Part shown: positions 1 to 64,000 of the stretch, piece after piece
Layout: each line of letters begins with the position of its first letter
Numbering within the stretch: position 1 is the stretch's first letter
Assembly (NCBI RefSeq): GCF_001598255.1
Contig: NZ_BCYP01000024.1
Span: 1-64,000, forward strand
Length of the DNA stretch: 64,000 nucleotides
Source of the DNA: Mitsuaria chitosanitabida ATCC BAA-476 = NBRC 102408
Lineage (GTDB): Bacteria > Pseudomonadota > Gammaproteobacteria > Burkholderiales > Burkholderiaceae_C
Direction of reading: 5' to 3'
Position numbers and translations under genes: made by a program
Notes under the pieces: model-generated
What the model was told of the DNA's origin: nothing
Database searches by the model: none
Seen by the model: only the letters and a program-made list of their open reading frames with translations

Positions 1-1
1 G

Positions 2-430
2 CGGGCGCGCGAGCCGCTGGCCTTCGACAGCGCGCTGCTGGAGCTGGTCCAGGGCCTGAGCCGCCATGCGCATCGCGCGCCCACGCTGCGCGACGGCGCG
101 GCCCCGCGCTTCGCGCCGGTGCTGGACTACATGCGGGCCCATCTCGACGAGTCGCTGGACACCGAGCGCCTGGCCGCCGTCGCCGGCCTCAGCCCCTTCC
201 ACTTCCTGCGCAGCTTCAAGGCGCAGCACCACGCCACGCCGCAGCAGGCGCTGATGGCATTGCGGCTGCACGAGGCCAAACGCCAGCTGGCCGCGGGTCA
301 GGCGCCCGCGCAGGTCGCCGCGGCCGTCGGACTGACCGACCAGTCGCACCTGACGCGCAGCTTCGCGCGCCGCTACGGCGTCACCCCGGCGCGCTACCAG
401 CAGCAACTCGGTACAAGACCCCGGGGCTGA
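2..430 (+). CDS. AraC family transcriptional regulator, C-terminal part (5' end outside window)
   Basis: The reading frame is open from base 2, so the gene begins upstream of the window and only the last 142 residues are visible. They contain the two helix-turn-helix units of an AraC/XylS DNA-binding domain: a first helix region with 'DESLDTERLAAVAGLSPFH', a linker with 'RLHEAKRQLAAG', and a second unit with 'AAAVGLTDQSHLTRSFARRY' followed by the 'GVTPARY' ending typical of the family. The sensor domain is missing, so the inducer cannot be named. The next gene, a DMT transporter, starts 19 bases downstream on the same strand, which fits the common arrangement of a regulator upstream of the exporter it may control; that link is inference. 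Confidence 0.9.
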   Translation, partial: RAREPLAFDSALLELVQGLSRHAHRAPTLRDGAAPRFAPVLDYMRAHLDESLDTERLAAVAGLSPFHFLRSFKAQHHATPQQALMALRLHEAKRQLAAGQAPAQVAAAVGLTDQSHLTRSFARRYGVTPARYQQQLGTRPRG

Positions 431-449
431 CGCGGCGCGACACTGCCGC

Positions 450-1433
450 ATGCTGTCCGGATTCCTGTTCGCGCTCGCCGCCGGCCTCATGTGGGGCCTG
501 GTCTTCGTCACGCCCCTGCTGCTGCCCGAGTACCCGGCCGCCATGCTGGTGGCCGGCCGCTACCTGGCCTTCGGCCTGCTGGCCGTGCCGCTGGCCCTGA
601 TCGACCGGCGCGAGCTCAAGCGCCTCAGCCGCCAGGACTGGACGGACGCGGTCAAGCTCAGCGCGATCGGCAACTTCCTCTACTACCTGACGCTGGCCGC
701 GGCCATCCAACGCGCCGGCGGTCCGCTGCCCACGATGATCATCGGCACGCTGCCCGTGGTGATCGCGATCTGCTCCAACCGCCGCAACGCGGCGCGCGAC
801 GGCCACTACCGCTGGCGCGACCTGGCGCCGGCCCTGCTGCTGATCGCCGCCGGCATCGCCTGCGTCAACCAGGTCGAGCAGGCCGGGGTCGCGCCCCAGG
901 CGATGGGCCGCTATCTCCAGGGCGCCGGGCTCGCGATCGTGGCGCTGGCCTGCTGGACCTGGTATCCGATCCGCAATGCCGACTGGCTGCGCGCCCATGC
1001 CGACCGCAGTCCCCGCGCCTGGGCCACCGCGCAGGGCCTGGTGACGCTGCCGATGGCGCTGCTGGCCTTCGGCGTGGTGGCGCTGTCGCAGGCGGCGGGC
1101 CTGCCGCTGCTGCCGACTGGCTTCGACTTCCCGACCGGACCGCGCTTCTGGGCCTATGCCGGGCTGATGATGGCCGTCGGCCTGTTCGCCTCCTGGCTGG
1201 GCACGCTGTGCTGGAACGAGGCCAGCCAGCGCCTGCCCACCACGCTGGTCGGCCAGCTGATCGTGTTCGAGACCCTGGCCGCGCTGGTCTACGCCCAGCT
1301 GCACCGCGGCGGCTGGCCGTCGGGGCTCGCGGTGGCGGGCGTGCTGCTGCTGGTCGGCGGCGTATGCTGGGCCCTGCGTCTCAAACCCGTAGCGCCCGGG
1401 CAGGAACGGCATCTGCCCGCCTCGTCGACATGA
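450..1433 (+). CDS. DMT (EamA) family transporter
   Basis: This 327-residue protein is almost entirely hydrophobic, with about ten membrane segments arranged as two EamA repeats, the layout of drug/metabolite exporters. It opens with 'MLSGFLFALAAGLMWGL', typical of the first helix of the family, and carries 'FETLAALVYAQL' in the last quarter, where EamA proteins have the conserved second-repeat signature. It would sit in the inner membrane and probably exports a small metabolite or amino acid; the substrate cannot be read from sequence. The stop codon overlaps the start of the following hydrolase gene (ATGA), so the two are likely co-translated. Confidence 0.88.
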   Translation: MLSGFLFALAAGLMWGLVFVTPLLLPEYPAAMLVAGRYLAFGLLAVPLALIDRRELKRLSRQDWTDAVKLSAIGNFLYYLTLAAAIQRAGGPLPTMIIGTLPVVIAICSNRRNAARDGHYRWRDLAPALLLIAAGIACVNQVEQAGVAPQAMGRYLQGAGLAIVALACWTWYPIRNADWLRAHADRSPRAWATAQGLVTLPMALLAFGVVALSQAAGLPLLPTGFDFPTGPRFWAYAGLMMAVGLFASWLGTLCWNEASQRLPTTLVGQLIVFETLAALVYAQLHRGGWPSGLAVAGVLLLVGGVCWALRLKPVAPGQERHLPASST

Positions 1434-2542
1434 CCCTGCGATCCGACGACTCCACCCGCCGCGCGCTCCTGAAGCGCGCCTCCCTGTTCTCGCTGGCCTC
1501 CGCGACGGCCGCTGCCGGCGCCGGGCTCGGCCTCAGCCTGCCCGCCCGCGCGAAGGACACGCCACCGGGCGGCACGCCGGCCGGCGTCTCGCCCGGCGCT
1601 TCGAAAGGCCCTGCGCCAGCGGCCGGACCCACCCGATCGCAAGGCGGATCGCCGGAGGTGTCGCAAGGCGTCTGGCGCGACCAGACCCGGCTGCGCGACA
1701 TCCCCTGGCGCCTGCGCTTGCCCGAGGGCGACCGACCGGTGGCGTTGGTGGTGTTCTCGCATGGTCTGGGCGGCAGCCTGGACGGCGGGACCGAATGGGG
1801 CCAGGCGTGGGCCGAGGCCGGCATCGCGACGCTGCATCTGCAGCACGCGGGCAGCGACCGCGCGATCTGGCGCGAAGGGCTGCAGGCGGTGAAGGCGGCG
1901 GCGAGCGTCGAGCAACTGGTCGATCGCGGCCACGACGTGCAGTTCGCCGTCGAGCAGCTGCTCAAGCGCCAGAAGGACGCGGCCACGCCCTGGGCGCGGG
2001 TGAAGGTCGATGCCCTGGGCATGTCGGGCCATTCCTTCGGCGCGCAGACCACGCTGGCGGTCGCCGGCCGCGACTACCAGCTGCGCAGCGCGCCGGACCT
2101 GTCGGAATCCCACTTCAAGGCCTTCGCGGCCTTCAGTCCGTCGGCGGGGCACTTTCCCGGCGGCATCAAGGGCATCACGCGGCCGATGCTGTGCCTGACC
2201 GGCAGCCTCGACGGCAACCCCATCGGCCAGGAGCGCGACGGCCAGTACCGCCGCGTGGTCTACGACACGCTGCCGGCGGGCGCCAAGGCCATGCTCTGGC
2301 TGGAGGGCGCCGATCACATGAGCTTCGGGGGCGGTGGCGAGGCGGGCGCGGGATTCGCGCAGCGACTGCTCGGCCGGCGCCGCGAGGGGCCGCCGGAGAA
2401 GCTGGCCCCGCATCACGAGGCGCTCATCAAGGCGGTGTCGACGGATTGGTGGCGCTGGCGATTGCTCGGCGACGAGGCCGCCATCGCGCGCTTGAAGACG
2501 CTCAAGGGACTGGCTTCCGGCGACGAATGGCTTCAGGGCTGA
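1430..2542 (+). CDS. Exported alpha/beta hydrolase (PAF-acetylhydrolase/dienelactone hydrolase-like)
   Basis: The 370-residue product begins with a Tat-like signal ('STRRALLKRASLFSL', then an Ala/Gly-rich hydrophobic stretch), so it is probably exported folded to the periplasm. A low-complexity Pro/Gly/Ser linker covers roughly residues 40-80. The catalytic domain has the oxyanion segment 'VVFSHGLGGSL', the nucleophile elbow 'GHSFG' (Ser202), a probable acid in 'GSLDGN' (Asp261) and 'GADHMSF' (His296), giving a complete triad. The start ATG at 1430 overlaps the upstream transporter stop and comes directly before the twin-arginine region; longer upstream reading in this frame is non-coding. 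The substrate is unknown; an ester or lipid ester is likely. Confidence 0.85.
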   Translation: MTLRSDDSTRRALLKRASLFSLASATAAAGAGLGLSLPARAKDTPPGGTPAGVSPGASKGPAPAAGPTRSQGGSPEVSQGVWRDQTRLRDIPWRLRLPEGDRPVALVVFSHGLGGSLDGGTEWGQAWAEAGIATLHLQHAGSDRAIWREGLQAVKAAASVEQLVDRGHDVQFAVEQLLKRQKDAATPWARVKVDALGMSGHSFGAQTTLAVAGRDYQLRSAPDLSESHFKAFAAFSPSAGHFPGGIKGITRPMLCLTGSLDGNPIGQERDGQYRRVVYDTLPAGAKAMLWLEGADHMSFGGGGEAGAGFAQRLLGRRREGPPEKLAPHHEALIKAVSTDWWRWRLLGDEAAIARLKTLKGLASGDEWLQG

Positions 2543-2584
2543 GGTCCGACCTGCCCGGCCGGTTGGCCGCGGCCGCCCCGCCCG

Positions 2585-4039
2585 TCAGGCGGCGAGCTCC
2601 CCATCCCGGGGAGTCGCCAGCAGGGCCTTCGCGAGCGAGCCGATCCGGCGCAACGCGCGCGGATGCTCCGGGCCCCACTTGCCGCCGACGCCCAGGCGCA
2701 CGCAGTGCCTGAACCGCGGGCTCGCCGAGAACATCAGCCCCGGCGCGATGACGATGTTCTCCGCGAGGCAGGCCTCGTAGAGCTGCGCCGCGTCCAGCGA
2801 CTCCGGCAGCTCGACCCACAGGATGAAGCCGCCCGCCGGATCCGACACGCGCGTGCCCTTGGGGAAGCTCTCGGCGATCAGCTGGCGCGCCTGGTCCACG
2901 CGGGTGGCGATGGTCGCGCGCAGGTTCCTCAGCGCCGCGCCACCGCCCGCCTGCGTCAGCAGGTCGGCCAGCGCCAGCTCCAGCACGCTGGTCTGCGCGC
3001 CCGACTGCACCGCCTTCATCTGGCGCAAGGTCGGTCCCCAACGGCCCGCCTCCACCCAGCCCATGCGCAACCCCGGCGCGATGGTCTTGGAGAACGAGCC
3101 GCAGATCATCACGTGCCCCGTCGTGTCGAAGGACTTCACCGCGCGGCGCTTGTCCTCCTGCTCGGCGAGGTCGTTGTAGAGCACGTCCTCGACCAGCGCC
3201 ACGTCGTGCCGCGACAGCATCGCCGCCAGCCGGCGCCGCTCCGGCACCGGCATGCAGGCGCCCAAGGGATTGGACAGCGTCGGCACCGACAGCACCGCCT
3301 TGACCTGCTGCGTCTCGAAGGCCAGCTGCAGCGCGTCCAGCGACATGCCGTGGCGCGGATGCGTGGGGATCTCCAGCGCGCGCAGGTGCAGGCTCTGCAG
3401 GATCTCGAGGAAGCCGTAGTACGTGGGCGATTCCAGCGCCACCACGTCGCCCGGCTTGCACACGGTGCGCAGGCACAGGCTGATGGCCTCCAGCGCGCTG
3501 TTGGTCATGACGACCTGGTCCGGATTGAGCACGCAACCCAGCCCCAGCGCATGGCGCGCGACGGCGCGCCGCGTCTCCTCCATCCCGGGGCCGATGGGAT
3601 AGGTGCACAGCAGGTCGCGGTGGCGCATCACGGCGCGCGCCATCGCGCGGCGCACGCGGTCCTGGTCGAAGAGCTCCGGTCCCGGACAGGCCGCGCCGAA
3701 GGAGACGAAATCCGGGTCGTGCGACAGCGCCATCACCTGCGCGCCCAACTGGTCCAGCTGCACCATGCGCGAGGCGGTGTCGGGCCGCGAGACCTGCGGC
3801 TCCGGCAGCCGTGGCGGACGTGCCGCGACGAAGTAGCCCGAGCGCGGCCGGGCCTCGATCAGCCGGGCGTCCTCCAGCCATCGGTAGGCCTGGACAGCGG
3901 TGGACAGCGACACGCCGTGCTGGCTGGCCAGTTCCCGGACCGAAGGCAGCCGATCGCCGCGCTTGAGGGTGCCGGCCCGCACCGACCGCGCCATCCGATC
4001 GGCGAGTTGCATATACAGCGGCAGCAGCGGCGAGTCCAT
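2585..4039 (-). CDS. MocR-type GntR/aminotransferase fusion transcriptional regulator
   Basis: The 484-residue protein has an N-terminal winged helix of the GntR family (about residues 1-75; 'LPSVRELASQHGVSLSTAVQ') joined to a fold-type I aminotransferase domain (about 110-470). The PLP-binding lysine lies in 'GSFSKTIAPGLRMGW', and the 'SPTYYGFLEIL' and 'LVEDVLYNDL' motifs of the cofactor pocket are present. MocR proteins use the aminotransferase domain as a sensor for PLP or an amino-acid adduct rather than as an enzyme. The gene is convergent with the hydrolase upstream and divergent from the small DUF2917 gene, so the 150-base gap at 4040-4191 probably holds its autoregulated promoter. The target is unknown. 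Confidence 0.9.
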   Translation of the reverse strand: MDSPLLPLYMQLADRMARSVRAGTLKRGDRLPSVRELASQHGVSLSTAVQAYRWLEDARLIEARPRSGYFVAARPPRLPEPQVSRPDTASRMVQLDQLGAQVMALSHDPDFVSFGAACPGPELFDQDRVRRAMARAVMRHRDLLCTYPIGPGMEETRRAVARHALGLGCVLNPDQVVMTNSALEAISLCLRTVCKPGDVVALESPTYYGFLEILQSLHLRALEIPTHPRHGMSLDALQLAFETQQVKAVLSVPTLSNPLGACMPVPERRRLAAMLSRHDVALVEDVLYNDLAEQEDKRRAVKSFDTTGHVMICGSFSKTIAPGLRMGWVEAGRWGPTLRQMKAVQSGAQTSVLELALADLLTQAGGGAALRNLRATIATRVDQARQLIAESFPKGTRVSDPAGGFILWVELPESLDAAQLYEACLAENIVIAPGLMFSASPRFRHCVRLGVGGKWGPEHPRALRRIGSLAKALLATPRDGELAA

Positions 4040-4191
4040 GCGCTGATTCTGTGTGTTGTCACCCCGCGGTAACCGATACAGATCAGCGGGAAGCCGGCCA
4101 GCACAGGCCGCGCGCGGGCGAGGGCTGTGCGGGTGAGGCCGGTCGGCGCCTGTGGATGGCGCGCCACAGCCGCGATTTTTATCGTGAGCAC

Positions 4192-4509
4192 ATGAAACCG
4201 CAGTTCCACCCCCGCCGCGCCCAGCGCCACCTGCTCGCCCGCTCGCCCGCCGCGACGCCCGAGCTCGCCCTGCCCGCCGACGGCAGCCCCGTGACCTTGC
4301 GCCTGCGGGGCCCCGCCCGCCTGAGCGTCGAGGGCGGTCGCGCCTGGATCACCCGCGCCGGCTGGCCGGACGATCACTGGCTCATCCCCGGCCAGACCCT
4401 GGACCTGCCGCGCCCGTCGGGTTGGCTGGCCGGTTGGTTCGGATGGCGGGTGTCCGTCAGCGGCGAAGGTGTGGCGCCGGTCACTCTGAAGGCGGAAGCG
4501 CTGCGCTGA
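4192..4509 (+). CDS. DUF2917 family protein
   Basis: This small protein (105 residues from the chosen ATG) matches the DUF2917 pattern: a beta-rich domain of unknown function common in Burkholderiales, here with 'VTLRLRGPARLSVEGGRAW', 'WLIPGQTLDLPRP' and a final 'GWRVSVSGEG'. No signal peptide or membrane helix is visible. The start at 4192 was preferred because the sequence before it is basic and non-conserved; an in-frame ATG at 4156 would add 12 residues. The function is unknown. It is divergent from the MocR regulator, which might control it. Confidence 0.75.
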   Translation: MKPQFHPRRAQRHLLARSPAATPELALPADGSPVTLRLRGPARLSVEGGRAWITRAGWPDDHWLIPGQTLDLPRPSGWLAGWFGWRVSVSGEGVAPVTLKAEALR

Positions 4510-4629
4510 CCCGCGCCTTGTCCCCGGTTTCCCGCTATAACTCCGCCTCGAAAGATTGCCGGCTGGTGTCGAGCCATGTCGCCGGCGCTACAAGACCAGG
4601 GGTCGGATGACCCGGAAGAGGGAGTTGCG

Positions 4630-6264
4630 ATGAATCGATCCGCCATCCAGCGGAAGGCGCGTCTGGCGGTGGCCGGCGCGGTCGGGGCGATGTTGCTGCA
4701 GGCCTGCGGCGGTGGCGGCAGCCAGGGCGGGACGCCCGTCCTCGGCGGCACCGCCCCCAGCACCGGCGGCGGGACGATCATCATCGGCGGCGGCAACGCG
4801 GCCCTGCAGCCCAGTTCCACCTTCGCGCAGCAGTGCGCCGCGGGCAACACCGAGGCCGCGCCCAACCTGCGCACCGCCAGCCTCACGACGGAGAAGAGCT
4901 GGGTCCGCTCCTACATGGACGAGGCTTATCTGTGGCGCGAGGAGGTGCCCACGGTCGACGCGACCGCCGCCGCCTACAGCGGCAGCGACGTGGGCGTGGC
5001 GCTCGAGAACTACTTCAAGGCGCTCAAGTCCACGGCCCTGACGTCCAGCGGCAAGCCGCGCGACCAGTTCAGCTTCGTGATGAGCACCCGCGAATGGAAT
5101 GCGTTGTCGTCCGGCGGCGTGGCGCTGGGCTACGGCATCGAATGGACCATGGCCTCGCCGACGCCGCCGCGCAACATCCGCGTGGCCTATGTCGAGCCGG
5201 GCAGCGTCGCCGCCAATGCCGGCGTGCAGCGCGGCGACACGCTGGTGACGGCCGACGGGACGGCCGCCGACGCGGGTGACTCGGCCGGCGTCGCGGCGCT
5301 GAACGCGGCGCTGTATCCCGGCGCCCTGGGCCAGAACCACAACTTCGTGTTCACGCCCAACGGCGGCGGGTCGCGCTCGGTCTCGCTGGCCAGCGCCAAC
5401 GTCACCAAGACGCCGGTGCCGACCAGCCAGGTGCTGACCGGCGCCGACGGCGCGCGCGTGGGCTACATGGTCTTCAACGACCACATCGCCCCGGCCGAGG
5501 CGCAGCTGATCAGCGCGGTGCGCAACTTCAGCACCGCCGGCGTCACCGACCTGGTCGTGGACCTGCGCTACAACGGCGGCGGCTACCTGTTCATCGCCAG
5601 CGAGCTGGCCTACATGATCGCGGGCAGCGCGCCCACCTCGGGCAAGACCTTCGAGCAGCTGCGCTACAACAGCCTGCGCAGCGCCGAGACCAACAGCAGC
5701 GACGCGCGCACGCCGTTCTACAACCAGTCCTGCGTGCTGGTGGGGAACAACTGCACCTCGCAGCAGCCGCTGCCGGCGCTGAACCTCAAGCGGGTGTTCA
5801 TCCTCGCGCAGAGCGGCACCTGCTCCGCGAGCGAGGCGCTGATCAACGGCCTGCGCGGCGTGGACATCGACGTGGTGCTGATCGGCGGCACGACCTGTGG
5901 CAAGCCCTACGGCTTCACGGCCAAGGACAACTGCGGCTACAGCTACTTCCCGATCGAGTTCGTCGGCGCCAACAACAAGGGCTTCGGCGACTATGCCGAC
6001 GGCTTCGTCCCGGCCGGCACCGGCGCGACCGGCGTCAAGGGCTGCCGCGTGACGGACGACCTGGACCACGCGCTGGGCGACACGGGCGAGCGCATGCTCG
6101 CCGCGGCCATGCAGTACCGCCTCACCGGCAGCTGCCCGGTGACCGCGTCCGAGGCGCCCCGCGCCACCGCGCTGGGCGTGCGCGAGGCGGGCGCCGACGC
6201 GGTCGCGCTCTCGCTCCAGAAGCTCGCCGCCCGCAGCAACCGGATCGCCGGCGGCCGCCACTGA
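4630..6264 (+). CDS. S41 family (C-terminal processing-like) peptidase, lipoprotein
   Basis: The 544-residue product begins with a lipoprotein signal ending in 'MLLQAC' and followed by a Gly-rich tether, so it is anchored to a membrane facing the periplasm. A PDZ domain follows at about residues 160-240 ('VEPGSVAANAGVQRGDTLV'), then the S41 protease domain with 'VTDLVVDLRYNGGG' and the nucleophile region 'SGTCSASEAL' (Ser399/Ser401), which replaces the commoner SASASE. Several cysteine pairs in the C-terminal half suggest disulfides. The ATG at 4630 was chosen for the GGAG ribosome-binding site 6-9 bases upstream and the intact lipobox; an upstream in-frame start at 4576 would bury the signal. 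A strong terminator follows, so the gene is probably transcribed alone. Confidence 0.9.
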   Translation: MNRSAIQRKARLAVAGAVGAMLLQACGGGGSQGGTPVLGGTAPSTGGGTIIIGGGNAALQPSSTFAQQCAAGNTEAAPNLRTASLTTEKSWVRSYMDEAYLWREEVPTVDATAAAYSGSDVGVALENYFKALKSTALTSSGKPRDQFSFVMSTREWNALSSGGVALGYGIEWTMASPTPPRNIRVAYVEPGSVAANAGVQRGDTLVTADGTAADAGDSAGVAALNAALYPGALGQNHNFVFTPNGGGSRSVSLASANVTKTPVPTSQVLTGADGARVGYMVFNDHIAPAEAQLISAVRNFSTAGVTDLVVDLRYNGGGYLFIASELAYMIAGSAPTSGKTFEQLRYNSLRSAETNSSDARTPFYNQSCVLVGNNCTSQQPLPALNLKRVFILAQSGTCSASEALINGLRGVDIDVVLIGGTTCGKPYGFTAKDNCGYSYFPIEFVGANNKGFGDYADGFVPAGTGATGVKGCRVTDDLDHALGDTGERMLAAAMQYRLTGSCPVTASEAPRATALGVREAGADAVALSLQKLAARSNRIAGGRH

Positions 6265-6286
6265 CCGGCGCCTCCAGCAACGACAA

Positions 6287-6309
6287 GGCCACCCGAGGGT
6301 GGCCTTTTT
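6287..6309 (+). terminator. Rho-independent terminator after the S41 peptidase
   Basis: A perfect 8-bp stem (GGCCACCC / GGGTGGCC) with a two-base loop is followed by TTTTT, 22 bases after the peptidase stop codon. The U tract lies on the plus-strand side only, so it serves the peptidase rather than the convergent pssA gene. Confidence 0.9.
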
Positions 6310-6327
6310 CATGGGGGCTTGCGAGCC

Positions 6328-6945
6328 TTACAGCTTCGGGATTCGGATGCGGCTGATCATGAGCGATCCGGAGATCGCGAACATCAGCACCAGCGGATGC
6401 AGCGTGAAGCCCAGCAGCTTGAGCTCGCCCCCCCACAGCGCGGCGCCGGTCGCGCCTTGCCACGCCGCCACCCACAGGATGATCACCAGCAGCAGCGAGG
6501 TCGGGATGGGCGTGCCCTCGAAGTAGCTCACCTTGCCGGTGCCGGCGCTCAGTTCCTCGGCGGTGATGTTGTAGCGGGCCAGTCGCGACACGCCGGCCGC
6601 GACGAAGAAGCCCAGCACCACCCGGTCCCACAGGCCCTGCATGCCGCAGCCGTAGGCGATCACCGCCGGCGCGACGCCGAAGGAGATCACGTCCGCCAGC
6701 GAGTCCAGTTCCCGGCCCATGGCCGAGCTCTTCTGGCGCCAGCGCGCGATGCGGCCGTCCAGCACGTCGAAGACCAGCGCGGCGGGGATCAGCGCGCAGG
6801 CGTAGTACAGGTGCAGCACCAGCCCGGTCTGCAGGTAGGTCATCACGGAGAACAGCGCGCCCACCCCGCAGAAGGCGTTGCCCAGGGTGAACCAGTCCGC
6901 CAGATGGAACTCGCGGATCATGGAGAAAGGCTTGGGTCGGTTCAT
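6328..6945 (-). CDS. pssA: CDP-diacylglycerol--serine O-phosphatidyltransferase
   Basis: An integral membrane enzyme of 205 residues that makes phosphatidylserine from CDP-diacylglycerol and serine, the committed step to phosphatidylethanolamine. The CDP-alcohol phosphotransferase signature DGx2ARx8Gx3Dx3D is complete in the region 'DVLDGRIARW' to 'ELDSLAD', and about six to eight membrane helices follow. The start at 6945 ('MNRPKPFSMIREFHL') was chosen because family members begin with a short basic stretch before 'FxLPNxFT', here 'DWFTLGNAF'. An in-frame ATG at 6978 is possible and no start has a good ribosome-binding site. It lies 102 bases after the nucleotidyltransferase gene on the same strand and may be co-transcribed with that cassette. 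Confidence 0.9.
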   Translation of the reverse strand: MNRPKPFSMIREFHLADWFTLGNAFCGVGALFSVMTYLQTGLVLHLYYACALIPAALVFDVLDGRIARWRQKSSAMGRELDSLADVISFGVAPAVIAYGCGMQGLWDRVVLGFFVAAGVSRLARYNITAEELSAGTGKVSYFEGTPIPTSLLLVIILWVAAWQGATGAALWGGELKLLGFTLHPLVLMFAISGSLMISRIRIPKL

Positions 6946-7047
6946 GGGGAGGGAGCATAAGCGATGGCCCCGCGCCATCGCGGCAAGGAGCGCACCCGCC
7001 GTACACCCGCGGCATGGCGCATGGCCCCCAGCAGGCCGGCGTCCCGT

Positions 7048-8223
7048 TCAGCCCTGCGCGGGTGGCTTGGCGTCCGGGGCGCCGGTGCGGGTGTCCGGCG
7101 ACGGCGGGGGCGCGGTCAGGCGGCCCCAGGCCTTGCGGCCCAGGTGCAGCGCCAGCAGCCCGAAGGGCATGCGCAGCCAGTGCGAGCGCACGTACAGGCC
7201 GAGCTCCGCCAGCGCGTGGCCCGGCAGGCGGCAGCTCTCGTGCGCGGGACGCAGCGCGCGGCGGTAGCAGGCGTCGAGCAGCCGGCGCGCCAGCGGCCCC
7301 GGCGGCGGGCCCAGCTCGTCCGGCAGTGTGTCGGGGTAGGGCGTGTCCAGCATCGCGCGGGTGTAGCGCAGCGCCAGCCACAGCGGCCGTGTCAGACCGA
7401 TCGCGCGGGCGCGGGCGGTCAGCCGGGGCCAGAAGCCGTCGAGCGTGCCGAACTCGCGCAGCAGCGCATCCAGGTCGAACAGGTCACGCAGGCCGTTGGG
7501 CAACTCGCCCTCGTGGAAGAGGTGCGCGGCGCTGTGCAGCAGCATGTCCTCGGGCGGCAGCACGAACACGCCCGGCCGGCCCGGCAGCGGGCGCGGGGCG
7601 TCGAACAGGCGCTGGCTGTCCAGCGGCGTGCGCGCGGTCGGCGGCAGCAGCGTGTGGTGGACGTCCAGCGAGGTGCCGCGGCGGATGTGGTGCAACGGCG
7701 GCAGCTCGTGCATCCACTCGCGGTAGTAGCGCTGGTCGTAGGCGTCCAGTTCGTCGTCGAAAGCCCAGCCGTGCACCAGCAGCGCGGTCTCGCAGCGCGG
7801 CAGCTGCGCGGGCGGGATCAGCAGGTCGATGTCGCTGAACATGCGGCCCGGCGCTGGCGCGTGGCCGCCCAGCGCGTAGGCTGCGCCCTTGAGCAGGATC
7901 ATCGGGCCGGGCAGCTCCGACAGCGTGGCCGCCAGCAGCTCGACCTCGCGGCCCAGCATCTGGCTCTGTCGCCGCGACAGCAGCAGCGCGGAGCGCAGGT
8001 GCGGCTGCACCGGCGCCGGCAGCTCGTCGAGCCAGCCGCCGGCCGCCATCTCGTGGGCCAGCCGACCGGCGAGGTTGGCGCGCCGCGCCTGGCGCAGCAG
8101 CAGGTCCCAGTCGGTCAGGCTCAGCCCGACGGCGATCGCCGGCCTCAGCAGCACGCGCACCAGCAGCGGCCGGCGCCGGTCCTCGCCGAAGGGATGGCCG
8201 GGGGCGTGGCGGGGCGCGCTCAT
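7048..8223 (-). CDS. Nucleotidyltransferase family protein of the HPr-rel-A cassette (NTP_transf_5-like)
   Basis: The 391-residue protein belongs to the uncharacterised nucleotidyltransferase family PF14907. The active-site region is visible as 'LLKGAAYALGGH' followed by 'MFSDIDLLIPPAQL', whose paired aspartates would bind the metal and nucleotide. A later His-rich stretch ('MLLHSAAHLFHEGEL') is also typical. Members of this family occur next to HprK-like kinases and PqqD-like proteins; in some lasso peptide clusters such a protein adds a group to a serine phosphorylated by the kinase. The start ATG overlaps the stop of the kinase gene (ATGA), so the two proteins are made in a coupled manner. 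The substrate here is unknown. The C-terminus is Pro-rich and probably disordered. Confidence 0.85.
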   Translation of the reverse strand: MSAPRHAPGHPFGEDRRRPLLVRVLLRPAIAVGLSLTDWDLLLRQARRANLAGRLAHEMAAGGWLDELPAPVQPHLRSALLLSRRQSQMLGREVELLAATLSELPGPMILLKGAAYALGGHAPAPGRMFSDIDLLIPPAQLPRCETALLVHGWAFDDELDAYDQRYYREWMHELPPLHHIRRGTSLDVHHTLLPPTARTPLDSQRLFDAPRPLPGRPGVFVLPPEDMLLHSAAHLFHEGELPNGLRDLFDLDALLREFGTLDGFWPRLTARARAIGLTRPLWLALRYTRAMLDTPYPDTLPDELGPPPGPLARRLLDACYRRALRPAHESCRLPGHALAELGLYVRSHWLRMPFGLLALHLGRKAWGRLTAPPPSPDTRTGAPDAKPPAQG

Positions 8224-9191
8224 GCCGGGGCTCCCGAGGTCGCGGGGCGGCCGGACAGGCCGGGGGCGGCGGCCTCGCCGGCCGGCGACGCGGCCAGGGC
8301 CTCGAACAGCGCGAGCGCCTCGTCCAGTCGGCTGTACTCGAAGCGGTAGCAGCCGCAGGCGTCCACCAGCCGGCCCAGCGCCTGGAAGCCGGCGCGGCCG
8401 TGCAGGTCGTAATTGAAGGACTGTTCCGCCAGGTCCATGAAGGCGCGGGCGCGCTCGATCGGCGCGAGCTGGGCCGGCGCGTCCGCCCGCCAGCTGGGCA
8501 GCACGACCCAGGCCGGCCGCGCGGGTCGCAGCCGCGCGGCGATCGCGTCGTCGGGCGCGCGTACCAGCGCCACCGTGCCCTTGGTCGTGTTGGGCATGGA
8601 CGCGCTGAAGCGCGCCTCGGGCAGGAAGCCCTGGATCAGCGGGATCGAGGCGTTCTTGAGATTGATCGGCCGCGCCATCCCGTGGATCAGGCCGGTCGTC
8701 ATGTCCAGCAGACCGAGCTCGTCGGACAGCAGGCGCCAGCCGCGGTGCGCCAGCGCGGCGCACAGGGTGCTCTTGCCCGAGCCCGGCGGCGCCGGCATCA
8801 CCAGCGCGCGCCCGTCGCGCTCCAGCACCGCGGCGTGGATCAGCAGGAACTGGTGGGCATGCGCGGCGATGCACCAGTTGATGCCCCATTCGAGCATCGC
8901 CAGCGCCTGGGCCGCGGGCAGCGGCGTGAACGAGCGCTGGCCGTCGAACCAGAACTCCGCGCGGCCGCGCAGGCGGCTCAACCAGTGGGGGCTGCGCAGC
9001 ACGGCGACGTGGAAGTCGACGAACTCGTCCTCGGCGGCGAGCTCGAAGTCCTCGTACATCGCGGCGATGTCGTCGGCCAGGTGCGGGATGTCGGAGCGCA
9101 CGCGCACGACGAAGGGCGCCAGCTTCAGCGTGACGCCGTCGCCACGAAGCCGCTCGCGCAAGCCGCCGGAACTGAGCGCCTGGAGCTTCAA
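8220..9191 (-). CDS. HprK-related kinase A
   Basis: The 323-residue product resembles the C-terminal kinase domain of HPr kinase/phosphorylase. The P-loop is 'APPGSGKST' near residue 135, followed by 'LLSDELGLLD', the position of the second acidic motif. An upstream region ('HLADDIAAMYEDFEL') is shared by the HprK-rel-A family. No HPr or phosphotransferase gene is nearby, so it probably phosphorylates a different protein or peptide. The TTG start at 9191 overlaps the stop of the PqqD-like gene and gives 'MKLQALSSGG'; a longer frame upstream runs through that gene and has no support. Position between the PqqD-like and nucleotidyltransferase genes matches the HPr-rel-A arrangement. Confidence 0.87.
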   Translation of the reverse strand: MKLQALSSGGLRERLRGDGVTLKLAPFVVRVRSDIPHLADDIAAMYEDFELAAEDEFVDFHVAVLRSPHWLSRLRGRAEFWFDGQRSFTPLPAAQALAMLEWGINWCIAAHAHQFLLIHAAVLERDGRALVMPAPPGSGKSTLCAALAHRGWRLLSDELGLLDMTTGLIHGMARPINLKNASIPLIQGFLPEARFSASMPNTTKGTVALVRAPDDAIAARLRPARPAWVVLPSWRADAPAQLAPIERARAFMDLAEQSFNYDLHGRAGFQALGRLVDACGCYRFEYSRLDEALALFEALAASPAGEAAAPGLSGRPATSGAPA

Positions 9192-9493
9192 GCCACGGGC
9201 TCCCGGGTCAGCAGGTGGATGTCGGCCAGGCGCTGCAGGTGCAGGTCCAGCAGCTCGGCCAGCGCGTCGGGCGCGGGGGGCTCGTCCCACTCGACCTCGG
9301 TGGCCAGGCGCGCCAGCAGCTGCGCGCGGGTCAGCGGCTCGGCGGCCAGCCATTCGGCCAGCTGCGCGCCGAGCGCGGCGATCAGGTGGGTGTCCCCGGC
9401 GACGGGGTCGAAAAAGACAGCGTGCTGCTCACCCTCCCAGGCGAGCAGCACGTCGGACAGCGGGTGCGGACAGCGCCACGCCGGACTGGTCAT
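9188..9493 (-). CDS. PqqD-like peptide chaperone of the HPr-rel-A cassette
   Basis: This 101-residue protein has the size and winged-helix pattern of PqqD, the recognition element that binds leader peptides of ribosomally made, modified peptides. Visible features are 'DPVAGDTHLIAALGAQLAEWL' split over the first helices and a Leu-rich C-terminal helix pair ('LAELLDLHLQRLADIHLL'). In this family it is expected to present a substrate to the neighbouring kinase. Its ATG overlaps the stop of the Tat-signal protein by one base (TGATG), and its own stop overlaps the kinase start, so translation is coupled on both sides. That coupling makes the upstream protein the best candidate for its client. Confidence 0.83.
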   Translation of the reverse strand: MTSPAWRCPHPLSDVLLAWEGEQHAVFFDPVAGDTHLIAALGAQLAEWLAAEPLTRAQLLARLATEVEWDEPPAPDALAELLDLHLQRLADIHLLTREPVA

Positions 9494-10164
9494 CAGGAAA
9501 TGAGCCAGTTGTCTTTGAGGTAGTTGTAGAAGTCGGTCGAGGTCCAGGCGGCGCCGCTCGAGTTGTTCGGCTTGAACACGTTCGGGCCTTGCGAGGCCAT
9601 CTTGATCAGCATGTCCTCGCCGGTGGACGAAACCACGCACTGCGCGACGTTGTGGCCGGCGAACAGCGTGTTCAGGCGGGCCACCAGCATCATCGTGGCG
9701 TAGCTCGACGAGCTCTGGGCGAACAGGTCGGCGACCTTGGCGGTCGGGGACACGTTCTTCAGGCCGCCCGGGTACACCTTGGCGACGGTCAGGTTGTTCT
9801 TGCAGTAGCTGTAGGACTTGCCGCTGAACCAGTAGGCCGCGACGAAGGACCAGGGCGCCGAGCTCGACACCTGGCTGCGCACCGTGTTGCCGACCCAGTT
9901 CGAGATGGTCCAGCACTCGGTGTTGCTCAGCACGGCGTTGTCGGCGCGCGCCTGCACGCTGGCGCCGCCGTTGCGCAGCACCGCGGAACCCCAGGCCGAG
10001 GTCGTGTTGCAGTGCCAGGCCATGACCGGGCGGCTGGCCAGCGTCAGGCCGACGGGCACCACGCCCGCCTGGATGAAGCGGCGACGGCGCTGCGAGACAA
10101 CGGCTCCGGCGACGGGCGTCGGGGTGGCCGAGGGCTGCTGGGAGGTGTCGCTGCTGTGATCCAT
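9493..10164 (-). CDS. Twin-arginine-signal hypothetical protein, first gene of the HPr-rel-A cassette
   Basis: I do not recognise a characterised family. The 223-residue product has a 28-residue polar N-terminus, then 'SQRRRRFIQAGVVPVGL' and a hydrophobic stretch ending in 'ASRPVMAWHC', which reads as a Tat signal with likely cleavage after the second Ala. The mature part is Ser/Asn/Trp/Tyr-rich, with four well-spaced cysteines (in 'AWHC', 'NTEC', 'SYC' and 'AQC') that could form two disulfides. The extreme C-terminus is 'KDNWLIS', ending in serine. As first gene of a coupled run with a PqqD-like protein, a kinase and a nucleotidyltransferase, it is the natural candidate substrate. No metal-binding or catalytic motif is apparent. 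Confidence 0.72.
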   Translation of the reverse strand: MDHSSDTSQQPSATPTPVAGAVVSQRRRRFIQAGVVPVGLTLASRPVMAWHCNTTSAWGSAVLRNGGASVQARADNAVLSNTECWTISNWVGNTVRSQVSSSAPWSFVAAYWFSGKSYSYCKNNLTVAKVYPGGLKNVSPTAKVADLFAQSSSSYATMMLVARLNTLFAGHNVAQCVVSSTGEDMLIKMASQGPNVFKPNNSSGAAWTSTDFYNYLKDNWLIS

Positions 10165-10419
10165 AAACTCAGCTTTCGTGGTGCATGGGCCCGGAAATAG
10201 GGCGGACGCTCATGCCGATCGGAACTTGTCCGACCTGCGAGCGCAGTGTTCCATACAAGCCTGCCCCCGCAAAGCCCGCCCAACCCCTTGAACGGGTGGC
10301 GTGCGGCGTCCATCAAACGGTGGATAAGTCAGCGCCGGCTTACGTTGAAACCGTTGCCGCGCAATGAGATCAAGGCATCGTGAAACCGGCATGTCGCCGG
10401 ATGCCGGTTCATCGATGGC

Positions 10420-12357
<1,938 letters not shown>

Positions 12358-12451
12358 GGCGGACTCCCTGTCACTTCTGCGAGACCGCAGAGCCTAACGG
12401 AGTCGTGTGGCCGGAGGCTATCCACCCTGGGCGGGTGGGCTCTGGGTGGGG

Positions 12452-12474
12452 CGAACGGCGGGATCCGCCGTTCG
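12452..12474 (-). other. Inverted repeat downstream of the phosphatase gene
   Basis: Nine-base arms (CGAACGGCG / CGCCGTTCG) flank a five-base centre, 17 bases past the stop codon of the phosphatase lipoprotein gene. It can form a stable hairpin, but no T tract follows on the minus strand, so its role as a terminator is uncertain. Confidence 0.4.
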
Positions 12475-12490
12475 GGTGGCGTGGCCCGGC

Positions 12491-14203
12491 TTACTTCGCC
12501 GGCAGCGGCAGCAGCTTGCCCTGGGCCTGGCGGGGCGCGGGGACGTGCAGGATCGCCGACAGCGTGGGCGCCAGGTCGATGATCTCGACGCGCTGCTCGA
12601 TGCGGCCCTGGCCGACCCACTTCGGGCCCCAGGTCAGCAGCGGGACGTGGGTGTCGTTCTCGTAGGGGCTGCCATGCGTCGTGCCCATCACGCGCGAACC
12701 GAACATCCAGCCCGGCTTCGGGATCACCTGCAGCGGCGCGGCGATGCCCGGGTACCAGGAGTGGCGCATCTGCGCGAGGTTAGGCGTCGTGGTGTCGGTG
12801 CCGGCCAGCTGCGCGCGCGTGAACGCGGTCTGCACGCCGTCGACCTGCACGACCAGCGCCTTCGCGGCCTCGTAGACCTCGTCCTGCTTCAGGCCGCGCT
12901 GCTGGATCAGCGGCTCGTCGAAGATGAAGCCGGTGCCGGACATGCCGATCACCCAGCGGCCCTCGCCGAACTGCCTGGCCAGGCCCGCGTTGACGAAGCC
13001 CACCGCCTGCGCCGGCACGATGCGGCCCGCGTCGCGGCCTTGCGACTTCGCCCATTCGGGCGTGTCGGTGAAGCCGTGGTCGGCGGTCAGCACGGCGACG
13101 TAGTTGTCACGGCCGACCTTGGCGTCCAGATACTTGAACCAGTCCTGCAGGTAGGCGTCCAGGTGGAGGAAGTGGTCGTGCGAGAGGCGCGACTCCGGCC
13201 CGAAGGCGTGGTTGATGTAATCGTGGCTGGACAGGCTCACCGACAGGATGTCGGTCTGGTCGTCCGCGCCCAGCTGCTCGCCCTCGACCGCGGCGCGCGC
13301 GAAGGCCAGGGTCAGTTCGTCGCCGAAGGGCGAGGGCAGGATGTTCCCGTAGAAGCGCGGGCCCGGGCCGTCCATGCCGGCGCCCAGCACGGCGGGCAGC
13401 TTGTTGCCGTTGCCGCTGTTGGCCTGCCAGGGCTGGCCGTCCGGCACGCTGCGCGCGTAGGCGGACTCGGGCAGCATCGGCGCCCAGGTCTTGCCGAAGA
13501 ACTGGTCGGCGGGCTTGCCGGCGTTGAAGGCGTCCACCCAGGCCGGGTGCTTGTCCATGTAATAGGTGCTCGACGCGAACTGGCCCGAGCTGCCCATGAA
13601 CATGTAGGCCGTGCCCTTGTGGCCGGAGGGCAGGATCGCGCCGCGGTCCTTGCCCGAGATGCCGATCATCTTGGACCCGGGCTGCAGGGTGCGCAGCACG
13701 TCGCCGACGGTCTCGACCTTGTAGTTCTCGGGGCTGGTGCCGGCCAGCGGCTCGGTCTTGTTGCCGATGTAGTGATAGCGCGGATCGGCGGTGTTGTACT
13801 GCGGCGCGCCGGTCATCGGATCGCGCCACTCGTTGCCGATGATGCCGCTGCGTTCCGGATAGGCGCCGCTCAGCATGATGGAGTGACCCGCCGCGGTGAC
13901 CGTGTAGCCGTGACCGTAATAGGCGTTGGCGAACCACGCGCCGCGATCGAGGAAGCGCTTGAAGCCGTCGGGCTGCAACTGGTCGCGGTAGCCCAGCACC
14001 TGGCGGATCGGCAGGCCGTCCACCACCATGAAGACGATCAGCTTGGGCGGCTTGGCGGCGGCGAAGGGCGTGACGGCCGGCGTCGAGCCGGGCGTCGCGG
14101 ATGCGGCGCCGGCGGTGCTCGAGGACGGAGCCGAGGTGTTGGCGCAGGCGGCCAGCGCGGCCAGCACGGGCACCAGCAGCCAGGTGCGACGGGTCATGGT
14201 CAT
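12491..14203 (-). CDS. Alkaline phosphatase superfamily lipoprotein (PafA/NPP-like)
   Basis: A 570-residue exported enzyme of the alkaline phosphatase superfamily. The N-terminus 'MTMTRRTWLLVPVLAALAAC' is a lipoprotein signal with lipobox 'LAAC', followed by a Ser/Thr/Ala/Pro tether. The metal site begins at 'IVFMVVDGLPIRQVL' (first Asp); the nucleophile is the threonine in 'YTVTAAGHS', and later ligands are in 'VSLSSHDYINHAFGPES' and 'AVLTADHGFTDTPEW'. Near the C-terminus 'GTTHGSPYENDTHVPLLTWG' supplies the last histidine. This pattern fits PafA-like phosphomonoesterases or nucleotide phosphodiesterases. The ATG at 14203 was chosen because it starts the signal peptide directly; ATG at 14197 is equally plausible. 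Confidence 0.88.
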   Translation of the reverse strand: MTMTRRTWLLVPVLAALAACANTSAPSSSTAGAASATPGSTPAVTPFAAAKPPKLIVFMVVDGLPIRQVLGYRDQLQPDGFKRFLDRGAWFANAYYGHGYTVTAAGHSIMLSGAYPERSGIIGNEWRDPMTGAPQYNTADPRYHYIGNKTEPLAGTSPENYKVETVGDVLRTLQPGSKMIGISGKDRGAILPSGHKGTAYMFMGSSGQFASSTYYMDKHPAWVDAFNAGKPADQFFGKTWAPMLPESAYARSVPDGQPWQANSGNGNKLPAVLGAGMDGPGPRFYGNILPSPFGDELTLAFARAAVEGEQLGADDQTDILSVSLSSHDYINHAFGPESRLSHDHFLHLDAYLQDWFKYLDAKVGRDNYVAVLTADHGFTDTPEWAKSQGRDAGRIVPAQAVGFVNAGLARQFGEGRWVIGMSGTGFIFDEPLIQQRGLKQDEVYEAAKALVVQVDGVQTAFTRAQLAGTDTTTPNLAQMRHSWYPGIAAPLQVIPKPGWMFGSRVMGTTHGSPYENDTHVPLLTWGPKWVGQGRIEQRVEIIDLAPTLSAILHVPAPRQAQGKLLPLPAK

Positions 14204-14674
14204 GGCGGGGAGGCTTCGCGCGGAAGCGTCGTGAAGGGGATGTGACAGCGGAGTATCTCTGTCGCCCCGCTCGGACGGGGCCTCTTTCGGGCGCATGACG
14301 CGCCGCCAGGCCGCGCGCGCGACGCTCAGCGCACTGGTGTTCCGAATGGCCCGTCCGGGCCTCAGGGTTCACCCCAGGAGGGCGCCGGCGCGGCCCCAAT
14401 GAAGAAAGGCCGGTCATCACGCGATGACCGGCCTGCCTTGCTTTCTGGTTGGATCGCTTGCGCGCTCCCCTCCTGTTATGGGAGGCGATTGTGGAGGCCG
14501 CAGGTAATGGGCATGCCCGGGTTTGCCCGAGGCGGGCGATTGGTGTGAGAACTCCTCCTCAAGTGGGAAGGGTTTGAGCGCGGTCTGACGCGAGAAAGCG
14601 ACGACTTGCCGTCGGTTCGGGGCCGGATTGACGCGGATCAAGACCTGGCCCGGCGTCGCCGCGGCCGGGCCGGC
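14204..14674. other. 471-base intergenic region
   Basis: No convincing gene lies here. It holds the region upstream of the phosphatase lipoprotein, the glc operon terminator at 14407-14434, and a GC hairpin (GGCCCGGC / GCCGGGCC, 14647-14671) just after the glcF stop without a T tract. The rest shows nothing I can assign. Confidence 0.6.
14407..14434 (-). terminator. Rho-independent terminator of the glcDEF operon
   Basis: A perfect 12-bp stem (AGGCCGGTCATC / GATGACCGGCCT) with a four-base loop. Read on the minus strand it is followed by TTTCTTC, consistent with termination of transcripts that leave glcF. It lies about 240 bases past the glcF stop. Confidence 0.8.
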
Positions 14675-15919
14675 TCACTGTCCGAGCGCCTCGTCCAGCA
14701 CCTCGATCCAGTGACGCACCGGGGTGGCGGTGCCGGCCTGCAGATGCTGGATGCAGCCGATGTTGGCCGAGACGATGGCGTCGGCCCGCAGCGGCGCCAG
14801 CGCCTCGAGCTTGCGCTCGCGCAGCTGCTTGGACAGCACCGGCTGCAGCACCGAGTAGGTGCCCGCCGAGCCGCAGCACAGGTGGCTCTCGCTGGGCGCG
14901 ACGGCGATCGGGAAGCCCAGCTCGCGCATGAGGCTCTCGACGCCGCCGCGCAGCTGCTGCCCGTGCTGGAGCGTGCAGGGCGGGTGGTAGGCCAGCGTCG
15001 GCCGGGCGCCGCCCTGGCCGAGCCGGGCGCGCAGCGCCGGGGCGAGCGCGGGCAGGAATTCGCTCAGGTCTCGGGTGAGCGCGGAGACGCGGCGGGCCTT
15101 GTCCGCATAGTCGGGGTCGTGCGCCAGCAGCCGGCCGTAGTCCTTGACCTGCACGCCGCAGCCGGAGGCGTTCATCACGATGGCCTCGACCTGCGTGCCA
15201 TGCCCGTCGACCATGGGCCACCAGGCGTCGATGTTGCGGCGCGCATCGTCCAGGCCGCCGTGGTGGTCGTTCAGGTGCGCGCGGATCGCGCCGCAGCAGC
15301 CGGCCTCGTCGCCGACCAGGGTCTGCACGCCGGCGGCGTCCAGCACGCGGGCGGTCGCCGCGTTGATGTTGGGCATCATCGCGGGCTGCACGCAGCCCAG
15401 CAGCATCAGCACCTTGCGCGGATGCGCGCGCTGCGGCCACTGGTGGGCGCGCGCATCGGGGCGCGGCGGCACCTTGTCCTTGAGCGCGCCCGGCACCAGC
15501 GGCCGCAGCGCCTGGCCCAGCCGCAGCGCGGGCTTGAACAGGGGCGAGGTGAGGCCCTCCTTCAGCAACCAGCGCTTGAGGCGCTCCTCGCGCGGGCGCT
15601 CGACCTTGGTCTCGACCACCTGCCGGCCGATCTCCACCAGCTGCCCGTACTGGACGCCCGACGGGCAGGTGCTCTCGCAGTTGCGGCAGGTCAGGCAGCG
15701 GTCCAGGTGCTGCTGGGTCGCGGCGGTCGGGGGCTCGCCCTCCAGCACCTGCTTGATCAGGTAGATGCGGCCACGCGGGCCGTCGAGCTCGTCGCCCAGG
15801 AGTTGGTAGGTGGGGCAGGTGGCGGTGCAGAAACCGCAGTGCACGCAGCGGCGCAGGATCGCCTCGGCGGCACTCCCTTCCGGGGTGCCTTGGAACTCGG
15901 GGGCGAGGTGGGTTTGCAT
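14675..15919 (-). CDS. glcF: Glycolate oxidase iron-sulfur subunit
   Basis: The 414-residue GlcF passes electrons from the flavin subunits GlcD/GlcE of glycolate oxidase to the respiratory chain. Two 4Fe-4S clusters are bound by 'CVHCGFCTATCPTY' near the N-terminus and 'CLTCRNCESTCPSG' about 50 residues later. The C-terminal half has the two cysteine-rich CCG domains, each ending in a vicinal Cys pair ('DEAGCCGAI' and 'HLCCGSAGTYS'). It is the last gene of glcDEF, 51 bases after glcE, and its transcript ends at the strong terminator near 14.4 kb. Confidence 0.95.
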   Translation of the reverse strand: MQTHLAPEFQGTPEGSAAEAILRRCVHCGFCTATCPTYQLLGDELDGPRGRIYLIKQVLEGEPPTAATQQHLDRCLTCRNCESTCPSGVQYGQLVEIGRQVVETKVERPREERLKRWLLKEGLTSPLFKPALRLGQALRPLVPGALKDKVPPRPDARAHQWPQRAHPRKVLMLLGCVQPAMMPNINAATARVLDAAGVQTLVGDEAGCCGAIRAHLNDHHGGLDDARRNIDAWWPMVDGHGTQVEAIVMNASGCGVQVKDYGRLLAHDPDYADKARRVSALTRDLSEFLPALAPALRARLGQGGARPTLAYHPPCTLQHGQQLRGGVESLMRELGFPIAVAPSESHLCCGSAGTYSVLQPVLSKQLRERKLEALAPLRADAIVSANIGCIQHLQAGTATPVRHWIEVLDEALGQ

Positions 15920-15970
15920 CGTGGGGCTGGCGGTCGGCGGAGGTCGATCGGCGGGCGGCAGGGGCCGGGC

Positions 15971-17137
15971 TCAGAGGTCCGGATACAGCCGGCCCGGGTT
16001 GAACATTCCCGTCGGATCGAACTGCTGCTTGAGCGAATGGTGGATGCGCGTGAGCTGCGGCCCCAGCGGGGAGAAGGCGCCGGCCGACTTGTCGTTCGCG
16101 TAGAACTGGGTCGCGTGGCCGCCGGCCGCGGCGACCAGCTCGCGCAGCTGCGCCGGCGCCATCGGCGTGACGACCCAGCGCTGCGCGCCGCCCCACTCGA
16201 TCAGCTGCTCGCCGTGCAGGGCCATGGCGGGCGTCGTCGCCGGCACGGCGATGCGCCACATCGACGCGCCGCCGTGCACCGCCCGACGGGCGCCGAGGAA
16301 GAACTCGTCGCTCTGATCCCGCAGGCCACGCCAGAAGGGCGCCGCCATGTCCTCCGGGATCACGTCGCCGCCCAGCCGCCGCATCGCCGACACGACCGCG
16401 GCCTCGGCGCCGGACAGCCGCAGCACCAGCGCGCCGTCCCACCAGGCCGTCGCCGACACCGGCAGCGGCTGCCCGCCCCAGCCGTTCATGCGGACCAGCG
16501 CCTCGTCCTGCGCGGACTCGAAGCGCAAGGTCGCGGAGGCCACCGGGATCGGCAGCACCTTGAGCGTCACCTGCGTGATCAGGCCCAGCACGCCCAGCGC
16601 GCCGGCCATCAGCCGCGAGACGTCGTAGCCCGCCACGTTCTTCATGACCGTGCCGCCGAAGTGCAGCAGCTCGGCGCGGCCGTTGAGCAGGGACAGGCCG
16701 AGCACGTGATCGCGCACCGCGCCCGCGGTCGCGCGCGCCGGGCCGGAGAGCCCGGTCGCCACCATGCCGCCCACGGTCCCCGCGCCGCCGGACGCGGCGC
16801 CCACGAAGCGCGGCGGCTCGAAGGCCAGCTGTTGTCCGTGCGCGGCGAGCAGCGCCTCGACCTCCGCCAGCGGGGTGCCCGCCAGCGCGGTGAGGTAGAG
16901 CTCGCTGGGCTCGTAGGCCAGCACGCCGCTGAGCGCCGTCGTCGACAGCTCCGGCAGCGGTCCGGCCGCGCCGGGCGGCGTCAGCGGACCGCCGTAGAAG
17001 TCCTTGCTGCCGTGGCCGACGATGCGCAGCGGCCCGCCCTCGCGGATGCGGGCCTGGAGCTCGCGCAGGGCCGCGGACTGCGCCGCGTCCAGCCGCGGCA
17101 GGTCCGCGCCCAGGGTCTCCTCTGCTTGCACCGTCAT
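15971..17137 (-). CDS. glcE: Glycolate oxidase FAD-binding subunit
   Basis: GlcE is the second FAD-binding subunit of the three-part glycolate oxidase, which converts glycolate to glyoxylate. The 388-residue protein has the PCMH-type FAD domain with 'LRIVGHGSKDFYGG', the central 'GGAGTVGGMVATGLSGPARA' region and 'VMKNVAGYDVSRLMAG', characteristic of GlcE. It is a little longer than usual (about 350) at the N-terminus. Its start overlaps the glcD stop by one base, so it is translated with glcD. Confidence 0.94.
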   Translation of the reverse strand: MTVQAEETLGADLPRLDAAQSAALRELQARIREGGPLRIVGHGSKDFYGGPLTPPGAAGPLPELSTTALSGVLAYEPSELYLTALAGTPLAEVEALLAAHGQQLAFEPPRFVGAASGGAGTVGGMVATGLSGPARATAGAVRDHVLGLSLLNGRAELLHFGGTVMKNVAGYDVSRLMAGALGVLGLITQVTLKVLPIPVASATLRFESAQDEALVRMNGWGGQPLPVSATAWWDGALVLRLSGAEAAVVSAMRRLGGDVIPEDMAAPFWRGLRDQSDEFFLGARRAVHGGASMWRIAVPATTPAMALHGEQLIEWGGAQRWVVTPMAPAQLRELVAAAGGHATQFYANDKSAGAFSPLGPQLTRIHHSLKQQFDPTGMFNPGRLYPDL

Positions 17138-18699
17138 CAGAATCGCTCCAGTTCAGGGAAGGCCAGCGCGCCTCGCCTCACGTGCATGCGGCCGTACTCG
17201 GCGCAGCGCTGCAGCGTGGGGATGACCTTGCCGGGGTTCAGCAGCCCTTGCGGGTCGAAGGCGCGCTTCAGGGCCAGCATCTGCTCGCGCTCCTCGGGCG
17301 AGAACTGCACGCACATGCTGTTGAGCTTCTCGACGCCGACGCCGTGCTCCCCCGTCACCGTGCCGCCCATGGCGACGCTGGTCTCCAGGATGTCGGCGCC
17401 GAAGCGCTCGCAGCGGTGCAGCTGGTCGGGGTCGTTCGCGTCGAACAGGATCAGCGGATGCAGGTTGCCGTCGCCCGCGTGGAAGACGTTGGCGCAGCGC
17501 AGCTGGTACTTCTTCTCCATCTCCTGGATGGCCAGCAGGATGTCGGCCAGGCGCTTGCGCGGGATGGTCGAGTCCATGCACATGTAGTCCGGGCTGATGC
17601 GGCCCGAGGCCGGGAACGCGTTCTTGCGGCCGCTCCAGAAGCGCAGGCGCTGCGCCTCGTCCTCGCTGACCTCGATGCCGGTCGCGCCGCTGGCGCGCAG
17701 CACCGCGCTCATGCGCGCGATCTCCTCCTCGACCTCCTCCGGCGTGCCATCGCTCTCGCACAGCAGGATGGCCTCGGCCTCCAGGTCGTAGCCGGCGTGG
17801 ACGAAGTCCTCGACCGCCGCGGTCATGGGCTTGTCCATCATCTCCAGACCGGCCGGGATGATGCCGGCGGCGATGATCGCCGCCACCGCGTCGCCGGCGC
17901 GGCGCAGGTCGTCGAAGCTGGCCATGATGCAGCGCGCCAGCTGCGGCTTGGGCGTGAGCTTGACGACGACCTCGGTGATCACCGCCAGCATGCCCTCGCT
18001 GCCGATCACGACGCTCAACAGGTCCAGCCCCGCCGCGTCCAGGGCCTCGGAACCGAAGGTCACCGGTTCGCCCTCGACGGTGAAGCCGCGCACCTGGAGC
18101 ACGTTGTGCAGCGTCAGGCCGTACTTCAGGCAGTGCACGCCGCCGGAGTTCTCCGCCACGTTGCCGCCGATGGTGCAGGCGATCTGGCTGCTGGGGTCGG
18201 GCGCGTAGTAGAGCCCGTGCGCCGCGGCCGCCTCCGAGATCGCCAGGTTGCGCACGCCGCACTGCACGCGCGCGGTCCGCGCCTGCGGATCGATCGCGAC
18301 GATGCGGTTGAACTTGGCCAGCGCCAGGGTCAGGCCCTCGGCATGCGGCATCGCGCCGCCGGACAGGCCGGTGCCCGCGCCGCGCGCCACCACGGGGACG
18401 CCCAGCGCATGGCAGGCCTTGAGCACACCGGCGACCTGGGCCTCGGTCTCCGGCAGCGCGACGGCCAGCGGCCGCTCGCGGTACGCGGTCAGGCCGTCGC
18501 ATTCGTAGGGGCGGGTCTGCTCGTCCTGCCACAGCATCGCGTGGGCGGGCAGCACGGTGCGCAGCGCGTCGACCAGCGCCGCCCGGCGCCGCGCGCGGTA
18601 GGCGATCAGCTCCTCCGCGCCGCCCGCGCGGGGGCCGGACGGCGGACCGCCGGGATCGCCGGAAGCGCGGGGATCGGAGGTGGGGAGCGCGGCTGTCAT
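17137..18699 (-). CDS. glcD: Glycolate oxidase catalytic FAD subunit
   Basis: This 520-residue protein is the catalytic flavoprotein of glycolate oxidase. It has the FAD-binding PCMH domain ('VVARGAGTGLSGGAMP', then 'GGNVAENSGGVHCLKYG') and the C-terminal FAD-linked oxidase domain with 'NVFHAGDGNLHPLILFD' and 'GTVTGEHGVGVEKL'. The first 30 residues are a Pro/Gly-rich extension not found in typical homologues, so the true start could be an internal codon; no good ribosome-binding site decides. No glcC regulator lies within the window, so control of this operon is not visible. Confidence 0.95.
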   Translation of the reverse strand: MTAALPTSDPRASGDPGGPPSGPRAGGAEELIAYRARRRAALVDALRTVLPAHAMLWQDEQTRPYECDGLTAYRERPLAVALPETEAQVAGVLKACHALGVPVVARGAGTGLSGGAMPHAEGLTLALAKFNRIVAIDPQARTARVQCGVRNLAISEAAAAHGLYYAPDPSSQIACTIGGNVAENSGGVHCLKYGLTLHNVLQVRGFTVEGEPVTFGSEALDAAGLDLLSVVIGSEGMLAVITEVVVKLTPKPQLARCIMASFDDLRRAGDAVAAIIAAGIIPAGLEMMDKPMTAAVEDFVHAGYDLEAEAILLCESDGTPEEVEEEIARMSAVLRASGATGIEVSEDEAQRLRFWSGRKNAFPASGRISPDYMCMDSTIPRKRLADILLAIQEMEKKYQLRCANVFHAGDGNLHPLILFDANDPDQLHRCERFGADILETSVAMGGTVTGEHGVGVEKLNSMCVQFSPEEREQMLALKRAFDPQGLLNPGKVIPTLQRCAEYGRMHVRRGALAFPELERF

Positions 18700-18855
18700 G
18701 GCGTCGAACTGTAGCCCCGGGGGCTGACCTCGTCCTGAACGCCCGGGCAGGACTGCCCTGCGCGGCAGGTCGGAATCACTGGAGCGGCCACCCCGGCGCC
18801 TCGCGACTCGGCGGCTGCGACGGATCGCGCAGGCGCGGCACGCGGCGGCGCACCG

Positions 18856-19995
18856 TCAGGACGCCAGGAAGACCGTCAGCACGCCGGTGTAGCCGTGCAC
18901 CCGCGCATGGGCGATCTCGCCGTTGGCGAAGAAGCCGGCCAGCGGCACGTCGCCCAGCGCGTGCTGCACCCATTGCAGCTCCGCCGACGGCGCGCCGAAG
19001 TGCGGACCGCCGCGGCCGGTGCAGCTGATGTAGAGCGCGCCCGCCATGCGGGTGCCCAGCTCCTCGGCCTCGGCGCGGATCTCGGTGCAGATGCGCACCA
19101 GGTCGCGCCGCGCGGCGTCGGGATGCCGCTCGCAGAAGCTCAGCAGTTCGCCCTCGCGGACCTGCTCGGCCACCGCCACGCCGCGGCGCGTCGGATCCAG
19201 GCCGACCAGGTGGCGCACGCGCACCTCGGGACCGTACTCGCGGCGCGCGCCGGGCTCGTCGTTCAGGCCGACCAGGGTCTTGCGGAACAGCGGCATCGCC
19301 TGCCGCAGCGAGGACGACTCGCCGGTGTAGGCCGGCAGCTTCAGATCCTCGAGCAGCGCGTCGAGCGCGGGCTGCCCGTCCAGCCCGGTGACCAGCGGCC
19401 CGTCGCAGGCGGTGACGCGGCGCTCGCGGCCCAGCGGCTGGCAGCCCTGGCTGACGCGCGAGATCCACCGGACGTCGGAGCCCAGCGACAGCCCGGAGAG
19501 TCCGCCCTCGAAGACCCCGTCGGCGAACTGCACCGCGCCGGGACCGCCGCTGACCAGGCCGCCGAACAGGTAGCCGCTGCTGCAGCGCTGGGCCAGCTCG
19601 CCCACCAGCTCCTGCAGGTCGGGCGTGGCGCCGTCGGCATGCAGCATCAGGCTGCGCGCGTCGCAGTCGTGGGGCAGCGGCTGGCGGCCGGAGAAGATCC
19701 GCCACTGGTCCGCGGGCAGGTCGCAGAGCATCACGACCAGCGCCGGCTCGTCGAAGTACTCGACGCCCGCCGCGCTGACCGCGAGCGCCGACGCGCCCAC
19801 CCAGCCGCAGCCGGGCCAGCGCTGGCGGACCTCGTCCAGCAGAGCCTGGGCCTGCGCGACATAGGCGGCGGTGACGTACAGGAAGCCCAGCGTCGGCGTC
19901 ATGCCGGCGCGCTGGCCTTCCAGCTGGGCGCCGGCCAGGGCCAGCGCCATGTGGGGATCGGGATGGGTGGCGTGAGCCTGGATGAAGCGAGGCAT
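18856..19995 (-). CDS. FIST domain sensory protein
   Basis: The 379-residue protein has the FIST N and C domains, a proposed small-ligand (possibly amino-acid) sensing module. The first part is 'MPRFIQAHATHPDPHMALA' with 'LGFLYVTAAY' and 'WVGASALAVSAAGVEYFD'; the C-terminal part has 'GALYISCTGRGGPHFGAP' and ends with 'ARVHGYTGVLTVFLAS', the usual FIST ending. No kinase, cyclase or methyl-accepting partner is fused. It starts 29 bases after the phaM stop and is probably co-transcribed with it. The ligand is unknown. Confidence 0.88.
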   Translation of the reverse strand: MPRFIQAHATHPDPHMALALAGAQLEGQRAGMTPTLGFLYVTAAYVAQAQALLDEVRQRWPGCGWVGASALAVSAAGVEYFDEPALVVMLCDLPADQWRIFSGRQPLPHDCDARSLMLHADGATPDLQELVGELAQRCSSGYLFGGLVSGGPGAVQFADGVFEGGLSGLSLGSDVRWISRVSQGCQPLGRERRVTACDGPLVTGLDGQPALDALLEDLKLPAYTGESSSLRQAMPLFRKTLVGLNDEPGARREYGPEVRVRHLVGLDPTRRGVAVAEQVREGELLSFCERHPDAARRDLVRICTEIRAEAEELGTRMAGALYISCTGRGGPHFGAPSAELQWVQHALGDVPLAGFFANGEIAHARVHGYTGVLTVFLAS

Positions 19996-20024
19996 GTACG
20001 GCCCTCGGGGGGACTGCGGGAGGC

Positions 20025-20936
20025 TCAGGAGGATTTGCGCGGGGCGGCTGGCTTGCGCGTCGATGTCGTCTTGGCGCCGGTGGCCTTCGCGGCCGGCTTG
20101 GCCCGGGCGCCGCCGGTCGATCCCGTGGACCCGGGCGATCCGCCGGAGCGGGTGGCCCCGGTGGACTTCCCGGCTGCTTTGGGTGCCGCGCCGGAGGAGG
20201 TCTTGGCGGCGGTGCGGGCTGCCGGCTTGGGCGGGGCGGCATGGGCCGTGGCGGCGGCCGTGGCCGCGCTGGTCGCCGCGGCCGCGGTCTGTGCGGTCTT
20301 CATCGCGTTGGCCGCGACCTGGGTGAATTGCTGGGTGAGGGCGTTCCACCACTGCATCGGATCGGCTCCGGCAGGCTTGGCGCCGTCCGACGTCCCGCCC
20401 GCCTCGGCTGCAGATGCCTGGCCCGGCGTCTTGCCCGAAGCATCGCTCGCTGCCTTGTCCGACGTACCGCCCGCGGCCTTGCCCCATGCCGAGCCCGACT
20501 CGCTGCCGGGGCCCGGGGTGGCCCCCTCGCCCGCTTGCGGGAGAGGGTGGGGGTGAGGGTCTTCCGCGGCCTTCGCCCTCTCCGCCGTCCTCTCCGCGTG
20601 CCACGGCGCCGGTGGCGGCGACGCCTCCGGCGGCTGCGGCATCGCCGTCTTCAGCACCTCCTTGAGGTCGGCCATCGGCACGTTCATCGCATGCAGCGTC
20701 GACAGCGTCATCCGCTGCACCTCCAGGGCCTGGATGGTGGCGGCGAGCATGCGGGCGTTCTGCTCCAGCCAGAACTGCACGGTGCGCAGCTCGTCGATGC
20801 GCTTGTCCAGCTCCTGCGGGTTGAGCGTCGGCGCGACCCACTGGTTGAAGCCCGGGATCGCGGCCCCGGCGTTCTTCACCAGCCCTTGCAGGAAGTCGAA
20901 GCCGGGGACGAATCGGGTGAAGTCGGTGTCCGCCAT
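20025..20936 (-). CDS. phaM: PhaM-type polyhydroxyalkanoate granule regulatory protein
   Basis: The N-terminal 110 residues match PhaM: 'TDFTRFVPGFDFLQGLVKNA' and 'LDKRIDELRTVQFWLEQNA', a helical domain that in Ralstonia binds and activates PHA synthase. The C-terminal third is rich in Ala, Lys, Pro and Thr (histone H1-like), which in PhaM binds DNA and ties granules to the nucleoid. Between them lies a variable Pro/Ala/Gly-rich linker that includes a translated palindromic repeat ('HPHPLPQAGEGA'). At 303 residues the protein is longer than well-studied PhaM, mainly in this linker. The ATG at 20936 follows a GAGGAGA ribosome-binding site; ATG at 20951 is less likely. Role is assigned by similarity. 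Confidence 0.85.
   Translation of the reverse strand: MADTDFTRFVPGFDFLQGLVKNAGAAIPGFNQWVAPTLNPQELDKRIDELRTVQFWLEQNARMLAATIQALEVQRMTLSTLHAMNVPMADLKEVLKTAMPQPPEASPPPAPWHAERTAERAKAAEDPHPHPLPQAGEGATPGPGSESGSAWGKAAGGTSDKAASDASGKTPGQASAAEAGGTSDGAKPAGADPMQWWNALTQQFTQVAANAMKTAQTAAAATSAATAAATAHAAPPKPAARTAAKTSSGAAPKAAGKSTGATRSGGSPGSTGSTGGARAKPAAKATGAKTTSTRKPAAPRKSS
20519..20560. repeat. REP-like palindromic repeat inside the phaM coding sequence
   Basis: The arms CCCTCGCCCGC and GCGGGAGAGGG flank TT, followed by a G/T-rich tail (GTGGGGGTGAGGGT). This is the form of interspersed REP-like elements widespread between genes in gamma- and betaproteobacteria. Here it is in frame and translated on the minus strand as 'PHPHPLPQAGEGA'. 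Confidence 0.75.
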
Positions 20937-21009
20937 GGTGTCTCCTCGCATTCGTCGAAAGCGCCGTCGCGGGCCCGGACGCGCCAGGCGGTCCGCGGGG
21001 AGCGGGGTG

Positions 21010-21681
21010 TCAGGCCGGGATGTGGTTCAGGTCCGCCCAGCCGGTCCACAGGATCTGGATGCCGATGCACAGCAGCACGAAGGCCATCAGCCGCATCATG
21101 ACCAGCGTGCCGACGTCGCCCATGCGCATCAGCAGCCGGCCGCCGTTGCGGTAGACCAGGTAGACGACGCCCGCGGTGAAGGCCGCGCCGATCGCGGCGA
21201 TGCCGGCGCCCATCACGTAGGGGATCGGGGAGCGCGGGATCTGCGCGCCCAGTGCGATCGCCGCCGCGATGCAGCCCGGGCCCGTGGTCAGCGGGAAGGT
21301 GACCGGGAAGAAGCTGCGCCGCACGATCTCGGCCTCGGTCAGGTCGCTGGACGAGGTCTGCGCGACGGCGGTCTGCACGTCGTCGGTCTCGTTGCGGGTC
21401 AGCATGACCCAGGCGCTGTAGGCCACCAGCAGGCCGCCGCCCACCCGCACCACCGGGAGCGAGATGCCGAACATGTCCAGCACGTAGGTGCCCACCAGCA
21501 AGGACACCATGATCACGACCCAGCCGTTGATGGCCACCTGGCGCGACAGCCGTTTGAGGACCTTGTCGTCCCCCCCGGCCGCGCCGATGACGATGGGCGC
21601 GACGCCGACGGGATTGATGATGGGCAGCAAGGTCAGCGGGACCAGGAACAGCTGTTGGAAAAACGACGGCAGGGCGTCCAA
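21010..21681 (-). CDS. MarC family integral membrane protein
   Basis: A 223-residue membrane protein with six predicted helices and the MarC signature regions: 'LIPLINPVG'-like 'LTLLPIINPVGVAPIVIG' near the N-terminus, 'LLVAYSAWVMLT' in the middle and 'FPLTTGPGCIAAAIALG' at the second half-repeat. The family was named for a neighbour of the mar locus but is not shown to confer resistance; it is probably an inner-membrane transporter or channel of unknown substrate. It lies in a minus-strand run with TraB/GumN upstream and phaM downstream. Confidence 0.9.
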   Translation of the reverse strand: MDALPSFFQQLFLVPLTLLPIINPVGVAPIVIGAAGGDDKVLKRLSRQVAINGWVVIMVSLLVGTYVLDMFGISLPVVRVGGGLLVAYSAWVMLTRNETDDVQTAVAQTSSSDLTEAEIVRRSFFPVTFPLTTGPGCIAAAIALGAQIPRSPIPYVMGAGIAAIGAAFTAGVVYLVYRNGGRLLMRMGDVGTLVMMRLMAFVLLCIGIQILWTGWADLNHIPA

Positions 21682-21735
21682 GATCAGGGCTCCGGAGAGA
21701 GAGGCTTCAGAGCGGGTCAGTGTGCCGCAAGTCCG

Positions 21736-22710
21736 TCACCGCGACGGCGACCGCGGCATCAGGGTTACCTCGAAGCCGCGTTGGCGCAACAGCACCGGCA
21801 AGGCATGGGGACCGGTCATGTGCATGGCGCCCACCGCCACCAGCAGGGTCTGCCCGGCCTGGTGCAATTCCGAGACCCGGTCCGCCAGATGGGGGTTGCG
21901 GCTGTCGTTGATCCGCTGCAGCGTCGCGCGGTCGTTGGCGTCGGACACGCAGTCGCACCAGTCGGCATAGCGGTCCAGCCGCTGGAGGTCGCCCCGGTCC
22001 CAGACGGTGACCATCTGGTCCAGCGTGCGCAGCAGCGACTTGGGGCGCTCCAGCTGGCGCAGGTTGGCTTGCAGCTCCTTGCCGGCCGCCGCCGGATCGG
22101 CGGGCAGCAGCGCGTCGAGCTGGCCCTGCAGCGTCTCCAGCGCCAGCACCGGCAGCTTGCGGTCGCGCGCCCACTGGCTCAGCAGCATCTCCTGGCCGTA
22201 GCGCACGTCCAGCCCCAGGCCGCGGGCGCGCAGCAGCATGTAGGTGCTGGTCTGCAGCAGCGGATGCAGGCTGGCCAGCGCCCGTGGCGGCAGGCAGACG
22301 GCGGCGGCCTGCGTGTCCAGCCGGCGCTGGGTGGCGGCGTCCAGCGGCAGCTCGGGCATGGGCGGCATCCGCCAGGCGTCGCGGTCCAGCGGGTCGAGCT
22401 CCAGCGCGACGGCGTCCACCCGGTCCAGCGCCGCCAGCAGGCGCGGTCCCGGCGCGGCCCAGGCCGGCTTGCCGACGTGCAGGCTGGCGTAGAGGTAGGA
22501 GGTGCGGCCGTCGCGCGTCAGCGACCACATCAGGCCGCGGTCGCGGGCCTGCGCGCGGAGCTTCTCGGCGGAGAGCGGGGCCGGTTCCGGCGGGCAGGAC
22601 GCGGCCGGCGCGGCGAGCGCGGGACCCAGCAGGCCCCAGGAGATCAGCAGGGCGCCGAACGCGCGCAGCGCGCGTCGGGCCAGGGGAGCGGGGAGGGCGG
22701 CGATCAGCAT
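21736..22710 (-). CDS. TraB/GumN family protein
   Basis: The 324-residue product has an N-terminal signal-like hydrophobic segment (about residues 15-35) and the TraB/PrgY/GumN domain: 'SYLYASLHVGKPAW' near the start corresponds to the conserved GTxH motif, here 'SLHVG', and the second histidine motif is 'LVAVGAMHMTGPHALP'. The family includes Tiki-like metalloproteases and pheromone-shutdown proteins; GumN function is unknown. Two cysteines ('ASCPPEP', 'WCDCVS') may be disulfide-bonded in the periplasm. It lies 37 bases after the AAA+ ATPase gene in the same orientation. Confidence 0.85.
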   Translation of the reverse strand: MLIAALPAPLARRALRAFGALLISWGLLGPALAAPAASCPPEPAPLSAEKLRAQARDRGLMWSLTRDGRTSYLYASLHVGKPAWAAPGPRLLAALDRVDAVALELDPLDRDAWRMPPMPELPLDAATQRRLDTQAAAVCLPPRALASLHPLLQTSTYMLLRARGLGLDVRYGQEMLLSQWARDRKLPVLALETLQGQLDALLPADPAAAGKELQANLRQLERPKSLLRTLDQMVTVWDRGDLQRLDRYADWCDCVSDANDRATLQRINDSRNPHLADRVSELHQAGQTLLVAVGAMHMTGPHALPVLLRQRGFEVTLMPRSPSR

Positions 22711-22747
22711 GGGCGGGACGATGCCACAGAACGGGTGGCCGCCCGGG

Positions 22748-25051
22748 TCAGGTCTCGCCCGCGCGGAAGCCCATCGGGCGGCGCTGGCGGACGTCCGGCT
22801 TCACGCGGTGCTCGGCCTCGAGCAGGATCAGGAACTCGTCCGGCGACAGCGCCTCGCCCAGGACCTCGGCCTGTTGCCGCACCGCGGCGAAGTCGCCCGG
22901 GGTGAGGGCGTCCAGCGCGGCCAGCCGGTCCGCGGCCGCGGCGTCGGGCGGCGCGCCGACCTCGCGCTCGAACATCAGGCGGCGCTGGTCCGGACGCAAG
23001 GGCTTGAAGCGGATCTTGAAGCCGAAGCGTCGCAGCGCCGCCTCGTCCAGGTCGTCGAAGGCATTGGTGGTGCAGATGAACAGGCCCGCGAAGCGCTCCA
23101 TGCCGGCCAGCATCTCGTTGACCTCGCTCACCTCGTAATGGCGCTCGGCCATGCGGCGGCTGCGCAGGAAGCTGTCGGCCTCGTCCAGCAGCAGCACGGC
23201 GTTCTCCGCGGCGGCGGCCTCGAACATGCGGGCCATGTTCTGCTCGGTCTCGCCGACGTACTTGGACATCAGGTCGCTGGCGAGCTTCACCATCAGCGGC
23301 CGCTGCAGCTCCGCGGCGATGTGCTCGGCCAGCGCGGTCTTGCCGCTCCCCGGCGGACCATGGAAGCACAGCGTGCCCATGCCGCGGCGGCGCAGCGCCT
23401 CGATCAGGCGCGGCAGCGGGAAGCGCGACTCGCAATGGATCAGCTCCAGCGCGTAGCGGGTGACGGCGGGCCGCGCGGCGGTCGGCTCGTCGCCCTGGCC
23501 CAGCGCCTTGTCCGCGTGGGCGAGCTGGCGGCAGACCAGGCGCTCATGGGCGTCGGCGTCGCTGTCGGCCCCGGCGGCCAGGCGGGCGAAGCGGACGGCG
23601 GTGCGGACCTGCGCGGGCGTCAGGCCGCGGCGCTCGGACAGGCGCTCGGCGAAGCCCTCGGGCACGTCGAGCTCCGCCAGCGCCTTGCGCACCAACCCCA
23701 GCCGCGCGCCGGGCGGCGGCGACTTGAGCTCCAGGTGGTACTGGAAGCGGCGCCGGAAGGCGGGGTCGATGTGCTCGATGCGGTTGGTGATCCAGAGCAC
23801 CGGGACGGGGTTGCTCTCCAGGATCTGGTTGACCCAGGCCTTCCCGTTGACGGCCATGGGCGCGGGCATCTCCAGCGCGGCGTCCAGGCGCGCCATCAGG
23901 TGGGCGGCGTCGCCGCTCAGGTGCGGGAAGACGTCCTCGACCTCGTCGAACAGCAGGGCCACGTCGCGGCTGGCCTTCAGGAAGACCTGGCTGATCTGCA
24001 GCGAGCGGTAGCGGTCGCGCCCGGTCAGCGCGTTGCCCTCGCGGTCGGCGTACTCGACCTCGTAGAGCGACAGGCCGGCCTCGCGGGCCACGACCTTGGC
24101 CAGCTCGGTCTTGCCGGTGCCCGGCGGGCCGTAGACCAGCACGTTCACGCCGGGCAGGCCTTGCGACACGGCATTGCGCAGCAGGGTCGCGAGCAGCTCG
24201 AAGTCCTCGGCGACGAAGTCGAAATCGGCGCGTTGCAGCGGGCTGGGCGACACGGGCCGGGTGAAGACGGCCATCAGGTCCTGCGGGCCGTCGTAGGCGC
24301 GCATGAGCACCGGGGGCAGCTGCTCGCTGACCTTCATCAGGTCGGACAGGTCGGTGATGTTGTGCTCGGCGATCAGGTTCTCCACCATGCCGACGCGCTC
24401 CAGCCGCGAGCCGGCGCGCAGCGCCTCGGCCACCTCGTGGGCGTCGACGCCCGCGACCTCGGCGATCGCGGCGAAGGCCTCCTGGGCGGTGTTGACCTTG
24501 AACTCGACCAGCGCGCCGCGCAGCTCGCGCTGGTAGCGGGCCAGGGTGCCGTAGAGCAGCAGGGCGCGCTCGGCGGCGTTGAGCTGCAGCAGGCGGCCGA
24601 GGATGTCGATGTTCTGCTCGACCAGCGTGGACTGGCGCCGGAGCTGGCGATCCAGCGCCTCGCAGGTGCAGGACAGCAGCGCGAGCAGGTCCTTGGGCGC
24701 GTCCTTGATGTACTCGTCGAGGTAGAAGAAGACGGTGGCTTCGGCGAAGGGGCCGCGCCAGAGTCCGTGGCGGGCGAGGAAGGCGGCGTCGCTCAGCTTC
24801 TCATGGCCGGCCCAGAGCGCATGGCCCTGGCAGCGCCGCGCCAGATAGACACGCACCCGGGTCAGGACCGCGGGCGGCCACACCAGGTGGCGCGCGGTCA
24901 GCGCGAGCAGGCCGCTGAGGTCTCGGCGGGGATTGAAGCGGTTGGCGTGGCGGACCGTCAGTGTCAGCACGAAGTGCGAGCACATGCGGTCCAGCACCGG
25001 GCTGTCGGCGAGTCCGGGGGACGACAGCGGGGGCTGTGCGCGCTTGCCCAT
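22748..25051 (-). CDS. Large AAA+ ATPase with two ATPase domains
   Basis: A 767-residue protein with two AAA+ modules. The first (about residues 280-470) has Walker A 'YGPPGTGKTELA' and Walker B 'VALLFDEVEDVFP'; the second (about 545-700) has 'HGPPGSGKTALAEHIAAE' and 'AVLLLDEADSFLRSRR'. The pore-like segment 'MSKYVGETEQN' in the second domain resembles FtsH/Cdc48-type classical AAA proteins. The N-terminal 270 residues are helical with no recognised domain. It may remodel or unfold a protein, but no protease or adaptor is adjacent. The ATG at 25051 is chosen; an in-frame TTG at 25090 would add 13 residues. No ribosome-binding site is clear at either. Confidence 0.85.
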   Translation of the reverse strand: MGKRAQPPLSSPGLADSPVLDRMCSHFVLTLTVRHANRFNPRRDLSGLLALTARHLVWPPAVLTRVRVYLARRCQGHALWAGHEKLSDAAFLARHGLWRGPFAEATVFFYLDEYIKDAPKDLLALLSCTCEALDRQLRRQSTLVEQNIDILGRLLQLNAAERALLLYGTLARYQRELRGALVEFKVNTAQEAFAAIAEVAGVDAHEVAEALRAGSRLERVGMVENLIAEHNITDLSDLMKVSEQLPPVLMRAYDGPQDLMAVFTRPVSPSPLQRADFDFVAEDFELLATLLRNAVSQGLPGVNVLVYGPPGTGKTELAKVVAREAGLSLYEVEYADREGNALTGRDRYRSLQISQVFLKASRDVALLFDEVEDVFPHLSGDAAHLMARLDAALEMPAPMAVNGKAWVNQILESNPVPVLWITNRIEHIDPAFRRRFQYHLELKSPPPGARLGLVRKALAELDVPEGFAERLSERRGLTPAQVRTAVRFARLAAGADSDADAHERLVCRQLAHADKALGQGDEPTAARPAVTRYALELIHCESRFPLPRLIEALRRRGMGTLCFHGPPGSGKTALAEHIAAELQRPLMVKLASDLMSKYVGETEQNMARMFEAAAAENAVLLLDEADSFLRSRRMAERHYEVSEVNEMLAGMERFAGLFICTTNAFDDLDEAALRRFGFKIRFKPLRPDQRRLMFEREVGAPPDAAAADRLAALDALTPGDFAAVRQQAEVLGEALSPDEFLILLEAEHRVKPDVRQRRPMGFRAGET

Positions 25052-25157
25052 GGTGCGGGCGATCTTGGCGCACGTGGCGATCCAGGACAAGCCCCGGCCC
25101 CGGGTGACGCGATGTCGGAGGGCGGGGGTGACGGCGCCGTCGATGCGGCGCGGCAGA

Positions 25158-25460
25158 TCAGTGCATCACGACCGGTTGGTGGCCGAGGTTGGCGTACTGG
25201 GCGATGAAGGCGTCCAGGTCATCGACGTCCGGGCCCTGCTCGATCAGGGCCTCCACCCCTTCCTGGAAGGTCTGCGCGAGGGCGCCTTCGATGAAGATCT
25301 CCTTGCGTGAGACCTTGTCGACGATCTCGAAGCCGTCCCGCTGCAGCGCGGGCGGATCGACGTCGCTGCGCGCCGCGTGGGCGGTGTCGCCGGCGGAAGG
25401 AGCGACCGGCACATCGAACTGGACGACGATGTAGCTCGGCGAGTCGTAGAGCATGTACAT
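25158..25460 (-). CDS. DUF3567 (BTH_I0359-type) protein
   Basis: A 100-residue protein matching the betaproteobacterial DUF3567 family: 'MLYDSPSYIVVQFDVP' at the N-terminus, a central variable part, and 'GFEIVDKVSRKEIFIEGALA' followed by 'FQEGVEALIEQGP'. It has no signal peptide or membrane segment and is probably cytoplasmic. The function is unknown. ATG at 25460 or at 25454 could be the start; the first has GGAGTC a few bases upstream. Confidence 0.85.
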   Translation of the reverse strand: MYMLYDSPSYIVVQFDVPVAPSAGDTAHAARSDVDPPALQRDGFEIVDKVSRKEIFIEGALAQTFQEGVEALIEQGPDVDDLDAFIAQYANLGHQPVVMH

Positions 25461-25665
25461 AGAGACTCCTTTGCGTCAGGAGTTATGGCCTGCCGCGCCG
25501 GAATCAAGTCCCGTCGCTCCCAACCAGACCATGACCCCATGGTGGCAGAACTTGTGGCGCCCGACCTGCTTCCCCCCACGCCCGAGTGGTGCCAACCGCA
25601 CGGACGCCGCGCACTCGATCACGCGACGCCCCGTGTTCGAGGGGCATCGGCCGCGGTCCGACCGC

Positions 25666-26808
25666 TCACTCCAGCAAACGGAGGGCCCACTGCTCGTCGT
25701 CGTCCAGGCTGAAGCGCAGATCCACCGGCAGGAAACCGCGCGAGCCGTCCAGCCAGACCGCCCATTGCAGCGCGGGACGGCCGGCGCCGCGCTGCAACGC
25801 GCGACGCAGCAGCCAGCGGTCGCCCTCGCGGGCGGCGACTTCGAAATCCCAGACATGGATCCCCTGCGCACCGGCGACGGGCACGCGCAGCACCAGGCCG
25901 AGGCGCCGGTCCGGCTCGGCGGCCATCATGGCCGAGAGCTGGAGCCACCAGGAGAGCCGGTCCTGCGTGCCCGGCGGCAAGGGCCAGGCGCGCGGGCCGG
26001 CCAGCAGCGCCGGTCCGGCGGGACCCCGGTCGCGGTCGAAGAGCAGCAATTCCCGGTCCCGGCCGTTGCGGCGAACGGTGTGCCGGTCCGGCATCAGACC
26101 CTGCGGACCGGTGCGGCCCTCGCTGCGCCACACGGGCAACTCGCGGTCGCCGGCGCGGCGCTCCAGCGTCAGCTCGTAATGGCCGTCGGCGATGCGGAAG
26201 CTCAGGGCGGCCTCGCCGGGTTGGCCGTTGATCGTGAAGGCGTAGACCTTCGCGCCGTCACCCTGCAAGGGGAGGGCGAGGAGGGCGGGGGTGGGGCGGG
26301 CTTCGATCCTGTGGGCGACCGAGCAGTCGCCCGCCTGAGCCGGCGCCCCCGCTCGCTCATGCGCCCCCACCGCGCCGCAGGGCGACGCGGTCTCCGCAAA
26401 TCGCTCGGAGGGCGCCGGCTCAGGCGGGCTCCGCCACGATCCGCTGTCGGCCGCGGGAATGGAAGCCGCGTCCGCGACGCCCTCGGTCGCCACCGGCATC
26501 TCCGTGTCCACTCCCTTCGCCGGCGCGGTGGCGCGGGGGACGCCAGGTGAGGGGCCCTGGGGAGGCGGGCTCGGGCTTGGCGCCGGCGTCGACGTTGGGG
26601 GCGAATCCGGTCGGTTACGGGGTGTGGGCGGCGGGGCGGACGGCGGTGACGCGACGTCGATCCGGGTGGTGAGCGGGACGGGCGCGACCGCACGGGGCGG
26701 GGTCTCCCGGGCGAGACCGGCCAGCACCCCGGCGTGCAGGGCGACGGCCGCCGCGACGGCCAGCGCGAGGGCGGGCGACTGCGGGGCGCCCGAGGCGTTC
26801 CGGTCCAT
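25666..26808 (-). CDS. DUF3108 domain protein with N-terminal membrane anchor
   Basis: The 380-residue protein has one N-terminal hydrophobic helix (about residues 13-32), a long Pro/Ser/Thr-rich linker to about residue 120, and a C-terminal beta-rich DUF3108 domain with 'YAFTINGQPGEAALSFRI' and 'DGHYELTLERRAGDRE' and ending 'RGFLPVDLRFSLDDDEQWAL'. The architecture recalls TonB: helix, Pro-rich spacer, periplasmic domain, though the terminal domain is different. DUF3108 proteins are periplasmic and uncharacterised. It is divergent from the FAA-like gene with only 60 bases between the starts. Confidence 0.82.
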   Translation of the reverse strand: MDRNASGAPQSPALALAVAAAVALHAGVLAGLARETPPRAVAPVPLTTRIDVASPPSAPPPTPRNRPDSPPTSTPAPSPSPPPQGPSPGVPRATAPAKGVDTEMPVATEGVADAASIPAADSGSWRSPPEPAPSERFAETASPCGAVGAHERAGAPAQAGDCSVAHRIEARPTPALLALPLQGDGAKVYAFTINGQPGEAALSFRIADGHYELTLERRAGDRELPVWRSEGRTGPQGLMPDRHTVRRNGRDRELLLFDRDRGPAGPALLAGPRAWPLPPGTQDRLSWWLQLSAMMAAEPDRRLGLVLRVPVAGAQGIHVWDFEVAAREGDRWLLRRALQRGAGRPALQWAVWLDGSRGFLPVDLRFSLDDDEQWALRLLE

Positions 26809-26868
26809 CCGATCCTGAGGTGACAATGCCGGAGACGACTGCACGACGATGACTGCCCGACGACAACA

Positions 26869-27939
26869 ATGAAACTCGCTACCTACCGCGACGGCTCCCG
26901 CGACGGCCAGTTGGTGGTCGTGTCGCGCGACCTGAGCCAGGCATGCTATGCCAACGGCATCGCGACGCGCCTGCAACAGGTGCTCGACGACTGGAACTTC
27001 ATGGCCCCTCAGCTCGAGGTGCTGTCCCAGTCGCTGAACCAGGGCCGGGCCCGCCACGCCTTCGCCTTCGACCCGAGGCAATGCCTGGCCCCGCTGCCGC
27101 GGCTCTCCGCCTGGATCGCGGGCGAGGGCTATCCCGACCACGGCCGCGCGCTGCGCGAGCGCGGCATCCCCTGGCCCGAACGGCTCAGCGCGCCGCTGCT
27201 GCGCGCCGGGGGCGCGGAGGCGTTGCTCGGTCCGTCGGAGACGCCCGCGCTGCGCGGCATGCCGGGTCTGGAGCCCGAGGCCCAGCTGGCGGTGCTGACC
27301 GCCGACATCCCGCAGGGCGCCGTGCCCTCGCAGGCGCTGGAAGCGGTGCGGCTGCTGATGCTGGTGAACGACTGGGTACTGCGCCCGGTGCAGCAGGAGG
27401 AACTCGCCGGCGGTCTGCCCGCGATGCACAGCCGGCCGGCGCTGCAGTTCGCGCCGGTGGCCGTGACCCCAGACGAGCTGACCGGCGCCTGGTACCTCGG
27501 TCGCGCGGCGCTGCAGCTTCAGCTGATGCGCAACGGACGCAAGCAGGCGGTGCTCGACGCCAAGGCCGGGATGCAGTGGTCCTTCGGCGACCTGCTGGCC
27601 GAGGCGGCCCGCAACCGGCCGCTGCGCGCCGGGACGCTGGTCGGCGCGGGCATGCCCGGCGGCGGCAAGCCGGTGACGCTGGAGGCGGGCGACAGCCTGC
27701 GCATCGAATTCAAGCTCGGCGACGGCCCGGGTCCGTTCGGGGCCATCGACATGGACCTGGCCGAGCCCGATCATGACGCCGGCGCGGACGACGACGAACC
27801 GCCGCTGGACGACGCGGACGACGCGGACGACGCGGGCGAGGGCGCGGCGATCGCCGAGGCTCCGGCCGGGACCGAGACCATCGACACCGTCGACGCGGCG
27901 GACCTGGCCGCCACCACCGACGACTCGAAGGGCGCCTGA
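26869..27939 (+). CDS. Divergent fumarylacetoacetate hydrolase-like protein with acidic tail
   Basis: The 356-residue protein starts like the bacterial fumarylacetoacetase family ('MKLATYRDGSRDGQLVVVSRDL') and keeps the early domain 'RHAFAFDPRQCLAPLPR'. The metal-binding E-x-E motif of the family reads E137-A-Q139: the second acidic ligand is glutamine. The later Asp is present in 'LVNDWVLR' (D168), but the loop that normally carries the SKD and 'RGYSCIAE' type segments is shortened. The last 55 residues form a strongly acidic Asp/Ala tail. It may have lost hydrolase activity or changed substrate. No other tyrosine or homogentisate catabolism gene is nearby. Confidence 0.75.
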   Translation: MKLATYRDGSRDGQLVVVSRDLSQACYANGIATRLQQVLDDWNFMAPQLEVLSQSLNQGRARHAFAFDPRQCLAPLPRLSAWIAGEGYPDHGRALRERGIPWPERLSAPLLRAGGAEALLGPSETPALRGMPGLEPEAQLAVLTADIPQGAVPSQALEAVRLLMLVNDWVLRPVQQEELAGGLPAMHSRPALQFAPVAVTPDELTGAWYLGRAALQLQLMRNGRKQAVLDAKAGMQWSFGDLLAEAARNRPLRAGTLVGAGMPGGGKPVTLEAGDSLRIEFKLGDGPGPFGAIDMDLAEPDHDAGADDDEPPLDDADDADDAGEGAAIAEAPAGTETIDTVDAADLAATTDDSKGA

Positions 27940-27973
27940 ACCGCGCCTCATGCACATCACGAAGGAGACTCCG

Positions 27974-28669
27974 ATGCGGACCCTCAAGCTGTCGTCGCTG
28001 GCGCGACGTGACCTCATCGCGCTGCTGGGCGCGGGCCTGGCCTCGCCCTGGGCGCTGGCCCTGAACCTCACCGAGACCGACGCCGCCTCCGGCGTGCGGG
28101 CGGCGCTGGAGCGGGGCGCCTCGGCGGCGCTGGCCAACCTGGGCCGCACCGACGGCTTCCTCGGCAATCCGCAGGTGCGCATCGAGCTGCCGGGGGCGCT
28201 CAAGGATGCCGCGCGCCTGCTGCGCTCGACCGGCCAGGGCAAGCGGATCGACGACTTGGTCACCTCGATGAACCGCGCCGCCGAGCAGGCCATGCCCGAG
28301 GCGCGTCAGCTGCTGGTCAACACGGTGCGCAACATCAGCGTCGAGGACGCGGTGAAGATCGTGCGCGGCGGCGACGACGCGGTGACGCGCTTCTTCGAGG
28401 ACAAGACCCGCAGCCCGCTCACCACCAAGTTCCTGCCCATCGTCACCCAGGCCACCGAGCGCCAGTCGCTGAGCGAGAAGTACAACGCGGTCGCCGGCAA
28501 GGCGGCGGGCTTCGGCCTGGTGCGCAAGGAAGACGCCAACCTCCAGTCCTACGTCACCGACAAGGCGCTGGACGGCCTGTACTTCATGATCGGCCAGGAG
28601 GAGGAGAAGATCCGCCAGGACCCGGTCGGCACCGGCAGCGCCATCCTCAAGAAGGTCTTCGGAGGATGA
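27974..28669 (+). CDS. DUF4197 protein
   Basis: A 231-residue exported protein of the DUF4197 family. A signal segment 'LSSLARRDLIALLGAGLAS' precedes the mature part with 'ASGVRAALERGASAALANLG', 'NPQVRIELPGALKDAARLLR' and 'MNRAAEQAMPEARQLLVNTV', conserved in the family, and it ends 'DPVGTGSAILKKVFGG'. The start at 27974 has GAAGGAG 9 bases upstream. Twin arginines in 'LARRDLIALLG' could use Tat. Function is unknown. Its stop overlaps the start of the next flavoprotein gene (ATGA). Confidence 0.86.
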   Translation: MRTLKLSSLARRDLIALLGAGLASPWALALNLTETDAASGVRAALERGASAALANLGRTDGFLGNPQVRIELPGALKDAARLLRSTGQGKRIDDLVTSMNRAAEQAMPEARQLLVNTVRNISVEDAVKIVRGGDDAVTRFFEDKTRSPLTTKFLPIVTQATERQSLSEKYNAVAGKAAGFGLVRKEDANLQSYVTDKALDGLYFMIGQEEEKIRQDPVGTGSAILKKVFGG

Positions 28670-29400
28670 GCGCCCGGGACGCCTCGCTCGAAGGGGACGA
28701 CGCGTCCCCGACATCCGTACCGACTCCGGGCCTGGACGCCGCCGCCCTGGCGACGTCGCCCGGCGTCGACGCGCCCTGGCTCGATCGTGCCCACGATCTC
28801 TCGACGCTGGACGCGCTGCGCGGCGTGTATCCGGCGCCGACCGCGCCGGCCACGCTGGACAAGGAGTGCGACCACGTCCACCCGCTGTACCGGCCCTTCA
28901 TCGAGGCCTCGCCCTTCGCGATCCTGGCCACGCGCGGGCCGCACGGGCTGGACACCTCGCCGCGCGGCGACGGCCCGGGCTTCGTCGAGATCGCCGATCC
29001 CAGGACGCTGCTGCTGCCCGATCGCCGCGGCAACCATCGCATCGACAGCCTGCGCAATGTCGTGAGCGACCCGGCGGTCGCGCTGCTGTTCCTGATCCCC
29101 GGCATCGGCGAGTGCCTGCGCGTGAACGGCCATGCCCGCATCAGCGCGGCGCCGGCGCTGCTGGAGCGCTTCGTCGTCGAGGGCCAGTCGCCGAAGTCGG
29201 TGCTGGTGATCGAGGTCCACAAGGTCTTCTTCCAGTGCGCGCGGGCGGTCAAGCGTTCGGAGCTCTGGAATCCGGCCCGCCATGTCGAGCGCACGTCGCT
29301 GCCCTCCACCGGCTCCATCCTGGCGGGACTCAGCCCGCGGGTGGACGGCGCCGCCTACGACGCGGAACTTGAGGAGCGGCAGCGCCGCACGATGTACTGA
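28666..29400 (+). CDS. Pyridoxamine 5'-phosphate oxidase-like FMN flavoprotein (MSMEG_1061 type)
   Basis: The 244-residue protein has the split-barrel flavin-binding fold of the PNPOx-like family: 'IEASPFAILATRGPHGLDTS' at the first strands, 'RTLLLPDRRGNHRIDSLRN' at the FMN phosphate contact, then 'ALLFLIPGIGECLRVNGHAR' and 'VIEVHKVFFQCARAVKRS'. These match the subgroup annotated as MSMEG_1061 family proteins of unknown substrate. About 60 residues precede the domain and are poorly conserved. It is translated directly after the DUF4197 gene through a 4-base overlap. Confidence 0.85.
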   Translation: MSARDASLEGDDASPTSVPTPGLDAAALATSPGVDAPWLDRAHDLSTLDALRGVYPAPTAPATLDKECDHVHPLYRPFIEASPFAILATRGPHGLDTSPRGDGPGFVEIADPRTLLLPDRRGNHRIDSLRNVVSDPAVALLFLIPGIGECLRVNGHARISAAPALLERFVVEGQSPKSVLVIEVHKVFFQCARAVKRSELWNPARHVERTSLPSTGSILAGLSPRVDGAAYDAELEERQRRTMY

Positions 29401-29557
29401 TCGCGCCGCGGCCCCGGGCCGCGCGCCGATCGCCATCGAGATCGCCACGATCGCCACCGGCCCGGGGGGCGGTCCGGCGGTCAGCCTTTGCGTGCGGTGA
29501 TGCCGCGGGCGACGCGTCGCGAAGGCCATGCGGTGCGGGGGGCCGGGCGGGGCTTCC

Positions 29558-29563
29558 TACAAT
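29558..29563 (+). promoter_or_regulatory. -10 element TACAAT of metH1, likely leaderless
   Basis: TACAAT lies 8 bases before the metH1 ATG and there is no ribosome-binding site. The expected transcript start is at or next to the ATG. No good -35 element is visible. Confidence 0.55.
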
Positions 29564-29571
29564 CACGCCCC

Positions 29572-30651
29572 ATGAACGCCCCGACTTCCGCTCGTCCCGC
29601 CATCCGCTACACCCGCGGTGCCGCGCTGCCCGACATCCTGGCCCGCCGCATCGCCGTCCTGGACGGGGCGATGGGCACGATGATCCAGCGCTACAAGCTG
29701 ACCGAGGAAGACTTCCGCGGCGCGCGCTTCGCCGACCATCCCAAGGACCTCAAGGGCAACAACGACCTGCTCGTGCTGACCAAGCCGCAGGTCATCTCCG
29801 AGATCCATCGCCAGTACCTGGACGCCGGCGCGGACATCATCGAGACCAACACCTTCGGCACGACCTCGGTCGCCCAGGAGGACTACGGCCTCGAGGCCCA
29901 TGCCTACGAGATGAACGTGGCCGCCGCCCGACTGGCGCGCGAGGCCTGCGACGCCTTCAGCACGCCCGACAAGCCGCGTTTCGCGGCCGGCGCGCTCGGC
30001 CCGACACCGCGCACCGCGTCCATCAGCCCGGACGTCAACGACCCCGGCGCCCGCAACATCGACTTCGACACGCTGCGCGCCGCGTACTACGAGCAGGCCA
30101 AGGGGCTGCTGGAGGGCGGGGTGGACCTGTTCCTGGTCGAGACCATCTTCGACACGCTCAACGCCAAGGCGGCGATCTTCGCGCTCGACGAGCTGATGGA
30201 GGACACCGGCGAGCGCCTGCCGGTGATCATCTCCGGCACGGTGACCGACGCCTCGGGCCGCATCCTGTCGGGCCAGACGGTGACCGCGTTCTGGCACTCG
30301 GTGCGCCACGCGCGCCCGCTGGCCATCGGCCTGAACTGCGCGCTGGGCGCGGCGCTGATGCGGCCCTACATCGAGGAGCTGTGCAAGGCCGCCGAGGACA
30401 CGGCGATCTCCTGCTACCCGAATGCGGGTCTGCCCAATCCGATGAGCGAGACCGGCTTCGACGAGACGCCGGACGTGACCGGCCGCCTGGTCGGCGAGTT
30501 CGCCTCGGCGGGCTTCCTGAACATCGCCGGCGGCTGCTGCGGCACCACGCCCGACCACATCCGCGCGATCGCGCAGAAGGTCTCGACCTACCAGCCGCGC
30601 CGCTGGGGCAGCAAACTCTTCAGCGACCTGGTCGAGGACGCGGCGGCCTGA
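29572..30651 (+). CDS. metH: Methionine synthase, homocysteine-binding part (split MetH N-terminal protein)
   Basis: The 359-residue protein is the homocysteine S-methyltransferase domain that forms the N-terminal quarter of B12-dependent MetH in other organisms. It has '[17 protein letters not shown]', '[14 protein letters not shown]', '[16 protein letters not shown]', and the three zinc cysteines in 'GLNCALGA' and '[10 protein letters not shown]'. The remaining domains are in a second gene starting at 32331. Both proteins must act together to move the methyl group from methyltetrahydrofolate to homocysteine. A leaderless-type -10 box sits just before the ATG. The first in-frame codon upstream (29488) would start in non-coding sequence and was rejected. 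Confidence 0.93.
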
Positions 30652-30789
30652 TCGGTCACGCGGTCACCTGATCACCTGATCGCCCGACTGCCCGGTGACC
30701 CAGTGAACCGGCCCCTGACGGCCGGTAGGCCCGCCCGGCGGGCCGCGGAGGCCGAAGCGCTGTCAGGCCGAGGCGCCGCGGAGCGCCGC

Positions 30790-31995
30790 TCAGTACAGCT
30801 TCAGCATCGCGTCCATGTGGATCCGCAGGCGGATCTCGTGCGGCGCGAGGCTGGCCGAGATGGCCTGCGCCGGGAGGCGTGTGTCGCGCAGCACGGGCGC
30901 CGTCAGCGGCGTGCCGCTGCGGCCGACCAGCGCGGCCACCATCGGCTCGTTGGCGCTGTGGCCGCGCTTGAGCACCATGCCTTCCTCGCCGCTGCCCAGC
31001 CGCACCAGCGATCCCGGTGGATACAGCCCGATCGCCTTGATCAGCGCGGCGCCGGCCTCGTCGGGTTGCTGCGACTCGTCCAGATAGACCGCGCGGGCCG
31101 CCTGCGCCGCCGACAGCGCGCGCCGGTTGCGGCGCGGGCTGATGCGCGCGCCATAGATGTCGACGCGGCGCAGCAGGCGCGCCATCAGCTCGCCGTCCGA
31201 GCGCCCGGCCAGCGGCCCGGGACCGGCATCGTGGTGCAGGCGCACCGCGGACAGCCAGGCCTCGTCCTCGACGCCGATCGCCAGCAGTTGCGTCGCGGCG
31301 CGGTCGCCGTGACCGGCGAGCTGCTCGCGCTGCTCGGCCGAGAGCGGCTCCGCGCGCAAGGCGTGCTCGTCCTGCTGTCGCGTGATGCCGAGGTTCATCG
31401 TCAGCGCGGCCAGGCCCAGCGCGCGGCGCCGGCCGTCGGACCAGCCGAGCTGGCGCGTGGTCAGCTCGCACAGGGCCAGCGAGAGCAGGGCGTGCCGGGC
31501 GCTGTAGTCCAGCGGTTCCTGGCCGGCGTCGTGGATCAGCAGCGCCAGCGAGGCGTCGGGTTGCTGGTCCAGCCGCGACAGCGTGGTGTCCAGCAACTGC
31601 GTCAGCCGGACCAGGAAGTCCGGCCGCGTCGGATCGCGCAGCACCTGCTGCGCGTGCCATTGCAGATCGGCCCAGATCGCGCTGTGCGCGGGGCCGGCGC
31701 GCAGCGGCAGCTTGGCCGGTTCGGCCAGGCGAAAATCGGGCTTGGCCTTGGCCAGCTCCGACATCGACGCGCCCTGCAGCACCATCGTGTCGAGCTTGTG
31801 CGCCAGGGCGCGCTGGTACTCGCGCGTCTCGTGGGCGAAGACGAAGGGGCCGCGGGCGATCAGGTCGCGGACCTGCGGCGTGTCGGGCAGCGGATGACCG
31901 GAGGCGAACAGCAGATGCCCCGCCGCGTCGCGCAGCGAGAAGCTCAGCACCTGTCCCACGCGCAGGCTGTGAGGGGGAAGTTGGACGAGTTCCAC
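30790..31995 (-). CDS. HD-GYP-like domain protein with degenerate active site
   Basis: The 401-residue protein resembles c-di-GMP phosphodiesterases of the HD-GYP class: an N-terminal domain ('PPHSLRVGQVLSFSLRDAAG') and a helical C-terminal part with 'DYSARHALLSLALCEL', 'LAGHGDRAATQLLAIG' and 'WLSAVRLHHDAGPG'. The central HD pair expected after the first helix is absent ('AALTMNLGITRQQ'), and the GYP-type segment is changed ('RVDIYGARISPRRNRRAL'). It therefore probably lacks hydrolase activity and may bind c-di-GMP or a protein. It lies between the two metH genes on the opposite strand. The start at 31995 is the first ATG with conserved sequence. Confidence 0.75.
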   Translation of the reverse strand: MELVQLPPHSLRVGQVLSFSLRDAAGHLLFASGHPLPDTPQVRDLIARGPFVFAHETREYQRALAHKLDTMVLQGASMSELAKAKPDFRLAEPAKLPLRAGPAHSAIWADLQWHAQQVLRDPTRPDFLVRLTQLLDTTLSRLDQQPDASLALLIHDAGQEPLDYSARHALLSLALCELTTRQLGWSDGRRRALGLAALTMNLGITRQQDEHALRAEPLSAEQREQLAGHGDRAATQLLAIGVEDEAWLSAVRLHHDAGPGPLAGRSDGELMARLLRRVDIYGARISPRRNRRALSAAQAARAVYLDESQQPDEAGAALIKAIGLYPPGSLVRLGSGEEGMVLKRGHSANEPMVAALVGRSGTPLTAPVLRDTRLPAQAISASLAPHEIRLRIHMDAMLKLY

Positions 31996-32094
31996 GTCGT
32001 TCTGTCGTTATCGGAGTGTCGAACGGCGCGGGCGAGCATACGCGCGGGCCCGCGTGCGGACGGCATTCCGGCACGAACAAAGCAGGGCCGGACC

Positions 32095-32100
32095 GGTAGA
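32095..32100 (+). promoter_or_regulatory. -10-like element TAGAAT upstream of the SAH riboswitch
   Basis: TAGAAT lies about 60 bases before the first riboswitch base, a suitable position for the metH2 promoter. The -35 region is not a clear match. Confidence 0.4.
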
Positions 32101-32159
32101 ATGCACGCCGTTCCCGCCCCCCGCAATGCCCCTCAGGCCTCGCGTGGCCGGCGGTGGTT

Positions 32160-32257
32160 TCCGAGGAGCGTTGCGACAGGTCCCGTCACCCGGGTGCCCG
32201 CCAGGCTCGGAACGGCGGCGCGGCATTCCGGCGCTCGCCCACAACGACGCTCACCCG
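32160..32257 (+). ncRNA. S-adenosylhomocysteine (SAH) riboswitch upstream of metH2
   Basis: The SAH aptamer pattern is recognisable: CCGAG (32161-32165) pairs with CTCGG (32206-32210) as P1; the conserved GGAGCG-TTGC block follows the 5' arm, and GCCAGG precedes the 3' arm. The pseudoknot arms are GAGCGT (32166-32171) and ACGCTC (32247-32252); the usual C-G pair is here T-A, a compensatory change. This class senses SAH and raises expression of genes that recycle it, which suits methionine synthase. A GC hairpin (32258-32277) and the GAGG ribosome-binding site at 32322-32325 follow and may form the expression platform. Identification is by eye against the known consensus. Confidence 0.85.
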
Positions 32258-32330
32258 CCCCGTGTTCTGCACCGGGGTCGCGGTGAGTTGCGCGGCCCCG
32301 TCTCTCGATCCGTTGAAGTCCGAGGCCCCG

Positions 32331-35081
<2,751 letters not shown>

Positions 35082-35148
35082 GTCGCCGGTCCTGACGACC
35101 CCGCGGGAGGGCCGCCAGCGCGCGGCCGAATGCCGTCCCGAGTCCGTC

Positions 35149-35178
35149 CGAAACGCCCCGGCCCCGAGGCGTTTCTCC
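35149..35178 (+). terminator. Probable terminator after metH2
   Basis: Arms GAAACGCC and GGCGTTTC flank a 10-base GC-rich loop, about 70 bases past the metH2 stop. The T residues lie within the 3' arm, and the following bases (TCCTGG) are only weakly U-rich. Confidence 0.5.
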
Positions 35179-35347
35179 TGGGGGAACGACGCGCCCGAGC
35201 AACGAAAACCGCGTGTCGCGGCCTTGTCCTACAGCTCCCGTTTCAGCTGTTTACAAAGCGAACACTTTCGGCGTGCCCGGACTTGTAACAGCGTGGCATT
35301 CTTCGCCCCATCTCCCCGCCCTAGGGGAAAACCATAAGAGGTGAATC

Positions 35348-36016
35348 ATGGCGTTGACTACCAATCACAAGATCGCGGCCGGTGCCGTTGGGGCGGCCGT
35401 TCTGGTCGTGGCGGCGTTCTTCGCGGGCCGCCATCAGTCGGCCCCGTCGGTGCCCGACGCGCCCTTGTCGGCGATGACGCAGCCCGAGGACGGCAAGGCC
35501 AACGTGGTGGACCGCAACGGCGCGAACTCGGCCGACGAAGCCCGCGCTGCCAAGCGCGCCGCCAACGAGGCGGTGGAGCGCCGCCAGGTGGCGCAGCGCT
35601 CGCGGGACGACTCCGGCGCGGCCGGCAACGGCGCCGGCTATGGCGACGGCTCGTCGGGCGTGGCGCGCGAGGAATCGCGTCTGTGCTCGAGCTGCGCGAC
35701 GGTGCTGTCGGTCCGCACCGAGGCCCGTGAAGGCCAGGGTTCCGGCATCGGCGTCGTGGGTGGCGCGGTGGTGGGTGGCCTGCTGGGCAGCGCCATCGGC
35801 GGCGGCACGGGTCGCAAGATCGCCACGGTGGGTGGCGCGGTGGCGGGCGGCTACGCCGGCAACGAGATCGAGAAGCGCCAGCGCAGCACCACGGTCTGGG
35901 TGGTGAAGATGCGCAACGCCGACCAGAGCAACCGCACGATGACCTTCAGCCACGACCCGGGCGTGCAGAACGGCGACATCGTCCGCGTGAGCGACGGTCA
36001 GCTGATCCGCCAGTGA
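35348..36016 (+). CDS. Glycine-zipper 2TM domain envelope protein
   Basis: The 222-residue protein has an N-terminal membrane/signal helix ('IAAGAVGAAVLVVAAFFAG'), a charged Ala-rich region with a CSSC motif ('ESRLCSSCATVLSVRTEA'), a glycine zipper ('VVGGAVVGGLLGSAIGGG' then 'VGGAVAGGYAGNEIE') and a beta-rich tail ending in 'GDIVRVSDGQLIRQ'. The 'CxxC...VxxVxT' plus zipper layout matches SlyB/Rickettsia 17-kDa-like proteins that sit in the outer membrane. Upstream (35230-35300) is an unusually AT-rich patch that likely holds the promoter. A strong terminator follows at 36.1 kb. Confidence 0.88.
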   Translation: MALTTNHKIAAGAVGAAVLVVAAFFAGRHQSAPSVPDAPLSAMTQPEDGKANVVDRNGANSADEARAAKRAANEAVERRQVAQRSRDDSGAAGNGAGYGDGSSGVAREESRLCSSCATVLSVRTEAREGQGSGIGVVGGAVVGGLLGSAIGGGTGRKIATVGGAVAGGYAGNEIEKRQRSTTVWVVKMRNADQSNRTMTFSHDPGVQNGDIVRVSDGQLIRQ

Positions 36017-36088
36017 TGGCCTGAGAGGTCCGCGGTCTCCGCGGACGAGCGGCCGCGGAGGGGATCGCCATCCGATCCCGGTTCGAGA

Positions 36089-36118
36089 GAAAAGCGCCAG
36101 CATCGACTGGCGCTTTTC
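36089..36118. terminator. Bidirectional Rho-independent terminator
   Basis: A perfect 12-bp stem (GAAAAGCGCCAG / CTGGCGCTTTTC) with a six-base loop ends in TTTTC on both strands. It separates the convergent glycine-zipper gene and comM and can serve both. Confidence 0.9.
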
Positions 36119-36195
36119 TTTGGGCGTCGGTCTTGGCCGCTGCCAGCGCAAGGATGCGGGGACGGCGGCGGAGGGGCGATGCCGTCGCGGCGCTG

Positions 36196-37716
36196 TCAGC
36201 CGCCCTGGCCGGGAAGCGCGCGGCGCCACTGGATCGCCTCGCCGACATGGGTGGCCAGGATGGTGTCGCTGCCCGCCAGATCGGCGATGGTGCGCGCGAT
36301 GCGCAGCACGCGATGGAAGCTGCGCCCGGACCACGCCAGCCGCGCGGAGGCCAGATGCAGCAGGGTCTGCGCCTCCGGCGCCATCAGGACATGCTCGTCC
36401 AGCTGCGCGGCCATGAGCCGTCCGTTCTCGCAGCCTTGGCGGTCCACGGCGCGCTGCCGGGCCACCGCGACACGCGCCGCGACGGCCGCGCTGGTCTCGC
36501 CATCCGCCGCGGCCGACAGGATGGCCGTCGGAAGCACGGGCACGTCCACCGTCAGGTCGATGCGGTCGAGCAGCGGCCCCGACAGCCGTCCCTGATAGCG
36601 CGAGATCTCCGCCGGCGAGCAGCGACAGGCCTTGTGCGGGTTGCCCAGATGGCCGCAGGGACAGGGATTCATCGCGGCGACGAGCTGGAAGCGGGCCGGG
36701 AAGTCCGCCTGATGCGCGGAGCGCGAGATGTGCACCCGGCCCGTCTCCAGCGGCTCGCGCAGGGCTTCCAGCGAGGGGCGCTGAAACTCTGGCAGTTCGT
36801 CCAGGAAGAGCACCCCATGCTGGGCGAGCGTGATCTCGCCCGGGCGGGGCGGTGACCCCCCGCCGATCAAGGCCGCCGCCGAGGCGGAATGGTGCGGGGC
36901 GCGGAAGCTGCGCCGGGCCCATTGCTCCGGCCGGAACTGCCCGTTGGCGCTGAGCAGCGCGGCGGATTCGAGCGCTTCGGCCTCCGTCAACGGCGGCAGC
37001 AGCGCGGGCAGCCGCTGCGCCAGCATCGACTTGCCGGTGCCTGGCGGACCGACCAGCAGCAAGCTCAAGCCGCCCGCCGCGGCGATCTCCAGCGCCCGCT
37101 TGGGTCCGGTCTGACCCTTGATGTCGCGCAGGTCCAGCGCGGTGTCGCTCGGCGGTGGAGGATCCCGGCGCACGCGTGTGAGCGGGGCCTCGGACTTGTC
37201 CTGCAGGGCGTTGACGAGGTCCAGCAGATGACCGGCCTCCTTGACCACCAGGCCCTGCACGAGCGCCGCCTCGTCGGCGCAACCGCGCGGCAGGATCAGC
37301 TCGCGATCGAGCTTCGCGGCGCGCAGCGCGAGCGCCATCGCCAGCGCGCCCTTCACCGGCCGCAGCTCGCCGGAAAGCCCCAGCTCGCCCGCGCACTCGA
37401 CGTGGGTCAGCAGCGCCTGGTCGATCTGGCCGCTGGCGGCCAGCAGCCCCAGCGCGATGGGCAGGTCGAAGCGGGCGCCCTCCTTGGGCAGATCGGCCGG
37501 AGACAGGTTCACCGTGATCCGCTTGTTGGCGGGGAACTCGAGTCCGCTGCTCTGCAGCGCGGCGCGCACCCGCTCGCGGGACTCCTTCACCTCCAGATCG
37601 GCGAGCCCCACCAGCGTGAAGCTCGGCAGCCCATTGGCCAGGTGGACCTCGACGTCGACCGCCGCGGCCGACAAGCCGTCGAGCGCGCGGCTGTGGATGA
37701 TGGAGAGGAGGGACAT
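36196..37716 (-). CDS. comM: YifB/ComM family Mg-chelatase-like AAA ATPase
   Basis: A 506-residue AAA+ helicase of the YifB/ComM family. ComM is a hexameric helicase that drives branch migration of incoming single-stranded DNA during natural transformation, though most bacteria with the gene are not known to be competent. The N-terminal domain is 'IHSRALDGLSAAAVDVEVHL' and 'RITVNLSPADLPKEGARFDL'; the AAA domain has Walker A 'VGPPGTGKSMLAQ', 'GVLFLDELPEF' and the Cys-rich loop 'MNPCPCGHLGNPHKACRC', which is characteristic. The C-terminal chelatase domain ends 'VGEAIQWRRALPGQGG'. Start ATG at 37716 follows no obvious alternative. Confidence 0.95.
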   Translation of the reverse strand: MSLLSIIHSRALDGLSAAAVDVEVHLANGLPSFTLVGLADLEVKESRERVRAALQSSGLEFPANKRITVNLSPADLPKEGARFDLPIALGLLAASGQIDQALLTHVECAGELGLSGELRPVKGALAMALALRAAKLDRELILPRGCADEAALVQGLVVKEAGHLLDLVNALQDKSEAPLTRVRRDPPPPSDTALDLRDIKGQTGPKRALEIAAAGGLSLLLVGPPGTGKSMLAQRLPALLPPLTEAEALESAALLSANGQFRPEQWARRSFRAPHHSASAAALIGGGSPPRPGEITLAQHGVLFLDELPEFQRPSLEALREPLETGRVHISRSAHQADFPARFQLVAAMNPCPCGHLGNPHKACRCSPAEISRYQGRLSGPLLDRIDLTVDVPVLPTAILSAAADGETSAAVAARVAVARQRAVDRQGCENGRLMAAQLDEHVLMAPEAQTLLHLASARLAWSGRSFHRVLRIARTIADLAGSDTILATHVGEAIQWRRALPGQGG

Positions 37717-37749
37717 TGGGGCGAGTGAGCCAGCGCCTGGGGTGGGGCG

Positions 37750-38277
37750 TCAGCGCTTGTTCACGCCGTTCAGAACGGTCGTGAAAGCCTCGGTCACTGC
37801 CTTCAGCAGCTCAACCCCGGGAAGCCCGGGACCGCCCGAGGAAGCGGTGCCCTCGGCGCTCGGAGATCTGTCGAAGTTCACTCGCATGCCGAACGTTGCC
37901 CTGATCAAGCCGATGTCGAGCACCACGTCGGCGACCAGGAGCACCGTGATGATCGCCACCAAGGCGCTGGGCCATTTGCTGACCTGAGTCACAGGCTTCG
38001 CTGATTCCGCTGACTCCGCGGTAGCACGGGTCAGCGCTGCCGATATGACATCAACCGATTCCGCCGGTGTGGCACGCAAGCGGTCGACCAAGGCCATCGT
38101 GACGGTGTTCAGACAGGCCGAGACCAGTAGCAGAACGAATGCCGCGAGGCAGAGCGACAACGTGGGGAAGCACAGCCGGGCGCGTGCTTCGGTGGCATCC
38201 CGTGCGAGGTCTTCCTTCGTGGGTTGGGAAAGCGTTCCCACGGAACGGGTTACGGCTGGGGATGGCGTGCGAGACAT
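37750..38277 (-). CDS. Unknown two-helix membrane protein, partner of ImmA/IrrE-like protein
   Basis: I do not recognise a family. The 175-residue product has a polar N-terminus with basic/acidic residues ('TKEDLARDATEARARL'), a first membrane helix ('LSLCLAAFVLLLVSACL'), a soluble loop of about 45 residues with Ala/Glu heptad-like spacing, a second membrane helix ('ALVAIITVLLVADVVLDIG') and a short C-terminal soluble part. The base composition is clearly less GC-rich than its neighbours. The gene starts 30 bases after the ImmA/IrrE-like gene on the same strand, with GAGGAG before the ATG, so the two form an operon. No signal of a transport or enzymatic role is visible. Confidence 0.7.
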   Translation of the reverse strand: MSRTPSPAVTRSVGTLSQPTKEDLARDATEARARLCFPTLSLCLAAFVLLLVSACLNTVTMALVDRLRATPAESVDVISAALTRATAESAESAKPVTQVSKWPSALVAIITVLLVADVVLDIGLIRATFGMRVNFDRSPSAEGTASSGGPGLPGVELLKAVTEAFTTVLNGVNKR

Positions 38278-38307
38278 GGGGGCTCCTCGACTGCAGGACC
38301 AGCGGCA

Positions 38308-38847
38308 TCAGCGGCTCTCGGCCAGCAACTGTGCATAGCGGTAATTGAGCACCGACATCGACACGCCAAGCGTTCTCTCGATCTGGGTGGCATTCCTCAT
38401 CCATCCGCTCGTCACGCACCACCGCAGGTCCTCCCTCGGCACCAGCAGGCTGGCGGCGAAACGGGCCGGAGGTTGGTCGGGTGTTTCCACCGGCTCGATC
38501 GAGGTGCGTTCAAACAGTTCCCACGGGCGGGAGGGCGGGCGTAGCTGACGCAGGACGATCTGTCCGAGGGCGTGGGCAACCGCGAACCGCTGCTCGTACA
38601 CGTGGATCGACAGGTCCACCAGGATCCATGGCGTCCCGTCCGGGTCGATCGTCACGGAGCCCAGGGGCTGGACCGTCAGTTCACCGAGCTTCACACCCAG
38701 TCGCTGCGCGATGTGCTCCGGCTTGATCGGCATGACTCGGTCCCCGTACTGCGCCACCAGCCACTCGGCCGCATCCTCGGGTTGCATATGAGACAGGTCC
38801 ACCGGCCACTTCACGACCGGGCCGCTCAGCGCCTCATTTCCTTCCAT
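38308..38847 (-). CDS. ImmA/IrrE-like protein lacking the zinc site (pseudo-peptidase)
   Basis: The 179-residue protein follows the ImmA/IrrE metallopeptidase pattern: 'PIKPEHIAQRLGVKLGEL', 'DGTPWILVDLSIHVYEQRFA', then 'RFAVAHALGQIVLRQL' where the family has RFTxAHELGHxxLH, and 'ARFAASLLVPREDLRW' where it has the E..ANxFAxxLLMP motif. The HExxH motif is HALGQ and the third ligand Glu is replaced by 'TPDQPP', so the zinc site is lost. The protein likely keeps a binding role. The ATG at 38847 follows AAGGAGCG by 5 bases; longer upstream starts lack support. It is co-oriented with the membrane protein gene downstream. Confidence 0.78.
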   Translation of the reverse strand: MEGNEALSGPVVKWPVDLSHMQPEDAAEWLVAQYGDRVMPIKPEHIAQRLGVKLGELTVQPLGSVTIDPDGTPWILVDLSIHVYEQRFAVAHALGQIVLRQLRPPSRPWELFERTSIEPVETPDQPPARFAASLLVPREDLRWCVTSGWMRNATQIERTLGVSMSVLNYRYAQLLAESR

Positions 38848-38959
38848 TCCCGCTCCTTCGCGTCCATCCCGGACGCCCGGCCGCCAGTGTCCCGATCGCC
38901 CCATCCCACGCCTAGCACCCGGTTGGGGCATTTGTCGGGGGTGTCTCTCCCCCACCCGT

Positions 38960-38974
38960 GCATGGTTTTGGTGC
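38960..38974 (+). promoter_or_regulatory. Probable NtrC binding site
   Basis: GCATGGTTTTGGTGC matches the NtrC consensus GCACC-N5-GGTGC perfectly in one half and in 3 of 5 bases in the other. It lies about 85-100 bases upstream of the sigma-54 promoter, the usual enhancer distance. Confidence 0.5.
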
Positions 38975-39056
38975 GCATGGGGGCTTGACGGGGCATCGGG
39001 CGCAACGATTGGTCGCCCGGTGGGCCGCTTTGGGGCCCCGGGGGCTCTGTGCGCCC

Positions 39057-39071
39057 TGGCACAAAAGCTGC
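39057..39071 (+). promoter_or_regulatory. Sigma-54 promoter (-24/-12) of the porin-glnK-amtB operon
   Basis: TGGCACAAAAGCTGC carries the GG and GC dinucleotides of the sigma-54 consensus separated by exactly 10 bases, 51 bases before the ATG of the porin gene. This arrangement with glnK and amtB downstream is the expected nitrogen-starvation control. Confidence 0.82.
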
Positions 39072-39121
39072 AAAGCCTGCCGTGATCGCAGTACGCCCCC
39101 AACCTCCAGGAGCCCTCGCGC

Positions 39122-40259
<1,138 letters not shown>

Positions 40260-40373
40260 TCGCCGCGCCCTGAGCGCGACGCCCTGATCCACGCCCACCG
40301 TTTTCGAGTCTCCGCGGTCCTCGAGGGAACCGCGCCCGCCGATCCCCAAGATCCAACGAAGAGAGTCCCGACC

Positions 40374-41918
40374 ATGAAGAAACTACTCGCCTGCCTGGCC
40401 CTGGCCGCGGCAGCCTTCACCGGAGCGGCCCCCGCGGCCATGGCCCAGGACGCGGCCTCCGCGCCCGCGGCCGCCACCAGCGAAGCCGCCGCGCCCGCCA
40501 GCGCCGCGCCGGTCGCCGCCCCCGTGGCCGCCGCCGCCTCCGCCCCCGCGGAAGCCGCCTCGGCCGCCGCCGCGCCGGCCCCGGTCCCCAACAAGGGCGA
40601 CACCACCTGGATGATGGTCTCCACCCTGCTGGTGATCATGATGACCATCCCCGGCCTGGCCCTGTTCTACGGCGGCCTGGTCCGCAGCAAGAACATGCTG
40701 TCGGTGCTGATGCAGGTGATGGTGACCTTCTCGCTGATCGTCGTGCTGTGGGCCATCTACGGCTACAGCCTGGCCTTCACCGAGGGCAACAAGTTCATCG
40801 GCGGTTTCGACCGGCTGTTCATGAAGGGCATCTGGGACAACGTCGCCGGCACCTTCGTCAACGGCGCGACCTTCAGCAAGGGCGTCGTGATCCCCGAGAT
40901 CGTCTTCGCCGCCTTCCAGGCCACCTTCGCCGGCATCACCTGCGCGCTGATCGTGGGCGCCTTCGCCGAGCGCATCAAGTTCGCCGCGGTGCTGATGTTC
41001 ATGGTGATCTGGTTCACCTTCAGCTACGCGCCGATGGCCCACATGGTCTGGTTCTGGATGGGTCCGGACGCCTACACCTCGGCCGCCGTCGTCGATGAGA
41101 TGAACAGCAAGGCCGGTCTGCTGTGGCAGTGGGGCGCGCTGGACTTCGCCGGCGGCACCGTGGTGCACATCAACGCCGCCGTCGCTGGTCTGGTCGGCGC
41201 CTTCATGGTCGGCAAGCGCATCGGCTACGGCAAGGAAGCCTTCACGCCGCACAGCCTGACGCTGACGATGGTCGGTTCCGCGCTGCTGTGGGTGGGCTGG
41301 TTCGGCTTCAACGCCGGCTCCGCGCTGGAAGCCAACGGCTTCGCCGCCCTGGCCTTCATCAACACGCTGTTCGCCACCGCCGCCGCGGTGCTGGCCTGGT
41401 GCGTGGGCGAGGCGCTGCTCAAGGGCAAGGCCTCGATGCTGGGCGCCGCCTCGGGCGCGGTGGCCGGTCTGGTCGCCATCACCCCGGCCGCCGGCAACGT
41501 CGGCATCGGCGGTGGCCTGGTGATCGGCCTGATCGCCGGCTTCGCCTGCCTGTGGGGCGTGTCCGGCCTGAAGAAGCTGCTGGGCGCGGACGACTCGCTG
41601 GACGTCTTCGGCGTGCACGGCGTGGGCGGCATCATCGGCGCGCTGCTGACCGGTGTCTTCAACTCGCCCAACCTGGGCGGCCCGTCGGCCGTCGGCGACT
41701 GGGTCACGGCCGCCGCGATCGCGCCGGACGCCTACTCGATCGCCTCGCAGGTGCTGACGCAGGCCAAGGCCGTGCTGCTGACCGTCGTGTGGTCGGGCGT
41801 GGTCTCGGTGGTCGCCTTCAAGATCGTCGACCTGGTCATCGGTCTGCGCGTCTCCGAAGAGGAAGAGCGCGAGGGCCTGGACATCACGTCGCACGGCGAG
41901 ACCGCGTATCACAAGTAA
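40374..41918 (+). CDS. amtB: Ammonium transporter
   Basis: A 514-residue ammonium channel. An N-terminal signal peptide ('MKKLLACLALAAAAFTGAAP') is followed by an Ala/Pro-rich linker up to about residue 75, then eleven membrane helices with 'GLALFYGGLVRSKNML', 'FAERIKFAAVLMFM' and the pore histidines in 'GTVVHINAAVAG' and 'FGVHGVGGIIGALL'. The C-terminal tail 'DLVIGLRVSEEEEREGLDI' and 'HGETAY' is the GlnK-binding region. The long linker between signal and first helix is common in betaproteobacterial AmtB. A terminator follows 25 bases after the stop. Confidence 0.95.
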   Translation: MKKLLACLALAAAAFTGAAPAAMAQDAASAPAAATSEAAAPASAAPVAAPVAAAASAPAEAASAAAAPAPVPNKGDTTWMMVSTLLVIMMTIPGLALFYGGLVRSKNMLSVLMQVMVTFSLIVVLWAIYGYSLAFTEGNKFIGGFDRLFMKGIWDNVAGTFVNGATFSKGVVIPEIVFAAFQATFAGITCALIVGAFAERIKFAAVLMFMVIWFTFSYAPMAHMVWFWMGPDAYTSAAVVDEMNSKAGLLWQWGALDFAGGTVVHINAAVAGLVGAFMVGKRIGYGKEAFTPHSLTLTMVGSALLWVGWFGFNAGSALEANGFAALAFINTLFATAAAVLAWCVGEALLKGKASMLGAASGAVAGLVAITPAAGNVGIGGGLVIGLIAGFACLWGVSGLKKLLGADDSLDVFGVHGVGGIIGALLTGVFNSPNLGGPSAVGDWVTAAAIAPDAYSIASQVLTQAKAVLLTVVWSGVVSVVAFKIVDLVIGLRVSEEEEREGLDITSHGETAYHK

Positions 41919-41942
41919 GACGAGCGCTCCTGCAATCGCTCA

Positions 41943-41967
41943 AGCCGCCCCTCGGGGCGGCTTTTTT
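41943..41967 (+). terminator. Rho-independent terminator after amtB
   Basis: A 9-bp GC stem (AGCCGCCCC / GGGGCGGCT) with a two-base loop runs into TTTTTT. It isolates the amtB operon from the LysR gene downstream. Confidence 0.92.
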
Positions 41968-41986
41968 CATTCGCCGGCCCGCTGCC

Positions 41987-41992
41987 CATAAT
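41987..41992 (+). promoter_or_regulatory. -10-like element CATAAT, likely leaderless
   Basis: CATAAT lies exactly 8 bases before the ATG of the LysR gene, which has no ribosome-binding site. The -35 region would overlap the amtB terminator. Confidence 0.45.
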
Positions 41993-42000
41993 CCGCCGCC

Positions 42001-42933
42001 ATGAACCTCCGCTTTGTCGAAGCCTTCCACTGGGCCGCGTCGCTGCGCAGCGTGACGCGCGCGGCGCAGAAGCTGCACATCACGCAGTCCGCGCTCTCCA
42101 GCCGCATCGCCTCGCTGGAGGAGGAACTGGGCGTGGTGCTGCTGGATCGGCGCGACAAGCAGTTCCGGCTCACCGTCGCGGGCCAGCGCTTCCACACGCT
42201 GGCGCAGCGGCTGCTGGACGTGCAGCGCCAGGTGAAGGAGGAGATGGGCGGCGCCGGCGGGGCCGGGCGGCCGGTGACGCTGCGCATCGGCGCGATCGAG
42301 TCGGTGGTGCACAGCTGGCTGACCGGCTGGCTGCAGGAGATGCGCGCCGGAAACCCCGATTTCGAGCTGGAGCTCACCGTCGAGACCTCGCCCGTGCTCG
42401 TCGACCAGGTGCGGCGCGGCGCGCAGGACCTGGTCTTCGCCGCCATCCCGGCGGCCGACGCCGGTGGCGTGCGCACCCGCGCGATGGCCTCGATGCCCAT
42501 GGGCTTCGTCGGCCGATCGGATCTGCACACCAAGCGCCGCTACGGCCTGTCCGATCTGGCGGGGCACGACCTGCTGACCTTCCAGCGCGGCTCGCAGCCG
42601 CATCAGGCGCTGCTGCAGATGTTCCAGGAGTCCGGGCTGCCGTTGCCGCGCGTGCATGCGATCTCGTCGATCTCCGCGATGGTGCAGCTGGTGGAGGGCG
42701 GCTTCGGCATCGCGACGCTGCCGGTGGCGGTGGCCGAGCAGCTCGCCAGGCGGACGTCGCTGCGCGTGCTGCGCAGCGACACCGACCTGGTGCCGCTGCC
42801 CATCCACGCGAGCTACCGCGAGGATCCGAGCTCGCAGCTCACCGAGTCGGTGCTGCAGTCGGCGCTGGACCACGTCGCGCGTCAGAAGCCGTCCGGGAAA
42901 GTCCGCATGGCTTCGGGGAAGTCCGCCCGCTAA
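42001..42933 (+). CDS. LysR family transcriptional regulator of the putative D-glutamate/5-oxoproline cluster
   Basis: A 310-residue LysR protein with the N-terminal winged helix ('RFVEAFHWAASLRSVTRAA', 'ALSSRIASLEEELGVVLLD') and a substrate-binding domain from about residue 90 ('LRIGAIESVVHSWLTGWL', 'LVEGGFGIATLPVAVAEQL'). It is upstream of, and in the same direction as, the DUF1445, MFS and oxoprolinase genes, so it probably controls their use; the inducer is not known. The gap of 123 bases before the next gene may hold its operator. Confidence 0.9.
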   Translation: MNLRFVEAFHWAASLRSVTRAAQKLHITQSALSSRIASLEEELGVVLLDRRDKQFRLTVAGQRFHTLAQRLLDVQRQVKEEMGGAGGAGRPVTLRIGAIESVVHSWLTGWLQEMRAGNPDFELELTVETSPVLVDQVRRGAQDLVFAAIPAADAGGVRTRAMASMPMGFVGRSDLHTKRRYGLSDLAGHDLLTFQRGSQPHQALLQMFQESGLPLPRVHAISSISAMVQLVEGGFGIATLPVAVAEQLARRTSLRVLRSDTDLVPLPIHASYREDPSSQLTESVLQSALDHVARQKPSGKVRMASGKSAR

Positions 42934-43056
42934 GCGGAAGCGCTGCTGGACTCATCGAAAAAATCGATGAGAGCACGGGGAAAATTTGCGTTGGATCGGG
43001 AGCCGGGTGGGCTCCCACAATGCGTCGCATCGAGCAGCACACCCCCGCGACCCGAC

Positions 43057-43962
43057 ATGAACGCCTCTCTCGCCAGCCGGGCTTCGGCCCGCCCGCCCGC
43101 CGCTTCCCGCGAGTCCTCCAGCGGGACCTCCGGCGACCTCGCCATCGATGCCGTCGCTGACGTCGCCGACGCCGTTCTCGACGCCGCGTCGAGCGCGCTG
43201 GCGGTCCGCCGTGCCGCCCGCAGCGGACGCTTCACCGGCCACACCAGCGGCCTGGCCGCCGAGTACGTGCAGGCCAATCTCGCGATCCTGCCGGCCGCGC
43301 AGGCCGAGGACTTCCGCCGCTTCTGCGCGCTGAATCCACAAGCCTGTCCGCTGCTGGGCGTGAGCGAACCCGGCGACCCCACGCTGGCCGCGCTGGGCGC
43401 CGATCTGGACCTCCGCCGCGACGTGCCGCGCTATCGCGTGTGGCGGGACGGCGAGCTGGTCGACGAGCCCACCGACGTGAGCGCCTGGTGGCGCGACGAC
43501 CTGGTCACCTTCGCGATCGGCTGCTCGTTCTCCTTCGAGCACGCGCTGCTGGCCGAGGGCATCCCGCTGCGCCACGTCGAGCAGGGCCGCAACGTCGCGA
43601 TGTACCGCACCAGCATCGAGACGCAGGCCGCGGGCCTGTTCCGCGGACCGACGGTGGTGTCGATGCGGCCGCTCAACGCGGCCGACGCGATCCGCGCGGT
43701 GCAGATCACCTCGCGACTGCCGCGCGTGCATGGCGCGCCGCTGCATCTGGGCGACCCCTCGCGCATCGGCATCCGCGACATCGCGACGCCCGATTACGGC
43801 GACGCCGTCGAGATCCGCGACGGCGAGCTGCCCGTGTTCTGGGCCTGCGGCGTGACGCCGCAATCGGCGATCGCCACGGCCCGTCCGCCCTTCTGCATCA
43901 CCCATGCGCCGGGCTACATGCTGGTGACCGACCTGCTGAACCGGGACCTCGTCGAGGTCTGA
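43057..43962 (+). CDS. DUF1445 putative hydro-lyase (D-glutamate cyclase family)
   Basis: The 301-residue protein has the DUF1445 core from about residue 55: '[20 protein letters not shown]', '[20 protein letters not shown]', '[20 protein letters not shown]', '[19 protein letters not shown]' and '[20 protein letters not shown]' followed by '[12 protein letters not shown]'. The family is annotated as putative hydro-lyase; the human relative DGLUCY interconverts D-glutamate and 5-oxo-D-proline. The first 50 residues are Ala/Ser-rich and not conserved, so the start could be later. Its position before an MFS transporter and oxoprolinase supports a role in 5-oxoproline or D-glutamate metabolism. 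Confidence 0.85.
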
Positions 43963-44161
43963 TCGCGGCGCGTCCGGCCCGCCGCGCTCCCGTCCCGTCC
44001 CCGCATCCGGGTCCGAAACCTTCCGCAGTCCTCGCAGTACCGTCCCGGCCGCCGCCCGCCCGCGCCATCGAGCGCCACGAGACCAGGGCAAGCAATGACG
44101 GCGGCCGTCTCCGTCCCCACGCCGGACCTCCCCCCGGCACGACAAGAAAGACGCTGACACC

Positions 44162-45400
44162 ATGTGGCTCCGAGACACCACGCCCGCCGAGCGGCGCACG
44201 CTGACCGCGACCTTCGCCGGCTATGCCGTCGACGGCTTCGACTACATGATCTACACCTTCCTCATCCCGACGCTGATCGCGGCCTGGGGCATGAGCAAGG
44301 GCCAAGCGGGCGCCATCGCCACCGGCGCGCTGCTGACCTCCGCGATCGGCGGCTGGGCGGCGGGCGTGCTGTCCGACCGCTTCGGCCGCGTGCGGGTGCT
44401 TCAGTGGACGGTGCTCTGGTTCGCGATCTTCACCTTCCTGAGCGGCTTCACCAGCTCCTTCGAGCAGCTGTTCTTCACCCGCGCGATGCAGGGCTTCGGC
44501 ATGGGCGGCGAATGGGCGGTGGGCTCGGTCCTGATCGCCGAGACCATCAGCGCCAGGCACCGCGGCAAGGCGGCCGGCCTGGTGCAGAGCAGCTGGGCGA
44601 TCGGCTGGGCGGCGTCGGCGCTCGCGTTCTGGGGGCTGTACTCGGTGCTGCCTCCGGAGACGGCGTGGAAGGTGCTGTTCTGGATCGGCATCCTGCCCGC
44701 GCTGCTGATCCTCTACATCCGCCGCAACCTGGGCGAGCCGGCCGTGTTCCTCGCCGAGCAGGCGCGTGCCCAGGCCCGGGGCGAGCGCGGCAACTTCCTG
44801 CGCATCTTCTCCCCAGAGCTGCTGCGCAACACGGTGCTCGCCAGCCTGCTGGCCACCGGCATGCAGGGCGCGTACTACTCGGTCACGACCTGGCTGCCCA
44901 CCTTCCTCAAGACCGAGCGCCAGCTCTCGGTGCTGGGCACCAGCGGCTACCTGCTGGTGCTGATCGCGGGCTCCTTTGCCGGCTACCTGACCAGCGCCTG
45001 GCTGTGCGACGCGATCGGCCGGCGCCGCTGCTTCATCCTCTTCGCCGTCATGGGCGGCGTGCTGGTGCTGGCCTACACGCAGATGCCCATCACCGACGGC
45101 CTGATGCTGGTGCTGGGCTTCCCGCTGGGCTTCTTCCTGTCGGGCATCTTCTCCGGCATGGGCGCCTTCCTCTCCGAGCTCTTCCCCAGCGACGTGCGCG
45201 GCTCCGGCCAGGGCTTTTGCTACAACATCGGCCGGGCGCTGGGCGCCGCGTGCCCCGCGCTGATCGGCCACTTCAGCACCACGCATCCGCTGGGACAGAC
45301 CCTGGGCTGGATGGCGGCGCTGTGCTACGGGCTGGTGGTCATCGCGGCACTCGCCTTGCCCGAAACTCGGGGCCGTGAACTGGCCCCCGCCGCGGCCTGA
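44162..45400 (+). CDS. MFS transporter of the putative 5-oxoproline cluster
   Basis: A 412-residue major facilitator with 12 membrane helices. The cytoplasmic loop between helices 2 and 3 carries '[19 protein letters not shown]', and the second half has the equivalent '[19 protein letters not shown]'. '[19 protein letters not shown]' in the first helix is typical of the AAHS/sialate subgroup of organic-acid carriers. It lies between the DUF1445 gene and the oxoprolinase gene and probably imports the compound they handle. The exact substrate is inference. Confidence 0.9.
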
Positions 45401-45521
45401 TCGTCCCCGGCCTTCCTCACGTCCTCTCCCACGACCTCATCGCGCTTCACCCCGTCATCGCGCCCCGACGCGTCCCCCGCGCTCGACGCCATTGATGCTT
45501 CAACGACTTCTGGACCTCACG

Positions 45522-49190
<3,669 letters not shown>

Positions 49191-49222
49191 GATGTGGGAG
49201 AAGACCCCAATGTGCGCGTGCC

Positions 49223-49228
49223 TAGAAT
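49223..49228 (+). promoter_or_regulatory. -10-like element TAGAAT upstream of gshA
   Basis: TAGAAT lies 42 bases before the gshA ATG in the 80-base gap after the oxoprolinase stop. It suggests gshA has its own promoter; the -35 region is not clear. Confidence 0.4.
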
Positions 49229-49270
49229 CAGAAGACCCGCCCCTCCCAGGCTGTCCAGGCGTCGCTCATC

Positions 49271-50566
49271 ATGGTCCCTCACCTCATCACCGCCCTGACC
49301 GGGCCCATCAATGAACTGGAGCAGCGCGTGCTCGAGTCCATGCCGGCGATCGAGCGCTGGTTCCGGCTCGAGTGGATGGAGCACACGCCCCCGTTCTACA
49401 GCTCGGTGGACCTGCGCAACGCCGGCTTCAAGCTGGCGCCCGTCGACACCAACCTGTTCCCGGGCGGCTTCAACAACCTGACGCCCGAGATGCTGCCGCT
49501 GGCGGTGCAGGCGGCCATGGCGGCGATCGAGAAGATCTGCCCCGAGGCCAAGAACCTGCTGCTGGTCCCGGAAGCGAAGAACCGCGGTAGCTTCTATCTC
49601 TCGAATCTGTCGACGCTGGTGCGCATCTTCTCGATGGCCGGCCTGAACGTGCGGCTGGGTACCTGGGACGAGTCGGTCAAGGAGCCCACCACGCTGAACC
49701 TGCCCGACGCCACGTCGCTGACGCTGGAGCCGCTGGTGCGCAACCGCTCGCGGCTGGGCCTGAAGGATTTCGACCCCTGCACCATCCTGCTGAACGACGA
49801 CCTGTCGGCCGGCATCCCGGATCAGCTCAAGCACCTGCACGAGCAGTACCTGCTCCCCCCGCTGCACGCCGGCTGGGCGCAGCGCCGCAAGAGCCAGCAC
49901 TTCCGCGCCTATGAGGAGGTGGCCAAGAAGTTCGCCAAGCTGCTGGGCATGGACCCGTGGCTGATCTATCCGCACTCGGTGGCGGTGGACGGGCTGGACT
50001 TCAGCACCGGCCAGGGGCTGGACGCGCTGCAGGCGCAGGTCGACGCCACGCTGACCCGCACGCGCCGCAAGTACAAGGAATACGGCATCCAGGAGAAGCC
50101 CTTCGTCGTCGTCAAGCCGGACGCCGGCACGCACGGCCTGGGCGTCATGACCATCCGCGACGCCAAGGATCTGGACGCGCTGGCCATCAAGGCGCGCGAC
50201 AAGCTGGCCAAGCTGGAAGGCGTGCCGGCGCTGTCGCGGGTGCTGGTGCAGGAAGGCGTCGCCACGCACGAGCGCATCCACGAGGCGGTGGCCGAGCCGG
50301 TCGTCTACATGATGGACCGCTACGTGGTGGGCGGCTTCTACCGCGTGCACGCGGACCGGGCCGAGGACGAGAACCTCAACGCGCCGGGCTCCAGCTTCGT
50401 GCCGCTGGCCTTCGCGCACTCCTCGCACCTGCCCGCCCCGGGCGAGAAGCCGGGCGCCAGCGCGCCCAACCGCTTCTACATGTACGGCGTGATCGGCCGG
50501 CTGGCCATGCTCGCGGCCAGCTACGAGCTGGAGACCACGGACCCGGACGCCGAGGACTACGCCTGA
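49271..50566 (+). CDS. gshA: Glutamate-cysteine ligase, proteobacterial type
   Basis: The 431-residue enzyme joins glutamate and cysteine in the first, regulated step of glutathione synthesis. It is the type described for betaproteobacteria (distinct from E. coli GshA), with 'RWFRLEWMEHTPPFYSSVD', 'LAPVDTNLFPGGFNNLTPEM', 'NLLLVPEAKNRGSFYLSNL' and 'VVVKPDAGTHGLGVMTIRDA'. The C-terminal part ends 'YMYGVIGRLAMLAASYELE'. The ATG at 49271 is the only start that keeps the conserved N-terminus. gshB lies 9 kb away at 59143. Confidence 0.93.
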   Translation: MVPHLITALTGPINELEQRVLESMPAIERWFRLEWMEHTPPFYSSVDLRNAGFKLAPVDTNLFPGGFNNLTPEMLPLAVQAAMAAIEKICPEAKNLLLVPEAKNRGSFYLSNLSTLVRIFSMAGLNVRLGTWDESVKEPTTLNLPDATSLTLEPLVRNRSRLGLKDFDPCTILLNDDLSAGIPDQLKHLHEQYLLPPLHAGWAQRRKSQHFRAYEEVAKKFAKLLGMDPWLIYPHSVAVDGLDFSTGQGLDALQAQVDATLTRTRRKYKEYGIQEKPFVVVKPDAGTHGLGVMTIRDAKDLDALAIKARDKLAKLEGVPALSRVLVQEGVATHERIHEAVAEPVVYMMDRYVVGGFYRVHADRAEDENLNAPGSSFVPLAFAHSSHLPAPGEKPGASAPNRFYMYGVIGRLAMLAASYELETTDPDAEDYA

Positions 50567-50569
50567 GCG

Positions 50570-50592
50570 ACGGCGGCTGGATCCGCCGCCGT
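50570..50592 (+). other. Inverted repeat between gshA and a convergent LysR gene
   Basis: Eight-base arms (ACGGCGGC / GCCGCCGT) flank TGGATCC just after the gshA stop. No T tract follows, so it is only a weak candidate terminator. Confidence 0.35.
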
Positions 50593-50635
50593 TCCCGGTG
50601 CGGCAGGTCCGGCCGGGAGGCCGGTGGCGCCGGCC

Positions 50636-51601
50636 TCAGCCGATCTGGATGTCCTCGGACCGGGCGACCTCGCCCAGCACCTGGACGAAGCGCTCCAGCG
50701 CCTCGCCCTGGGCGTCGGGCAGATGCCAGGCCGAGGTCGGGCCCAGCCCCAGGTCCACGACGTGCGGCAGGATCACCACCGTGCCGCGCTTGGCCGCGGC
50801 CATGGCCAGGTCGTGCGGCATCACCGCCACCAGCGGCATCTCGCGCATCAGGCTGACGGACAGCATCGCGTCGCCGCTCTCGATCAGGTCGGTCGGGGCC
50901 GGCAGGCCCATCTGTTCCCAGAAGCGGTCCATCAGCATCCGCGTGCGGGTGCCCGGCAGGTGCCAGATCCAGCGCTGAACGCCCAGCACCTCCCAACCCA
51001 GCCGCGGCGTGCGCGCCAGCGGGTGGTGGGCGCTCATGGTCAGCACCTCGGGCTGGGCGGCCAGCGGATGGCGCACCACGCCCAGCGGCTCGTCCTGCGG
51101 CATCGCGCGGGCCACGATCAGGTCCAGCGTGCCCGCCTGCAGCTCGCCGAACAGCGAGCGCAGCGCGTGCGTGCGCACGCTCAGCGTCACATGCGGATGC
51201 TCGAGCTTCATCACCGTGATGGCCTGCGGGAGCAGCTTGGTCAGCGCCGCGTTGGTGGCGCCGATCCGCAGTTCGCCCGACGCGCCGCGCACCAGCGCGG
51301 CCACGTCGCCGGCCGCGCGTTGCAGGTCGGCATCCAGCTTCCGGGCCAGTTCCAGCAGGCGCCGACCCACCGGCGTGGCCTGCATGTTGCGTCCACGCCG
51401 CAGGAACAGGGTTTGTCCTAGGCCTTGCTCCAACTCGGCCAGCGTCTTGCTCACCGCGGGCTGGCTCACATGGAGCAGATCCGCGGCCTGACTGACGTTG
51501 CCCGTGTCGTGAAGGGCCAAAAGCACCCGTGCATGGCGAAGACTCATCCGCCGCATCACGAAATGTTCGGCGCCCTCTGGGGAGGTCGATAACGCATTCA
51601 T
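50636..51601 (-). CDS. LysR family regulator divergent from a TonB-dependent receptor
   Basis: The 321-residue LysR protein has the winged helix 'HARVLLALHDTGNVSQAADL' and 'VSQPAVSKTLAELEQGLGQ', and an effector domain from about residue 110 ('LRIGATNAALTKLLPQAI', 'LMREMPLVAVMPHDLAM'). Its closest relatives by motif are GbpR/PcaQ-type regulators of sugar or aromatic acid uptake; this is a weak inference. ATG at 51601 is preferred to a TTG at 51619. It is divergent from the TonB-dependent receptor at 51744 with 142 bases between, the usual place for a LysR operator. Confidence 0.9.
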   Translation of the reverse strand: MNALSTSPEGAEHFVMRRMSLRHARVLLALHDTGNVSQAADLLHVSQPAVSKTLAELEQGLGQTLFLRRGRNMQATPVGRRLLELARKLDADLQRAAGDVAALVRGASGELRIGATNAALTKLLPQAITVMKLEHPHVTLSVRTHALRSLFGELQAGTLDLIVARAMPQDEPLGVVRHPLAAQPEVLTMSAHHPLARTPRLGWEVLGVQRWIWHLPGTRTRMLMDRFWEQMGLPAPTDLIESGDAMLSVSLMREMPLVAVMPHDLAMAAAKRGTVVILPHVVDLGLGPTSAWHLPDAQGEALERFVQVLGEVARSEDIQIG

Positions 51602-51667
51602 AACCAAAGGTTCATACAAGGATCACAAAGCTTCATAACGGGTCGGAAACACATCTTTACCGTGACT

Positions 51668-51703
51668 GGTATCGGCTGGTGTCTATGCATCAGCCTCGAT
51701 ACC
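51668..51703. promoter_or_regulatory. Interrupted inverted repeat upstream of the TonB-dependent receptor
   Basis: GGTATCG-GCTG is matched downstream by CAGC-CT-CGATACC, a dyad with a two-base insertion in one arm. It lies 40-75 bases before the receptor ATG and could be a regulator site or a leader hairpin. Confidence 0.5.
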
Positions 51704-51743
51704 CAAGCCTCCCCAGAGATTTGTCACAGGAGTGATTTCCAAC

Positions 51744-54707
<2,964 letters not shown>

Positions 54708-54765
54708 TCGGCTGAACCGACGTCCGGTGCCGCCTCGCGCGGCGCCGGGCCCACCGGGACCCTCG

Positions 54766-54800
54766 AAGGGCCGGTCTCCGCAAGGGGGCCGGCCCTTTCT
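54766..54800 (+). terminator. Rho-independent terminator after the TonB-dependent receptor
   Basis: A 9-bp stem (AAGGGCCGG / CCGGCCCTT) with a 14-base loop is followed by TCTTC, 59 bases after the receptor stop. The T-rich tail is short but the stem is strong. Confidence 0.75.
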
Positions 54801-54964
54801 TCATTGGGGGCGGCAGCCGCCCAAGCGCAACGGCGGGCCGGCGTCAAGCCCGTCCCCGCATTGGCGGGAGCGCCGGGAAAGCCGGTTGACGCACTGCACA
54901 ACGAAGGGCAGACAATACGCGCTTTCGACTTCCGGCGGCCGCCTCGCGACCGCCCGCGCTTTTC

Positions 54965-56848
54965 GTGAGTTCACACAACGCGGCCCGTTCCCCCGCGGCC
55001 CTGGCCGGCCTGACCATCGGCGCGCTCGGCGTCGTCTACGGCGACATCGGCACCAGCCCGCTCTACGCGCTGAAGGAAGTCTTCCACGGCGGCCACGTGC
55101 CGATGAACCACGACAACGTGCTGGGCGTGCTGTCGCTGCTGTTCTGGACGATGACGATCATCGTCTCGCTGAAATACGTGCTGCTGATCCTGCGCGCGGA
55201 CAACAACGGCGAGGGCGGCCTGATCGCGATGCTGGCGCTGGCCACGACGGCCGTGCGCGGCAAGCCGCCGCTGCGGCGCGGTCTCATGATGGTGGGCCTG
55301 TTCGGCACGGCCATCTTCTTCGGGGACGCCGTGATCACGCCGGCGATGACGGTGCTGGGCGCCGTCGAGGGCATCGACGTCTACTTCCCGCAGTACGACG
55401 ACGCCATCGTCCCGGTGACCCTGCTGGTGCTGGCGGGGCTGTTCGCGGTCCAGCGCTTCGGGACGAGCGGCGTGGGCAAGGCCTTCGGGCCGGTGATGCT
55501 GGTGTGGTTCACCTCGCTGGCGCTGCTGGGCATCCCGCAGATCCTGCGCAACCCGCATGTGTTGCAGGCCATCAACCCGATCTACGCGATCCAGTTCTGC
55601 GTCCAGTACGGCTGGGTCGCCTTCGTCGCGCTGGGCGCGGTGGTGCTGGTGGTGACGGGCGGCGAGGCGCTGTACGCGGACCTGGGCCACTTCGGCAAGA
55701 AGCCGATCCGCATCGCCTGGTACGGCTTCGTGATGCCGGCGCTGGTGCTGAACTACTTCGGCCAGGGCGCGCTGCTGCTGGACCGCCCGGAGGCCATCAA
55801 GAACCCCTTCTTCCTGATCGCCCCGCCATGGGCGCAGATCCCGCTGTTCTGCCTGGCGACGCTGGCGGCCATCGTGGCCTCGCAGGCGCTGATCACGGCG
55901 GCCTTCTCGGTGACCAAGCAGGCGGTGCAGCTGGGGCTGCTGCCGCGCATGCGGATCATCCACACCTCGGTGCGCGACATCGGCCAGATCTACGTGCCCT
56001 TCGTGAACTGGGGACTGTTCGTCTTCGTCGTGGTGGCGGTGGCCTTCTTCGGCTCGTCGAGCAAGCTGGCCGGCGCCTACGGCGTGGCGGTGACCATCGA
56101 CATGACCATCACCACGGTGATGACCTTCTTCGTGATCCGCTACGGCTGGCGCTATCCGCTGTGGCTGTGCGTGGTGGCGACGGGGCTGTTCTTCGTCATC
56201 GACGCGACGTTCCTGGCGTCCAACCTGCTGAAGGTGGCGCACGGCGGCTGGTTCCCGCTGCTGATCGGCATCGGCATGTTCACGCTGATGCTGACCTGGA
56301 AGCAGGGCCGCCGGCAGCTGTCGGACAAGCTGCGCGAGGACGCCATCGACCTGAAGAGCTTCCTGGAGGCGGTGTTCCTCAACCCGCCGACGCGGGTGCA
56401 GGGCTCGGCCGTGTTCCTGGCGGCGGAGCAGGGCGTGACGCCCAACGCGCTGCTGCACAACCTCAAGCACAACAAGGTGCTGCACCAGCAGAACCTGTTC
56501 GTGAGCGTCAAGCATCACGAGGTGCCGTGGATCGGCTTCGACAAGCGGGTCGACGTGGAGAGCCTGGACAACGACTGCTGGCAGGTGACGCTGCACTTCG
56601 GCTTCAAGAACGAGCCGGACGTGCCCGACGCGCTGAAGCTGCTGGAGACGCACGGCGTGCATCTGGACGAGATGGAGACCAGCTACTTCCTGTCGCGGGA
56701 CATCGTGATCCCGACCATCGGATCGGGCATGGCGCTGTGGCGGGAGAAGCTCTTCGCGAGCATGCACCGCAATGCCGCGGCCGCGGCGGACTTCCTGCAC
56801 CTGCCGACCAACCGGATCGTGGAGCTGGGGTCGAAGGTCGAGATCTGA
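54965..56848 (+). CDS. kup: Low-affinity potassium transporter
   Basis: A 627-residue potassium uptake protein of the Kup/HAK family, which works by proton symport at the inner membrane. About 12 helices fill the first 430 residues with '[20 protein letters not shown]', '[16 protein letters not shown]' and '[20 protein letters not shown]'; the last 190 residues are a soluble domain. The start is GTG at 54965, read as '[16 protein letters not shown]'; no ribosome-binding site is apparent, but no other start fits the conserved opening. Confidence 0.95.
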
Positions 56849-56924
56849 TCCCGCGCGCCGCGTGGCGGCGCCGATCGCCGCCGTCGCGCGGCATCGGTCC
56901 CGCGGCGACTCGGCGCTGCGCTGC

Positions 56925-57776
56925 TCAGGTCCTGGGGACCTTCAGCTGGAAGTTCGGGTCGCCCTCGCACATCGGCGTGGCCGGTGGCTCGCGCAGGGCC
57001 GGTCCGACGTAGATCAGCTTCTCCGACACGCCCAGCACCCGCGCGGCCCGAGCTGCCGTGGCGGGCGCATAGCCGGGCGCCGCCAGCCCGAGCTGCCGCA
57101 GGCCCTCCGCGTCGGGCACCCACCAGACGCAGCGCTGCGGCGTGGACTTGAGCTCGAAGTGGAAGCGCTCCTCGTCGTGGGTCAGCTGGGTGATCCAGAA
57201 GCTGGTCGACCCTTCGACGAACTCCTGGATCCAGGCGGGCGCGCGGGCCTGGCTCCGGCGCGCCTGGCGCAGTTCGCCCGAGGCGGCCCAGACGGTGGCC
57301 GGGATCTTGGCCTTGAACGCGGTGACGGAGGCGCTGGATCGCGCGTCGTCGATGCTCACCGCGCCGGCGTCGAGCTGCTCGCCGATGTTGGCCCAGATCT
57401 CCGGCAGCATGCCGAAGGCGATCACGACGTCCTTGGCGACCTCCAGGCTGCGGCCGCTGTCGAGCATGAACCAGGCACAGGCGCCGACGCAGTCGGCGCG
57501 CAGCTTGATCGCGGGCTGCTGTTCTCGCAGCCACAGACCGATGCGCATGACCTCGAGCGGGCTGCTCGCCGGGTCGACCCGCAGGGTCAGCGGCTTGTCG
57601 AAGTGGCCCGACAGATCGCTCTTGACCTCCGCGAGTTCCCCGGGCTTCACGACGCCGATGATGTGCGGAATACCGAAGGTGGTGCCGATGCCGGCGGCCT
57701 GGGCGCCCGGTCCGGCCATGCCGGCCCAGGCGAAGCCGATCACCCCCGCGGCGCGGGCGATGTGACGCATGTTCAT
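56925..57776 (-). CDS. Secreted protein resembling ClpP-fold COG3904 proteins, catalytic serine apparently absent
   Basis: The 283-residue product has a signal peptide ending near 'GAQAAG'. The mature N-terminal half has 'LTLRVDPASSPLEVMRIGLW' and 'LRADCVGACAWFMLDSGR', which recalls the ClpP-like COG3904 family where a serine follows the first cysteine; here the position holds glycine. The C-terminal half is unfamiliar, with two cysteines near 'QRCVWWV' and 'TPMCEGDP'. It may be a structural relative without protease activity. Similarity is by eye and limited. The ATG at 57776 follows GAGGGAG. Confidence 0.6.
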   Translation of the reverse strand: MNMRHIARAAGVIGFAWAGMAGPGAQAAGIGTTFGIPHIIGVVKPGELAEVKSDLSGHFDKPLTLRVDPASSPLEVMRIGLWLREQQPAIKLRADCVGACAWFMLDSGRSLEVAKDVVIAFGMLPEIWANIGEQLDAGAVSIDDARSSASVTAFKAKIPATVWAASGELRQARRSQARAPAWIQEFVEGSTSFWITQLTHDEERFHFELKSTPQRCVWWVPDAEGLRQLGLAAPGYAPATAARAARVLGVSEKLIYVGPALREPPATPMCEGDPNFQLKVPRT

Positions 57777-57902
57777 GGTTGTTGCTCCCTCGGCGCGGAC
57801 TCTAGCCGCGCGGGCGCGACGCGCCATCCGGATCGATGCGCATCGACGTTCCCCCGCGGGCACCGCTTGAGCGCTCGCGAAGTCCGGCGCCGACGCCCCT
57901 CG

Positions 57903-57908
57903 TTATGC
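57903..57908 (+). promoter_or_regulatory. -10-like element TTATGC, possible leaderless start of the BenE gene
   Basis: TTATGC is 8 bases before the BenE-family ATG, the same spacing as at metH1 and the LysR gene at 42001. The match to TATAAT is weak. Confidence 0.35.
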
Positions 57909-57916
57909 TTGCCGCC

Positions 57917-59098
57917 ATGAAACGCTGGCTGCAAGACCTGTCCCTCTCGTCCGCCGTCGCGGGCTTCGTCGCGGTGCTCGTGGGCTTCACGAGCTCGGTG
58001 GCCATCGTGTTCCAGGCGGCGCAGTCGCTCGGCGCGACGCCCGCGCAGACCAGCTCCTGGATCTGGGCGTTGGGTCTGGGCATGGGGCTGACCAGCCTGG
58101 GCCTGTCGCTCTGGACCCGCCAACCCATCCTCACCGCCTGGTCCACGCCCGGCGCCGCGCTGCTGGCCGGCATCTCCGGCGTGTCCATGGGCGAGGCCGT
58201 CGGCGCCTTCCTGATCTGCGGCGCGCTGATCTTCATCGCCGGCGCCACTCGCTGGTTCGAACGCATCATGGACCGCATCCCGCTCGCCATCGCCTCGGCG
58301 CTGCTGGCCGGCGTGCTCGCCCGCTTCGGCCTGGACGCGGTGCTCGCGACCAGGACGGCGCCGGCCATCGTGCTCACCATGGCGCTGATCTATGTGCTCG
58401 CGCGCCGATTCATCCCGCGCTACGCGACGCCGCTGGTGCTGGTCGCCGGCATCGTGGTCGCCGCGGCGCAGGGCCGTCTGCACCTGGAGGCGGTCGAGTG
58501 GGGCTGGGCGCATCCGGTGTGGGTGACGCCGTCGTTCTCCGTCACCGCCCTGATGAGCGTCGCGCTGCCGCTGTTCCTGGTGACGATGGCCTCGCAGAAC
58601 CTGCCTGGCGTGGCGGCGCAGCGCGCCTCGGGCTACCAGACGCCGGTGTCCGCGAGCATCGCGGTGACCGGCCTGGCCTCGGTCGTGTTCGCGCCCTTCG
58701 GCGGCTACGCCTTCAACCTGGCCGCGATCACCGCCGCCATCTGCATGGGCCGCGAGGCGCATGAGGATCCCGCGCGCCGCTACACCGCCTCGGCGATGGC
58801 CGGCGTGTTCTACCTGGCGGTGGGCCTGGCGGGCGGCGCGGTGGTGGGGCTGCTGACGGCCTTCCCGCGCGAGCTGGTCGCCGCGGTGGCCGGGCTGGCG
58901 CTGCTGGGCACCATCGGCGGTGGCCTGTCCGCGGCGCTCAAGGACGAGCGCCACCGCGACGCGGCCATGCTGACCTTCCTGGTGACGCTGTCCGGGCTGA
59001 CGATGGTCGGCATCGGCTCGGCGTTCTGGGGGGTGGTCGCCGGTGCGGTTTCTCTTTTGGTGCAACACTTCCGGGCTTCCTCCAGCACCCCGAAGTAA
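57917..59098 (+). CDS. benE: BenE family benzoate/proton symporter
   Basis: A 393-residue inner-membrane transporter with about 12 helices and the BenE pattern: 'AVAGFVAVLVGFTSSVAIVF', 'LGLSLWTRQPILTAWSTPGA', 'FLVTMASQNLPGVAAQRASG' and 'FGGYAFNLAAITAAICMG'. Family members import benzoate, but no benzoate catabolism gene lies near, so the substrate could be another aromatic or acidic compound. The ATG at 57917 ('MKRWLQDLSL') is preferred because upstream in-frame codons precede non-conserved residues. Confidence 0.88.
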   Translation: MKRWLQDLSLSSAVAGFVAVLVGFTSSVAIVFQAAQSLGATPAQTSSWIWALGLGMGLTSLGLSLWTRQPILTAWSTPGAALLAGISGVSMGEAVGAFLICGALIFIAGATRWFERIMDRIPLAIASALLAGVLARFGLDAVLATRTAPAIVLTMALIYVLARRFIPRYATPLVLVAGIVVAAAQGRLHLEAVEWGWAHPVWVTPSFSVTALMSVALPLFLVTMASQNLPGVAAQRASGYQTPVSASIAVTGLASVVFAPFGGYAFNLAAITAAICMGREAHEDPARRYTASAMAGVFYLAVGLAGGAVVGLLTAFPRELVAAVAGLALLGTIGGGLSAALKDERHRDAAMLTFLVTLSGLTMVGIGSAFWGVVAGAVSLLVQHFRASSSTPK

Positions 59099-59142
59099 CC
59101 GTCGACGCCGCGCGTCGGCGACCCGGCCTAAGAAAGTCCCCC

Positions 59143-60126
59143 ATGAAGCTCCTGTTCGTCGCCGATCCGCTGACCGCGTTCAACACCTACAAGGACTCCA
59201 CCTTCGCGATGATGCGCGAGGCCGCCCGGCGCGGCCACGAGATCTGGGTCTGCGAGGTGCCCGACCTGCTGTGGGTCAGCGGCGGCCGCGTGACCGCGCA
59301 TGCGGCGCGGCGCCTGGACCTCACCGACGAGGCCAAGGCCAGCCAGGCCGGCACCCAGCTCGAGGTCTGGCACCACGTCAGCGCCACGCAAGACCTGGCC
59401 CTGGCCGACGTGGACGCGGTGCTGATGCGCAAGGATCCGCCCTTCGACTCCGAGTTCTTCTACGCGACCCACCTGCTGGAGCAGGCCGAGCGCGAGGGCG
59501 CCAAGGTCTTCAACAAGCCGGCGGCGCTGCGCGATCACCCGGAGAAGCTGGCGATCCTGGAGTTCCCGCAGTTCATCACGCCGACGCTGGTGACGCGCTC
59601 CGCCGCGGCGATCCGCGCCTTCCACGCCGAGCATCGCGACATCATCCTCAAGCCCCTGGACGGGATGGGCGGCATGGGCATCTTCCGCGTCAAGGACGAT
59701 GCCCTGAACCTGGGCAGCATCATCGAGACGCTGAACAAGGACGGCGCGCAGTCGGTGATGGTGCAGCGCTTCGTGCCGGAGATCGCGCAGGGCGACAAGC
59801 GCATCCTGCTGATCGGCGGCAAGCCGGTGCCGTTCGCGCTGGCGCGCATCCCGCAGGGCACGGAAGTGCGCGGCAACCTGGCCGCCGGTGGCAAGGGCGT
59901 GGCGCAGGCGCTGACCGACGCGGACCGCCGCATCGCCGAGGCGCTGGCCCCGGTGCTGGCGGCGCGCGGTCTGCTGCTGGTGGGGCTGGACGTGATCGGC
60001 GACAAGATGACCGAGATCAATGTCACCAGCCCGACCTGCTTCCAGGAAATCATGCAGCAGACGGGATTCGACGTCGGCGCCGTGTTCATCGACGCGCTGG
60101 AAGCGGCGGTGGCCGCGGCGGCCTGA
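59143..60126 (+). CDS. gshB: Glutathione synthase
   Basis: The 327-residue ATP-grasp ligase adds glycine to gamma-glutamylcysteine in the second step of glutathione synthesis. It has the N-terminal domain 'LLFVADPLTAFNTYKDST', 'VLMRKDPPFDSEFFYATHL', the ATP-grasp core 'ILKPLDGMGGMGIFRVKDD' and 'LLIGGKPVPFALARIPQG', and 'INVTSPTCFQEI' at the metal site. It lies 44 bases after the benE gene and 26 bases before fghA, with which it probably forms an operon. Confidence 0.95.
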   Translation: MKLLFVADPLTAFNTYKDSTFAMMREAARRGHEIWVCEVPDLLWVSGGRVTAHAARRLDLTDEAKASQAGTQLEVWHHVSATQDLALADVDAVLMRKDPPFDSEFFYATHLLEQAEREGAKVFNKPAALRDHPEKLAILEFPQFITPTLVTRSAAAIRAFHAEHRDIILKPLDGMGGMGIFRVKDDALNLGSIIETLNKDGAQSVMVQRFVPEIAQGDKRILLIGGKPVPFALARIPQGTEVRGNLAAGGKGVAQALTDADRRIAEALAPVLAARGLLLVGLDVIGDKMTEINVTSPTCFQEIMQQTGFDVGAVFIDALEAAVAAAA

Positions 60127-60152
60127 GATCAAGAGCAGTTGGAGAAGTTCTG

Positions 60153-61034
60153 ATGGATATGCGACAGCAAGTGCAGGCCGCGACGGCGCTGGGCACGGTG
60201 ACCGGCGAGCATGGCAGTTACGGCGGCCGGCAGCTGTTCCTGACGCACGAGTCGGCCGAGATCGGCCTGCCGATGCGCTTCGCCCTGTACGTGCCGCCGG
60301 GCGGCGCGAAGGGGCTGCTGGTCTTCCTGGTCGGCCTGACCGCGACCGAGGAGACCTTCACGATGAAGGCCGGCGCGCAGCGTCTGGCCTCGGAGCTGGG
60401 CTTGGCGCTGCTGATGCCCGACACCAGCGCGCGCGGCGACGCGGTGACGTCGATTCCGGGCGCGACGGCCTCGTGGGACTTCGGCGTGGCGGCGGGCTTC
60501 TACCTGGACGCGACGCAGACGCCATGGGCGACGCACTGGCGCATGGAGAGCTACCTGATGCGCGAGCTGATCCCCCGGGTGCAAGGCGCGCTGGGGCTGG
60601 ACGCGGCGCGGACCGGCATCTCGGGGCACTCGATGGGGGGGCATGGCGCGCTGACGCTGGCGCTGCGGCATCCGGGCGCGTTCGCGTCGCTGTCGGCACT
60701 GGCGCCGATCACCGCGCCCAGCCGCTGTCCCTGGGGCGAGAAGGCCTTCACCGGCTACCTCGGCGAGGACCGCGATGCCTGGCCCGCGCATGACGCGAGC
60801 GCGCTGATGCAGGCGAGCAAGGCCGCGCCGTATCCGCAGGGGATCCTGGTCGACCAGGGCCTGGCGGACAAGTTCCTCGACCAATTGCATCCCGAGGCCT
60901 TCGAGTCCGCATGCGCATCGGTGAGCCAGCCGCTGACGCTGCGCCGGCACGAGGACTACGACCACGGCTACTACTTCATCGCGACGGTGATCGACGACCA
61001 TCTGGCCTTCCACGCGAGGCGGTTGATCGGATGA
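60153..61034 (+). CDS. fghA: S-formylglutathione hydrolase
   Basis: A 293-residue serine esterase of the formaldehyde detoxification route, releasing formate and glutathione. The catalytic Ser160 is in 'GISGHSMGGHGALTL', the oxyanion segment is 'LVFLVGLTATEETFTMKAG', and the acid and histidine are in 'GLADKFLD' and 'YDHGYYFIAT'. The ATG at 60153 has GGAGA nine bases upstream. It follows gshB directly; the matching glutathione-dependent formaldehyde dehydrogenase is not in the window. Confidence 0.93.
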   Translation: MDMRQQVQAATALGTVTGEHGSYGGRQLFLTHESAEIGLPMRFALYVPPGGAKGLLVFLVGLTATEETFTMKAGAQRLASELGLALLMPDTSARGDAVTSIPGATASWDFGVAAGFYLDATQTPWATHWRMESYLMRELIPRVQGALGLDAARTGISGHSMGGHGALTLALRHPGAFASLSALAPITAPSRCPWGEKAFTGYLGEDRDAWPAHDASALMQASKAAPYPQGILVDQGLADKFLDQLHPEAFESACASVSQPLTLRRHEDYDHGYYFIATVIDDHLAFHARRLIG

Positions 61035-61080
61035 TCGGTCGAAGCGGATCCGCCGGGCTGGACGGATCCGACGATCATCC
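61029..61080. other. Long imperfect hairpin over the fghA stop codon
   Basis: Outer arms GGATGATCG (61029-61037) and CGATCATCC (61072-61080) enclose two copies of CGGATCCG (61045-61052, 61063-61070), each also self-complementary. The structure spans the fghA stop and directly precedes the heptanucleotide repeat. No T tract follows. Confidence 0.55.
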
Positions 61081-61082
61081 CG

Positions 61083-61159
61083 CCGTTAGCCGTTAGCCGT
61101 TAGCCGTTAGCCGTTAGCCGTTAGCCGTTAGCCGTTAGCCGTTAGCCGTTAGCCGTTAG
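61083..61159. repeat. Eleven perfect copies of the heptanucleotide CCGTTAG
   Basis: The unit CCGTTAG is repeated 11 times without error over 77 bases, ending 52 bases before the phosphoesterase ATG. Such a run is prone to slippage, so copy number may differ between strains and could alter promoter spacing of the downstream gene. Confidence 0.95.
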
Positions 61160-61211
61160 CCGGTGGCAGTTCGGCCTCGGGGCATCGCGACTGACTTTCT
61201 CGGAGGCGCTC

Positions 61212-61994
61212 ATGCGCATCGCCCTGCTGTCCGACATCCACGGCAATCTGCCGGCCCTGGAGGCCGTCGTGGCCGACATCCGTCGCCGCGGTGTCGACCG
61301 CATCGTCAACCTGGGCGACATCCTGTCCGGGCCGCTGATGCCGCTGGAGACGGCGCGTTACCTGATGGCGCAAGGCTGGCCGACGATCGCCGGCAACCAC
61401 GAGCGCCAGCTGCTGGCGATCACGCCGCTGAAGCCGGGCGCGGGATCGGACCGTTTCGCGCGGGCGACGCTGGGGGACGAGGAGCTCGCGTGGCTGCGGT
61501 CGTTGCCCAGGACGCTGCGACTGACCGACGAGGTTCTCCTGTGCCACGGCACGCCGCGCCGGGACATCGAGTACTTCCTCGACACCCAGGACGGACCGCG
61601 TCTGCGGCTCGCGAGCGCCGCCGAGGTGGCCTCCCGACTGGGGCAGGAGCGGACGCGGATGATCTGCTGCGGCCACACGCACATCCCGCGGGTGCTGCGC
61701 TCGGCGCGCGGGCAATGGCTGGTGAATCCCGGCAGCGTCGGCCTGCAGGCCTGGGATGACGAGCACCCCGTTCACCACGTCGCGGAGACCGGCTCGCCGG
61801 ACGCGCGCTACGCGGTGATCGAGCGGCGCGCGGATGGCTGGCATGTGGAGCACCTCGCCGTACCCTATGACCATGAATCGATGGCCAGGCTCGCCAGCGC
61901 GCACGGTCGGGAGGATTGGGCGCGGTGGTTGAGGACGGGGAGGGCGGCGATCGTCGCAGGCGACGCTCACGTCGCGGGTGCGACGTCACGGTAG
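61212..61994 (+). CDS. Metallophosphoesterase family protein
   Basis: A 260-residue calcineurin-like phosphoesterase with all metal motifs: 'ALLSDIHGNLPALEAVV' (first Asp and His), 'IVNLGDILSGP' (bridging Asp), 'IAGNHERQL', 'LCHGTPRRD' and 'CCGHTHIPRVL'. This set matches the YfcE/MJ0936-type small phosphodiesterases, which act on cyclic nucleotides or phosphodiesters in vitro; the true substrate is unknown. The ATG follows GGAGG. Its 3' end overlaps the convergent double-Uma2 gene by 28 bases. The 11-copy repeat lies 52 bases upstream. Confidence 0.9.
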   Translation: MRIALLSDIHGNLPALEAVVADIRRRGVDRIVNLGDILSGPLMPLETARYLMAQGWPTIAGNHERQLLAITPLKPGAGSDRFARATLGDEELAWLRSLPRTLRLTDEVLLCHGTPRRDIEYFLDTQDGPRLRLASAAEVASRLGQERTRMICCGHTHIPRVLRSARGQWLVNPGSVGLQAWDDEHPVHHVAETGSPDARYAVIERRADGWHVEHLAVPYDHESMARLASAHGREDWARWLRTGRAAIVAGDAHVAGATSR

Positions 61995-63061
61995 ATCTCG
62001 GTCGAGGGAATCGACAGATCGATGCTGCGCAGTTCGAGAGCCTCATCGCCCTCGTGCCGACGGAGGGACCAGACGTCCGCCTTCCCGCGGCGATAGACGT
62101 CCATGCGCCTGCGCGCATGGTCCACCAGCACGTATTCCTGCAGCGAGGCCATCTGGCAATAGGCATGAAGCTTGGTGCTGCGGTCGCGCCGCTCGGTCGA
62201 ACGCGACTGGACCTCGATCAACGCGAGGGGCGGCGACATCGCCGGTTGCGCGCCATCAGGCTCGGACGAACAGGCGATCGCGACGTCGGGAAAGAAGGCG
62301 TCCCCGGTTTCCTCCGCCACCAGCCGGGCGTCGGCCATGTAGCACCGACACCTCGTGCCGCGCAGGTGTCGGTCGATGGCGAACGCCAGGTTGATCGTGA
62401 CCCGAACGTGCCCCAAGACGGCGCCGGTCATCGCGAGGATGCGACCGCCGATGAACTCGTACCGCAGTTCCTCGTCCGCATCCCAGGCGATGAACTCGTC
62501 CAGCGTCAGCCGTGGTTCCTGTCGGTCGAGTCCGTCGAAGACGCTTGACAGCGGCACGCGCAGTCCGAGCGACAGGGAGTCCAGGGACGACGATGTCGGA
62601 TCCGACACTTCCATCCAGTCACCCGCGGCATCGCGGTGGTGGACGGTCACGGACCTGCGCTCGATGTCCACGCTGATGAACTCGACCAGGCTGCGAATGC
62701 GCTTCGCCGCGGCCGCGCGCCGTTGGAGCTCCGCCTCGTCGGCGTCGGCCGACAGGATCTCGATGACGAGGCGAGGCGTGCATCCTTCCGGCGACGGCCC
62801 GAGGACGACGGCATCCGGGTAGATCACGCCGTGGCTTCCCACCCGGACGTGCTGACCTTGGATACGAACCGCATAGGTCGAGTCCGGGAGCTGCCGCTTC
62901 AACGCCGTGGAGAGATTGACCAGCACCCGGAAGAAGCGCGGGTCTCTCTCCCGCATGCCGTGCGGCACGCCATCGATCAGCTCCAGCAGCCCATCGTGCT
63001 CCGCCTCCAGGTCGAGATGTTCATCCGCCGTCATCCGCAGCGCTTCATGCAGGTAGGCCAT
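61967..63061 (-). CDS. Protein with two tandem Uma2 (PD-(D/E)XK nuclease-fold) domains
   Basis: The 364-residue protein has two copies of the Uma2 restriction-endonuclease-like domain. Copy one (about residues 15-175) has 'LLELIDGVPHG', 'GVIYPDAVVLGPS', 'RLVIEILSAD' and 'SVDIERRSVTVHHR'; copy two (about 185-355) has 'ELRYEFIGGRILAMTG', 'AFFPDVAIACSS', 'LALIEVQSRSTERRDRSTK' and 'YVLVDHARRRMDVYRRG'. The second copy keeps the PD, ExQ/L and Lys positions well; the first has a less regular end to the lysine segment. Uma2 proteins are often single-domain and occur in families in cyanobacteria; function is unknown. The ATG at 63061 starts the first domain. Confidence 0.85.
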   Translation of the reverse strand: MAYLHEALRMTADEHLDLEAEHDGLLELIDGVPHGMRERDPRFFRVLVNLSTALKRQLPDSTYAVRIQGQHVRVGSHGVIYPDAVVLGPSPEGCTPRLVIEILSADADEAELQRRAAAAKRIRSLVEFISVDIERRSVTVHHRDAAGDWMEVSDPTSSSLDSLSLGLRVPLSSVFDGLDRQEPRLTLDEFIAWDADEELRYEFIGGRILAMTGAVLGHVRVTINLAFAIDRHLRGTRCRCYMADARLVAEETGDAFFPDVAIACSSEPDGAQPAMSPPLALIEVQSRSTERRDRSTKLHAYCQMASLQEYVLVDHARRRMDVYRRGKADVWSLRRHEGDEALELRSIDLSIPSTEIYRDVAPAT

Positions 63062-63207
63062 CCGTCGCTCCAGCCCGTTCAACCAACAAGCCGGTGATTC
63101 TTCGCAGGATGGCAGGCCGTGTCGCTGACTCGAATCAGCGTGAGTTGGCCGAAGCCACACGGATCGGAGCGGATGGGTGACTGATGTCGGGAGCGAGGTT
63201 CCGAGCG

Positions 63208-64000
63208 CTAGGTCGAGCCCGGCGACGACCCCGGCGGCGCGGCCACCGGCGAGGTCGCGACCGTCGTCTGCCGATGGCCGGCCGCCGCCTTGTAGCGCTT
63301 GACGAAGGCGTCGACCTCCGCCGGATCGATCACGTCCTCCAGGCGTGCGAAGCCCTCGGGGGCGCGTTCCTCGACCATGTCGAGGATGTAGTCCAGCCCT
63401 TCCTGCCGGTTGAGCTCCACGATGCGCGCGCACATCGGGCGGCGCTCGGCCTCGTAGTTCGCCAGCGCCGTCTCCACGCGGCGATCTTCCCGGAAGGCTT
63501 TGGCGATCGCGGTCGCGTCGAGGATGGCCTGCGTCGCGCCGTTCGAGCCGATCGGATACATCGGATGCGCCGCGTCGCCCAGCAGCGTGATGCGACCGTG
63601 GCGCCAGCGCGGCAGCGGGTCGCGGTCCACCATGGGCCATTCCAGCAGCTGCGTCGCCTCGCGGATCACGCCCGGGACGTCCAGCCAGGGGAAGCGCCAG
63701 CTGCCGAAGGTCGGCAGCAGATCCTCGATCGAGCCCGGCTTGTTCCAGTCCTCGCGGCCCGGCGCGGCGAGGCCGCCGCCCAGGCCGTCCTCCCGCAGGC
63801 GCCGGTCGCAGATCCAGTTGATCAGCTGCAGACCGTCGGGGCGCGGGGGGGCGATCGGGTAGACCACGAACTTCGCGCGGCGATGGCCCGCCTGCACCAT
63901 GGTCCGCCCGTCGAGGAAGGGCTTGGCCAGCGAGGTGCCGCGCCACATCATCATCCCGTTCCAGCGCGGCGGGCCCTCGTCCGGATAGAACTGCCGCCGG
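63208..64000 (-). CDS. FAD-dependent monooxygenase, C-terminal part (continues beyond window)
   Basis: The frame remains open to the end of the window, so the N-terminal FAD-binding part lies outside; about 263 residues are visible. They include 'RRQFYPDEGPPRWNG', 'PMVDRDPLPRWRHGRIT' and the flavin motif 'LLGDAAHPMYPIGSNG' followed by 'ATQAILDATAIAKAF'. This is the PHBH-type aromatic hydroxylase superfamily, similar to the group annotated as flavin-dependent oxidoreductase or 3-hydroxybenzoate-6-hydroxylase-like. The substrate is unknown. A 147-base gap separates it from the double-Uma2 gene. Confidence 0.88.
   Translation of the reverse strand, partial: RRQFYPDEGPPRWNGMMMWRGTSLAKPFLDGRTMVQAGHRRAKFVVYPIAPPRPDGLQLINWICDRRLREDGLGGGLAAPGREDWNKPGSIEDLLPTFGSWRFPWLDVPGVIREATQLLEWPMVDRDPLPRWRHGRITLLGDAAHPMYPIGSNGATQAILDATAIAKAFREDRRVETALANYEAERRPMCARIVELNRQEGLDYILDMVEERAPEGFARLEDVIDPAEVDAFVKRYKAAAGHRQTTVATSPVAAPPGSSPGST

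Follow-up and report, generated by a model that had tools for sequence, protein, structure and literature searches.

A four-gene HPr-rel-A cassette of Mitsuaria chitosanitabida that probably tags serines of a subsequently exported protein

The cassette and its four products

In the window, the whole stretch of 64,000 nucleotides of Mitsuaria chitosanitabida that was analysed, four minus-strand genes, here called T, P, K and N in their order of reading (Table 1), overlap stop to start at all three junctions, as the original prediction had it. T and P share 1 base (TGATG at 9493), P and K share 4 (TTGA) and K and N share 4 (ATGA), and our own coding-potential caller recovered all four genes with identical starts. 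Since such overlaps recur among the genes called in the first-round loci, for K/N in 71 of 96 called pairs (exactly 4 bases in 53) and for P/K in 38 of 46, the coupling goes beyond chance.

Table 1. Features of the cassette in the window
Feature	Position	Strand	Basis
T: 223 aa, predicted substrate, Tat leader	9493..10164	minus	ORF; no known family
P: 101 aa, PqqD-like, HPr-rel-A, presumed leader-binding domain	9188..9493	minus	TIGR04353
K: 323 aa, TTG start, HprK-related kinase A	8220..9191	minus	TIGR04352
N: 391 aa, PF14907 nucleotidyltransferase	7048..8223	minus	PF14907
T leader: RRRRF (residues 26-30) to A49, end of TLASRPVMA	10018..10089	minus	109 distinct first-round leaders
T serine box: C52-N-T-T-S56-A-W-G-S60, candidate acceptor site	9985..10011	minus	73-protein alignment

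The identities proposed earlier for P, K and N all lie above curated cut-offs, with 43.7 bits for P (cut-off 35), 397.4 bits for K (cut-off 200) and 194 bits for N (cut-off 31.2). Judged by these matches, K and P are the HPr-rel-A system (HprK_rel_A and PqqD_rel_X), of which the curated models cover the kinase and the chaperone; the PF14907 gene seen here beside the kinase lies outside the curated definition consulted. No paper was found in the searchable literature under the HPr-rel-A names and accessions, and no substrate or function is given there. Across the whole genome there is a single TIGR04352 match, and T has a single significant one. An ABC transporter (10420-12357), 255 bases upstream, was dropped as a member of the cassette because alignments of more than 400 residues were found in only 3 of 112 loci, namely the window, its near relative L074 and L142 (34%). 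An origin from a phage or plasmid found no support, as T, P, K and N have no PHROGs match, K has no phage match and T has no plasmid match.

For K, an alignment of 30 sequences shows K140 of the Walker A motif, H119, D157 and E158 as invariant, and these four residues align with the His, Lys and Asp-Asp of HPr kinase. For N, the residues K112, G113, D131, D133 and D187 are invariant in 96 of 96 sequences, and its model (pLDDT 92) gives weak matches to nucleotidyltransferase folds.

T was considered as a member of a known family and rejected as such, for the T proteins of the window, of ten first-round loci and of four later loci match no NCBIfam or Pfam family at the curated cut-offs. Its AlphaFold model is helical and mostly confident from residue 81, with the box region poorly predicted; Foldseek found no fold relatives of T in the PDB, nor did its second look, and the sequence profiles of T and N gave weak, short or unconvincing matches to the PDB only. 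What is conserved is the leader, with the consensus SRRR[LF]..AG.A..PV[LI]LTLASRPVLA over 109 distinct first-round leaders. Its two arginine columns reach 98% and 100% (weighted, 108 leaders) and are followed by a hydrophobic stretch, R28 is invariant in 73 aligned T proteins, and the genome encodes TatC (231 bits), all of which is consistent with export by the Tat pathway. In L133 the T reading frame begins at the contig end and the arginine pair falls outside the view.

Company of T and K in loci and genomes

A profile of the T leader, built from 19 seeds, finds a match in 110 of the 112 first-round kinase loci, or 91 of 93 when the seed loci are excluded. All 112 matches at an independent E-value of at most 0.05 lie on the strand of the kinase (104 immediately upstream of it, 7 some 3 kb downstream and 1 further upstream), and none falls on any other of the 13,057 reading frames scanned. 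The two loci missed by the profile carry, upstream, a protein with an RR leader and the motif SGM.S, recognised by eye, which brings T to 112 of 112. The earlier kinases number 118, three of them identical to others, all inside the 112 first-round loci. A further 73 loci were collected later, 19 of them (L189-L207) from class genomes with a T match already known and 54 new. In these 54, from the phylum sample and unseen beforehand, a T-like reading frame was found in 45, with L222 added by a more sensitive run. For all 73, the number without one went from 9 to 7 after that run, which also gave a match on the opposite strand in L176. Seven T assignments (L224-L226, L228-L231) were made by a looser leader pattern. 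Cassettes that consistently lack a protein resembling the first gene, the case that would have spoken against the original prediction, were thus looked for and not found.

At the level of genomes, the order sample has 32 of 200 members with K above the cut-off, the class sample 27 of 274 and the phylum sample 61 of 398. T is present in 29 of the 32 order-sample genomes with K and in 3 of the 168 without; in the class sample, taken as 271 genomes after removal of three shared ones, a strong T match is found in 20 of 25 with K and in 1 of 246 without, all these counts being made irrespective of kinship. Four of the five class genomes with K and no strong T have a weak Tat-leader match upstream and the fifth is at a contig edge, while in the lone genome with T and no K above the cut-off a different HprK-like kinase adjoins the T match.

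The company of the other two genes is less constant. P was matched in all 118 earlier kinase loci and in 62 of 73 later ones. N was found near the kinase in 116 of the 118 earlier loci, being its immediate same-strand neighbour in 111, and in 54 of 73 later ones. The counts for the earlier loci are partly circular, as both profiles were built from genes chosen by position in those loci. Many of the later loci without P, N or T are short; in L129, however, the kinase is followed by other genes and N is truly absent there. The association extends to exopolysaccharide genes of the XrtA type, which occur in 31 of 32 genomes with the kinase against 27 of 168 without, again irrespective of kinship, and in the flanks of 47 of 104 kinase loci; the XrtA export gene of the window's genome is on a separate contig.

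The serine box and the kinase phylogeny

Following the leader, T carries a compact box with two serines. In the 73-protein alignment, whose mean identity is 13%, the columns without variation are R28, S56 and S60, and the nearby C52 and S69 are also conserved; as the T profile includes the serine columns, T proteins without such serines may be under-collected. This alignment takes the window and 72 of 80 named loci, some rows being from order-sample genomes, and leaves aside the T proteins of unnamed-genome loci (including all nine first-round C-box types), L094, L097, L131, L133, L142, three duplicates and the second copies of L137 and L143. Over the first-round T proteins, Ser or Thr stands at the S56 column in 99 of 107 and at the S60 column in 101 of 108. 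A different conserved residue, for instance S69 or the serine of the leader motif LTLxS, could instead serve as acceptor.

The box takes one of two places, either just after the leader, as in the window (N-type), or at the C-terminus (C-type). Of 107 first-round T proteins, 94 have the N box by rule, among them L068, which also has a C box and was labelled C; the label N was the default for first-round loci that were neither of C-type nor listed as unclear, and neither box clearly fits L060, L094 and L097, nor, by rule, five later T proteins. The C-box rule was widened after the later loci had been viewed, so that its wider form makes the label true by definition; in its earlier form it matches 18 of 37 proteins of C-type and 0 of 21 of N-type. 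On a FastTree tree of 188 kinases, 19 rows of which are unlabelled, the place of the box changes 2 times against a mean of 44 in shuffles, and in a quick IQ-TREE tree of 115 kinases 14 C-type loci lie on one side of a single branch (SH-aLRT 95).

A proposed modification pathway and its relatives

Taken together, the cassette probably tags serines of a protein that is subsequently exported. In the reading we favour, with somewhat better than even confidence, P would recognise through its PqqD-like domain the N-terminal leader of T, which would double as the Tat export signal; K, as an HprK-type kinase, would phosphorylate a serine in the compact box (S56 and/or S60 here); N would then transfer a nucleotidyl or glycosyl group to cap or extend the phosphate; and the modified T, folded in the cytoplasm, would be exported by Tat and act in or with an exopolysaccharide system of the XrtA type. 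All of this chemistry, from the binding by P to the reaction of N and the role at the surface, we infer. The part of the original prediction which made the Tat protein the target is strongly supported: T goes with the kinase gene, its leader and serine box are conserved, and the position of the box agrees with kinase phylogeny. Its four-gene scheme fared less evenly, for T keeps company with K, but P was not found in 11 and N in 19 of the 73 later loci, and the four steps may therefore not hold family-wide.

Phosphorylation is plausible by analogy with PadeK, LppK and PsmN, and the step of N may be either nucleotide or sugar transfer. That N acts in practice as a sugar transferase, giving a phospho-glycoprotein whose phosphoserine bears hexose and which perhaps serves exopolysaccharide as primer or anchor, is a minority reading to be taken seriously, and it would leave the action of K and P on T unchanged. 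In pseudomycoidin, the attachment of one or two hexoses to the phosphoserine depends on PsmN, though perhaps indirectly (PMC9266682), and the XrtA genes accompany the kinase; yet the best Foldseek matches of the N model are nucleotidyltransferases (MenT1, ANT(2'')-Ia and LnuA, with probability 0.89-1.0 and E-values of 0.01-0.3, none below 0.001), no glycosyltransferase is among the best 50 of 129 matches, and D131, D133 and D187 are invariant.

The serine boxes might instead be docking, folding or processing motifs, with K modifying a different residue of T, and the conservation of C52 and S69, as in a structural motif, together with the poor prediction of the box region would fit this. We hold it to be unlikely, since in one class the box follows the leader and in the second it is placed C-terminally on other bodies, its place tracks the kinase tree, and in L161 the leader is followed by about a dozen residues, with CNASLI at the end. 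That T is a mere neighbour, while K, P and N act on HPr, a small molecule or another target, is very improbable, as T and K adjoin and co-occur across many families, even though K is a distant relative of HPr kinase and T went undetected in 7 of the 73 later loci.

Among known systems, the linear polyphosphorylated peptides (LPP) of Bacillota come close (PMC13381572). There LppK phosphorylates Ser3 of the peptide, the cluster has a discrete RRE, the phosphorylated serine lies near the leader cleavage site, the clusters are inside polysaccharide loci, and the precursors, of 35-200 aa, have a conserved N-terminus and a variable C-terminus; deletion of lppN made no change in the LPP test (PMC13381572). 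Our cassette likewise joins an HprK-like kinase, a discrete RRE and an NTP transferase, as family matches and not as orthology with LppK, LppB and LppN, and shares the precursor build, the candidate acceptor serine near the leader and the polysaccharide setting. It differs in that the leader of T is of twin-arginine type (consensus SRRR..AG..PVLLTLASRPVLA, without the LPP motif YxxPxVLxHQxIxFETxxS), the substrate is mostly larger, with precursors of up to 282 aa, the hosts are mostly Pseudomonadota and not Bacillota, and an MsbA-like exporter is not conserved (3 of 112 loci). The main text of the LPP paper does not have Proteobacteria, Pseudomonadota, twin-arginine or Tat as whole words (PMC13381572). 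An archaeal-type signal peptidase I (LppS) was found in none of the six window genes scanned and recognised in none of the 32 commonest neighbour families, ten representatives of which were scanned.

The tailoring of the lasso peptides paeninodin and pseudomycoidin also pairs a serine kinase with a nucleotidyltransferase-like enzyme, and PadeK phosphorylates a C-terminal serine, which recalls the C-box class (PMC9266682). Here, however, T is not a lasso peptide, and the six genes scanned at 6328-12357 include neither a cyclase nor a B2 protease, just as had been noted before. ScmC and ScmD of the SynChlorMet system show weak similarity, far below the curated cut-offs, to K and to the PqqD-like protein of L154. 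It is possible, although we put it at rather less than even, that the cassette is a protein-scale RiPP relative in which one leader serves for both PqqD-like recognition and Tat export, and a portable serine box, on substrates with about a dozen to more than 200 residues after the leader, is decorated in the cytoplasm by K and N for the XrtA matrices of Pseudomonadota.

HPr-rel-A has been an orphan modification system, known by curated models of its kinase and chaperone, and a substrate family, a leader and two candidate acceptor sites are now pointed to. Because a protein with this leader and a patch of serines nearly always accompanies its relatives, the idea is directly testable. If true, it would mean an RRE-guided serine modification of exported proteins, tied to exopolysaccharide loci of the exosortase type.

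The cassette and its enzyme families

The four genes of the original prediction, which are a putative substrate with a Tat leader (T), a PqqD-like protein (P), an HprK-like kinase (K) and a nucleotidyltransferase (N), were present at the predicted coordinates and strand, and overlaps were seen at all junctions. K belongs to the HprK-related kinase A family (TIGR04352, 397 bits against a cut-off of 200), P matches the HPr-rel-A model for PqqD-like proteins (TIGR04353, 43.7 bits, cut-off 35) and N is a PF14907 nucleotidyltransferase (194 bits, cut-off 31.2). K and P are the parts described by the HPr-rel-A models; T of the window had no family match in the curated profile comparison. The P-loop residue K140 of K, together with H119, D157 and E158, is unchanged throughout a 30-sequence alignment, and the His, Lys and Asp-Asp of HPr kinase align with these residues, the final Asp being Glu in K. 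For N, K112, G113, D131, D133 and D187 are identical in 96 of 96 sequences; its structure model is confident (pLDDT 92), and Foldseek ranks nucleotidyltransferases highest, their probabilities reaching 1.0, though none of the matches listed has E <0.001.

Among the 118 earlier kinase loci, the P profile matched in all (adjacent in 117) and N was found in 116 (adjacent and on the same strand in 111). As for the two loci without N, the sequence of L105 stops 170 bases past the kinase match, and in L129 the kinase is followed by other genes. P could be identified in 62 of the 73 later loci and N in 54. Since these loci are short, at most ~6.5 kb, N possibly lies beyond their ends, but the 11 cases without P suggest divergence or loss. 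Beside the more distant kinases L216 and L218-L223 the P profile finds nothing significant; most of these loci hold a T-like ORF, the PqqD-like partner being divergent or missing. The four-part set is therefore the usual arrangement, though not a universal one. The four-gene cassette is real and widely conserved.

Association of T with the kinase

In a sample of 200 genomes of the order, T occurs in 29 of the 32 with K over the cut-off versus 3 of 168 without it (Fisher p 3e-28). The class sample, counted at E <1e-6 with three genomes shared with the order sample removed, gives 20/25 versus 1/246 (p 1e-24). The five class genomes with K and no strong T match comprise four with a weaker Tat-leader match upstream and one at a contig edge.

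At the locus level, a T profile seeded with 19 leaders was run on 13,057 stop-to-stop ORFs from 112 loci (80 named from the kinase search, 31 from the order-wide search, and the window). It matches 110 of the 112 loci, or 91 of 93 once seed loci are removed. All 112 matches share the strand of the kinase: 104 sit immediately upstream, 7 ~3 kb downstream and 1 further upstream, with no further match among these ORFs at i-E up to 0.05. L054 and L142, which the profile missed, have at that place a protein with an RR leader and an SGM.S motif. The assignment of T as the predicted substrate is well supported. L143 and L137 each hold two T paralogues.

The single class genome that has T but no kinase passing the cut-off of 200 is L154. 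Its HprK-like kinase scores 72 bits to TIGR04352, and its PqqD-like protein most resembles lasso chaperones. In L155 the T matches are weaker and the kinase likewise reaches ~70 bits. L154 and L155 possibly represent a sister system making true peptide products. Their leaders are of the same Tat-type kind as those of T.

Features of the cassette, its neighbourhood and other kinase loci
Feature	Locus	Coordinates	Remark
T	window	9493..10164	(-)
P	window	9188..9493	(-)
K	window	8220..9191	(-)
N	window	7048..8223	(-)
ABC transporter, MsbA/ChvA kind	window	10420-12357	same strand as T (-), 255 bases upstream of T
MarP/HtrA-like protease	L135 (representative)		median 2.4 kb upstream of kinase
Tat-leader peptide	L154	6446-6709	87 residues
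Tat-leader peptides	L155	4576-4749 and 6212-6391	57 and 59 residues; adjoin distant HprK-like kinase
T-like leader	L060	8179-8625	then low-complexity body with GN repeats, serine-rich
T-like leader	L094	6496-6753	then short low-complexity body with arginine-rich end

Leader, serine box and kinase tree

The leader of T (consensus SRRR[LF]..AG.A..PV[LI]LTLASRPVLA) is a twin-arginine signal containing a conserved LTLxS part, and is followed by a conserved C..[TS]PSG..SGN.S. Aligning 73 T proteins (mean identity 13%) leaves R28, S56 and S60 as the invariant columns, with R27, C52, S69 and L164 nearly so. In the structure model of the window's T, leader and serine box are poorly predicted and the region beyond residue 80 is a mostly confident helical domain, for which no structural relative was found in the PDB.

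Part of the T proteins miss the box after the leader (N-box) and carry a C-terminal motif instead (C-box), such as SCWTSF or FTCFASL. The C-box was first seen in 14 loci, all of which fall to the same side of a single branch in a tree of 115 kinases. The later loci comprise 19 from class genomes, whose T matches were known beforehand, and 54 from a phylum sample; 64 of the 73, and 45 of the 54, have a T-like ORF. These 64 ORFs divide into 37 C-box, 21 N-box, 1 with both and 5 with neither by rule. A more sensitive search gained a T-like ORF directly upstream in L222 and an opposite-strand match in L176; in 7 of the 73 loci even this search found none. The wider C-box rule was fixed after the later sequences had been viewed; the earlier rule fits 18 of the 37 C-type and 0 of the 21 N-type. 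When box position is mapped on a 188-kinase tree with box labels for 169 kinases, 2 changes suffice, versus a mean of 44 after shuffling; none of 500 shuffles reached so low a number. We infer that the serine boxes are portable acceptor sites.

Neighbourhood and known systems

In 47 of the 104 loci where a kinase was called, the surroundings include XrtA/PEP-CTERM exopolysaccharide families (PrsT, chain length determinant, export protein, tyrosine autokinase, glycosyltransferase, acyltransferase). A MarP/HtrA-like serine protease family stands near the cassette in 33 of the 104, and 31 of these 33 also contain XrtA exopolysaccharide genes. Across the order sample, 31/32 genomes with K have an XrtA export protein exceeding its cut-off, versus 27/168 without K (p 3e-19, uncorrected for shared ancestry); in the window's genome the gene for this protein sits on a different contig from the cassette. 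The window ABC transporter, under every curated NCBIfam cut-off among the matches listed, is retained in the near relative L074 and missing from most loci.

In the searchable literature, which holds few subscription papers, we found none on HPr-rel-A, HprK-related kinase or their models, none on HprK with PqqD or exosortase with PqqD, and none linking a twin-arginine signal to an RRE, a leader peptide and a kinase. According to PMC13381572, LPP clusters of Bacillota bring together a discrete RRE, an NTP transferase and an HprK-like kinase; they were located in capsule loci, and their kinase LppK phosphorylates the core peptide at Ser3. One to three precursors may be present in LPP clusters, which the T pairs of L143 and L137 recall. 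LPP clusters differ from the cassette, in which no SpI peptidase is seen, the exporter is not conserved and the leader is another one, and for these reasons we do not file the cassette as LPP. A review (PMC9266682) states that PadeK modifies a C-terminal serine and that hexoses on phosphoserine depend on PsmN. By analogy, the cassette is predicted to work like the LPP and PadeK/PsmN systems.
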